Assembly: GCA_016650175.1 (NCBI GenBank)
Contig: JAENWG010000009.1
Location: forward strand, 1 to 43,069
From: Peptostreptococcaceae bacterium
Lineage (GTDB): Bacteria; Bacillota; Clostridia; Peptostreptococcales; Anaerovoracaceae
Direction: 5' to 3'
Length of the DNA: 43,069 nt
In this document: one piece after another, positions 1 through 43,069 of the stretch
Numbering within the stretch: position 1 is the first letter of the stretch
Layout of the letters: the number at the start of each line of letters is the position of its first letter
Position numbers and translations under genes: made by a program
Notes under the pieces: generated by a model
The model's database searches: none
Told to the model about the DNA's origin: nothing
The model's input: only the letters and a program-made list of their open reading frames with translations

Positions 1-585
1 ATGAAATCTTTAAAAGGAACAAAAACAGCAGAAAATTTAATGAAATCGTTTGCCGGAGAGTCTCAGGCAAGGATGAGGTATACATATTATTCGTCAAAGG
101 CAAAGAAAGATGGATATGTGCAAATTTCTAATATCTTTATGGAAACAGCAGAAAATGAAAAGGAACATGCAAAAAGATTTTTTAAATTTTTAAGTGAAAG
201 TTTAGAAGGCGAAACTGTACAAATAAGTGCTGAATTTCCTGTAGCATTAGGAGATACAAAGTCAAATTTATTTGCAGCAGCTGAAGGAGAGCAAGAAGAG
301 TGGACAGATCTTTATCCAAGCTTTGCAGACACAGCTGAGGAAGAAGGATTTGGCGATATTGCATATGTATGGAGAGAGATAGCTGAAGTAGAAGAACGTC
401 ATGAACTTAGATACAGAAAATTATTGGCAAATATTGAAAACGATTCAGTATTTGAAAAAGATGAAGACGTAGAATGGAAATGTAATAACTGTGGTTATAT
501 ACATAAAGGCAAAATAGCTCCAGAGAGATGCCCAGCGTGTAATCATCCACAAGATCATTTCGAAGTATTTCATGAGACTTATTAA
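1..585 (+). CDS. rbr: Rubrerythrin
   Basis: Rubrerythrin, a cytoplasmic non-haem diiron peroxidase that reduces hydrogen peroxide in anaerobes. The 194-residue protein has the usual order: an N-terminal four-helix ferritin-like domain with diiron ligands of the type seen at E20, E53 and H56 and in the later [13 protein letters not shown] helix, then a C-terminal rubredoxin-like domain with CxxC pairs at C161/C164 and C177/C180. The start [13 protein letters not shown] is the normal family start, so the gene is complete although the window opens exactly on its ATG and its promoter is not visible. A strong hairpin terminator follows, so it is transcribed separately from the hexokinase gene downstream. 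Confidence 0.97.
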
Positions 586-625
586 GGTAAATAAATCGAT
601 GTGAAATAGTATCTAAACCTAAAGC

Positions 626-662
626 AAACCCCTAATGCGAAAGCGTCTTTAGGGGTTTTACT
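626..662 (+). terminator. Rho-independent terminator after rubrerythrin
   Basis: A 10-bp stem (AAACCCCTAA at 626-635 pairing with TTAGGGGTTT at 649-658) encloses a smaller GCGAAAGC hairpin and is followed by a short T-rich stretch. It sits 41 bases after the rubrerythrin stop. Confidence 0.85.
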
Positions 663-890
663 GGTTCACCCAGCATGGGTATAATATTAAGGGTGAAAGT
701 TCCATGTGCAGAAGTGGTTGAAATATAAAGTACATAGTCAAAGGCAAGGGTGTCTATCGTGAGGTAGAAGCTGAAAAAAGAATTAGATACATCTCTGGCC
801 TGACAAACAGAAATTAGATATAAGGCGAGGTCAGTGGATAAAATTGCTTAACAAATTAAAGTCCAACAATACTAATAACGGGCAAACCAC
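661..890 (+). mobile_element. Remnant of the 5' part of a group II intron (no reverse transcriptase)
   Basis: The stretch has the look of bacterial group II intron domain I: a CAGCATGGGTAT segment, the typical GGGTGAAAGT block at 691-700, the GGTGTCTATCGTGAGGTAGAA segment near 748-769, and TGACAAACAGAAAT followed by ATATAAGGC. This is recognised by memory of such introns, not by alignment. No maturase/reverse transcriptase gene and no recognisable domain V follow, so it is a truncated, immobile fragment. It explains most of the otherwise empty interval between rubrerythrin and the hexokinase gene. The 3' limit is approximate. Confidence 0.6.
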
Positions 891-994
891 TAGAAGTAGT
901 AGAATTTGAATAAGAAAAACCTTTGAATTTCGAAATCCAGAGGGTTATATTTGTCTTATTACATTTATTCGTTGGAAAAAATGTAATAAAACAC

Positions 995-1021
995 ATAATT
1001 ACGTTGCTAAAAATGTAATTA
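995..1021. promoter_or_regulatory. Inverted repeat upstream of the hexokinase gene
   Basis: ATAATTAC (995-1002) and GTAATTAT (1014-1021) form a perfect 8-bp inverted repeat with a 12-base spacer, 53 bases before the hexokinase ATG. It could be an operator; no regulator is nearby. The AT-rich composition makes chance likely enough to keep confidence low. Confidence 0.25.
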
Positions 1022-1074
1022 TGCTATATACATGGAATGCATAACAAATAATCTTTAGTTGAAGAGGTAAGAAA

Positions 1075-2379
1075 ATGACTGAATTTGAAAAAACTAAATC
1101 AGATAATATTAATATAAGCGAAGCTGCTCTTTTTTTAGAGCGGAATCATTTTATTTATTATGATATTGACTTTGACAAAGAGGTTAAAAGCTTTATACAT
1201 GAGATGGAGGTAGGGCTAAAAGGCGATGGAATGCTTCCTATGATACCTACTTATATCAATGGTGATTTAACTACTGTTGCAAATAAAAAAGTTATTACAG
1301 CTGATATTGGTGGTACTAATTTACGTATTGCGATAGTAGAAATAAAAGACAATGACACTGTAGTTTCAAATATTTATAAATCAAGATTACCTGGAATAGA
1401 CAAAGAAATTAATTTTGATACATTTATTGATGTTTTGGCAACTAGCATAATACCATATCTTAAGTATTCAAATATGATTGCTTTTTCATTTGCCCATCAA
1501 GTTAAACATAACTCAAAACTTGATGGTTATGTTATTGACTTATCAAAGGAACTAAGAATCGAAGGAATAAAAGGAAAACCTTTGGCGTATAGTTTAAAGA
1601 GCTGTTTGGCTGAACATGGATACAAAGATGTTGAAGTAGTTTTAATAAACGATACAGTAGGTGTTGCTGGTTCTATGATGCACATATCTGATGAATTCTC
1701 TAGCTTTTTAGGAGTAGTAATGGGGACTGGTGTAAACAGTGCTTATTTAGAAGATTGCAAAAACATTGAAAAGATTAGCGATTCAAAGAATGATACGATG
1801 TTTATTAATACTGAATCAGCAAATTTCATCCCAAGTTTTTTGAGTGATTTTGATAAAGAATATATTACATTTACAAAAAGGCCAAATGCTGCAATTATGG
1901 AAAAAATGGTAGCAGGAAGATATCTTGGAGAGCTATTTTACTTTATTGTTAAAAAAGCTTGTGAAGCTGGTTTGTTTTCAGAAGAATTCAAAAATGGCAT
2001 CAAAGAATACGATAGTATTGATACAAAGCAGATGAGCACATTTTATGCAGATGTAAATGCAGAGAATATATATAGTGAGTTATGTAAGAATGAAAAAGAT
2101 AAAGAAGTTTTATCTTTTATTTGTGAAAAGCTAATTCATAGAGCTGCGAATCTAATAGCTATAATGATAATATCAATTGCTAAAAAAGCAGTGAAAAAAG
2201 ATGATAAGCCAGTATGCTGTATAATTGAAGGCACAACTTACTATGGTTTAAAAGGATTTGACGAGATGGTCAAGTCTGCTGTAAATAAAAATTCTAAGGA
2301 ACTAGAGATAAAAATATATAGCGTTGAAGATGCGGCGCTAAAAGGTATAGGAAACATTGGAATCAGTCTATTAAAATAA
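1075..2379 (+). CDS. Hexokinase of the eukaryotic-type family
   Basis: Predicted ATP-dependent sugar kinase. The 434-residue protein carries the actin-like ATPase blocks in the form found in eukaryotic-type hexokinases: ADIGGTNLRI (phosphate-1, 76-85), a FSFAHQ block (137-142) where yeast hexokinase has FSYPxxQ, NDTVG (192-196) with the probable catalytic base D193, and MGTGVNSAYLE (216-226) matching the family GTGxNxxYxE motif. The later NTESANF (245-251) corresponds to the NxExGxF sugar-binding block, in altered form. Length is close to a single hexokinase unit. AGAGGT lies before the ATG. The gene stands alone between an intron scar and an acetyltransferase pseudogene. The altered sugar-binding residues leave the substrate open. 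Confidence 0.85.
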   Translation: MTEFEKTKSDNINISEAALFLERNHFIYYDIDFDKEVKSFIHEMEVGLKGDGMLPMIPTYINGDLTTVANKKVITADIGGTNLRIAIVEIKDNDTVVSNIYKSRLPGIDKEINFDTFIDVLATSIIPYLKYSNMIAFSFAHQVKHNSKLDGYVIDLSKELRIEGIKGKPLAYSLKSCLAEHGYKDVEVVLINDTVGVAGSMMHISDEFSSFLGVVMGTGVNSAYLEDCKNIEKISDSKNDTMFINTESANFIPSFLSDFDKEYITFTKRPNAAIMEKMVAGRYLGELFYFIVKKACEAGLFSEEFKNGIKEYDSIDTKQMSTFYADVNAENIYSELCKNEKDKEVLSFICEKLIHRAANLIAIMIISIAKKAVKKDDKPVCCIIEGTTYYGLKGFDEMVKSAVNKNSKELEIKIYSVEDAALKGIGNIGISLLK

Positions 2380-2464
2380 ATATATTTAAATCATCGCACA
2401 AATAATAATTTTGGATTAATATTGATAACGTTACTAAATTTTATTATTGGGAGGTTATACGATA

Positions 2465-2950
2465 ATGGATTATAATATCCGTAAGATGGAAAAATCCGAA
2501 TAGGTATTATTAGAAGATTTTCTATATGAAGCGATTTTTGTACCAAAAGGGTATACAAAAGAAATCCCAAGGTCGATAATATATAATGCTAATTTGTGGA
2601 TTGGAATAGATAAGTTTGGGGAGTATGATGATGATTATTGTCTTGTTGCCGAAATAGAAAATAAAGTTATAGGAGCGGTCTGGGTACGAATAGTTAATCA
2701 GTACGGACACATTGATAATGATACACCTTCTTTTTCGATTTCACTTTATCCTGAATATAGAAATAACGGAATAGGAACTGCTTTGATGCTAGCTATGCTT
2801 AAATATCTAACAGATAAAGGATAACAAAGAGCATCACTGTCAGTACAAAAAGATAACTTTGCGTTAAAAATGTACAAAAAAGCTGGATTTAAAATAGTGG
2901 ATGAAACAGAAGAAGAATTTGTTATGGTTAATGTACTAAAAGATAACTAA
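2465..2950 (+). pseudogene. GNAT-family N-acetyltransferase pseudogene (two in-frame stops)
   Basis: A GNAT acetyltransferase reads in one frame from ATG 2465 (GGGAGG upstream) to TAA 2948-2950, about 161 codons, which is a full family length. It is broken by TAG at 2501-2503 and TAA at 2822-2824. The acetyl-CoA loop is visible as YPEYRNNGIGTAL, and the C-terminal SLSVQKDNFALKMYKKAGF block, typical of GNATs, lies beyond the second stop in the same frame. From memory of relatives, both stops fall where tyrosine is common (KSE-Y-xLL and KG-Y-xR), so each may be one base change from TAT/TAC. There is no frameshift, which suggests recent inactivation. Confidence 0.8.
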
Positions 2951-2965
2951 ATATGAAGTAAAATT

Positions 2966-3002
2966 AGTCCTTAGAATCTATTTTCTAAGGACTGATTTTT
3001 TA
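2966..3002 (+). terminator. Rho-independent terminator
   Basis: AGTCCTTAGAA (2966-2976) pairs with TTCTAAGGACT (2983-2993) over a 6-base loop and is followed by GATTTTTTAA. It ends the acetyltransferase pseudogene transcript. Confidence 0.88.
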
Positions 3003-3059
3003 AATTTCGAATATTAAGTGTTAAATAGGGCCACTTGGCTCAGATTTTATACCTCTTAC

Positions 3060-3108
3060 CTTAAATGGATTTACAAATTAACATTGGTAATGATATAATC
3101 CATTTAAG
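3060..3108 (+). promoter_or_regulatory. Promoter bracketed by an 11-bp perfect inverted repeat
   Basis: TTTACA (3070-3075), an 18-bp spacer and TATAAT (3094-3099) form a sigma-A type promoter. CTTAAATGGAT (3060-3070) and its exact reverse complement ATCCATTTAAG (3098-3108) enclose it, overlapping the -35 and the -10. This suggests a repressor or autoregulatory site for the LytTR-LiaF pair; LytTR proteins usually bind direct repeats, so the binder is uncertain. Confidence 0.65.
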
Positions 3109-3125
3109 CTCCAAGGAGAGAAAGA

Positions 3126-3584
3126 ATGAAGATAAAGATCGAAATTGATGAAAAATTAAATGAAGAAGAAGTGGTCATCAAATGTAAAGAGATGGATGAT
3201 GATATAGTTGCTTTGCAACAAAGTATTGCATCTACTGTGCTCCGTAAGGAAAAGTTTACGGTATACAAAAAAGACCGGGAATACTATATTAAAATAGAGG
3301 ATATCTTATTCTTTGAAACAGAGGGAAGTCGAATAAAAGTACATACTAAAAATGATATGTATGAAACGGATTTAAAGCTTTATGAGCTTGAAGAACTATT
3401 ACCAGGGCATTTTATGAGAGTATCTAAATCAGGGATAGTTAATATGAATCATATTTATTCCGTAAGTAAAAATTTAACATCATCAAGCGTACTGGAATTT
3501 TATGAAACTAATAAGCAAATATATGTATCAAGACATTACTATAGACCGCTAAAGAATAAGTTAGAAGAAATGAGGGGAAAATAA
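3126..3584 (+). CDS. LytTR-domain transcriptional regulator
   Basis: A 152-residue DNA-binding regulator. Residues ~45-150 are a LytTR domain (KKDREYYIKIEDILFFETEG, then FMRVSKSGIVNMNHI and a final YVSRHYYRPLKNKL). The N-terminal ~40 residues are short and charged with no receiver domain, so this is the stand-alone LytTR type, commonly found next to small membrane proteins in Firmicutes. Its stop overlaps the start of the LiaF-like gene by one base, so the two are translationally coupled and probably act together in a cell-envelope response. AGGAGAGA precedes the ATG. Confidence 0.92.
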   Translation: MKIKIEIDEKLNEEEVVIKCKEMDDDIVALQQSIASTVLRKEKFTVYKKDREYYIKIEDILFFETEGSRIKVHTKNDMYETDLKLYELEELLPGHFMRVSKSGIVNMNHIYSVSKNLTSSSVLEFYETNKQIYVSRHYYRPLKNKLEEMRGK

Positions 3585-4270
3585 TGAAATCAAACAAAAT
3601 ATTTTGGGCATCCTTTTTTATAATCGCTGCCGTATTACTATTACTAAGTCAAGTAGGTTATTTAGGAGGAGTTGGATTTCCTAGTATAATACTCACAATA
3701 CTTATAGTAGCTATTGCAATAAAGAGTTTAGCAACACGAAACGTATCAGTGCTAATGTTTTCAATAGCATTTTTATGTATCATATATTCTGAGACGTTAG
3801 GCTTAGAGAGTATAACTCCTGGACCAGTATTAGGAGCAGCATTACTACTTAGTATTGGCTTGTCAATGCTAATAAAACCAAGACATAAAAAAAGTCATAG
3901 ATATGATAACTTTACTGAAAGCGTAGAAAAAGAAAGTGGTAGTAATATATATTGCGATACACAGTTTTCTTCTACAATAAAGTATGTAGATTCTGATGAT
4001 TTTCAGCATGCTAATATTAACTGTAAATTCGGAGGAGTAAAAATCTACTTTGATAGAGCTCAAGTTAAAAGTGGAGAAGCAGAAATAACTGTTGATTTAT
4101 CATTTGGTGGTGTGGAGATGTATGTACCAAAAGAATGGATTATTGAAAACAACTTAAATGCTTTTGCAGGAGGCGTGGAAGAAAAGAATAGACACATTCC
4201 TTCAGGTGATGTTAAGGTTAACTTAAACGGTAACATTAACTTCGCAGGAATAACGATAATATATGTTTAA
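3584..4270 (+). CDS. LiaF-like membrane protein
   Basis: A 228-residue protein with about four hydrophobic segments in residues 7-98 and a soluble C-terminal domain (~135-228) rich in repeated FGGVxxY units (CKFGGVKIYFD, SFGGVEMYVP, NFAGITIIYV), the beta-strand pattern of the LiaF/VraT C-terminal domain. In LiaFSR systems such proteins restrain envelope-stress signalling. Here the partner is a LytTR regulator instead of a two-component system, with a one-base TAATG overlap. The likely role is membrane sensing or inhibition of that regulator; this is inference from family and coupling. Confidence 0.85.
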   Translation: MKSNKIFWASFFIIAAVLLLLSQVGYLGGVGFPSIILTILIVAIAIKSLATRNVSVLMFSIAFLCIIYSETLGLESITPGPVLGAALLLSIGLSMLIKPRHKKSHRYDNFTESVEKESGSNIYCDTQFSSTIKYVDSDDFQHANINCKFGGVKIYFDRAQVKSGEAEITVDLSFGGVEMYVPKEWIIENNLNAFAGGVEEKNRHIPSGDVKVNLNGNINFAGITIIYV

Positions 4271-4309
4271 GTATGAAGATAATTTATAAAATATGATTTT
4301 AGTTTTAAT

Positions 4310-4347
4310 GGGAGATTCTCAATTTACAAATGGGAATCTCCTTTTAT
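4310..4347 (+). terminator. Probable terminator after the LytTR-LiaF pair
   Basis: GGAGATTC (4311-4318) pairs with GAATCTCC (4334-4341) over a 15-base loop, followed by TTTTAT. It lies 40 bases after the LiaF-like stop. Confidence 0.7.
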
Positions 4348-4447
4348 ATTTGATCTATGATAAATTGCATTTCACCTATGGAAAGTCGCTTACAAAACGG
4401 GATTCTGATTTGCAAAAGGTTATTCTTAGCATACAAACGGGAATCTA
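4323..4447. repeat. Three degenerate direct repeats, possible IS21-type end
   Basis: The motif TACAAA-(A/T/C)-GGGA(A/T)TCT recurs at about 4325-4340, 4391-4406 and 4432-4446. Spaced short direct repeats of this kind mark the ends of IS21-like elements, and no transposase gene is near, so this may be a scar. The first copy also forms part of the terminator stem. The rest of the 4348-4579 interval shows nothing else I can name. Confidence 0.35.
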
Positions 4448-4579
4448 GTTTTACAATTGACCCTAATTGACCTTTACGATTGACTACGCAATTTACATTT
4501 GTCTAAATTGATATTAGAAAATCAGATTATTGCAAAAATGTGGTTTTTGTTACAATAAACATTTTAACAAAAATATATA

Positions 4580-4609
4580 TTGACAAAGCAAGCAGGCTAG
4601 ATGTAAAAT
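4580..4609 (+). promoter_or_regulatory. Promoter of the gcvPA-like cluster
   Basis: TTGACA (4580-4585), an 18-bp spacer and TAAAAT (4604-4609). It is the best promoter match in the interval and lies about 160 bases before the gcvPA-like start, leaving a leader that contains a short open reading frame and a hairpin. Confidence 0.65.
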
Positions 4610-4686
4610 CAAAATAACATATATTAAATGTGCAATAAATTTAAAAAAATGTAATAAAATGTAATAAAATAAAAGGAGGTCGTAAA

Positions 4687-4731
4687 ATGCTATCTGATTA
4701 TACAAAAGCTTTGAAGGAAATAATTATCTAG
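4687..4731 (+). CDS. Possible 14-residue leader peptide
   Basis: ATG at 4687 is preceded by an excellent AAAAGGAGGT ribosome site with good spacing, and reads MLSDYTKALKEIII then TAG. It is followed by a perfect hairpin at 4736-4752 and a second strong ribosome site for the gcvPA-like gene. The layout resembles a translated leader, but the peptide has no run of a single amino acid that would indicate classic attenuation. It could instead be the surviving first codons of a deleted gene. Confidence 0.4.
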   Translation: MLSDYTKALKEIII

Positions 4732-4735
4732 TGGG

Positions 4736-4752
4736 ACTGAACTCGGTTCAGT
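4736..4752 (+). promoter_or_regulatory. Hairpin before the gcvPA-like ribosome site
   Basis: ACTGAAC (4736-4742) pairs with GTTCAGT (4746-4752) over a TCG loop. It starts four bases after the leader stop and ends just before the AAAAGGAGGG ribosome site, so ribosomes on the leader could affect it. There is no T-run, so it is not a terminator. Confidence 0.45.
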
Positions 4753-4770
4753 GAAAAGGAGGGAAACTTA

Positions 4771-6159
4771 ATGACTAAAAAACGTAATATTGTATATCCA
4801 TATATTCCAAATTCAGTACCTGAGATTAAAAGAGAAATGTTAGATGAATTAGGAATGGATAGTGTTGAAGACATTTATAAGGAAATACCTGATCGCCTAA
4901 GGTTTAAAGGAAAAATGAATCTTCCTGCGCCTATTCTTTCAGAGGCCAGACTTCAAAGGCATGTAGAAAAAGTTCTATCTAAAAACAATAATTGTAAAGG
5001 ATATATTAGTTTTTTAGGTGGTGGAACTTGGAATCATTATGTTCCTGCTGTTTGCGATACTATTGGCGGTAGAGATGAAATTCTTACTTCGTATGTGGGG
5101 GAAGCATTTTCCGACCACGGGAAATTTCAAATACTATTTGAAAGTTCAAGCATGCTTGGAGATTTAACTGGATTTGATGCTTGTAATACACCTACTTATG
5201 ATTGGGCAAATGCCATAGCTATTGTATCTAGAATGGCATCAAGAACCACTGGCAGAAAAGAGATACTAGTTTCGGAAGTAACTGGTCCAGAAAGGAAACT
5301 AGTAAATCAAAACTATTGTAAACCCGATATAAATGTTGTTGAGATAAAGTTTGACTATGAAAACATGTGTTTAGATTTAGATGATTTACGAAGCAAAATT
5401 TCTGATAAGACTGCATGTGTGTATTTCGAAAATCCATCTTATTTAGGTTTCATAGAAACACAAGCTGAAGAAATTGTGAAAATTGCGCATGAAAAAGGAG
5501 CATTGGTAGCTGTTGGTGTTGATCCAACTTCGTTAGGCGTATTAGAGGCTCCAGGTGATTATGGTGCTGATTATGCACTTGGAGAACTTCAACCTTTAGG
5601 GATTCATATGTCGTATGGAGGCGGTCTAGGTGGATTTATAGCATGTAGAGATGAAGCAAAATTTGTAGCTGAGTATCCTTCATTACTATTTGGTGTATTA
5701 CCAACTACAAGGAAAGGAGAGTATGGTTTTGGTCAAGTTGCTTTCGAAAGAACTTCTTATGGATCTAGGGAAAAAGGGAAGGACTTTATAGGAACTTGTT
5801 CAGCTCTACATGGTATGGTAGCTGCAGTTTATTTAGCATTAATGGGTCCACAGGGTATGATAGATCTTGGAAGCGGTATAATGCAAAGAGTTGATTATGC
5901 TAAAAAAGAATTAGCTAAGATTAGCGGTATTAAGATATATGAAGGATTTAACTTTAAAGAGTTTGTAGTTAACTTCGATGATTATGGGCTTTTGGTTAAT
6001 GAAATTAACAATAAATTACTTCAAAGATCTATTTTTGGAGGTATCGATCTTAGTGAAGATTTCTCTGTCTTAGGTAATAGTGCATTATATGCTATTACAG
6101 AAATGTTAACAAAAGAAGATATAGACGAATTAGTAAATGCGCTTAAGGAGATACAATGA
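4771..6159 (+). CDS. gcvPA: GcvPA-like (glycine dehydrogenase subunit 1 family), divergent
   Basis: Subunit 1 of a split, PLP-dependent GcvP-type decarboxylase. The 462-residue length and the opening YIPNSVPEIKREMLDELG match GcvPA, as do GELQPLGIHMSYGGGLGGF and CSALHGMVAAVYLALMG in place of the usual C-terminal blocks. It departs from canonical GcvPA where that protein reads TAYTPYQPEISQG: here residues 107-118 read TSYVGEAFSDHG, and FEYQTMI is FESSSML. These blocks line the active site in GcvP. With no gcvT or gcvH in the cluster, glycine may not be the substrate. It pairs with the GcvPB-like gene 41 bases downstream and has a strong AAAAGGAGGG ribosome site. Confidence 0.85.
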   Translation: MTKKRNIVYPYIPNSVPEIKREMLDELGMDSVEDIYKEIPDRLRFKGKMNLPAPILSEARLQRHVEKVLSKNNNCKGYISFLGGGTWNHYVPAVCDTIGGRDEILTSYVGEAFSDHGKFQILFESSSMLGDLTGFDACNTPTYDWANAIAIVSRMASRTTGRKEILVSEVTGPERKLVNQNYCKPDINVVEIKFDYENMCLDLDDLRSKISDKTACVYFENPSYLGFIETQAEEIVKIAHEKGALVAVGVDPTSLGVLEAPGDYGADYALGELQPLGIHMSYGGGLGGFIACRDEAKFVAEYPSLLFGVLPTTRKGEYGFGQVAFERTSYGSREKGKDFIGTCSALHGMVAAVYLALMGPQGMIDLGSGIMQRVDYAKKELAKISGIKIYEGFNFKEFVVNFDDYGLLVNEINNKLLQRSIFGGIDLSEDFSVLGNSALYAITEMLTKEDIDELVNALKEIQ

Positions 6160-6200
6160 TACACTATTTATTAAATATAATACTGAAAGGAGCAATATAG

Positions 6201-7784
6201 ATGAGTAAAGCATATATAAGAAAAAATTTCCATGAAGCTCGTTGGGATGAACCTATGATTTATGAACTTTCTACTCGTAAAACGAGAGGAATTTTAGTTC
6301 CAGAAGTAGAGGACGAAATAATTGCAGAGGTTGGAGATGTAGCCTCTTATTTACCAGAAAACGTAAAGAGAAAAACTCCGCTTTTATTACCTGAGGTTGA
6401 TCAGAAACATGTATTAGCACATTATATCCATTTAACACAAGAAACAATGGGTGCAAATGTAAGCAATGATCTTAGTGAGGGAACCTGTACTATGAAATAC
6501 AATCCAAGATTGAATGAAGCCTTATCCCTTAATAATAATTTTGCTGAGTTGCATCCTTCTCAAGATATTGAAACTGTACAAGGTATACTTGAGATATTTT
6601 ATAAATTTGAAGATATAATGAAAGAAATTTCTGGGATGGATAAGTTTTCTTTTCAACCAGGTGGAGGTAACCAAGCAGTATATTGCGCTGCTTCAGTAAT
6701 GAGAGCATATCATGAATCAAGAAATGATACAAAGCGAGATACAATTATTACAACAATTTTCTCACACCCTTGCGATGCAGCTGCACCAGCAACAGCAGGA
6801 TATAAGGTAATTACATTATATCCGGATGAAAAAGGAGTTCCAGATTATGAAGCTCTTAAGGTAGCAGTTGAAAACATTGGTGATCATTTAGCAGGTATTT
6901 TTATGACTAATCCAGAAGATATCGGTATTTATAATTCTAATGTAGATAGATTTTCAGAATTAGTTCATTCAGTTGGAGGCTTATGCTATTATGATCAAGC
7001 TAATGCTAATGCATTCTTAGGAGTTGTTAGGGCAAGGGAAGCAGGCTTTGACATGTGTCATTTTAATGTACACAAAACATTTGGAACTCCTCATGGAGGA
7101 GAGGGACCAGCATGTGGTGCTTTTGGTTGCCGCGAGTTTTTAAATAAATTCTTACCTAAGCCTACAGTAGAATTCGATGGTAAAAAATACTATTTAGATT
7201 TTGATAGACCTGAGAGCATAGGAAAAGTTAGGGCTTATTTCGGATCTTCTGGTGTAATTTTAAGAGCCTATAGTTGGACAATGATGCATGGCGCAGAGGG
7301 ATTAAAAGAAGTTGCAGCTGTATCAGTTATTAACAATAACTACCTTGAAAAATTGCTATTATCTATAAAAGGTTGTGGCGAGGCGTACCTAGGTAATGGA
7401 ATTACTAGACAAGAACAGTGTAGATATTCTTGGGAAGAGCTTTTCCAAGATACAGGTGTAGGAACAGATGATATAAATAAGAGAATTAATGATTATGGCA
7501 TCCCATGGTATTGGGCTTCTCATCATCCTTGGGTTATTCCACAACCAATGACTCTAGAACCGTGTGAAACCTATAGCAAGTGTGATTTAGAGGAATATTT
7601 TGAGACACTTAAAATAGTAGCTGAAGAAGCATATACCAATCCTGAAATAGTCTTAAGTGCACCACATAGAAGCGCATCTCATGATATAGCTAATCCAGAA
7701 GACCTTAATGATCCAGCAAAATGGGCTTTAACTTGGAGAGCTTTCTTAAAAAAACATGGGGATCAATATGTAAAAGTTAAATAA
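6201..7784 (+). CDS. gcvPB: GcvPB-like (glycine dehydrogenase subunit 2 family), divergent
   Basis: Subunit 2 of the same PLP enzyme, 527 residues. The Schiff-base lysine is K292 in FNVHKTFGTPHGGEGP and the PLP-contacting aspartate is D265 in YYDQANANA. CTMKYNPRLNE and LHPSQDIETVQG are conserved with canonical GcvPB. Active-site blocks differ: LQPAAGAHGE is FQPGGGNQAV (150-160), SAHGTNPASAAMAGY is FSHPCDAAAPATAGY (187-201), and the segment before CTMKYNP reads VSNDLSEG where GcvPB has a xFYPLGS block. Such changes in both subunits point to altered substrate or acceptor. AAAGGAG precedes the start. Followed by a long hairpin and then the kinase gene. Confidence 0.87.
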   Translation: MSKAYIRKNFHEARWDEPMIYELSTRKTRGILVPEVEDEIIAEVGDVASYLPENVKRKTPLLLPEVDQKHVLAHYIHLTQETMGANVSNDLSEGTCTMKYNPRLNEALSLNNNFAELHPSQDIETVQGILEIFYKFEDIMKEISGMDKFSFQPGGGNQAVYCAASVMRAYHESRNDTKRDTIITTIFSHPCDAAAPATAGYKVITLYPDEKGVPDYEALKVAVENIGDHLAGIFMTNPEDIGIYNSNVDRFSELVHSVGGLCYYDQANANAFLGVVRAREAGFDMCHFNVHKTFGTPHGGEGPACGAFGCREFLNKFLPKPTVEFDGKKYYLDFDRPESIGKVRAYFGSSGVILRAYSWTMMHGAEGLKEVAAVSVINNNYLEKLLLSIKGCGEAYLGNGITRQEQCRYSWEELFQDTGVGTDDINKRINDYGIPWYWASHHPWVIPQPMTLEPCETYSKCDLEEYFETLKIVAEEAYTNPEIVLSAPHRSASHDIANPEDLNDPAKWALTWRAFLKKHGDQYVKVK

Positions 7785-7797
7785 TTAATAAGTTAAT

Positions 7798-7842
7798 CCC
7801 TTAACCTATAGTTGGATTGTTAAAGTGATTATAGGTTAAGGG
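7798..7842 (+). promoter_or_regulatory. 13-bp intercistronic hairpin
   Basis: CCCTTAACCTATA (7798-7810) is exactly complementary to TATAGGTTAAGGG (7830-7842), with a 19-base loop and no T-run. Between gcvPB and the kinase it could stabilise the upstream mRNA or partly terminate transcription. Confidence 0.6.
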
Positions 7843-7877
7843 TAATAGACTAGAATATACTGAAGGGATGTGTAATT

Positions 7878-9002
7878 TTGGTTAAGAAGATTGGAATTAT
7901 TGTAAATCCCGTAGCTGGTATGGGAGGTAGAGTTGGTTTAAAAGGATCTGATGGTGAAGATATACTAGAAAAAGCAATACAATTAGGAGCAATACCAGAA
8001 TGTCCAAATAAGGCTGTAGTTGGTTTATGTCAGATAAAGGAGTATAAAGGAGAAATTTTAGAGATTTATACTTACCCTAATGAAATGGGTGAAGATGAGG
8101 TTAGAGCTGCTGGACTAAACCCCATTGTTATTGGAAAGATTGAGTCAGGAAATACAAAATCAGCAGACACTACAAAAGCAGCTAATGATATGTATGATAT
8201 CGGAGTAGATTTAATTCTATTTGCTGGCGGCGATGGTACAGCACGAAATATATTGGATGTAGTTGGAGAAAAAATACCTGTTTTAGGTATTCCTGGAGGA
8301 TGTAAAATTCATTCAGCTGTATATGCAATAAATCCGAAGTCTGCGGGAAAGGTAGTGGTGAAATATCTAGAGGGGAAGGTAAAAAATCTAAAGGAATCTG
8401 AAGTAATGGATATAGACGAAGATGCTTTTAGGGATGGAATTCTCAAAGCTAGATTATATGGTTACATGAAAGTACCAAATGAAAATAAACTTGTACAGAA
8501 TATGAAAAGTGGAAGTGCTCCTGGAGAAGATGCTGCTTTAGATTTTGTATCTAGGTATATAGCATTTAGTTTAGAAAAGGATGTTCTATATATTATGGGT
8601 TCGGGATCAACTGTCAGAGGAGTTATGGACAAATTAGGAATTAAGAATACGCTGTTAGGTGTAGATTTAATCTATAATAATCAATTAATAGCCAATGATG
8701 TAAATGAATATACAATTCTGACATATTTAGGAAAATACAACAAAGCTAAGATTATTATTACAGTAATAGGGGGACAAGGTTACTTATTTGGTAGAGGAAA
8801 TCAACAATTAAGTCCGAAAGTTATTAGAAAAGTTGGGATCGAGAATATCATAATTATATCAACAAAAAATAAAATGAATTCCCTATTTGGCAAACCTTTG
8901 CTGGTTGATACAGGCGATGAAGAACTTAATGATGAGCTCAATGGTTATGCTGAAGTTATTGTTGGTTTTGGTGAATCGGTTATGTTTAAAGTGGTTTCAT
9001 AA
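7878..9002 (+). CDS. ATP-NAD/AcoX-family kinase
   Basis: A 374-residue member of the ATP-NAD kinase/AcoX family (COG3199 type). It opens IGIIVNPVAGMGGRVGLKGSDG, has the family nucleotide-binding GGDGT at 117-121 (FAGGDGTARN), and then LGIPGGCKIHSAVYA and SGSTVRGV. The start is TTG, preceded by GAAGGG; no in-frame ATG fits better. Members of this group often sit in catabolic operons and may phosphorylate NAD or another small molecule; AcoX itself lacks an assigned reaction. Its position between the decarboxylase subunits and the permease suggests a role in that pathway, perhaps in cofactor supply for the two dehydrogenases. Confidence 0.87.
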   Translation: MVKKIGIIVNPVAGMGGRVGLKGSDGEDILEKAIQLGAIPECPNKAVVGLCQIKEYKGEILEIYTYPNEMGEDEVRAAGLNPIVIGKIESGNTKSADTTKAANDMYDIGVDLILFAGGDGTARNILDVVGEKIPVLGIPGGCKIHSAVYAINPKSAGKVVVKYLEGKVKNLKESEVMDIDEDAFRDGILKARLYGYMKVPNENKLVQNMKSGSAPGEDAALDFVSRYIAFSLEKDVLYIMGSGSTVRGVMDKLGIKNTLLGVDLIYNNQLIANDVNEYTILTYLGKYNKAKIIITVIGGQGYLFGRGNQQLSPKVIRKVGIENIIIISTKNKMNSLFGKPLLVDTGDEELNDELNGYAEVIVGFGESVMFKVVS

Positions 9003-9075
9003 CATAAAAAATAATTTATTAATTAGAAAAAATCGTGTATTTTAAATTTATTGATGCTTATTAGGAGGTAGTAAA

Positions 9076-10509
9076 ATGTCAGAAAACAAAGTTTCTCATT
9101 TGGATAATTCAAACAAACTTAAGAAAAGTTTAAGACTGTTATATGTCTATGCTTTGGCGACAGGTGCGATTCTTACATTTGTTGGATATTGGGATGGAAT
9201 TTTTATAACAGGAGCTGGACCGGCTACATTTTTATCATTTGCATTAATGACTTTGTTAGTGCTTCCCGTAGGTTTTGTTTATTGTGAATTAACCGCGATG
9301 TTACCAAGTACAGGTGCAGAGTTAGTATATAATACAATTGGTTTAAACAAATATTTGGGATTTGCATCATCTTGGGCAATAATGGCTGCTTGGATTGCAG
9401 TTCCGCCTGCTGCGGTTATGGGAATTCTTGAATGGATAAACTATGCATTCAAATTAGAAATGACTTTCGAGAATACTGTTATAGTAGCTGCTGTAGTACT
9501 AGTCTTGTATACGTTGCTAAGTCTTAGTGACATTAACTTATCAGGACAAATTCAAACTTTCATGCTGTTTGCAGCCTTAATTGGTGTAACTTTAACTGGT
9601 ATAATCTTCCTGTTCTCAGGGCATTGGAGCATATCAAACTTCACTCCGTTTTTTACATCAGCACATAATGGTGGTGGATCTGAGGGTACTGGTGGAGTTC
9701 TTGGATGGATTATTGGAACTGCATTAATTGTAACACCTTTCTTTGGGTTTGAAACGGTGCCGCAGTTAGTTGAAGAAGGGAATTTCCCAATTAAAGATAC
9801 CAGTAAAGCGATTCTAGGTTCCATTTTAACTTGTGGCGCTTTATATACATTTTTCTTCTTTGCTCTAGCTGGTATGGGCGATTGGACAAGTTTAACTGAA
9901 GGGGGGACTAATCCTCCGTTTGTAGCAATAAAAGTTATTGAAAATGTTTTTGGATGGCCTCGATATGCGTTATTCTTTGGAGTAACAGCTGTGCTGTTTA
10001 CTATTGGTACGTGCATACTTGGATTTTGGATTTCAACAGTAAGGCTTATGTATGCAATGGGTAGGCAAGGTTTCTTACCTAAAATTTTCTCAAAAGTTAA
10101 CAAACATAATCAACCCATATTGCCTAATATATTTGTTCTAGTATTATCATTATCTGCAATATTAGTAATGAATGCAGGAACTTACTTAGAAGATTTCTTT
10201 ACAATTATGGCTTTATCAGTTGCAATTGGTTATACAATAACTATGTACTCATCTATTCAACTTGCTAAAAATCATCAAGAATGGACACGTCCATATAAAT
10301 TAAGAGGTGGGCAAGCTTTTCGATGGTTTGCATTTTTTATAGCATTAGCTATTGCAGTTTTATGTGCTTTGGGTTTACCAGGAGGTGCTTGGATTAGTTG
10401 GGGCTATTATATGGTTATAGGTGCTATAATTGTTATATTCATGAGATTGTTTGTATGGAAAGAGCACCCAATATGGATGAATACTCCAGATGGTGAAAAA
10501 GAATATTAA
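9076..10509 (+). CDS. APC-superfamily amino-acid permease
   Basis: A 477-residue integral membrane transporter with about 12 hydrophobic segments. The first helices (ALATGAILTFVGYWDGIFITGAGPATFLSF and LPVGFVYCELTAMLPSTGAELVY) show the APC pattern, including the helix-2/3 acidic ELTAMLPSTGAE block. It presumably imports the amino acid or amine used by the GcvP-like enzyme. AGGAGG precedes the start. The gene lies 73 bases after the kinase and 36 bases before the first dehydrogenase, consistent with one operon. Confidence 0.9.
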   Translation: MSENKVSHLDNSNKLKKSLRLLYVYALATGAILTFVGYWDGIFITGAGPATFLSFALMTLLVLPVGFVYCELTAMLPSTGAELVYNTIGLNKYLGFASSWAIMAAWIAVPPAAVMGILEWINYAFKLEMTFENTVIVAAVVLVLYTLLSLSDINLSGQIQTFMLFAALIGVTLTGIIFLFSGHWSISNFTPFFTSAHNGGGSEGTGGVLGWIIGTALIVTPFFGFETVPQLVEEGNFPIKDTSKAILGSILTCGALYTFFFFALAGMGDWTSLTEGGTNPPFVAIKVIENVFGWPRYALFFGVTAVLFTIGTCILGFWISTVRLMYAMGRQGFLPKIFSKVNKHNQPILPNIFVLVLSLSAILVMNAGTYLEDFFTIMALSVAIGYTITMYSSIQLAKNHQEWTRPYKLRGGQAFRWFAFFIALAIAVLCALGLPGGAWISWGYYMVIGAIIVIFMRLFVWKEHPIWMNTPDGEKEY

Positions 10510-10545
10510 AAAATATTATGTAAACAATTTGTGGAGGTAACATTA

Positions 10546-11322
10546 ATGGCAAGATTAAAAAGTAAAGTAGCTATTGTAACTGGAGGCGCTGCGGGTATCG
10601 GAGAAGCGACATCTAAATTGTTTGCAAAAGAAGGAGCAAAGGTTGTAGTTGCTGATGTAAATGAATCAAATGGTAAGAGAGTTGTTTCTGAAATTATAGA
10701 AAATAACGGAGAAGCTATTTTTGTTAAACTAGATGTTACGAAAAAAAATGAATGGGAAGAAGCAATTAGTGAGTCAATCAAAAAATTTGGCAAGTTAAAT
10801 ATTCTAGTTAACAATGCTGGTATATCATTTGCAAAGGACATAGAAGAAACTACATTAGAGGATTGGAATAAAATAATGAATGTAAATGCAACAGGAGTAT
10901 TCCTAGGGACAAAATATGCAATTAAAGCGATGAAAGACAATGGCGAAAGATGCTCAATAATTAATAGATCATCTATAGATGGTCAAATAGCAGAAGCGGG
11001 ATTGTTTGGATACTGTGCTTCTAAAGGGGCGGTTACAATTCTTACTAAATCGGCTGCGCTGTCTTGTGGTGAAAAAGGATATAAAATTCGAGTAAATTCG
11101 GTACATCCCGGTTATGTTCATACTAAATTGACTGAAGCGGAGGCTAGAGGATATGGTCTTGAACCGAAAGAATATTTTGAGAAGGTTGGTAAATTACATC
11201 CAATAGGCTGTATTGGTGAACCTATTGATATTGCTTATCTTGATCTTTTTCTTGCTTCTGATGAATCTAAATGGGTAACTGGTTCAGAATTTGTAGCGGA
11301 TGGAGGATGGACAGCACAGTAA
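10546..11322 (+). CDS. Short-chain dehydrogenase/reductase 1
   Basis: Classical NAD(P)-dependent oxidoreductase of the SDR family, 258 residues. The Rossmann motif TGGAAGIG is at 12-19, NNAG at 89-92, a catalytic serine in RSSIDG (~142-143), and the YxxxK pair Y156/K160 in YCASK. The aspartate in VVVADV (37) favours NAD over NADP. I start at ATG 10546, nine bases after GGAGGT; an upstream in-frame GTG at 10531 overlaps that ribosome site. It follows the permease closely and so probably oxidises or reduces an intermediate of the cluster. The substrate cannot be read from sequence. Confidence 0.92.
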   Translation: MARLKSKVAIVTGGAAGIGEATSKLFAKEGAKVVVADVNESNGKRVVSEIIENNGEAIFVKLDVTKKNEWEEAISESIKKFGKLNILVNNAGISFAKDIEETTLEDWNKIMNVNATGVFLGTKYAIKAMKDNGERCSIINRSSIDGQIAEAGLFGYCASKGAVTILTKSAALSCGEKGYKIRVNSVHPGYVHTKLTEAEARGYGLEPKEYFEKVGKLHPIGCIGEPIDIAYLDLFLASDESKWVTGSEFVADGGWTAQ

Positions 11323-11402
11323 CTGTAAATATTATATACATTAGGATATATACAAGTTAAAATGTGGAAATCGTTATGATTAAAAGACGATTTATTCTCT
11401 AG

Positions 11403-11456
11403 TTGAATAAGAAAAACTCATGTTATCCGTTGTGGTCGGTTCGCAACCTATGTGTT
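11403..11456 (+). other. Possible structured segment in the gap between the two SDR genes
   Basis: The 408-base gap between the dehydrogenase genes contains a nested inverted structure: AAAC(T)CAT pairs with ATG(T)GTTT and encloses GTTG/CAAC. It begins with a 15-base sequence (TTGAATAAGAAAAAC) that also occurs at about 905-919 after the intron remnant. I cannot assign a function; the rest of the gap holds only the hairpin at 11481 and AT-rich DNA. Confidence 0.25.
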
Positions 11457-11480
11457 TAGATTTATACCAATGTTTTAGAA

Positions 11481-11518
11481 AATAGCACCTTTAAATTTGA
11501 CAAGAAGGTGCTATTTCT
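11481..11518 (+). terminator. Hairpin, probable terminator after SDR 1
   Basis: AATAGCACCTT (11481-11491) is exactly complementary to AAGGTGCTATT (11505-11515), an 11-bp stem. The downstream run is poor in T, so termination may be partial. Confidence 0.6.
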
Positions 11519-11730
11519 ATACTAAATTAGACTGCTAAGTTAAAAGCATATAATAATCATCGAATCAATATAATATAAATATAAAGTAAATTTGGATTTA
11601 ATTTCTCCAAGATTATACTTATTGGTGAAACAGCAAATAAAAGAGCAAATATAATAAAAGAAAGAAAAATATTAGATATGTTTAAATGTTAATGTGTTTG
11701 ACAATATTTTAGAGTGAGGTGTTTTTGATT

Positions 11731-12528
11731 ATGGGTAAAGTTAATGGCAAGATAGCAATGGTAACAGGTGCTGCCATGGGGAATGGATTGGGTATAGTTG
11801 AAATTCTTATAAAAGAAGGTGCTACAGTAGCGATGGTTGATATTTCTGACGAAGTTTTTGAATCTTCAAAAAAATTAGAAAACCAGGGTTATAATGTTAT
11901 GCCTATCATTGCTGATGTATCTGATTTTACAAGTGTTAAAAAAGGGGTTGATGAAATTATAAAAGAGTATGGTAGAATAGATATTCTTATAAATAATGCA
12001 GGAATTATTAAAGTGATGTCCTTTATGGAAATGACTGATGAAATTAGAAATTTGCATTGGAATGTAAATATTAATGGTGTATGGAATTGTTCTAAAGCTG
12101 TGGTGCCGTATATGATCAAGCAAAAATATGGACGAATAGTCAATATGTCATCAGTAACAGGAACAAGAGTAGTTGACATTGGTGAAACAGCATATGCTAC
12201 ATCAAAAGCTGCTATATTTGGTTTTACTAAGGCTCTTTCGATTGAAATGGCTCCATATGGTATTTGCGTTAATGCTTTAAGTCCAGGTTATGTTGATACT
12301 CCAATGGCAACACAAATAGCGAAAACATCAAATCCTAAAGATCCTAATGCAGCGAAAAAAGGAATTGAGGCAGCAATACCTTTGAGACGTATGGCGAATA
12401 TACAAGAAATAGGCTATGCTGCAACTTTTTTAGCATCCGATGAGGCTAGTTATATAACTGGAACTGAATTAGTAATAGATGGTGGGAGCACATTGCCCGA
12501 AACTTTTGGTTCAGTTGGTATTGGATAA
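11731..12528 (+). CDS. Short-chain dehydrogenase/reductase 2
   Basis: Second SDR-family oxidoreductase, 265 residues. NNAG is at 88-91, a serine in MSSVTG at ~140-141 and Y155/K159 in YATSK. The glycine-rich motif is unusual, TGAAMGNGLG (12-21), longer than the standard TGxxxGIG. The C-terminal TGTELVIDGGSTLPET is typical of sugar/alcohol dehydrogenases of the family. I start at ATG 11731, with GAGGTG nine bases upstream; an in-frame GTG at 11719 lies inside that site. It is separated from SDR 1 by 408 bases and a hairpin, so it may have its own promoter. Its relation to the gcvP-like cluster is by position only. Confidence 0.9.
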   Translation: MGKVNGKIAMVTGAAMGNGLGIVEILIKEGATVAMVDISDEVFESSKKLENQGYNVMPIIADVSDFTSVKKGVDEIIKEYGRIDILINNAGIIKVMSFMEMTDEIRNLHWNVNINGVWNCSKAVVPYMIKQKYGRIVNMSSVTGTRVVDIGETAYATSKAAIFGFTKALSIEMAPYGICVNALSPGYVDTPMATQIAKTSNPKDPNAAKKGIEAAIPLRRMANIQEIGYAATFLASDEASYITGTELVIDGGSTLPETFGSVGIG

Positions 12529-12705
12529 TTAAATATAATTTTACTAAAGTCATAGATGAAGTTTTCCAAGCTCTAATTCTTATATTCGGATTTGAACAGA
12601 TGAAGGGTATCTATGTATTGGATTGTAATTTCAAGTGATTGTTGCAATACCCATAATTATAAAAACATTGAAAATAAGGAGATTGCCAATGTTTATAAAT
12701 AAATA

Positions 12706-13533
12706 GGTTCTTTGTCAAATGGTGTTGGTGAAGAAAAAAGTGCTAGTTTCTTATGCCAGGTATCAGATTATGATGCCTGGTATTTTGATATTGGTTTAAT
12801 TAGATTACTGGATATTAATATTCTGTTTCTAAAGTTGAAAAAGCTTTTGTATCCAAAATGCAACCCGTTTAATAACTTTTATGTAATCGTTTAAACCTTC
12901 AATTGTGCCGTTAGAATATTCGTAGTTGAGAGCGTTTTCTACATATTTCCCATATTTTAGTAGACTTGAAATTGCTGTGTTCATGTAATCACTAATTGTT
13001 TTGCCTAAGAGCGCATTTAAAACCTTCTTTAAATTGACTGTGCTTTTAGTTTTTATGTCATAAAGCAGTATCTGTAGCGCATCATATGTAGTCTCTAGCA
13101 TAGGATCAACAGCGATACTTGTTTCTAAAAGAGTTTACTCTGATGTCCAGTAGCTAAAGTGAGTATAATATTTAAAATCAGTTATATTCTATTTCGTTTT
13201 ATTTTTTAGAAATAAACGTCAATAACGCTTTAGCCGTTTGTATTCCGTTGACTGTTTCGGAAAACTTGCCATTGCTTTAACTTTGGTTTTGTTAAAAGCT
13301 CTAGTTAAAAGTTGAACTATATGAAATCTGTCTATCATTATTCCGGCATTAGGAAACATATCTTTATTGATAGACATATACGGAGCATACAGGTCTATGT
13401 AAATGTTTTCAACGTGTTCTCTAACAGTTGTGTTATACCTTGAAAAGTAATGCTTTAAGAAACGTAACTGCCTACTTTCTTCTATATCAATAATTTTATG
13501 GGTTTCATAATCGGCAAATAGGAGAAAAATCTT
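12706..13533 (-). mobile_element. Decayed ISL3-family insertion sequence
   Basis: GGTTCTTTGTCAAATGGTG at 12706-12724 matches, from memory, the terminal inverted repeat of ISL3-family elements, which begin GGxTCTTTGTxAA. An imperfect CCAGG/CCTGG hairpin at 12756-12780 lies inside this end. The transposase remnant reads inward on the minus strand. I find no matching repeat on the other side (13534-13700), so that end is lost or too decayed to see. The 12529-12705 stretch before it shows no gene. Confidence 0.7.
12829..13533 (-). pseudogene. ISL3-family transposase remnant
   Basis: About 235 codons in one minus-strand frame show the ISL3 DDE transposase core: YIDLYAPYMSINKDMFPNAG, then IDRFHIVQLLTRAFNKTKVK, and at the end YSNGTIEGLNDYIKVIKR with the catalytic glutamate. 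The frame is interrupted by at least three stops between about 13110 and 13230, and the N-terminal zinc-finger and helix-turn-helix part is missing. A full ISL3 transposase has over 400 residues, so this copy cannot work alone. Confidence 0.82.
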
Positions 13534-13705
13534 TGAATATTTCTTCTAAATATATTGTTTATTGAAATATCGTTTGTATATGATGTTCTTAAGAATTATC
13601 TAGCTACCAGCAAAATGCTTCTACGGAATACTGGCTACATTAATATTGTTACTACTACGTTGGCCTTCATAACTGAAAGGGCAGTGTGCAGTTTTTCGTG
13701 GATTT

Positions 13706-13730
13706 AAAAAACCGCCCAAGGGCGGTTTTT
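13706..13730 (-). terminator. Terminator of argG
   Basis: AAAAACCGCCC pairs with GGGCGGTTTTT across a two-base centre. On the minus strand the stem is followed by a T-run; the symmetric sequence may stop transcription both ways. It lies six bases past the argG stop. Confidence 0.9.
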
Positions 13731-13735
13731 GTCAT

Positions 13736-15007
13736 TTACTGTTTAAAGTCTCCTCCTTTGAGGATTTTCTTTTCGAATTTCTGTTTCTGTGCTTCAGGTA
13801 CACCTTCAAGGCTCTGTTTTTGTATTGCTCTAATTTTTAGAGGTAATGAGAAAAGATTTATGAAGCCTTCTGCATCATGTTGGTTATATACTTCATCTGC
13901 ACTGAAGGTTGCAAACTCTTCGTTGTATAGAGAATATATGGATTGACTAGCAACTGGATAAGCTGTTCCTTTGTAGAGTTTCATTTTAACTTTACCTGTT
14001 ACTTGTTCCTGTGTTGAATCAACGAATGCTGAAATTGCTTCACGAACTGGTGTAAACCATAAGCCGTCATAGCATAGTTCAGAAAACTTTTGTGCAACGA
14101 TGGTTTTATATGATATTGTATCACGATCTAATATTAGCTTTTCTAGTGATTTATGAGCTTGGAATAAGATTGTTCCTCCTGGAGTTTCATAAACACCCCT
14201 AGATTTCATACCTACTAATCTATTTTCAATTATATCGATGGTACCAACACCATTTTTACCACCTATATCATTAAGCTGAGTTAGAATATCTATAGGACCT
14301 AGCTCTATATCATCTAAAGCCACGGGGATTCCTTTATCAAATGTAATAGTAACGTAAGAAGGTATATTAGGTGCAGCTTCTGGTGTACAAGAAAGCACGT
14401 GTATATTTTCGTTATGTTCGTTCCAAGGATTTTCAAGATTTCCGCCTTCATGACTTATATGCCATATGTTTTCATCTCTAGAATATATTTTTTCCGTGGT
14501 TTGAGCGATAGGAATATCATATTTATCAGCGTAATCGATAAGATCTTCTCTAGATTGAAAATCCCAAGTTCTCCATGGAGCAATGATTTGCATTGCAGGA
14601 TTCAAAGCTTTTATTGTAGTTTCAAATCTGACTTGGTCGTTTCCTTTTCCTGTGCATCCATGAGCAATTATAAAAGAACCTTCGTTTATGGCTGCTTCTA
14701 CAAGTTTTTTCGCCATCAGAGGTCTTGCCATAGCTGTTCCTAAAAGATAATCGTTTTCATATATAGCACTTGCTTTAAGTGTCGGGTATATAAAATCTGT
14801 AATAAATTCTTCTCTCATGTCAATAGTATATGCTTTAGAAGCACCTGTTGAGAGAGCTTTTTTTTCTATTGCATCAAAATCTTCTCCTTGTCCAGCATCA
14901 CAGCATACTGCAATAACTTCGCAATCATAATTTTGAGTCAACCACTTTAAAATAACGGATGTATCTAAGCCTCCCGAGTAGGCTAGGATTATTTTTTCTT
15001 TAGACAT
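13736..15007 (-). CDS. argG: Argininosuccinate synthase
   Basis: Joins citrulline and aspartate with ATP to make argininosuccinate, the penultimate step of arginine synthesis. The 423-residue protein has the N-type ATP pyrophosphatase loop AYSGGLDTS (9-17), then HGCTGKGNDQVRFE and SRDENIWHISHEGG, all diagnostic. I start at ATG 15007: AGGAGGCGC lies just upstream and MSKEKIILAYSGG is the usual start, although the frame stays open for 30 more codons. Divergent from carA, with matching promoters in the shared 233-base gap. Confidence 0.97.
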   Translation of the reverse strand: MSKEKIILAYSGGLDTSVILKWLTQNYDCEVIAVCCDAGQGEDFDAIEKKALSTGASKAYTIDMREEFITDFIYPTLKASAIYENDYLLGTAMARPLMAKKLVEAAINEGSFIIAHGCTGKGNDQVRFETTIKALNPAMQIIAPWRTWDFQSREDLIDYADKYDIPIAQTTEKIYSRDENIWHISHEGGNLENPWNEHNENIHVLSCTPEAAPNIPSYVTITFDKGIPVALDDIELGPIDILTQLNDIGGKNGVGTIDIIENRLVGMKSRGVYETPGGTILFQAHKSLEKLILDRDTISYKTIVAQKFSELCYDGLWFTPVREAISAFVDSTQEQVTGKVKMKLYKGTAYPVASQSIYSLYNEEFATFSADEVYNQHDAEGFINLFSLPLKIRAIQKQSLEGVPEAQKQKFEKKILKGGDFKQ

Positions 15008-15032
15008 ATAGCGCCTCCTGTTAAAAGTAATA

Positions 15033-15061
15033 AATATAAATGAATATGCATAAACTTGCAA
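15033..15061 (-). promoter_or_regulatory. argG promoter
   Basis: On the minus strand TTGCAA (15056-15061), a 17-bp spacer and TATATT (15033-15038). The sequence from upstream of the -35 into the spacer (15045-15064) is an inverted copy, 19 of 20 bases, of the same part of the carA promoter. Confidence 0.72.
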
Positions 15062-15173
15062 TAGACGTAATATAGCATAAACAATATAAGAAATCAAGCT
15101 AATTTATGAAAAAATATAAATAAAGTTAAATAAATTGTAAAATATAACAAATAAGCAAAGTATTTTGTAAATG

Positions 15174-15205
15174 CTATTGCAAGTTTATACATAACATAGT
15201 ATAAT
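15174..15205 (+). promoter_or_regulatory. carA promoter with operator-like repeat
   Basis: TTGCAA (15177-15182), a 17-bp spacer and TATAAT (15200-15205), 35 bases before the carA ATG. The stretch 15174-15193 matches the argG promoter copy at 15045-15064 in inverted orientation. A regulator of the ArgR type is the natural candidate, as both genes feed arginine synthesis, but no regulator gene is in the window. Confidence 0.78.
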
Positions 15206-15240
15206 CTTGCGTGATGTATATTACGAAAGGGGATTATTAG

Positions 15241-16341
15241 ATGAAGGGAATCGTTTATCTTGAGGATGGAACTGTATATAAAGGTAAAGGCTTTGGCCAT
15301 AAAGGAACAAAGGTAGGAGAACTCGTATTTAATACAGCAATGACGGGCTATCAAAAAACAATGACAGATCCATCATATATGGGTCAAGTGATTGCCATGA
15401 CATATCCTTTAATAGGAAATTATGGTATCAATGACATAGACAATGAATCAGAAGGGATACATGCATTTGGTTTAGTAGTAAAGGATGTATGTTTTAAGCC
15501 TTCTAACTGGCGTTGCATAATGAATATCGACGAATGGCTTAAAAATGAAAAGATACCCGGTGTTTATGATGTAGATACAAGAGAAATAACAAGGAAAATA
15601 AGGAGTAAAGGAACTCAAAAGTGTGTTATAACAACTGAGAATTTAAATGTAGAACAACTTAAACTGATTTGCGATGAAGCTGAACTTGATAATAAACAGA
15701 TGAAGATTGCAGGCGTAAAAACTGTGAAAGAGTTAAAATCTGAAAATGGTAAGTTTAAAGTAGCGGTTATGGATCTTGGTGTTAAGAAAAGCATACTTAC
15801 TGAACTTAACAAAAGAGGTTGTGATTTGACTATATTTCCTTATGGAACAGATGCAAATACAATATTAGATATGCATCCCGATGGGGTGTTTATTACTAAT
15901 GGCCCAGGAGATCCTGAAGCTGCAGTAGAAGCTATTGAAACTACAAAAAAACTAATATTAGAAAGTAGTTATGGGTCTGACATGATGCCAATATTTGGTA
16001 TATGCATGGGACACCAGCTTATTGGGCTGGCAGTGGGAGGAAAAACTTTTAAATTAAAATATGGTCACAGAGGATGCAATCATGGAGTCTTTGATAAAAA
16101 TACGGGAAAGAGCTATATTACTTCTCAAAATCACGGATATTCAGTAAATGCGGAAAGTGTGATACTTAACGGGCTTGATATAACTCATCTCAATCTAAAT
16201 GATGGAACGGTAGAGGGTATGGAACATATAAGTAAGCCTGTTTTTTCTGTACAGTTTCATCCTGAGTCGAGCCCAGGTCCAAATGATACGAGATACTTAT
16301 TTGACAAATTTATCGATCTTATGGAAGGAGGTAAACTTTAA
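15241..16341 (+). CDS. carA: Carbamoyl-phosphate synthase, small (glutaminase) subunit
   Basis: Releases ammonia from glutamine for carbamoyl-phosphate synthesis. The 366-residue protein has the CarA N-terminal domain (VFNTAMTGYQKTMTDPSY) and a class I amidotransferase domain with GPGDPE (221-226), the nucleophile C255 in FGICMGHQ, and H340/E342 in QFHPESSPGP. Its stop overlaps the carB start by one base (TAATG). The pairing with argG and argH suggests this copy serves arginine rather than pyrimidine synthesis. Confidence 0.97.
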   Translation: MKGIVYLEDGTVYKGKGFGHKGTKVGELVFNTAMTGYQKTMTDPSYMGQVIAMTYPLIGNYGINDIDNESEGIHAFGLVVKDVCFKPSNWRCIMNIDEWLKNEKIPGVYDVDTREITRKIRSKGTQKCVITTENLNVEQLKLICDEAELDNKQMKIAGVKTVKELKSENGKFKVAVMDLGVKKSILTELNKRGCDLTIFPYGTDANTILDMHPDGVFITNGPGDPEAAVEAIETTKKLILESSYGSDMMPIFGICMGHQLIGLAVGGKTFKLKYGHRGCNHGVFDKNTGKSYITSQNHGYSVNAESVILNGLDITHLNLNDGTVEGMEHISKPVFSVQFHPESSPGPNDTRYLFDKFIDLMEGGKL

Positions 16342-19300
16342 TGCCTAAGGACACTAAACTTAAAAAAGTACTTATAATAGGTTCTGGCCCTATAGTAATT
16401 GGACAGGCAGCTGAATTTGATTATGCAGGGACGCAGGCATGTAAAGCGATTTCAGAAGAGGGAATAGAAACAATTCTAATAAATAGTAATCCAGCAACTA
16501 TTATGACTGATGAAAGAATAGTAGATAAAGTTTACATGGAGCCAATTACAGAGGATGCTATTACAGCAATTATAGAAAAGGAACGACCAGAAGGAGTGCT
16601 AGCTGGTTTTGGAGGACAAACTGCATTAAACATAGCTATGCAATTAGATGAAAAGGGAGTTTTTAAAAAATATGGAGTTAAGCTTCTTGGCGTAAATAAG
16701 GACAGTATTCATAAAGCCGAGGATAGAGATGCTTTTAAAACATTGATGCAAGAAATAGAGGAACCGATTCCCGAAAGTATTATTGCAACAACTATGGAAG
16801 AGTGCAAAGGCTTTGTAGAAGAAATTGGATATCCAATAATAATTAGACCTGCATATACGCTTGGCGGTACTGGTGGTGGAATCGCACATAATGATTTAGA
16901 TTTTAAAAAACACTGCACCACAGGAATCGAAAAAAGTGCTATTAATCAGATATTAGTAGAAAAATCGATACAGGGTTGGAAAGAAATAGAGTACGAAGTT
17001 ATCAGAGATTCTAAGGATAACTGCATTATAATCTGTAGCATGGAAAATCTTGATCCTGCAGGAATTCACACAGGTGACAGTATAGTAGTAGCTCCAACGC
17101 AGACACTAAATGATACACAGTATCAAATGCTTAGGGATTCGGCACTTAAAATTATCAGAAGCCTAAAGATTGAGGGTGGTTGCAATGTTCAGTTTGCTAT
17201 GAATCCAGATAAAGATGAATACATAGTTATAGAGGTTAATCCTAGAGTAAGTAGATCTTCTGCATTGGCATCAAAAGCTGCAGGTTATCCAATTGCAAAA
17301 ATAGCTGCAAAGATATCTATAGGATATACCTTAGATGAGCTCAAAAACTATGTTACACAAGGCTCAAGTGCATGCTTTGAACCTGCACTTGATTATTGCG
17401 TAGTAAAGATACCTAAATGGCCTTTTGACAAATTCAGGACAGCTAGCAGAAAGCTTGGAACACAGATGAAAGCCACCGGTGAAATTATGGCAATAGACCG
17501 TAATTTTGAAAGTGCATTTCTTAAGGCTGTGGATTCTCTAGAACTTGAAGGGTATGGACTAAGGATTCCTTATGTAACAAAGCTTGATGATGAAAAGCTT
17601 ATGAACAAACTTTATGCTTGTGATGATGAGAGGATATTTTGTATAGCGGAAGCGTTCCGTCGTAGAATTGCAACTGTAGAGGATATATTTAATGAGACAA
17701 AAATAGATAGATGGTTTTTAAATAAGATTTATAAAATAATAGAAATGGAAAAGGCTTTGGAGACCTCCGAAATTACTTCTGAACTTATACGCGAAGCTGA
17801 AAGCAGAGGGTTTGTAGACGAAGAAATAATGGACCTAACTGGTATCAAAAGAGAAGAACTTCAGGACATTAGAGTTTATCATGATATATACCCAGTATAT
17901 AAGGTAGTGGATACTTGCGCAGGAGAATTTGAGGCTTTAACTCCATATTATTATTCTAGTTACGGTGGTGAAAATGAAAGTGTAAAAACAGATAGGGATA
18001 AAGTTCTTGTAGTAGGCTCAGGCCCTATAAGAATAGGTCAAGGAATAGAATTTGATTACTGCTGTGTTCAAGGCGTATGGGCTTTAAGAGATATGGGATA
18101 TGAATCAATAATAATTAATAATAATCCAGAGACTGTAAGTACGGACTTTGATACGTCAGATAAACTGTATTTCGAACCACTTCATACTGATGATGTAATG
18201 AATGTATTAAAGCAAGAGCGTCCTAAAGGTGTTATATTACAGTTTGGTGGACAGACGTCTTTGAATCTTTCTTCAAACTTGGCAGCTCGAAGCATAAACA
18301 TATTAGGTACTCAAAACAAATATATAGATTTAGCAGAGGATAGAGAAAAATTCTCAGAGCTTTTAGATGATTTGAATATTGCTATACCGAAAGGCTTTTC
18401 GGTGAGAACCAAAAAAGAAGCGCTTTCGGCAGCTGGAGAACTTGGATATCCACTTATGGTAAGACCGTCTTTTGTCATCGGAGGGCGTGCTATGCAAATC
18501 GTATATAAAGATGAAGAACTGCTCAAATATCTTAAGGAAGCTGTAAAGCTATCAAATGAATATCCTGTACTAATTGATAAGTATGTAGAAGGTATAGAGA
18601 TGGATGTAGATGCAATTGCAGATGGAGAAGATGTCCTTATACCTGGAATTATGGAGCATTTTGAAAAGACAGGAGTTCATTCAGGAGACAGTTGCACATG
18701 TTATCCACCATATAGCTTGCCAGATAGAATAATAGATGAACTTGTGGTTTCTACTAAAAAAATAGTAAAGGCTCTTCATATACTAGGTCTCGTTAATATC
18801 CAATATGCATGGGATGGCGAGAAGATTTATGTCATAGAGGTAAACCCAAGAGCATCACGTACGATACCTATTCTTAGTAAAGTTACCAAGGTACCTATGG
18901 TAAAAATAGCTGTTGCGGTAATGCTTGGTGAAAAGCTTAAGGATATGGAATGGGGAACTGGGCTATATAAAGCGCAAGAATACTATGCGGTGAAGATACC
19001 TGTATTCTCGGATTCAAAATTGACTGACGTAGATGTTGCAGTTGGTCCTGAAATGAAATCCACAGGAGAAGTTCTTGGAATAGACAAGGACCTTAAAACG
19101 GCAATATATAAGGGATTCCTAGGAACAGGAACGGATATTCCAACCGACGGAGGAATATTCGTTAGCCTTAGAGATCATGATAAAACTGAAGAAAATGTAA
19201 ATATTATCAAATCTTATGTGAAGTTAGGCTTTGAAATATATACTTCCGAGGGTACTTATGAATATTTGAAAAAGTATGGAATTGATGTCAAATTAATCGA

Positions 19301-19517
19301 TAGAAATGAAGCTAAAGCAATGATAGGTGAAAAGATACAGATTGTAATAAATACGCCAAAAGCTATAAATATAATAGAGTCGGAAACCTTTTCTATTAGA
19401 CGTGCTGCAATTGAACGTAATCTACCCGTACTTACTTGTATGGATACTGCAAAAATATTTGTTTATGCTGTTGAGCTTAAACAAAAGAATACTAAACTAA
19501 TATATAGAGTTTTATAG
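16341..19517 (+). CDS. carB: Carbamoyl-phosphate synthase, large subunit
   Basis: Makes carbamoyl phosphate from bicarbonate, ATP and ammonia. The 1058-residue length and tandem ATP-grasp halves are standard: the first half opens VLIIGSGPIVIGQAAEFDYAG, the second VLVVGSGPIRIGQGIEFDY (~550), and each half has its VIEVNPR block. The last ~130 residues form the MGS-like allosteric domain. It is coupled to carA by a one-base overlap; argH follows after 74 bases with its own promoter-like sequence. Confidence 0.98.
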   Translation: MPKDTKLKKVLIIGSGPIVIGQAAEFDYAGTQACKAISEEGIETILINSNPATIMTDERIVDKVYMEPITEDAITAIIEKERPEGVLAGFGGQTALNIAMQLDEKGVFKKYGVKLLGVNKDSIHKAEDRDAFKTLMQEIEEPIPESIIATTMEECKGFVEEIGYPIIIRPAYTLGGTGGGIAHNDLDFKKHCTTGIEKSAINQILVEKSIQGWKEIEYEVIRDSKDNCIIICSMENLDPAGIHTGDSIVVAPTQTLNDTQYQMLRDSALKIIRSLKIEGGCNVQFAMNPDKDEYIVIEVNPRVSRSSALASKAAGYPIAKIAAKISIGYTLDELKNYVTQGSSACFEPALDYCVVKIPKWPFDKFRTASRKLGTQMKATGEIMAIDRNFESAFLKAVDSLELEGYGLRIPYVTKLDDEKLMNKLYACDDERIFCIAEAFRRRIATVEDIFNETKIDRWFLNKIYKIIEMEKALETSEITSELIREAESRGFVDEEIMDLTGIKREELQDIRVYHDIYPVYKVVDTCAGEFEALTPYYYSSYGGENESVKTDRDKVLVVGSGPIRIGQGIEFDYCCVQGVWALRDMGYESIIINNNPETVSTDFDTSDKLYFEPLHTDDVMNVLKQERPKGVILQFGGQTSLNLSSNLAARSINILGTQNKYIDLAEDREKFSELLDDLNIAIPKGFSVRTKKEALSAAGELGYPLMVRPSFVIGGRAMQIVYKDEELLKYLKEAVKLSNEYPVLIDKYVEGIEMDVDAIADGEDVLIPGIMEHFEKTGVHSGDSCTCYPPYSLPDRIIDELVVSTKKIVKALHILGLVNIQYAWDGEKIYVIEVNPRASRTIPILSKVTKVPMVKIAVAVMLGEKLKDMEWGTGLYKAQEYYAVKIPVFSDSKLTDVDVAVGPEMKSTGEVLGIDKDLKTAIYKGFLGTGTDIPTDGGIFVSLRDHDKTEENVNIIKSYVKLGFEIYTSEGTYEYLKKYGIDVKLIDRNEAKAMIGEKIQIVINTPKAINIIESETFSIRRAAIERNLPVLTCMDTAKIFVYAVELKQKNTKLIYRVL

Positions 19518-19530
19518 ATTGGAAAGCACA

Positions 19531-19566
19531 TGTAATGTCTGTTTATGCTATAATACAGACATTATA
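19531..19566 (+). promoter_or_regulatory. argH promoter within a palindrome
   Basis: TAATGTCTGT (19533-19542) and ACAGACATTA (19555-19564) form a perfect 10-bp inverted repeat whose 12-base centre ends in TATAAT (19549-19554), a -10 box. A clear -35 is not seen. No T-run follows, so it is more likely an operator than a carB terminator. GTTTATGC in the centre also occurs in the argG promoter spacer. Confidence 0.6.
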
Positions 19567-19591
19567 AAGCAAGGCGTAAAAGGAGAAAAGA

Positions 19592-20971
19592 ATGGCAAGT
19601 TTATGGAGTGGAAGATTTGAAAAAGACATGGATGAAACAGTAAAACTGTTCAATGCTTCCATTAGTTTTGATCAAAGACTATATAATGAAGATATTGATG
19701 GTAGTATTGCACATGTTAAGATGCTTGCAGAACAAAACATTATGTCTAACGATGAATCAAAAGAGATAATTGAAGGATTGGAAATAATTAGAAAAGGAAT
19801 TAGTTCAGGAGATATTGCTTTTAATGTGGATGATGAAGACATACATATGGCGATTGAATCTAGGCTAATTGAAGAAATAGGAGACGTTGGTAAGAAGCTA
19901 CATACTGCAAGAAGTAGAAATGATCAATGCCAAGTTGATTTAAGGATGTACTTGAAAAAAGAAATTGTGGAAATCAAGGAAGCCCTATATTATCTAGAAT
20001 CGGTTATTTTGGAAAAAGCACAAAAATACAATAGTTCTATAACAATAGGATTTACTCATATGCAGCACGCTCAACCTATAACCTTAGGATTTATGTTTAT
20101 GGCATATTTTCAAATGTTTAAAAGAGATATTGAAAGACTGACCGATACATATGAACGCATGGATATGTGCCCACTAGGAGCTTGCGCTCTAGCTGGCACG
20201 ACGCTGCCAATCGACAGACATAAAACAGCAGAGCTTTTAGGATTTAGTGCACCAACAGAAAACGCTATGGATAGCGTAAGTGATCGTGACTATAGCCTTG
20301 AATTTTTAAGCAATGCTTCAATATCAATGATGCATCTTTCTAGATGGGCAGAAGAGTTTGTTTGGTGGAATTCATCAGAATTTTCATATATTGCAATAGA
20401 TGATAGCTATTGCACTGGTAGTAGTATTATGCCACAAAAGAAAAACCCTGATATGGCGGAGCTTCTAAGGGGTAAAGTGGGCAGAGTATATGGAGATATG
20501 ATGCAGTTATTTACTGTTATGAAGGGTACGCCTTTAGCATATAACAAGGACTTTCAAGAAGATAAGGAAAGTCTCTTTGATGCAATAGACACGTGGAAGT
20601 CTAGCATTTTAATATTTGCTAACATGCTTGAAAAAACTGAATTTAGAATGGATCAAATTGAAAAGCAATTAAAAAAAGGATTCTTAAATGCTACAGATAT
20701 TGCTGAGCATTTTGCAAAACAAGGGATTCCTTTTAGAGAAGCGCATTCAATAGTAGGTCAAATGGTTAAAACTTGTGAAAACAAAAATTGTGATTTTGAG
20801 GAATTAACAGATGAGGAACTTAAAAAAATAGACGTAAGAATATCAAAGGAGCTTTTAGGTGATATCAGTATTAAGGCTTGCGTAAATGCGAGAGTTTCTT
20901 TTGGAGGAACAGCTCCGAAGGAAGTAAAAAGACAAATAATGGTAGCCAATGCCTGGCTGAATGAAATATAG
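19592..20971 (+). CDS. argH: Argininosuccinate lyase
   Basis: Cleaves argininosuccinate to arginine and fumarate, the last step of arginine synthesis. The 459-residue protein of the fumarase/aspartase superfamily has the family signature GSSIMPQKKNPD (277-288), HTARSRNDQ (104-112) and THMQHAQPITLG (155-166). MASLWSGRFE is the usual start, with AAGGAGA upstream. It closes the argG / carAB / argH block. Confidence 0.98.
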   Translation: MASLWSGRFEKDMDETVKLFNASISFDQRLYNEDIDGSIAHVKMLAEQNIMSNDESKEIIEGLEIIRKGISSGDIAFNVDDEDIHMAIESRLIEEIGDVGKKLHTARSRNDQCQVDLRMYLKKEIVEIKEALYYLESVILEKAQKYNSSITIGFTHMQHAQPITLGFMFMAYFQMFKRDIERLTDTYERMDMCPLGACALAGTTLPIDRHKTAELLGFSAPTENAMDSVSDRDYSLEFLSNASISMMHLSRWAEEFVWWNSSEFSYIAIDDSYCTGSSIMPQKKNPDMAELLRGKVGRVYGDMMQLFTVMKGTPLAYNKDFQEDKESLFDAIDTWKSSILIFANMLEKTEFRMDQIEKQLKKGFLNATDIAEHFAKQGIPFREAHSIVGQMVKTCENKNCDFEELTDEELKKIDVRISKELLGDISIKACVNARVSFGGTAPKEVKRQIMVANAWLNEI

Positions 20972-20978
20972 AGTATTG

Positions 20979-21004
20979 AAACCTGCTTATTCAGCAGGTT
21001 TTTT
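20979..21004 (+). terminator. Terminator after argH
   Basis: AAACCTGC (20979-20986) pairs with GCAGGTTT (20994-21001), followed by a run of T. It begins eight bases after the argH stop. Confidence 0.92.
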
Positions 21005-21073
21005 AAGGAATACCACGCCTATATATATGAAACTCTTTATCATTTGTTAAGCGAAAACAGTGATGAAACTTGA

Positions 21074-21257
21074 AGGCGTTTATTCATCCGAAATATGTAT
21101 TTACATTCATTCCAATCTGCATATAGTATCGCTGATAGTGAAAAAATGAAACAAGAAAAAGCATCTTTGATTAATGTTTCTGATTCATTCAAAAAAATAA
21201 TTGTGGTTAAGCATGTTATTAACGTAAGGCATGATTTATAACAGGCATTGATAATGT
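21074..21257 (+). pseudogene. C-terminal remnant of an AAA ATPase (DUF4143-like)
   Basis: The frame reads YLHSFQSAYSIADSEKMKQE and KASLINVSDSFKKIIVVKHV, which resembles the C-terminal region of DUF4143-type ATP-binding proteins (from memory, often YIQSAxxxxxEEKxxQExxSL followed by xxDSFKKIIxxxD). It has no start, follows a TGA at 21071, ends at TAA 21239-21241, and the last family block may continue in another frame up to the tRNA-like sequence. Only about 55 codons of an expected 400 or more remain, so it is a deletion scar. Confidence 0.5.
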
Positions 21258-21260
21258 CGT

Positions 21261-21333
21261 GGGCATATAGCTCAGTTGGGAGAGTGCTTGACTGGCAGTC
21301 AAGAGGTCAGTGGTTGAAGCTCACTTATCTCTG
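21261..21333 (+). pseudogene. Degenerate tRNA-Ala (GGC anticodon)
   Basis: The sequence folds as a tRNA: acceptor GGGCATA (21261-21267), D arm GCTC/GAGT, anticodon stem CTTGA/TCAAG (21287-21291, 21299-21303) with anticodon GGC at 21294-21296, and T stem AGTGG/TCACT. Two faults suggest a dead gene: the T loop is TTGAAGC, lacking the nearly invariant C of TTCRA, and the acceptor has a C-C mismatch plus two G-T pairs. The next bases are CCG, not CCA. It could still be transcribed. Confidence 0.65.
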
Positions 21334-21336
21334 CCG

Positions 21337-21372
21337 TGTGACCACATAATAGTGGCCGGTTTTTATGTTTTT
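21337..21372 (+). terminator. Weak terminator after the tRNA-like sequence
   Basis: CCAC (21342-21345) pairs with GTGG (21352-21355), extended beyond a bulge by CCG/CGG, and is followed by TTTTTATGTTTTT. It may have served the tRNA. Confidence 0.45.
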
Positions 21373-21415
21373 ATATATTTGAACTTGTAAATAATAATTA
21401 AAAATATTAGAAAAG

Positions 21416-21433
21416 TTTGTTGTATACAACAAA
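21416..21433. promoter_or_regulatory. 18-bp perfect palindrome, probable operator
   Basis: TTTGTTGTATACAACAAA is identical to its reverse complement and ends seven bases before the -35 of the ABC-importer promoter. TTGTATACAA-like cores are common operators of GntR-family regulators; no such gene is in the window. Confidence 0.65.
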
Positions 21434-21440
21434 TTAATTG

Positions 21441-21469
21441 TTGACTTTATGAGGCTAAAGCGTTATAAT
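21441..21469 (+). promoter_or_regulatory. Promoter of the ABC importer operon
   Basis: TTGACT (21441-21446), a 17-bp spacer and TATAAT (21464-21469), 104 bases before the substrate-binding protein start. Confidence 0.85.
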
Positions 21470-21573
21470 TTTAAACAAGTTTAGAATGTAATTGCTATAG
21501 TAAATGGTGCTCTTCAAAATAGCGCATACTTATGGCAACGCTACTAATATAATAAAATTTTAAGGAGAACACT

Positions 21574-22548
21574 ATGAAAAAGAAAGTACTAGCAATTTTA
21601 ATTTGCGCAATGATGGCGCTTACACTTGCCTCGTGTGGTGGAACAGAAACTGAGGATGGCACTTCTGCTGATACGTATAACGTAGGTATTGTTCAGCTTG
21701 TTCAGCACGACGCTTTAGATGCGGCAACACAGGGATTTAAAGATGCACTTAGCGAAAAACTTGGAGATCAGGTTACATTTGATGAGCAGAACGCTTCGGG
21801 CGATATTCCGACTTGTTCAATTATTAGCAATCAATTTGTTTCTTCCAATGTAGATCTTATTATGGCCAACGCAACTCCTGCTCTTCAGTCAGCACAGACT
21901 GCTACGAGTGAAATCCCAGTTCTTGGAACTTCAGTAACTGATTATGGTAATGCCCTTGGAATTGATGACTTTAGTGGAACAACAGGAACAAATATTTCAG
22001 GAACATCAGACCTTGCTCCATTAGACGAGCAGGCTGCTATGTTACAGGAACTTTTCCCTGATGCAACTACTGTCGGAATTCTTTATTGCTCAGCTGAGCC
22101 TAACTCTAAGTATCAGTATGAAGTTGTTAATGGATACTTAGAAGATATGGGTTATACTGTTAAGGAGTATACATTCTCAGATTCTAATGATGTTCAGGCG
22201 GTTACTAATATGGCTGCTTCTGAATGTGATGTGATTTATGTTCCTACAGATAATACAGTTGCATCTAACAGTGAAATCATTAAAAACGTATGTGTTCCTG
22301 CAGGAGTTCCTATTATAGCAGGAGAAGAAGGTATCTGCGCAGGTTGTGGAGTTGCAACACTTTCAATAAGTTACTATGATTTGGGCTATGCAACAGGTGA
22401 AATGGCATATGAAATACTTGTAAATGGAGCTGATCCAGCAACAATGGAAATTGAATATGCTCCTAAGTTTACTAAGAAATATAATGCAGAAATCTGCGAT
22501 ATACTTGGAATTACAATACCCGATGATTATATCGCAATAGAAAACTAA
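21574..22548 (+). CDS. ABC importer substrate-binding lipoprotein (TrpX-like family)
   Basis: Extracytoplasmic solute-binding protein, 324 residues. A signal peptide with lipobox LASC puts the lipid-modified cysteine at C21. The mature part has the ABC_sub_bind pattern (PF04392 type): YNVGIVQLVQHDALDAATQGF, then LIMANATPALQSAQ, PVLGTSVTDYG and a C-terminal ISYYDLGYATGEMAYEIL. Related systems include TrpXYZ for tryptophan, but most have unknown substrates. AAGGAGA precedes the ATG. The GC content is visibly higher here than in the flanking genes, probably reflecting high expression. Permease and ATPase follow. Confidence 0.93.
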   Translation: MKKKVLAILICAMMALTLASCGGTETEDGTSADTYNVGIVQLVQHDALDAATQGFKDALSEKLGDQVTFDEQNASGDIPTCSIISNQFVSSNVDLIMANATPALQSAQTATSEIPVLGTSVTDYGNALGIDDFSGTTGTNISGTSDLAPLDEQAAMLQELFPDATTVGILYCSAEPNSKYQYEVVNGYLEDMGYTVKEYTFSDSNDVQAVTNMAASECDVIYVPTDNTVASNSEIIKNVCVPAGVPIIAGEEGICAGCGVATLSISYYDLGYATGEMAYEILVNGADPATMEIEYAPKFTKKYNAEICDILGITIPDDYIAIEN

Positions 22549-22578
22549 AAGAATAGAGTTTTCACAATAATAAATGCT

Positions 22579-22606
22579 TGCGGTGCCTTTTTAAAGAGGC
22601 GCCGCA
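22579..22606 (+). promoter_or_regulatory. GC-rich intercistronic hairpin
   Basis: TGCGGTGCCT (22579-22588) pairs with AGGCGCCGCA (22597-22606), nine Watson-Crick pairs and one wobble, with no T-run. In the gap after the binding-protein gene, such hairpins usually protect the upstream message so that binding protein is made in excess. Confidence 0.65.
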
Positions 22607-22645
22607 TCAGTATTTAAAAATTAGTTTAGAAGAAAGGAAACTGCT

Positions 22646-23599
22646 ATGAATGTTTTAGCATATTTTGCGTCTTTAGACCCGATGAATTTCATGGGAGCTA
22701 TTCCAGGTAATGTAGCGCAAGGACTTATATGGGGGATAATGGCTTTGGGAGTTTTTATCACCTTCCGCTTGCTTGACTTTCCGGATTTAACAGTTGATGG
22801 ATCTTTAGCGACTGGTGGTGCTGTAACTGTAGTACTAATACTCGCAGGAATTCCGTCACCGCTTGCAATTGCTGTTGCGGTTTTAGCTGGAGTTTTAGCT
22901 GGACTTGTAACGGGGCTTTTACATACGGCACTTGGAATTCCTGGAATTTTGGCAGGAATTCTTACTCAAATTTCACTTTGGTCAATAAACCTAATAATTC
23001 TTGATGGTGCAAACAAGGCAGTTAATGTAGACAAGTATTCTCTCATTGTATCACTAAGAAATGTGACAGAATCAATAATTATGGTACTCATATTTGCAGG
23101 AATAATAATTAGTATCCTCTACTGGTATTTTGGAACGGAGCAAGGTAGCGCTATTAGAGCAACTGGTTGTAATCCGAATATGTCAAAGGCTCAGGGTATA
23201 AATATAGACAATATGAAAGTACTTGCATTATGCATATCAAACGGTCTTGTAGCACTTTCAGGTGGCCTTATGGCACAGTATCAGGGTTTTGCTGATATCA
23301 AAATGGGTCAAGGGGCAATAGTAATTGGTCTTGCTGCTGTTATTATAGGTGACGTTTTGGGCGAAGCAATATTTAGAAAAGGTATGAACTTTAGTATACG
23401 CCTTACATTTGTCGTATTTGGTGGAATAATATATTATTTGGTAATTGGACTTGTTATGTGGCTCAGGATGCCTACAAATATGCTCAAGTTTCTTACTGCA
23501 GTAATAGTAGCGATTTTCCTTGCTGTTCCTTACCTTAGAGAAAAAAGAAAAAATTCTTTTGCAACGAAGTCAAAAAGGGAGGGGCAGAAAAATGCTTGA
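22646..23599 (+). CDS. ABC importer permease (TrpY-like family)
   Basis: A 317-residue membrane permease of the branched-chain/ribose type (BPD_transp_2, COG4120 type), with about eight to nine hydrophobic segments. RLLDFPDLTVDGSLATGGAV and the cytoplasmic GTEQGSAIRATGCNPNMSKAQGIN loop, which contacts the ATPase, are family features. AGAAAGGAAA precedes the ATG. Its end overlaps the ATPase start by eight bases. Confidence 0.93.
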   Translation: MNVLAYFASLDPMNFMGAIPGNVAQGLIWGIMALGVFITFRLLDFPDLTVDGSLATGGAVTVVLILAGIPSPLAIAVAVLAGVLAGLVTGLLHTALGIPGILAGILTQISLWSINLIILDGANKAVNVDKYSLIVSLRNVTESIIMVLIFAGIIISILYWYFGTEQGSAIRATGCNPNMSKAQGINIDNMKVLALCISNGLVALSGGLMAQYQGFADIKMGQGAIVIGLAAVIIGDVLGEAIFRKGMNFSIRLTFVVFGGIIYYLVIGLVMWLRMPTNMLKFLTAVIVAIFLAVPYLREKRKNSFATKSKREGQKNA

Positions 23600-24386
23600 T
23601 TTATATAATGTAAAAAAGACGTTCAATCTTGGAACGATAAATGAAAAGCAGGCCCTTAGTGGGATTGACTTTTACCTAAAAGAAGGCGATTTTGTTACAG
23701 TTATAGGTGGAAACGGAGCGGGTAAATCCACAATGCTTAATGCTATAGCAGGAGTGTGGCCCATAGATGAGGGATCTATTTCTATAGAAGGAGTAAATGT
23801 TACGGCTTTGCCGGAACACAAACGTGCAAAATATATAGGTCGCGTTTTTCAAGATCCAATGATGGGTACTGCTGCTGATATGGGTATTGAAGAAAATCTA
23901 GCTTTAGCAATAAGACGTGGGAAAAGCCGTACTCTTCGCTGGGGTATTACCAAAGAAGAAAGAGAACGTTTCCATGAGGATCTTAAAATACTTGGTTTAG
24001 GACTTGAAGATCGCATGACTTCCAAAGTGGGACTTCTTTCAGGAGGCCAACGTCAGGCACTAACACTTTTAATGGCAACAATACAAAAGCCGAAGCTGTT
24101 ATTACTTGATGAGCATACAGCCGCACTTGATCCGAAAACAGCAGCAAATGTTTTAGAGTTATCCGATAAAATTGTTGCCGAACATAACCTGACTACTATG
24201 ATGATTACTCATAATATGTCCGATGCAATTCATCACGGAAACCGCATTATTATGATGAATCAAGGGAAAATAATTTTAGATATATCGGGAGAAGAAAAGA
24301 AAAAACTTACAAAAGCTGACTTATTACAAAAGTTTTCAGAGGTTGCTGGAGTTTCTGAGGAAACAGATGAAATACTTTTGTCATAG
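23592..24386 (+). CDS. ABC importer ATPase (TrpZ-like family)
   Basis: A 264-residue ATP-binding subunit with Walker A GGNGAGKST (39-47), signature LSGGQ (149-153) and Walker B LLLLDEH (169-175). The DEHTAALDP form, with H instead of P, is typical of the COG1101 group paired with this permease type. I start at ATG 23592 after GGGAGGGG and with MLDLYNVKKTF; the frame is open for 24 codons upstream, all inside the permease gene. It completes a three-gene importer. Confidence 0.94.
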   Translation: MLDLYNVKKTFNLGTINEKQALSGIDFYLKEGDFVTVIGGNGAGKSTMLNAIAGVWPIDEGSISIEGVNVTALPEHKRAKYIGRVFQDPMMGTAADMGIEENLALAIRRGKSRTLRWGITKEERERFHEDLKILGLGLEDRMTSKVGLLSGGQRQALTLLMATIQKPKLLLLDEHTAALDPKTAANVLELSDKIVAEHNLTTMMITHNMSDAIHHGNRIIMMNQGKIILDISGEEKKKLTKADLLQKFSEVAGVSEETDEILLS

Positions 24387-24413
24387 TGTTTAGATAAGAA
24401 ATTAATTTTAAGG

Positions 24414-24460
24414 GCACCTCAAATGTTAGATATAATTTAGCATTTGGTAGTGCTTTTTTA
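24414..24460 (+). terminator. Terminator of the ABC importer operon
   Basis: GCAC(CT)CAAATG pairs with CATTTG(GTA)GTGC around an AT-rich loop and is followed by TTTTTTATTT. It lies 28 bases after the ATPase stop. Confidence 0.78.
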
Positions 24461-24677
24461 TTTCAGGCTTTAAACACTCATTATCAATTCTATTGCTTTT
24501 AACGTATATTATTGTTAGAATTATTATAAGTATATGATTTTAACTAACAAGTTCAGTATGGATATGTAAATAGAATCTATTGAAAAGTAGATATTATTTT
24601 CATGAAGTATACATAAAATACAATTAAGAGTGGAACTAAAATTAAGAAATTCAAGTTTTAGATTATAGGGTATGTGA

Positions 24678-24683
24678 TATAAT
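24678..24683 (+). promoter_or_regulatory. Possible -10 box for the KefF-KefB-like pair
   Basis: TATAAT preceded by TGTGA, with no clear -35 at the right distance. It is the only promoter-like sequence I can see in the 24461-24802 gap, which is otherwise AT-rich and featureless. Confidence 0.35.
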
Positions 24684-24802
24684 CTTTGTTAATAGGGTGT
24701 ATTTTGAGTACAGTGAATTAACCTAGATAATTATTATGTAACAAAAAAATGGAAGGGAAAATACTCAAATTATCCTTTATGGAGAGTTGGGGTATAAGAA
24801 AA

Positions 24803-25414
24803 ATGATGAAAAAAGTACTTATAATTTTTGCGCATCCTGCTAGAGCCCATTCAAAAATAAATAATGCGTTAAGAGCAGCTGTTGAGAATCTCGAAGGTGT
24901 AACTATAAATGATTTATATGCAAACTATCCCGATTTTTTAATTGATGTAAAAAGAGAACAAGCGCTTTGTGAAAATAATGATGTAATAATTTTTCAGCAT
25001 CCATTCTATTGGTATTCTACTCCTGCAATTATGAAGGAATGGTTAGACGTTGTTTTAACCCATGGTTGGGCCTATGGTTCAAAAGGAAATGCTTTAAAGG
25101 ATAAGATATTTATGCAGGTTATAACTGGTGGCGGAGATGAAAACACATATCAAAAAGATGGTGGTAATCTTTTTACAATTGGGGAACTAACATCACCATA
25201 TCAGGCTGTGGCAAATCTTTGTAGCATGAAATGGCTTCCTCCTTTTACAGTTCTAGGTATTCATAGAGGGCTGTCAGATGATAAAATATCATATCATAAA
25301 GAAAATTACCGACGTTTAATAATAGCACTAAGAGATGAAACGTTGGATATAGATAGTGCAAGGCAAGAAAAATATTGTAATAGCAACTTAGATGAAGATA
25401 TTAGGAGGGTCTAA
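24803..25414 (+). CDS. KefF-like NAD(P)H-dependent oxidoreductase
   Basis: Flavodoxin-fold quinone reductase of the NQO/KefF family, about 203 residues from ATG 24803 (an ATG one codon later is equally possible; an upstream ATG at 24749 adds 18 residues unlike the family start). [21 protein letters not shown] is the FMN-binding start, and [21 protein letters not shown] with LTHGWAYG is diagnostic. Such proteins are ancillary subunits that activate KefB/KefC antiporters. The next gene is exactly such an antiporter, overlapping by one base, so the two probably form one complex protecting against electrophiles. Confidence 0.9.
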
Positions 25415-27270
25415 TGGAAGTTTTTTTGATGCAATTGTTTGTGTTCTTGACAGCAGCTATTATTGCTGTTCCTATTGCTAACAAGTTGGGATTAGGCTCA
25501 GTGCTAGGCTATCTAATAGCCGGCATAGTTATCGGACCCTTTGGGCTTTCTCTAGTGGGACAAGTCGAAGAAGTAATGACTTTCACTGAATTTGGTATAG
25601 TTATGATGTTGTTTTTAGTAGGACTTGAGCTAGATCCTAAATTGCTTTGGCAAATGAGAATTCCTATACTTGGAGTTGGTGGAACACAAGTTATACTATC
25701 AAGTGCAGTGATTGGAACTGTTTCACTTATATTTTTTCCTTGGCAGGAAGCTTTATCAATAGGGTTAATATTATCCCTCTCTTCAACTGCTTTAGTCCTT
25801 CATACTTTGAAGGAAAAAGGATTGATGAATACTACATCTGGCAGATCAATATTTTCTGTACTGTTGTTTCAAGATATAGCAGTTATTCCTATGTTGGCGT
25901 TAATGCCTCTTTTAGCGACAATGTCGGTAAATGATACTAGTAATGCTGAACATATGATATTCGATATCAACGCACTTCCGGGGTATCTTCATCTTATTGT
26001 TGCTTTACTAGCAGTAATATTAATTTTCTTTACTGGTAAATTTATATGCACTCCAGTATTTAGAATAATTGCCATGACTAAAGTACGCGAGATATTTGTA
26101 GCAGCAGCAATAGCACTTGTAATAGGTGCTTCATTACTAATGGATTTGGTAGGCTTATCTGAAGCACTGGGAGCATTTTTAGCAGGAGTTGTTCTTGCGG
26201 ATAGTGAATATCGTCATGAACTTGAGAGTGATCTAGAACCATTCAAAGGACTACTTCTTGGTATATTTTTTATATCAATAGGAGCAAGTTTGAATTTAAC
26301 ATTAATAGGGGATAGGATATTATTAATAGTGGGTCTTACACTTGGACTAATTGTATTAAAAGGACTTGTTCTAGTATTTACTGGCTTTGTGTTTAAAATG
26401 AAGGGAAAGGAACTTTCTCTGTTTACTATTGCACTGGCGCAGGGTGGTGAATTTGCTTTTATATTATTTCAATTTTCCAGAACGAATGGAATATTATCAA
26501 ACGAAATTATTGAGCCATTAATATCAGCGGTTGCAATATCGATGTTTATAGCACCACTGTTGTTTAAAGCATATGAGAAGATAAACGCAAATAAACAAGT
26601 TGAAGAGAAAGAGGAACCTATTTCTGATGGTATTGAGGAATCAGGGCACAAGGTTATTCTAGCTGGATTTGGTCGTTTAGGTACAGATATAGGAAGACTC
26701 CTTATTTCATCTGGTATTAAGCCAGTCATTATTGACAATGATGTTGCTAATATTGAGGTATTAAGGAAATTCGGATTTAAAGTATATTATGGAGATATAA
26801 CTCGTAATGACTTGCTTAAATCTGCAGGGGCAGATGAAGCAGAGCTTTTAATAATCACTATGAGTGATATTGATACAACAATTAAGATAGTCGAACTGGC
26901 TAAAAAGCATTATCCTCACTTGAAGATTGTTGCCAATGCAGCCGATATAGAGGGACAATATAAACTCATCGAGCTTGGAGTATCAAAGATAAGGCGTGAG
27001 ACATTCGGAACTTCATTATCTATGGGTGGAGATGCATTACAGGCTCTAGGAATAGAACCATATCAAGCGTATAGAATGATGAGAATATTCAGTAAAATAG
27101 ATGATGAAATGATTTCTGAATTATTTGAAAGATTTAAGGAAAGTGAAGAAAGCTATATATATACATATCAACAGCATATGGAAAACCTTGAAGAGATAAT
27201 AGCTCTTGAGATGAAATTTGATGTTGAAGGAATTGATAAGGCATGGACTGTTTATAATCCTGATAAATAA
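25414..27270 (+). CDS. KefB/KefC-like potassium:proton antiporter (CPA2 family)
   Basis: A 618-residue membrane antiporter. Residues ~1-385 form the CPA2 exchanger domain ([49 protein letters not shown]). A cytoplasmic RCK-N/TrkA-N domain follows at ~410-540, opening [14 protein letters not shown] with GDITRNDLL, as in Kef proteins, where it binds nucleotides or glutathione. Whether this anaerobe makes glutathione is unknown; another thiol may be the regulator. The start codon overlaps the KefF-like stop (TAATG) and has GGAGGG upstream. Confidence 0.93.
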
Positions 27271-27460
27271 CAGTAAAAATAATTACGTAGGATGTATATA
27301 TTCATATTTTCTCCAGATTGTTAAGCACTCACAATTCCTAATTAACTTGTGATATAATGAAAATAAGGAAAGAATTCTCAATCGTAAATTGGAGTTTTGC
27401 AAGTGAATAAGATAAGGAAGGAAGTGAATATAGCAGTTTATAAATAACTGCTTAAATGTT

Positions 27461-27999
27461 ATGAAGATTAAGAATGTGATATTGATTGTATTTGTATGTT
27501 TGTTAAGTGTAAGTGTTCTAGGATGTGGTAATACTGATTCGGAAAATACTGAAACAAATACAGAAGCTGAAGAAACTGAATCATTTGATGTATGTTCACT
27601 TATAACCAAGGAAGAGGCAGAGTCTGCAATTGGAATGGAAGTAGAAGAAGCTGTAGTAACTGGGCAAGAAGCAATTGGTCAGAAACAATGTTTTTATGAT
27701 GGGAAAGAGTTAGATGCTTCGACAGGATTTGTACAAATCGGAATATTAAGAGCTGTAGATATGCCTGAAAATGTGATTGATTCAGGGCAAACGGTAAATA
27801 CAATTTACAACGATTTAAAGGATAATGATGTAGACAAGGAAGCTGTAGAAGGTTTGGGAGATGATGCTTTTGGGGAACAGGTGGTCTTTATGTTTTAAGT
27901 GGAGACGTTTATTTGAATATTAGTGTTGGAAATTCAGGTGTACCTGAAAACATGGAAATATGCAAAGATCTTGCGGAAATCGTTTTGAGTAGACTTTAA
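27461..27999 (+). pseudogene. Small lipoprotein, apparently frameshifted near its end
   Basis: A lipoprotein signal (VLGC lipobox, C22) is followed by an acidic spacer and a domain reading DVCSLITKEEAESAIGMEVEEA, a pattern seen in DUF3558-like lipoproteins. The frame stops at 27896, yet the -1 frame continues without a break as LSGDVYLNISVGNSGVPENM and on to TAA at 27997, matching the end expected of such a domain. One missing T in the run at 27893-27896 would join them. This may be mutation, phase variation or a sequence error. The likely ribosome site AGGAAGG is ~40 bases upstream of the ATG, with a small GCAGTT/AACTGC hairpin between. Function unknown. Confidence 0.6.
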
Positions 28000-28024
28000 A
28001 TTATGATTTTAGTAGAATTTACAT

Positions 28025-28066
28025 AACAGTTCCAAGCTATGAAAATTGGAACTGTTGTTTTATTTT
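28025..28066 (+). terminator. Terminator after the lipoprotein gene
   Basis: AACAGTTCCAA (28025-28035) is exactly complementary to TTGGAACTGTT (28046-28056), followed by GTTTTATTTTT. Confidence 0.92.
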
Positions 28067-28080
28067 TGAGAAGTGATACA

Positions 28081-28109
28081 TTTACATTTAAATATATATA
28101 TGTGATAAT
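28081..28109 (+). promoter_or_regulatory. Promoter of the adenosyltransferase gene
   Basis: TTTACA (28081-28086), a 17-bp spacer and GATAAT (28104-28109), 100 bases before the start codon. Confidence 0.55.
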
Positions 28110-28209
28110 AGAGTTAGTCGCATATAAGTATATAAAATAATTACCGTTTAGCGGTTAGAATTTAAAGAAAGGAAGATGATATATTAACCAATATATTATA
28201 GAGTGAATT

Positions 28210-28767
28210 ATGAGAGTTTATACAAAAACAGGAGACAAAGGACAAACAGGACTATATGATGGAAAGAGAGTTTCCAAAGGCTCGGTAAGAGTAGAAGCAT
28301 ATGGTGCAATAGATGAATTGATTTCATATTTAGGTTTAACTAAGTGTTATCTTGAAGATGAAGAAGACGTAGAATTTCTTAGTAGCATTCAAAGAAGATT
28401 ATTTGATGTAGGTGCAGACCTTGCAACATCAAACGGCGCTAAACTTAAAGATAGAGTTAATGAAGATGACATAACTGAGCTTGAAAAGGCTATAGATAAA
28501 TATTTGGAGGATGTTCCAAATACAAATACATTTATTCTACCTGGAGATAATGTTAAAAGTGCACAACTTCATGTAGCAAGAACAATTGCAAGACAGGCTG
28601 AAAGAAGAATTATTAATTTAGCTGAGCTTGTTGATTATGAAAATAATGAAGATGAAACTTCGATTAATATGTTTGTAATTAAGTATGTAAATAGATTGTC
28701 AGATTTACTATATGCAATGTCTAGATATGTGGAAATAAATTATACTGAAGTTAAGTTTAATAAATAA
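28210..28767 (+). CDS. Cob(I)alamin adenosyltransferase, PduO type
   Basis: Transfers the adenosyl group of ATP to cob(I)alamin to make coenzyme B12. The 185-residue protein has the PduO-type N-terminal ATP site YTKTGDKGQTGLYDGKR (4-20), the ARTIARQAERR helix and the C-terminal YVNRLSDLLYAMSRY block. It is unrelated to the CobA/BtuR type. It sits alone between two terminators. No cobalamin-dependent enzyme is in the window. The start follows a rather distant GGAAGATG; no better start is seen. Confidence 0.95.
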   Translation: MRVYTKTGDKGQTGLYDGKRVSKGSVRVEAYGAIDELISYLGLTKCYLEDEEDVEFLSSIQRRLFDVGADLATSNGAKLKDRVNEDDITELEKAIDKYLEDVPNTNTFILPGDNVKSAQLHVARTIARQAERRIINLAELVDYENNEDETSINMFVIKYVNRLSDLLYAMSRYVEINYTEVKFNK

Positions 28768-28796
28768 TTCTATTTAAAATAGCGAAATATAAAAAT

Positions 28797-28848
28797 AAGC
28801 ATATCCACAGAGCCATTTATATGACTGACTGCGGATATGCTTTTTAAT
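28797..28848 (+). terminator. Terminator between convergent genes
   Basis: AAGCATATCC (28797-28806) pairs with GGATATGCTT (28833-28842) and is followed by TTTAATTT on the plus strand. It probably also serves the MacB-like gene converging from the right. Confidence 0.82.
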
Positions 28849-28867
28849 TTGAATGAATTTACTTTAT

Positions 28868-30820
28868 TTATTCGCGTCTTAGTGAAACTACAGGATCTAG
28901 TTTAGCTGCTTTCATAGCAGGGAACAGACCTGATAGTAAGCTTACTACAACACTTAGTAATATACCTGCTAGCATGTAAACTGGAACAACCTCTGCTATT
29001 GCAATTCCAAAGGCGTTTGTAGTTAATGAGTTTATTATTACACCCATTATGAGTGATGATATAACGCCTAGTATTCCGCTGAAGAATCCAATAAGCAAAG
29101 CTTCGGATGAGAATATTCTTCGAATATCTTTTTTCCTTGCACCGAGGGCTTTCATTAGTCCGATTTCTGCAGTTCTTTCAATAACACTAATATACATAAC
29201 TACTAGTATCATAATTGCTGAAACAAGAAGTGCTATAGCTGCAATACCTGATAATAGATAAGTTACTACATCTATCATGGATACTATTGAAGTAAGCATT
29301 GCTTCTTGCATAGAACCGGTGTAGCCCATAGATACAATTTCTTCCTCTACAGAATCGGTTAAAGTTTCGTTGTCACATAAAAGATACACTACTGTTGGTT
29401 CGATTTCAATGTCATTATCTTTTGCAAATGTACTAATTTCATCATATGTGAAATAGATGCTTGAAAAATTCCCCATACCAGTTGATGTATATATGCCGCT
29501 TACAGTAAATTCACCGGTGATCTCAGTATTATCAATTGCTGTAGTAATCGTTACGGTGGAACCTACGATGTCTTTTCCTAACTTATCTGCTGCAGAACTA
29601 TCTATTAGCACTTCATTAGTTGAAGGCATATTTCCTTCTTCTAAGTTACCCTCCGTCATATTTGATGAAGTAGTGCCAAGTATCATGAAGCTTGTTTCTT
29701 TAGCACCATATTCAATGAGACTTCCTTGCATTGACATTTCAGTGAATCCTGGTTCAATGTTTGAAACACCATCAAGTTTAGCTAATTCAGTTAACTCATC
29801 TTCGGTAAATGGTTCTACTTCGCTTGTCATAAATTCTGCACCTGGAGGCATACCATCTGTTGTTCCGCTGCTGCTTTCAGCTATTTTGTTAACTTCTACG
29901 ACTCTAGGGTTTACTAGGTCTTCCATTGTTCCTGTCATGTAACTTTCTATTCCTTGACCGAGTGACATAATTATTATTATGCTTGCTATTCCAATGGATG
30001 CACCAATTGCAATTAAAATGTTTCTTCCGATTTTCTCTTTCATGTTTCTAAGTGCAAGTGAAAATGAGGAAAAAGCGGAAAGAGATGATGCTTTTTTCTT
30101 AACATTTTTTGTAGATTCTTTTATGGGTTTATCTTCGTTATTAATCTTGCTGTCATCGGTTATTTTGCCATCGGCAACTTGGATAATTCTGTTGCAAGAT
30201 TCAGCTACTTTATCTGAATGAGTAACCATAATAACTAGTTTATCTTCGTTTGCTATTTCTTTTATCAATTCAATTATCTGTTTAGAAGTTTCAGAATCAA
30301 GTGCACCTGTAGGTTCATCAGCAAGTATGATGTCAGGATCATTCATAAGCGCTCTTGCTATAGCAACTCTTTGCATCTGACCACCTGACAACTGATTAGG
30401 CTTTTTATACATATGATCTGCTATACCTACTTTTTCAAGTAGTTCTTTGCCTCTTTTGTTTTTTTCGGCTTTTGAAAGCCCTGAAAGAGTAGCGCCTAAA
30501 GTCACGTTATTTAATACATTCATATGAGGTATCAAATTAAAAGATTGAAATATGAAACCTATATGCATCTTTCTATAATTGTCTATTTCGGTTTCTTTTA
30601 ATTCATTTAGATTAGAACCGGTATACATTATACTGCCTTCATAATCCATATCAAGGCCACCTAAGAGATTCATAAGGGTAGACTTTCCGCTTCCAGATTC
30701 TCCAGTAACGGCTACTAATTCCCCAGGGTTGAAACTTACATCTATTCCTCTAAGGGCTTCGAACTCATTTCCTTTACCCAACTTATATTTTTTCCTAACG
30801 TTTTTTAATTCTAATAACAT
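28868..30820 (-). CDS. MacB-like ABC transporter, fused ATPase and permease
   Basis: A 650-residue fusion. The N-terminal ATPase has Walker A GESGSGKST (40-48), signature LSGGQ (144-148) and Walker B IILADEP (164-170) in the LolD/MacB form. It is followed by a MacB-type permease: a transmembrane helix near 265-285, a large extracytoplasmic MacB_PCD domain, and three C-terminal helices ending FPAMKAAKLDPVVSLRRE, the FtsX hallmark. Fused forms are the MacB arrangement; Firmicutes more often split the two. Likely export of a peptide, antibiotic or lipoprotein-like substrate. GGAAGGA precedes the ATG. It is divergent from a TetR regulator that probably controls it. Confidence 0.94.
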   Translation of the reverse strand: MLLELKNVRKKYKLGKGNEFEALRGIDVSFNPGELVAVTGESGSGKSTLMNLLGGLDMDYEGSIMYTGSNLNELKETEIDNYRKMHIGFIFQSFNLIPHMNVLNNVTLGATLSGLSKAEKNKRGKELLEKVGIADHMYKKPNQLSGGQMQRVAIARALMNDPDIILADEPTGALDSETSKQIIELIKEIANEDKLVIMVTHSDKVAESCNRIIQVADGKITDDSKINNEDKPIKESTKNVKKKASSLSAFSSFSLALRNMKEKIGRNILIAIGASIGIASIIIIMSLGQGIESYMTGTMEDLVNPRVVEVNKIAESSSGTTDGMPPGAEFMTSEVEPFTEDELTELAKLDGVSNIEPGFTEMSMQGSLIEYGAKETSFMILGTTSSNMTEGNLEEGNMPSTNEVLIDSSAADKLGKDIVGSTVTITTAIDNTEITGEFTVSGIYTSTGMGNFSSIYFTYDEISTFAKDNDIEIEPTVVYLLCDNETLTDSVEEEIVSMGYTGSMQEAMLTSIVSMIDVVTYLLSGIAAIALLVSAIMILVVMYISVIERTAEIGLMKALGARKKDIRRIFSSEALLIGFFSGILGVISSLIMGVIINSLTTNAFGIAIAEVVPVYMLAGILLSVVVSLLSGLFPAMKAAKLDPVVSLRRE

Positions 30821-30826
30821 TTTTTA

Positions 30827-31037
30827 TCCTTCCGCTTTACAAATCTAACAACCTGAACAAAGATGAGAAATTACTACCTTTGGTTCGGACAATGCTTTTC
30901 CAAGCACATTTAATATTTACATAAGGGCATACGTATAAATCATATGCTTAATTATAGTAAATTTTTATGACTGAATTATGACAATACGTAGCATTTTTGA
31001 TTTTTTTATTCTTTCACTTTACAAATCCGACAACGTG
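30827..31037. repeat. 29-base direct repeat in the divergent promoter region
   Basis: 30827-30855 and 31009-31037 share about 24 of 29 positions, with the core CTTTACAAATC followed by ACAAC. The left copy covers the ribosome-site region of the MacB-like gene; the right copy contains the -35 of the tetR promoter and an ACAAC-GT-GTTGT dyad. They are candidate binding sites for the TetR protein. A minus-strand TATAAT (30951-30956) in between may be the -10 of the transporter gene. Confidence 0.55.
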
Positions 31038-31046
31038 TTGTAATAT
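31018..31046 (+). promoter_or_regulatory. tetR-family gene promoter
   Basis: TTTACA (31018-31023), a 17-bp spacer containing ACAACGTGTTG, and TAATAT (31041-31046). Confidence 0.6.
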
Positions 31047-31079
31047 GTGTATATGATATTAGAAAATCAAGTGGAATAC

Positions 31080-31108
31080 AACCGACAGTGTTAGACAGAG
31101 TGTCGGTT
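31080..31108. promoter_or_regulatory. Inverted repeat in the tetR leader
   Basis: AACCGACA (31080-31087) is complementary to TGTCGGTT (31101-31108), with GACAGTGT/GACAGAGTGT repeated inside. It is followed by four T, so it could be an operator for the TetR protein or a leader terminator. It ends 15 bases before the start codon. Confidence 0.5.
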
Positions 31109-31123
31109 TTTGAAAGGAACATT

Positions 31124-31702
31124 ATGGATACTCATGTTAAAAACGGAACAAAACAGAACCTAATAGATGTTTTTTGGATGCTTTATGAAAAGAAAGACAT
31201 TTCAAAAATTACCGTCAAAGAGATAACAGCAATAGCAGGATATAATAGGAGTACTTTTTATGAATACTATAGTGATGTTTATGATGTATTAGATCAGTTA
31301 GAGGAGTCTCTTATGAAAAGACCTATGCCTGAGCTAGAAAAGGATTGTGAAGGTCTCGATTTTGAAAGTAAAATGAGGATAATTTCTAAAGTATTTGAAA
31401 AAAACAAGAAATATTTATCAATTCTTCTAGGTGACAACGGGGACCCAGCATTTCAAAGAAAGATGAAAAACAAAGTAAAACCGATGCTCAGACAAACATT
31501 AATTGAGCAAGGGTTAAAAGATGAGAGCAAGATTGATATAATATTGGAATACCAAATATCTGCAATGCTTGGCATAATGGTTTATATGACTACGTCTAAA
31601 GAACATCCGGATTTAAAGGAGGTTTTTGAAATAACATATAGGATGAGCGAATGTGGGATGTCGAAAACCGTTGAGATGTTGATAGAGGAAGAAGAGGAAT
31701 AG
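31124..31702 (+). CDS. TetR/AcrR-family regulator
   Basis: A 192-residue regulator with an N-terminal TetR-type helix-turn-helix (~10-55): ISKITVKEITAIAGYNRSTF followed by YEYYSD. The C-terminal ligand domain resembles the TetR_C_33 type found in Firmicutes. I start at ATG 31124 with AAAGGA upstream; an in-frame GTG at 31088 would run through the inverted repeat. It is divergent from the MacB-like transporter and 111 bases before the heliorhodopsin, so it could control either. Confidence 0.9.
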   Translation: MDTHVKNGTKQNLIDVFWMLYEKKDISKITVKEITAIAGYNRSTFYEYYSDVYDVLDQLEESLMKRPMPELEKDCEGLDFESKMRIISKVFEKNKKYLSILLGDNGDPAFQRKMKNKVKPMLRQTLIEQGLKDESKIDIILEYQISAMLGIMVYMTTSKEHPDLKEVFEITYRMSECGMSKTVEMLIEEEEE

Positions 31703-31813
31703 ACTTATTATGGTTGATTTAATCATTTGTATTAAGGAATTTGTTGTAGCTGTTTAAACTTCTTTCTATTGGGTAAAAATACTTATGATAAAATTATTTG
31801 AAGGAGGAAATAT

Positions 31814-32599
31814 ATGATGGATGTTAAATTAATGAAACTAAGAAAGTTTAATATGATTATGGGAACGTTTCATTTGATTCAAGGGGTGTTGATGATTTTC
31901 CTTGCAACAACCGTTATTCAAAAGATAGGTGAATTTTCACCTCAAGTAACGCAATATTATTTATCTTATAACATAGAAACTCAAACCTTGGAAAATGCTT
32001 CTAAAGTATTATTTGAATTGCCTTTCGGGATTTTAGTAGCTGTATTTTTACTGCTGTCTGCAGCCGCTCATGCTTTAATATCATTGCCAAAGAAAACAAA
32101 TGATATATATAACAGAGACTTAGCTGTAGGAATAAATAAATTTAGATGGTTTGAATATGCACTTAGTTCATCTGTTATGATTATTTTAATTTCCACACTT
32201 TTTGGAATATATGATATTGGATCACTTATTCTAATATTTGCAGCTAATTTCTCAATGAATATGTTTGGACTTCTTATGGAAGAACTAAATTCAACAAAAG
32301 ACAAAGTAAATTGGGGACCTTTTATTTGGGGTTCAGTAGCAGGGATTGCTCCTTGGATAGTTATATTGGTTTATATGCTAGGGAATAACAATTTAGACAT
32401 GGTACCTTGGTTCGTATGGGCTATAGTTATAACATATTTCATAGCATTTAATACATTCCCAATAAATATGATACTTCAATATAAAAAAGTTGGAAAATGG
32501 AAAGACTATATCTATGGTGAAAGAGTATATATTACGCTTAGCTTGATAGCCAAAACAGTACTTGCATGGTTAGTATTCTTTGGTGCAATGCAACCTTAA
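31814..32599 (+). CDS. Heliorhodopsin
   Basis: A 261-residue seven-helix retinal protein of the heliorhodopsin family, which has inverted membrane topology (N terminus inside) relative to type 1 rhodopsins. The helix-7 Schiff-base lysine is K247 in LSLIAKTVLAW, and the helix-3 counterion is E114 in RWFEYALSSSVMI. H20 and H86 match the conserved retinal-pocket histidines (H23 and H80 in the founding protein 48C12). WGPFIWGSVAGIAPWIVI and INMILQYKKVGKWKDYI are family blocks. Start is ATG 31814 after AAGGAGG; the next codon is also ATG. No retinal or carotenoid synthesis gene is in the window. Function is unsettled; signalling or light-stress roles have been proposed. Confidence 0.95.
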   Translation: MMDVKLMKLRKFNMIMGTFHLIQGVLMIFLATTVIQKIGEFSPQVTQYYLSYNIETQTLENASKVLFELPFGILVAVFLLLSAAAHALISLPKKTNDIYNRDLAVGINKFRWFEYALSSSVMIILISTLFGIYDIGSLILIFAANFSMNMFGLLMEELNSTKDKVNWGPFIWGSVAGIAPWIVILVYMLGNNNLDMVPWFVWAIVITYFIAFNTFPINMILQYKKVGKWKDYIYGERVYITLSLIAKTVLAWLVFFGAMQP

Positions 32600-32640
32600 G
32601 TAAATAAATAAAATTGATTTATCCTCTTTGAATTGATATA

Positions 32641-32655
32641 CTACCCTTAAGGTAG
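32641..32655. promoter_or_regulatory. MerR-type dyad before the aldehyde dehydrogenase
   Basis: CTACC-cttaa-GGTAG, a 5-5-5 dyad, is the form usually bound by MerR-family activators. It lies 125 bases before the aldehyde dehydrogenase start and 41 bases after the heliorhodopsin stop. No merR gene is in the window, and I see no clear -35/-10 pair with MerR-type spacing around it. Confidence 0.45.
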
Positions 32656-32779
32656 ACAGTTAAAAATACAAGACTGTTTATCTTAGGGGTTTTCGGTTTG
32701 AAAGGCTAAACGAAAGATAAAACTTATAAAATTTACTAAAAATTAATAAATTTGGATCAGAAAAGAAGGAGGAATCTGT

Positions 32780-34186
32780 ATGGAAAGATTAAAATTGTAC
32801 ATTGACGGAATATGGACTGAAGCGGATGGTAGAGAAATTATAGAAGTTTTAAATCCGGAAAGCCATGAAGTAATAGCCAAGGTTCCACGTTGTAATGAAA
32901 AGGATGTAAACAGAGGAGTTGCAGCTGCTAAAAAAGCGTTTGTTACTTGGCAATATACACCTTTAGAAGAGAGACTTTCTCTGATGGAAAAAGTCGTTCA
33001 GGGAATGAAAGATAATCGTGAGCTTTTTATTAAGACGATTAGTGCAGAACTTGGATGCCCTATTAAAGTGGCGGCGGAATCACATACGAATCCTAGTATT
33101 CTTGAAGCTGAAAACTATGTGAGAATAGCAAGGGAATTTAATTATGAGGAAAGAAGAGAAACCTCAGTTGTACGTAGAGAACCTGTAGGTGTAGTTGCGG
33201 GTCTAACACCTTGGAATTTTCCGTTTGAGCAAATTGAGAAAAAAGTAGTTCCTGCACTTCTGGCGGGGTGTTGTGTAATACTTAAACCAAGTCAACAAAC
33301 TCCTTTAACTGCGTACCTACTTGCAGATTTGATTGAAAAAGTGGGCTATCCAGCTGGAGTATTTAACCTCATACCTGGACGTGGCGCAGAAGTAGGGAAT
33401 GTTTTGGCGCTTCATCCTGACGTAGATATGATTTCTTTTACAGGATCAACTAATGCTGGTAGAGAAGTAGGCAGATTTGCATTAAGTAATATTAAGCGTA
33501 TTGCCTTGGAGTTGGGAGGAAAATCTGCTGCCATTCTTCTTAAAGGAGGAGACTCGGAATTTGCTGTTAAATCTGTATTAGATACAGTCGTACCTAATGC
33601 AGGACAAACATGTAATGCATTAACAAGATTGTTAGTTCCAAAAGATGAGCTAAAAAGTGTTGAGAATATTATTCTAGAACAGTTAAAAAATTACAAATGC
33701 GGAGCTAATAGCGATTATGATACAGATCAAGGCCCTCTTGCTTCACAGAAGCAGTTTGATCGTGTAAAGAAATATATACAGATTGGTATTGATGAAGGCG
33801 CACGTCTTCTAACTGGAGGACTTCCAAAAGAAGGCAAAGACTTTTATGTGGAACCTACTGTTTTTGTAGATGTAGAACCTGCTATGCGTATAGCACAGGA
33901 AGAAATATTTGGACCTGTTTTAGTGGTTATATCATATGATACAGTTGATGAAGCAGTAGAAATTGCAAATGACAGTATATATGGTCTTGGCGGTGCAGTA
34001 TTTGGATCTGAAGAAGAAGCTAATGCGGTTGCACGCCGAATAAGGACGGGTACTATTTATGTTAATCGTGGACAATATGATATTGAATCACCATTTGGAG
34101 GATATAAACAATCAGGCATAGGCAGAGAAGGCGGAACAGAGGGCTATGAAGAGTTCCTCGAAGTTAAAACAATTTATGACTGTTAA
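32780..34186 (+). CDS. NAD(P)-dependent aldehyde dehydrogenase
   Basis: Oxidises an aldehyde to its acid. The 468-residue protein has every class motif: PWN (144-146), K169 in ILKPSQQTP, FTGST (220-224), the general base E244 in LELGGKSA, and the nucleophile C278 in NAGQTCNALTRLLV, followed by EEIFGPVLVV. The substrate is not readable; medium-chain or aromatic aldehydes are plausible. It follows the heliorhodopsin on the same strand, with a MerR-like dyad in the 180-base gap, so it may have its own promoter. An activity on retinal is conceivable but unsupported. GGAGG precedes the ATG. Confidence 0.95.
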   Translation: MERLKLYIDGIWTEADGREIIEVLNPESHEVIAKVPRCNEKDVNRGVAAAKKAFVTWQYTPLEERLSLMEKVVQGMKDNRELFIKTISAELGCPIKVAAESHTNPSILEAENYVRIAREFNYEERRETSVVRREPVGVVAGLTPWNFPFEQIEKKVVPALLAGCCVILKPSQQTPLTAYLLADLIEKVGYPAGVFNLIPGRGAEVGNVLALHPDVDMISFTGSTNAGREVGRFALSNIKRIALELGGKSAAILLKGGDSEFAVKSVLDTVVPNAGQTCNALTRLLVPKDELKSVENIILEQLKNYKCGANSDYDTDQGPLASQKQFDRVKKYIQIGIDEGARLLTGGLPKEGKDFYVEPTVFVDVEPAMRIAQEEIFGPVLVVISYDTVDEAVEIANDSIYGLGGAVFGSEEEANAVARRIRTGTIYVNRGQYDIESPFGGYKQSGIGREGGTEGYEEFLEVKTIYDC

Positions 34187-34238
34187 CTTTTTATGGGAAT
34201 AGAAAAAAATTGAATTTTAAAGAATCAATGACATTTCA

Positions 34239-34287
34239 AGTACACCCTAACTGTTAGTTTTCTGTCTAATGGTTAGGGTGTACTTTA
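34239..34287 (+). terminator. Terminator after the aldehyde dehydrogenase
   Basis: AGTACACCCTAAC (34239-34251) is exactly complementary to GTTAGGGTGTACT (34272-34284), a 13-bp stem, followed by TTATACTTTA. The remaining 34288-34453 stretch holds two copies of ACTTAATC-NN-CATT at about 34345-34358 and 34374-34387 and no gene. Confidence 0.87.
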
Positions 34288-34453
34288 TACTTTAGGGCTA
34301 TTTTCATTTTGATTCCGGAATAGTTCTTGTTGAGCATTAAACAACTTAATCAACATTTATTCAATGAGAAGTAACTTAATCCGCATTGAAAATTTGCTTA
34401 GTTTTAAATCGAAATATAGATGAAATAAAATTGATAATCTGAATGAATTAATC

Positions 34454-34482
34454 TTGATCAAATAGTAACTTTGTGATATAAT
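34454..34482 (+). promoter_or_regulatory. Methyltransferase promoter containing a GATC site
   Basis: TTGATC (34454-34459), a 17-bp spacer and TATAAT (34477-34482), 29 bases before the ATG. The -35 hexamer contains GATC (34456-34459), the predicted target of the encoded methyltransferase. Confidence 0.78.
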
Positions 34483-34510
34483 TCAGTATGGCGTAGTAAA
34501 GGGGATATTT

Positions 34511-35866
34511 ATGGAAAAGACTGTATGCGAATTATTTGCAGGTGTAGGTGGATTTAGATTAGGATTAGAAAATTCATCAAAAGAATGGAAAACAGTATGG
34601 TTTAACCAATGGGAACCTAATAAAGGTATTCAATGGGCTCATGGCTGTTATGTTCATAATTTTGGAGATGTTGTAATAGAGGACAATAGTATTAATAGTA
34701 ATACTGATATAGAAGTGGTGAATAAAAAAAATATACCAAAACATAATTTGTTAGTTGGTGGATTTCCCTGTCAAGACTATTCGGTAGCTAGAGGATTAAA
34801 GAATGAAAAAGGTATTCATGGTAAAAAAGGAGTGCTTTGGTGGTCTATTAGAGATGTTTTAATAGCTAAAAAACCACCATTTGTATTGTTAGAGAATGTA
34901 GATAGATTACTTAAATCGCCTTCTAAACAAAGAGGCCGAGATTTCGGGATAATACTAGCTTGTCTTAACGATTTAAATTATTCTGTGGAGTGGAGAGTTG
35001 TTAATGCTGCTAAATACGGGGCAGCACAAAGACGACGACGAGTATTTATATTTGCGTATAAGAATAATACTAAATATGCTAAAAATATTAAAAAAGTAAA
35101 AAGGGAAGCTATAATTGGAACTGAAGGTTTTTTTGCACAAACTTTTCCGATTGAAAACATAGAATCTGAATTAACTCCGACTCAAATTGAATTCAAAAAT
35201 ATTGAAAAAGTTTCAGATGATTTTGAATTTAATTTTCAAAATGCGGGATATTGCGAACGAGGCAATATATACACTGTTAAAGTAAAAGAGATAGAAGAAG
35301 CACCGATTACTCTCGATGAAATATTGCAAAATCGTAAAAAATATAACAGGAAATACTATAAAATTGACGAATCATATTTTGTTCCGATAGATAAATTATA
35401 TTATAATCTAGATAAACGTAATCATTATGATGAAGAAACAGATGGTGATTATGAAAGTATAAGATCTACATGGCAATATATAAAAGGTGGCAAGAAAAAA
35501 CATAGAATATCTAAAACGGGATACAAGTACGAATTTTCTGAAGGTCCTGTTCCTTTTCCGGAACCGTTGAATAAACCTAGTAGGACAATGCTTACTAGTG
35601 AAAGTACTTTCAATAGAAGCACACATGTGGTTATGGATCCAGTGAAACACAGAATTAGAAAAATTACTCCGATTGAGGCAGAACGTCTCCAAGGATTTAA
35701 TGATTGTTGGACAAAATTATGTGATTTTACAATAAAAGGACAAGTAGAAACTAAGGAAATGCCAGAACGCATGAGATATTTTTGCATGGGTAATGCATTA
35801 GTAGTACCGATGGTAACAAGGATGGCTAAAACTATCGAACAGATTATGGATGATGTTGATAGATAA
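34511..35866 (+). CDS. dcm: DNA (cytosine-5)-methyltransferase, M.Sau3AI-like
   Basis: A 451-residue C5 methyltransferase. Motif I is ELFAGVGGFRLGLE (7-20), motif IV has the catalytic C87 in GGFPCQDYSVA, motif VI is LLENVDRLLKSP with E128, motif VIII is QRRRR (173-177), and the C-terminal motifs IX-X are present as TPIEAERLQGF and FCMGNALVVPMV. From memory these blocks follow M.Sau3AI closely, including GKKGVL and RGRDF, so the target is predicted to be GATC with the C methylated. A Sau3AI-like nuclease lies downstream on the other strand, which supports this. The next gene starts nine bases after the stop. Confidence 0.95.
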   Translation: MEKTVCELFAGVGGFRLGLENSSKEWKTVWFNQWEPNKGIQWAHGCYVHNFGDVVIEDNSINSNTDIEVVNKKNIPKHNLLVGGFPCQDYSVARGLKNEKGIHGKKGVLWWSIRDVLIAKKPPFVLLENVDRLLKSPSKQRGRDFGIILACLNDLNYSVEWRVVNAAKYGAAQRRRRVFIFAYKNNTKYAKNIKKVKREAIIGTEGFFAQTFPIENIESELTPTQIEFKNIEKVSDDFEFNFQNAGYCERGNIYTVKVKEIEEAPITLDEILQNRKKYNRKYYKIDESYFVPIDKLYYNLDKRNHYDEETDGDYESIRSTWQYIKGGKKKHRISKTGYKYEFSEGPVPFPEPLNKPSRTMLTSESTFNRSTHVVMDPVKHRIRKITPIEAERLQGFNDCWTKLCDFTIKGQVETKEMPERMRYFCMGNALVVPMVTRMAKTIEQIMDDVDR

Positions 35867-35875
35867 GAGGTGAGT

Positions 35876-37081
35876 ATGGAATATTTGTTTAACGAACTGG
35901 AAAATGCGGATATAGTTATAGATTCTGTTTATAAAAGTGGGTCGGCTAATAATATTTCTTCGGAACCCTTGCATAAATTGTTTCCGAAATGTGGAAATAT
36001 GAGCGGATTTAGAAAAGTTAAAAGAGATGACGGGAGAGGCATTGCCTATGTGATTTTGTATACGTCTATGGAAGAATTAGAGTGGCCTGATTATCTAGAC
36101 GAAGAGACGGGTATATTTAGATATTATGGTGATAATAGAAAGCCTGGCAATTTAATCACATTCACTAAGCAAGGTGGTAATGAATTACTTGAAAATGTAT
36201 TTGCAATGTTAAATAGTAATGGCCCGTTAGATGATATTCCGCCATTTTTTCTTTTCAAGAAAACTGGTAATAAAAGGGATGTACAATTTTTAGGATTGGC
36301 AGCGCCGGGTAATCCTAAATTATCTTCTGATAGAGATTTGGTAGCATTTTGGAGAACTATGAATAATAAAAGATTTCAGAATTATGAGGCTTATTTTACA
36401 ATATTAAATACTGGTAATAATAGTATACCTAGAGAATGGTTAAATGCATTGATAAAAAACCATGATGATAGTTTAAAGTTTGCGCCTGAAGTATGGAAAA
36501 GATTTATTATGATGGGAAGAAATGGAATTGAGCCATTGATAGCCAGGAAAATCATAAAAGTACCATCTCCTTATGAACAATTACAAAGTGATGAAAATGG
36601 AAGACTTTGTATAGATTATATTAGAAAGTATTATAAAGAGAAACCTACAGGATTTGAAGAATGCGCTATTAATATAGTTGAGAAAATGGACCCGAATTTT
36701 TCGAGTTTTAATTTAACTAGACCTTGGAGAGATGGTGGCAGAGATGCTATAGGCTACTATTCTATTCATTCAGATGGAAAAGCTAATTACCCTTTGAAAA
36801 TTGATTGTGCTTTGGAAGCGAAGTGTTATGCAGAAAAAAACTCTGTAGGAGTAAGGGAAATGTCACGACTTATTTCAAGAATACGTTATAGGCAATTTGG
36901 TATTATGATTACTACTAGCTATATACATAAGCAAGCGTACAGTGAAGTTATTGAAGATGGTCATCCTATATTAATATTAACAGCTTCAGATATAGCTAAT
37001 GTGCTTAGAAGAAATAGTATAGATAATCTAAATATTAATGACTGGATTAAATCAATAGACGGAGTTCACAAAATAATTTAA
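35876..37081 (+). CDS. Restriction endonuclease, AspBHI-like N-terminal and Mrr-like catalytic domains
   Basis: A 401-residue putative nuclease. The N-terminal half (VILYTSMEELEWPDYLDEET, then GIFRYYGDNRKPGN and RDVQFLGLAAPG) resembles the AspBHI-type DNA-recognition domain found in modification-sensing enzymes. The C-terminal part has a PD-(D/E)xK core of the Mrr kind: GFEECAINIVEKM, WRDGGRDAIG (285-293) with the active aspartate, and LEAKC (313-317) with the ExK pair. I start at ATG 35876 behind AGAGG; an in-frame GTG at 35870 overlaps that site. It is in the same run as a C5 methyltransferase, so it must tolerate that methylation or recognise something else. Confidence 0.8.
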   Translation: MEYLFNELENADIVIDSVYKSGSANNISSEPLHKLFPKCGNMSGFRKVKRDDGRGIAYVILYTSMEELEWPDYLDEETGIFRYYGDNRKPGNLITFTKQGGNELLENVFAMLNSNGPLDDIPPFFLFKKTGNKRDVQFLGLAAPGNPKLSSDRDLVAFWRTMNNKRFQNYEAYFTILNTGNNSIPREWLNALIKNHDDSLKFAPEVWKRFIMMGRNGIEPLIARKIIKVPSPYEQLQSDENGRLCIDYIRKYYKEKPTGFEECAINIVEKMDPNFSSFNLTRPWRDGGRDAIGYYSIHSDGKANYPLKIDCALEAKCYAEKNSVGVREMSRLISRIRYRQFGIMITTSYIHKQAYSEVIEDGHPILILTASDIANVLRRNSIDNLNINDWIKSIDGVHKII

Positions 37082-37088
37082 GCGGAGA

Positions 37089-38549
37089 TTAATTTCTCTG
37101 CTCTTTTTTTAATGCTAATATTTCATCTCTAACATATGAAGCATTCAAGAAGAAAGATTGCTTAGTGAAGACTTGTCCGCTTGGTAAAGGTAAGGTGTCA
37201 TCCTTATTTTTTCCATGTGGTCTGATATGGCATACTCTATTTTCTTTGCTGGAAGGCAGATTATTAAAAGTACGACTGCCATGTTTCTTAGCTTTTATGC
37301 CTTCATTGAGTCTTTCTTTAGTCTTTGACCAAACAACCTTGACTTCATTTTCAATATCAGAATTGCTCATATTCCAAAATGTAGCAAAATATAGATGTAA
37401 ATGTTTATCCATATTAGGATAATCTGTTATGTCTTCATATTTCTTATATTCAGAATCCTTTTTGAAAACTACGAATAAAAATTTAGTTTCTGATAAATAG
37501 GTGTTTATTTTGGAATCATCCCAAGATTCCTTAGACATTTCTATAAAATCAAATGCAGGTAATGATATATTTTCCTTTAAACTTTGGCTATTTTCTAACC
37601 TTATAGTTTTAACTTTGATACCTGCTTTGATGAATTCTTCAGCATTGTTAGATTTTAGACCTAATATTTTAAAAACTAATGATGATTCTAAATTCTTAGG
37701 TCTACTACCCATATAATTTATATTATAATTACTCATTAGTTCAGTTATAGATAAGCCAGTAGAATCATTTATAGTATTAAAAATATAATTTTCAAAGTCG
37801 CCTGAATATTGGATGTTATCGTAAGTTTTCTTTTTAGGAATTATATAGGTATTAAGTACATATGTCATATAAGAGTTTTTAAAGCAAAAAGCTCGGTGTT
37901 TGGCTTGAACATCAGAAAAAGGTTGAGAGGTGTAACTACTGTTTGCAGTAGCTCCTTTAGTACAAGCACCTAAGTATAAAGTATCTCCTTCAGAAAGATT
38001 ATGTGCATCACCTGATTTGATTTTGTTGATAATTTTATTAAAATCTGATCTGATTATGTCTAAATCCTTCTCGGGAATTTGGAAGAGCTGTACATAATTT
38101 ATAGTGTAATCAAGTTTATTTATTCCCTTAGTATATAAATAATATATAAGTAATATCAAATTACACTTATCAAGTAAATGGCTTGTTTCTAAAGTTTCGT
38201 TAATTACTTTTGAATAATCAATATTAGTCAGTACTAATCGCTCTTTTGCTGAGCGAGTACTATTTTTATTTATCTTATATGGGGTAACTTTAAGTTCTAC
38301 GCCAGCTTTATTAAAATCCGCAGAAGAACATGGATTTAACATATAGTGAAAATAGTATAATTCTATTAGATGTCCCAAACTACCTTTAGCCGCATTTGAT
38401 TCGAAATATTCAATGCCATATTTATTTAAGCTAGTAGATTCGCTTAAAGTTATTTCATGTTCGAGTATATTCCTAAAGGTAAATCCGGTTAGTTTTTTGG
38501 CATAAAGTTCAATACTGGTTGGTGAAAATTCGTCATAATAATAATTCAC
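37089..38549 (-). CDS. Sau3AI-family (MutH-like) type II restriction endonuclease
   Basis: A 486-residue protein, close to the size of Sau3AI. The MutH/Sau3AI active site is seen as KGSLGHLIE (55-63), then D78 and the ExK pair E85/K87 in DFNKAGVELKVTPYK, followed by SAKERLVL. The second half repeats a related fold (SSLVFKILGLKSNNAEEF) without the full catalytic set, as in Sau3AI. Predicted target is GATC. I choose GTG 38549 as start because AAGGAG lies five bases before it; the open frame runs 24 codons further, through the promoter. It is convergent with the AspBHI-like gene (7-base gap) and divergent from the HNH gene. Confidence 0.93.
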   Translation of the reverse strand: MNYYYDEFSPTSIELYAKKLTGFTFRNILEHEITLSESTSLNKYGIEYFESNAAKGSLGHLIELYYFHYMLNPCSSADFNKAGVELKVTPYKINKNSTRSAKERLVLTNIDYSKVINETLETSHLLDKCNLILLIYYLYTKGINKLDYTINYVQLFQIPEKDLDIIRSDFNKIINKIKSGDAHNLSEGDTLYLGACTKGATANSSYTSQPFSDVQAKHRAFCFKNSYMTYVLNTYIIPKKKTYDNIQYSGDFENYIFNTINDSTGLSITELMSNYNINYMGSRPKNLESSLVFKILGLKSNNAEEFIKAGIKVKTIRLENSQSLKENISLPAFDFIEMSKESWDDSKINTYLSETKFLFVVFKKDSEYKKYEDITDYPNMDKHLHLYFATFWNMSNSDIENEVKVVWSKTKERLNEGIKAKKHGSRTFNNLPSSKENRVCHIRPHGKNKDDTLPLPSGQVFTKQSFFLNASYVRDEILALKKEQRN

Positions 38550-38591
38550 TTGTTCTCCTTTATGATAAATATTAGAATTATTTACTAAACA

Positions 38592-38620
38592 ATTATACAA
38601 CAAATGTGCTATAATGTACA
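38592..38620 (-). promoter_or_regulatory. Promoter of the Sau3AI-like gene, overlapped by an opposing -10
   Basis: On the minus strand TGTACA (38615-38620), a 17-bp spacer and TATAAT (38592-38597). On the plus strand a second TATAAT lies at 38610-38615 with TAAACA 18 bp upstream, a candidate promoter for the HNH gene. The two would compete for polymerase. Confidence 0.55.
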
Positions 38621-38661
38621 TAAATGTGTTAAATGTGTTAAATGTGTTAAATGTGTTAAAT
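38621..38661. repeat. Tandem repeat, 4.5 copies of a 9-base unit
   Basis: TAAATGTGT is repeated exactly four times from 38621 to 38656, then TAAAT. The array abuts the minus-strand -35 of the Sau3AI-like promoter and lies in the predicted leader of the HNH gene. It could be a cluster of regulator sites or a slip-prone array that varies expression. Confidence 0.9.
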
Positions 38662-38687
38662 TTGGTGCAATTATATGGTGGAATTGA

Positions 38688-39473
38688 ATGAACGAAAAAG
38701 ACATTGTTTATAAATTGGGTTTAGCTATTTATTTATTTGACAATAAAAGGGTAGCTGACAGACAATTTCTCAGCAGAATAATTAGTGAATTATATATAGC
38801 AACTGGAATAGATCTTAATGCTGAAACATTAGGGTTTCATTTGTCTTGTTATAAATTAGTTGATCCTAGACTTCCACATACCAAGAATCAGGCATTGTCT
38901 TTGTATAATCGCTACTTTACTATTTATAGAACTAAAAAAAATAAAAACGAATTAATGGCTTTTTATAAATTAATTAAGAGTGGATTGTTTCAATACAGTA
39001 TAAACAATGCAATATACGACGGAAGTGAAGAATCTTTTTTTAAATTTTTAAGTGGGAAACCAAATAATACGTTTAAAGAAGACATACCTATAGCTACAAA
39101 TAAGAATGTATTAGAAAACATCGAAAATTCAATATCGATTAATAAAAGAAGTCAACAAATTAAATTTAATGCATTAGCGTTGGCGAATTTCGTATGTGAA
39201 ATAGATAATAACCATTTTGTATTTCAAAGAAAAAACCAGATATATGGATACACTGAAGCTCATCATTTAATACCTATAAAAGCTCAGTTGGATTTTGATA
39301 ATAGTCTTGATGTTGAGGCAAATATAATATCAATATGTGCAAATTGCCATAGGGAAATACATTATGGGAAGAATAATTTGGAATTAGTCAAATTATTATA
39401 TAATAAGAAAAGAGAACGTCTATTAAAAGTAGGATTAAAATTAAATTTAGAAGAACTGAATGAATATTATTAA
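38688..39473 (+). CDS. HNH endonuclease
   Basis: A 261-residue protein with a C-terminal HNH nuclease: the H-H pair in EAHHLIPI (190-197), the middle N of EANIISIC (212), and CANCHREIHYG (217-227) with a CxxC and the final histidine. The ~150-residue N-terminal part (VYKLGLAIYLFDNKRVADRQ and LHSCYKLVDPRLPH-like blocks) is not recognised and may bind DNA or partners. Only one cysteine (C170) stands where HNH zinc sites often have a pair. The gene is 15 bases before the ParB-like gene, so it belongs to the same operon. GGTGGA precedes the ATG. Confidence 0.87.
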   Translation: MNEKDIVYKLGLAIYLFDNKRVADRQFLSRIISELYIATGIDLNAETLGFHLSCYKLVDPRLPHTKNQALSLYNRYFTIYRTKKNKNELMAFYKLIKSGLFQYSINNAIYDGSEESFFKFLSGKPNNTFKEDIPIATNKNVLENIENSISINKRSQQIKFNALALANFVCEIDNNHFVFQRKNQIYGYTEAHHLIPIKAQLDFDNSLDVEANIISICANCHREIHYGKNNLELVKLLYNKKRERLLKVGLKLNLEELNEYY

Positions 39474-39488
39474 CGGAGGAATTTAATT

Positions 39489-40736
39489 ATGTTAACAAGA
39501 TCTGAAGCTAAAACACAAATCGTAGGATTGATTAATAGTCATGATGCAATTATTAAAGGTGTAAAAATACCTATTAGAAAAGATGAAAAATTTGACGTCT
39601 ATAGCATCCCAATTGATTATTTAGTGCCTAATGTCATTAATGACAGACTAGCGTGGAGAATTAGAGAATTTGAGGCTGAAGAAGGTGTTAAACTATCTAA
39701 CGAAAAAGAGGAACATGTAGAGTTTGTCTATGGTTTGATTTCTGATGAACATCCTAGTGAGAATAAAAAAACTAAAAAAGACTTAGCTATTAAAGGTCAA
39801 GAGGAGTATGGTATTATTACCAATAATGGAATAATTATTGATGGTAATCGAAGAGCCACTTTATTGCGAGAATTGTTTAATGGAGAAGCTACAGCATATA
39901 ACAAAAATGTAGAAGAATTTAGATGTTTTAAATGCGTTGTATTAAAAGAAGATGTTACCGAAGACGAGATAAGTTCTTTGGAAACATTGGTGCAAATTGG
40001 GAAAGATGAAAAAGTACCTTATAATCCTATAAATATGTATATAAAAATAGATAATTTGTTTAATCTAGGAAAGAATTATTCCCAGATTTCAAATCTAATG
40101 CAGGGTCGTTTTACTGAAAAAGATATAGAAAATAAGCACAAGTTATATGCGTTTATGGTAAATTACTTAGATGCTATAGGTAAACCGGACCATTTTACAT
40201 TATTGGAGGGACTAGAAGACCCTTTTATTAAGACTAATAACATGATTGATAAATTGAAAAGTAAGTCGTACGCAGCTGAGTGGGATTATACAGATGAAGA
40301 CATCGACGATTTTACTCAAACGTGTTTCGATTATATGAGAACCAAATATGAAGGAAAAGAATATCGATCCATACTTTTGGGTGGAGTCAATAAAAACAAA
40401 GAAAATGGAGTTTTTATTGATGAAAAAGTTTGGAAAGATTTTTATGAAAATCATAGTAATATTATAGATGCAGCTGAGGCCAAGGGAAAACTGAACAACG
40501 AGCATGATTGGAGTTTGTTAAAGCCTAATTTTCAGAGGAATCTTAGTAACGCCAATTCTAAACTTGTAGATATATTAGCAGATAAAAATGTAAGTGATTT
40601 ATTAAATATTATCGAAATAAAAATTTCAAAATTAGAAGATATAGTAGATAAAAAAGAAGATTTAACGGAAGCAAATATTGAAAGTATGAAATTACTAGGA
40701 AGTCGTTTGTATAAAGTTTGGAAGCAGTTTGAGTAA
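39489..40736 (+). CDS. ParB/sulfiredoxin-like domain protein
   Basis: A 415-residue protein with a ParB/Srx-type core around IITNNGIIIDGNRRATLLRE, where the DGNRR motif is at 118-122. ParB-like enzymes of this kind bind or hydrolyse nucleotides, and several act as nucleases in mobile elements and defence loci. The remaining ~280 residues are mostly helical and charged and are not recognised. It lies between an HNH nuclease (15 bases) and an SNF2-like helicase (one-base overlap, TAATG), so the three act together. CGGAGGAA precedes the ATG. Confidence 0.8.
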   Translation: MLTRSEAKTQIVGLINSHDAIIKGVKIPIRKDEKFDVYSIPIDYLVPNVINDRLAWRIREFEAEEGVKLSNEKEEHVEFVYGLISDEHPSENKKTKKDLAIKGQEEYGIITNNGIIIDGNRRATLLRELFNGEATAYNKNVEEFRCFKCVVLKEDVTEDEISSLETLVQIGKDEKVPYNPINMYIKIDNLFNLGKNYSQISNLMQGRFTEKDIENKHKLYAFMVNYLDAIGKPDHFTLLEGLEDPFIKTNNMIDKLKSKSYAAEWDYTDEDIDDFTQTCFDYMRTKYEGKEYRSILLGGVNKNKENGVFIDEKVWKDFYENHSNIIDAAEAKGKLNNEHDWSLLKPNFQRNLSNANSKLVDILADKNVSDLLNIIEIKISKLEDIVDKKEDLTEANIESMKLLGSRLYKVWKQFE

Positions 40737-42724
40737 TGAGAATTAATAGTGTAGATAATAAAAGTATTAGTATTGAAGCGATGAGCATATCTAATCGGCA
40801 ACTAAGCAGATTTAAGATAATGCTTCAAAATTCCGGTTCGGTTTTTGTTGAATATGAGAAAGACAAGGCTATAGTATCATTTGAAAATTTTGACCAATGT
40901 TTATTAGCTGAAACAATTGAAAAGATAATGACTTTCTTAATAAAATGTGATTCTAATTTAGAAGTTGATAATGAAATCACTAGAATTATCAATGAAAATA
41001 AAAATATGAAAAACGAGTCAAAAGAGATAACAAAAAAATTAGTGTTGATAAAAACACTAGATGCAACGGACAGTAATTACAATGAGTTTTGTGAAGAGTG
41101 TAATCATATATTAAGTATAAGACTAAGAGATTATCAATATATAGCGGCTTATCAATTGATCGTAGGGAAAGGCGGGTTCAATTTTTCGGTACCGGGTTCA
41201 GGCAAGACGATTATTTCTTATGCATCATATGCATATCTGAAAATATATAATAAAATTGATTCAGCATTGGTTATAGCACCTAAAAATGCTTCTATTGCAT
41301 GGTACGAAGAGTATATTACTTGTTTTAATGAAACACCAGACTTTATTAATTTAGCAGATTTAACAAAGAAGGATTGTGTAGAATATTTGAATTCATCGGT
41401 AACTAACCATAAAGAAATAACTTTTATAAATTATGAAAAAATAAGATTGCTTACAAAAGATTTGTTGAACTTTGTTAATAGAAAAAATGTTATGCTTCTG
41501 GTAGATGAAGGACATAAAGTCAAAAACCCTAATGCGAAAGCTACAAAAGCCGTTCTTTTGATAGCGCATCATATTGAATATACTGTTATTTTAACTGGTA
41601 CACCAATGCCAAATGGTTACGAAGATTTAAGTTCTTTAATAAAAATATATTCACCACATAATAATATATTGCCGTACAATTATTCTAAATTGAAACAGAT
41701 TACTAAAAGTGAAAATAATGAAACTGCAGAAAATCGAATTATGAAAGCTATATATCCTTATTATTCAAGGGTATCAAAAAAATATTTGTTAAAAAAGGGC
41801 GAGTTAGAAGAACCAACTATTAATATTGTAAAATGTGAAATGGATACTAAACAGCAATATATTTATGATTATGTAAATGGTATTTGTAATGATATTCTCA
41901 ATGAATTGGAGGATAATTTTACATTAGAACTTCATAAGGCATTAATAATTAGAAAGATGCAAGCGTCAGCCAATCCCGGTTTATTAACAAGAAGTTTACT
42001 AAAATATATAAATGAATTTAAAAGCTTATTGATGGATTACGATGAAGTTGAAATAGATAAGTTAAGTGATAAAGAATTAGCTGAACAGTATAGAGCAGCC
42101 GATAATAGAATTACAGAATCACTAAGCAACTCGAAAATTATTACAATTATTAATGAGTACCGTAATTACAATAGTATACCCATTAAGAATTTAAAAGCTG
42201 TTCAATTAGCTAAAGAAATAATTGAAACGGGTGATAAGGTTATAATTTGGGATGTGTTTGTAGATAATATGCAGGCATTAGTGGAGTTGCTGGAAGTAGA
42301 TAAAATAAAAACAGTAGTAATCAATGGAAGCATTGTAGGTGAAGACAGACAAGAAGCTATAAAAAATTTCAAGGAAGGAAATGTGATGGTTATGATCGCA
42401 TCTCCAGCAACTTTAGCAGAATCGATTTCATTACATAAAGCTTGTCAAAATGCTATTTACGTTAATAGAAATTATAATGCAGCGCAGTTCATACAATCTA
42501 AAGATAGAATTCATAGGATAAATATGCCGCTCAATACCACTGCCCATTACTATTTTTTAGAGAACACTAACAGCATAGATGAAATTATTGAGGAAAGGTT
42601 ACAAATCAAAGAAAATAGAATGCTGCGAATACTAGATTCAGAAGAATTACTGATTGGGGAAATGGAGTCGTTAGAGAATGATAGTTTAAGCGAAGCGGAT
42701 GTTAAAGCATCTTTTATTAAGTGA
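40736..42724 (+). CDS. SNF2-like DEAD/DEAH-box helicase
   Basis: A 662-residue superfamily 2 ATPase. After a ~125-residue N-terminal region comes LRDYQYIAAYQL (Q-like motif), Walker A VPGSGKT (152-158), LVIAPKNASIAWYEE (Ia), the DEGH box (257-260) in LLVDEGHKVKNP, LTGTPMPNG (286-294, motif III) and, in the second RecA domain, ASPATLAESISL and QSKDRIHRI (motif VI). FSVPGSGKT replaces the usual ADEMGLGKT of SNF2 proteins. It likely translocates on DNA to power or steer the HNH and ParB-like partners. Its start overlaps the ParB-like stop. Confidence 0.92.
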   Translation: MRINSVDNKSISIEAMSISNRQLSRFKIMLQNSGSVFVEYEKDKAIVSFENFDQCLLAETIEKIMTFLIKCDSNLEVDNEITRIINENKNMKNESKEITKKLVLIKTLDATDSNYNEFCEECNHILSIRLRDYQYIAAYQLIVGKGGFNFSVPGSGKTIISYASYAYLKIYNKIDSALVIAPKNASIAWYEEYITCFNETPDFINLADLTKKDCVEYLNSSVTNHKEITFINYEKIRLLTKDLLNFVNRKNVMLLVDEGHKVKNPNAKATKAVLLIAHHIEYTVILTGTPMPNGYEDLSSLIKIYSPHNNILPYNYSKLKQITKSENNETAENRIMKAIYPYYSRVSKKYLLKKGELEEPTINIVKCEMDTKQQYIYDYVNGICNDILNELEDNFTLELHKALIIRKMQASANPGLLTRSLLKYINEFKSLLMDYDEVEIDKLSDKELAEQYRAADNRITESLSNSKIITIINEYRNYNSIPIKNLKAVQLAKEIIETGDKVIIWDVFVDNMQALVELLEVDKIKTVVINGSIVGEDRQEAIKNFKEGNVMVMIASPATLAESISLHKACQNAIYVNRNYNAAQFIQSKDRIHRINMPLNTTAHYYFLENTNSIDEIIEERLQIKENRMLRILDSEELLIGEMESLENDSLSEADVKASFIK

Positions 42725-42760
42725 TTATCAAGTTTATAAGATTGATAATTACTTATGTTG
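42724..42760 (+). terminator. Possible terminator after the helicase
   Basis: ATTATCAA (42724-42731) pairs with TTGATAAT (42742-42749), followed by TACTTATGTTGTTTT. The stem is AT-rich, so it is weak. Confidence 0.45.
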
Positions 42761-42824
42761 TTTTATTCAAAATTATGTTTATATAATTATAATGAACGAA
42801 AATAGAATTTGAAGTTTTTACTTT

Positions 42825-42840
42825 AACAAACATGTTTGTT
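42825..42840. promoter_or_regulatory. 16-bp perfect palindrome before the PhnA-type gene
   Basis: AACAAACATGTTTGTT equals its reverse complement and resembles TetR-family operators. It lies 123 bases before the PhnA-type start. The rest of 42761-42962 is AT-rich and shows no gene. Confidence 0.55.
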
Positions 42841-42962
42841 GAAAATGTAATAATCAGCACTTAAAATTTAGAATGATTCTATAAAAAAATTCATACTTGT
42901 ATTTACTCCGATTTACCATTAGAATAGTATAGTATAGCGATTGAAACTAAGGAGGAATATTA

Positions 42963-43069
42963 ATGGATTTACCTAAGTGCCCTAAATGTGGCGGAGAATA
43001 TGTATATGAAGATGGAAGCATGCTTATATGTCCGGAGTGTTCATATGAGTGGAACCAGGCAATTTTGGC
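42963..43069 (+). CDS. phnA: PhnA/YjdM-type zinc-ribbon protein (5' part only)
   Basis: The first 35 codons are visible and the gene runs off the window. [20 protein letters not shown] followed by ICPECSYEW matches the zinc ribbon (two CxxC pairs) that opens PhnA/YjdM proteins. Despite the name, a role in phosphonate use is not established for this family. AAGGAGG precedes the ATG. Confidence 0.88.

Follow-up and report, generated by a model that had tools for sequence, protein, structure and literature searches.

A heliorhodopsin gene in a probably anaerobic clostridium for which no known route to retinal was found

Mesotoga infera, Dehalogenimonas alkenigignens and Thermococcus sp. are anaerobes. 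Their heliorhodopsins, expressed with 5-10 µM all-trans retinal, absorb at 530-539 nm, and the heliorhodopsin of Halolactibacillus absorbs at 545 nm (PMC7807009). Strictly anaerobic Firmicutes carry heliorhodopsins as well (PMC8612252), and the same question of missing retinal has been discussed for the bathyarchaeal proteins (PMC7110647). Organisms that do not synthesize retinal also use heliorhodopsin, which takes up external retinal quickly via an opening (PMC9296517). The leading model sees members of the family as light sensors or regulatory helpers (PMC8612252; PMC11109279; PMC9529153). Here we describe a heliorhodopsin gene in a 43,069-nucleotide stretch of clostridial DNA, the whole of which is referred to below as the window.

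The protein and its retinal pocket

The gene under study is the following.

31814..32599, + strand: heliorhodopsin gene, 261 aa, assigned by PF18761, NF038020, PDB matches, Foldseek and the column check

The reading frame is intact over its 261 codons, and its ATG start is preceded by a strong Shine-Dalgarno sequence (GAAGGAGGAAATAT). The Pfam search matched PF18761 over the whole profile (E 8.3e-99, 330 bits, cut-off 26.7) and detected no additional domain, while the NCBIfam equivalog NF038020 'HeR' scored 307 bits, its cut-off being 100. The PDB sequence matches are exclusively heliorhodopsins, the best being 6is6 (TaHeR, 2.3e-56), with 48C12 at 9e-51. An AlphaFold2 model (pLDDT 71.5), for which eight homologues were used, adopts the seven-helix fold with a long structured A-B loop containing strands 44-53 and 58-68, in agreement with the TaHeR and 48C12 crystals. 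Foldseek aligned this model to 6is6 at E 3.6e-15 and TM 0.86, with type-1 rhodopsins at best E 9e-4. In the sequence, K/R residues are abundant at the N terminus and in loops 2-3 and 6-7, and loop 1-2 is acidic, a charge distribution that would fit an inverted topology in which the N terminus faces inward.

The retinal pocket was analyzed in the column check, an alignment of 88 sequences including a comparison with 48C12 and TaHeR. K247, E114, H20 and H86 of the window protein correspond to K241, E107, H23 and H80 of 48C12, and S82 and S243 to S76 and S237, so that the SxxxK motif of helix 7 (S243-L-I-A-K247) is aligned to S237/K241. E114 in helix 3 also corresponds to Glu-108 of TaHeR, and this glutamate is conserved in all 88 sequences. 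N108, R111, W112, Y115, W181, N213, Q222 and W229 match their 48C12 counterparts, and these positions too are invariant or nearly so. Overall, the pocket residues, including the Schiff-base lysine, are conserved in 85-88 of the 88 sequences, the remainder being gaps or single changes. Previous work on 48C12 identified E107 as the counterion and found H23 and H80 to be dispensable (PMC6951262); H20 and H86 therefore serve more to mark the family than to prove that retinal is bound.

The first-pass annotation had described a genuine retinal-type heliorhodopsin with a retinal lysine at K247, a helix-3 counterion at E114 and two pocket histidines. The profile and PDB matches, together with the pocket residues, confirm that the product of 31814-32599 is a genuine heliorhodopsin (type-3 rhodopsin), and the alignment to 48C12 bears out all four positions, with K247 and E114 correctly placed. 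The accompanying suggestion of a different chromophore found no support, given that the pocket residues examined are all retained and none appears to deviate in a way that would hint at another ligand.

Host, neighbourhood and distribution of the gene

The window belongs to genome G000, a draft of 1.63 Mb in 82 contigs (78% complete, 0.91% contamination) with a single heliorhodopsin copy. Its sister species, G001 (97% complete), encodes a heliorhodopsin that is 88% identical to the window protein. Between the two genes dN is 0.073 and dS 0.67, and the resulting dN/dS of about 0.1 reveals purifying selection. The TetR protein encoded upstream is just 70% identical across the same divergence, so heliorhodopsin is better conserved than this neighbour. 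The window also contains rubrerythrin and two GcvP halves, and cytochrome bd was found in none of G000, G001 and the related genome G322, while 10 of 14 controls were positive; these observations lend indirect support to the earlier view that the host is probably an anaerobe.

The heliorhodopsin gene is surrounded by the following features.

28868..30820, - strand: MacB-like ABC transporter, an ATPase-FtsX permease fusion (PF00005, PF12704, PF02687), divergent from TetR
31088..31702, + strand: TetR-family regulator, 111 nt upstream of heliorhodopsin on the same strand, with synteny in G001
32643..32690, + strand: probable transcription terminator, a 19-bp stem-loop with a short T tail, directly 3' of heliorhodopsin
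32780..34186, + strand: aldehyde dehydrogenase (PF00171, 2.7e-153), 180 nt downstream of heliorhodopsin
34238..34285, + strand: 20-bp terminator-like hairpin, 3' of aldehyde dehydrogenase

The order and orientations in G001 are those of the window: the MacB-like transporter (-), TetR (+), heliorhodopsin (+) and aldehyde dehydrogenase (+), with the transporter 84% and the dehydrogenase 85% identical and in the same places. The TetR gene matches PF14278 TetR_C_8 (1.1e-8) and, weakly, PF00440, and its weak match to a DhaS-like NCBIfam model is below the cut-off. The aldehyde dehydrogenase reached the cut-off of no listed NCBIfam subfamily, and no profile marks the enzyme as retinal-specific.

The whole gap between heliorhodopsin and aldehyde dehydrogenase folds with a z of -4.8 relative to shuffles, and the G001 gap contains the same hairpin. 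This hairpin occurs only once in the window, no Rfam family covers it, and it most likely ends transcription of the heliorhodopsin gene. A single operon of TetR, heliorhodopsin and aldehyde dehydrogenase was considered and set aside, as the conserved hairpin argues against it and the dehydrogenase is thus probably on a separate transcript. In the gap between TetR and heliorhodopsin, which is poorly conserved (111 nt in the window versus 78 nt in G001), no terminator was seen; co-transcription is therefore possible, and the two genes may share one transcript.

In the named genome collection, the nearest 80 loci encode proteins of 62-77% identity and come mostly from metagenome bins. The named taxa among them are Fusibacter bizertensis, Anaerobium acetethylicum, Proteiniclasticum, Sedimentibacter, Trichococcus, Enterococcus aquimarinus and Halolactibacillus, and the higher taxa are Acholeplasmataceae, other Mycoplasmatota, Erysipelotrichaceae, Anaerolineaceae and Dehalococcoidia. 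Strict or facultative anaerobes make up most of these taxa. In the tree, the nearest homologues and the window protein are split from TaHeR and 48C12 (99/95 support), and the window and G001 proteins are sisters with full support. Within the order, heliorhodopsin exceeds the family cut-off in 14 of 394 genomes. The hypothesis that the order's 13 heliorhodopsins form one clade was rejected (p-AU 0.012), with 7 state changes on the tree, indicating that the gene moved between lineages. A separate origin within the window's own family, suggested by the placement of G322 in another clade, was not upheld, since one clade was not rejected there (p-AU 0.32).

Two heliorhodopsin genes of the order appear to be split near the end of helix 1, L013/L018 (G177:C31) and L014/L017 (G111:C5), with profile positions 1-28 and about 24-242 in separate frames, possibly through a frameshift or sequencing error.

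Among 83 neighbourhoods, the conserved TetR, MacB-like exporter and aldehyde dehydrogenase genes occur in the window's genus alone. A photolyase-like gene, identified from inspection of the sequences and from the published Trichococcus operon, is the commonest neighbour in the clade (20 of 83). It is located either upstream of heliorhodopsin on the same strand, as in Trichococcus and Anaerolineaceae, or divergently within 8-176 nt, as in Acholeplasmataceae and relatives (L042, L044, L067 and L040 are example loci for these arrangements).

Elsewhere in the window, a defence-like island lies directly downstream (34511-42724). It encodes a cytosine-5 methylase, an AspBHI/Mrr-type endonuclease, a MutH-family protein, an HNH endonuclease, a 415-aa protein with no Pfam match and a SNF2-type helicase. 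At 753-924 (+), between rubrerythrin and a hexokinase-family gene, there is an Rfam group-II-D1D4-3 intron match (71 bits), and the next gene, at 1075, starts too close to allow for a reverse transcriptase ORF. That gene (1075-2379, +) encodes a PF00349 + PF03727 hexokinase, a type familiar chiefly from eukaryotes and present here in a clostridium.

Retinal supply

Phytoene synthase is the committed step to C40 carotenoids, and Brp/Blh uses oxygen and would help only cells importing beta-carotene. In the order's 14 heliorhodopsin genomes, 12 of them with a completeness of 90% or more, no phytoene synthase (PF00494) was found, whereas 7 of 14 control genomes were positive. Without this enzyme there is no self-made beta-carotene to cleave, and hence no de novo retinal by the known route. 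Among 14 further heliorhodopsin genomes, PF00494 was clear only in Halolactibacillus and Proteiniclasticum ruminis. The RPE65-type carotenoid oxygenase (PF03055) was detected in 0 of 28 heliorhodopsin genomes, with two positive controls. Brp/Blh (PF15461) gave nothing above the cut-off in any genome, but this result comes with no positive control: a screen for one among 399 genomes from the class that includes Halolactibacillus likewise had no match above the cut-off. In P. ruminis (L115, G407), the phytoene/squalene-synthase family gene is a clear match (5.8e-57), and a cleavage enzyme was not found.

De novo synthesis of retinal by the known route is therefore excluded as far as these genomes go. 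The first-pass annotation had noted that no retinal synthesis gene lies in the window and had proposed a search for brp/blh and the crt genes; the absence of PF00494 and PF03055 agrees with this, the controls for both having worked, while the Brp/Blh part of the search carries less weight because it has no positive control. The puzzle that it raised is real in that no synthesis was found, but it is neither specific to this host cell nor new, as close homologues are common in anaerobes and the question has been published. Our interpretation is accordingly new only in part. The bacterium probably collects retinal from its surroundings.

Proposed function and relation to known systems

The reading that we consider probable is that of a functional, canonical heliorhodopsin acting as a light sensor or regulatory helper with scavenged retinal, its gene coming from a mobile pool in anaerobes. 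The seven-helix protein would span the membrane, its N terminus facing the cell interior, and would bind external all-trans retinal, K247 forming the Schiff base and E114 serving as the counterion. Absorption of green light would drive a slow photocycle and a shape change relayed to a cytoplasmic or membrane partner; ion pumping is not part of the proposed role. The retinoids, not being made by a known route, would be supplied by phototrophs or other organisms. The gene would have been drawn from heliorhodopsins moving among anaerobic Bacillota, Mycoplasmatota and Chloroflexota, and then retained by selection in the genus. No adjacent gene has a proven heliorhodopsin partnership, so the sensor role rests on the family.

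Several other explanations have to be weighed against this one. The heliorhodopsin of Ornithinimicrobium reportedly binds and up-regulates the OmrDE multidrug exporter, and the best local rival is that the window protein light-regulates the neighbouring MacB-like exporter, directly or via TetR. The order of exporter (-), TetR and heliorhodopsin is retained in G001, the other species of the genus examined, co-transcription of TetR and heliorhodopsin is conceivable in the absence of a terminator between them, and ABC transporters paired with heliorhodopsin make up one of the ten neighbour groups described in PMC11109279. However, two species of one genus would share this gene order anyway, the three neighbours cluster with none of the neighbouring genes at the other 81 loci, and a TetR gene divergent from an exporter is a common self-sufficient unit alone. 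Given that MacB-type and OmrDE-type transporters are also distinct ABC classes, and that the gap between TetR and heliorhodopsin is weakly conserved (111 versus 78 nt), we regard such regulation as unlikely. A role in assisting DNA photolyase, like that in Trichococcus flocculiformis, draws on published binding in Trichococcus (PMC9769723) and on the photolyase-like genes of the 20 neighbourhoods, which lie at most eight genes, and mostly one or two, from heliorhodopsin. Here it is extremely improbable: PF00875 is absent from G000, the 97%-complete G001 and G322, while eight controls and the relatives G042 and G172 were positive, which makes a photolyase partnership unlikely in this host. The same absence from the window's genus indicates that the photolyase-helper model cannot cover every member of the clade.

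That no retinal synthesis was found could also be taken to mean that the protein does not use retinal, and instead carries another chromophore or has a role unrelated to light. Such a protein would be predicted to show relaxed constraint on K247 and E114, whereas the pocket, Schiff-base lysine included, is retained in 85-88 of 88 sequences, and heliorhodopsins from anaerobes do form a pigment with retinal (PMC7807009); we find this very improbable. There is just as slight a chance that the anaerobe employs an unknown oxygen-independent route to retinal or an equivalent aldehyde chromophore, or another chromophore. If true, a retinal-type photoreceptor would operate without the known oxygen-dependent pathway. 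Finally, an incomplete draft in 82 contigs invites the question of whether the gene is a contaminant or a misassembly of a metagenome bin, but contamination is 0.91%, the gene is internal to a 43-kb contig, and the flanking genes on either side recur around the G001 homologue at 70-88% identity. A sister species with an 88% identical homologue in the same gene order means that the gene is not a contaminant, and the likelihood of this explanation is practically nil.

A canonical heliorhodopsin supplied with scavenged retinal would extend the known pattern in which anaerobes that carry the protein must obtain retinal externally. It adds a clean case to the known question of what heliorhodopsin does in cells unable to make its pigment. 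As the clade includes cultured Fusibacter, Anaerobium, Proteiniclasticum and Trichococcus, the dependence on retinal is directly testable.

Among the known systems, the archaeal TaHeR (PDB 6is6) is 43% identical to the window protein over the full length (TM 0.86) and shares its lysine, counterion, cavity histidines and SxxxK motif, but has T in place of N145, A in place of S119 and a shorter loop 1-2. In 48C12 (PDB 6su3/6uh3), which is about 41% identical, K241, E107, H23, H80, S76 and S237 are aligned to their counterparts, while I142 and G193 differ from N149 and W199 of the window protein. The MORN-heliorhodopsins of strictly anaerobic haloalkaliphilic Firmicutes (PMC8612252) likewise occur in strict anaerobes, but carry N-terminal MORN repeats, whereas the window protein has no extra domain. 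The heliorhodopsins of anaerobic Bacillota, Mycoplasmatota and Chloroflexota, including Anaerolineaceae, are 62-77% identical and share both the clade and the pocket of the window protein; their neighbourhoods differ, with photolyase in part of them, and the TetR, ABC transporter and aldehyde dehydrogenase setting is particular to the window's genus.
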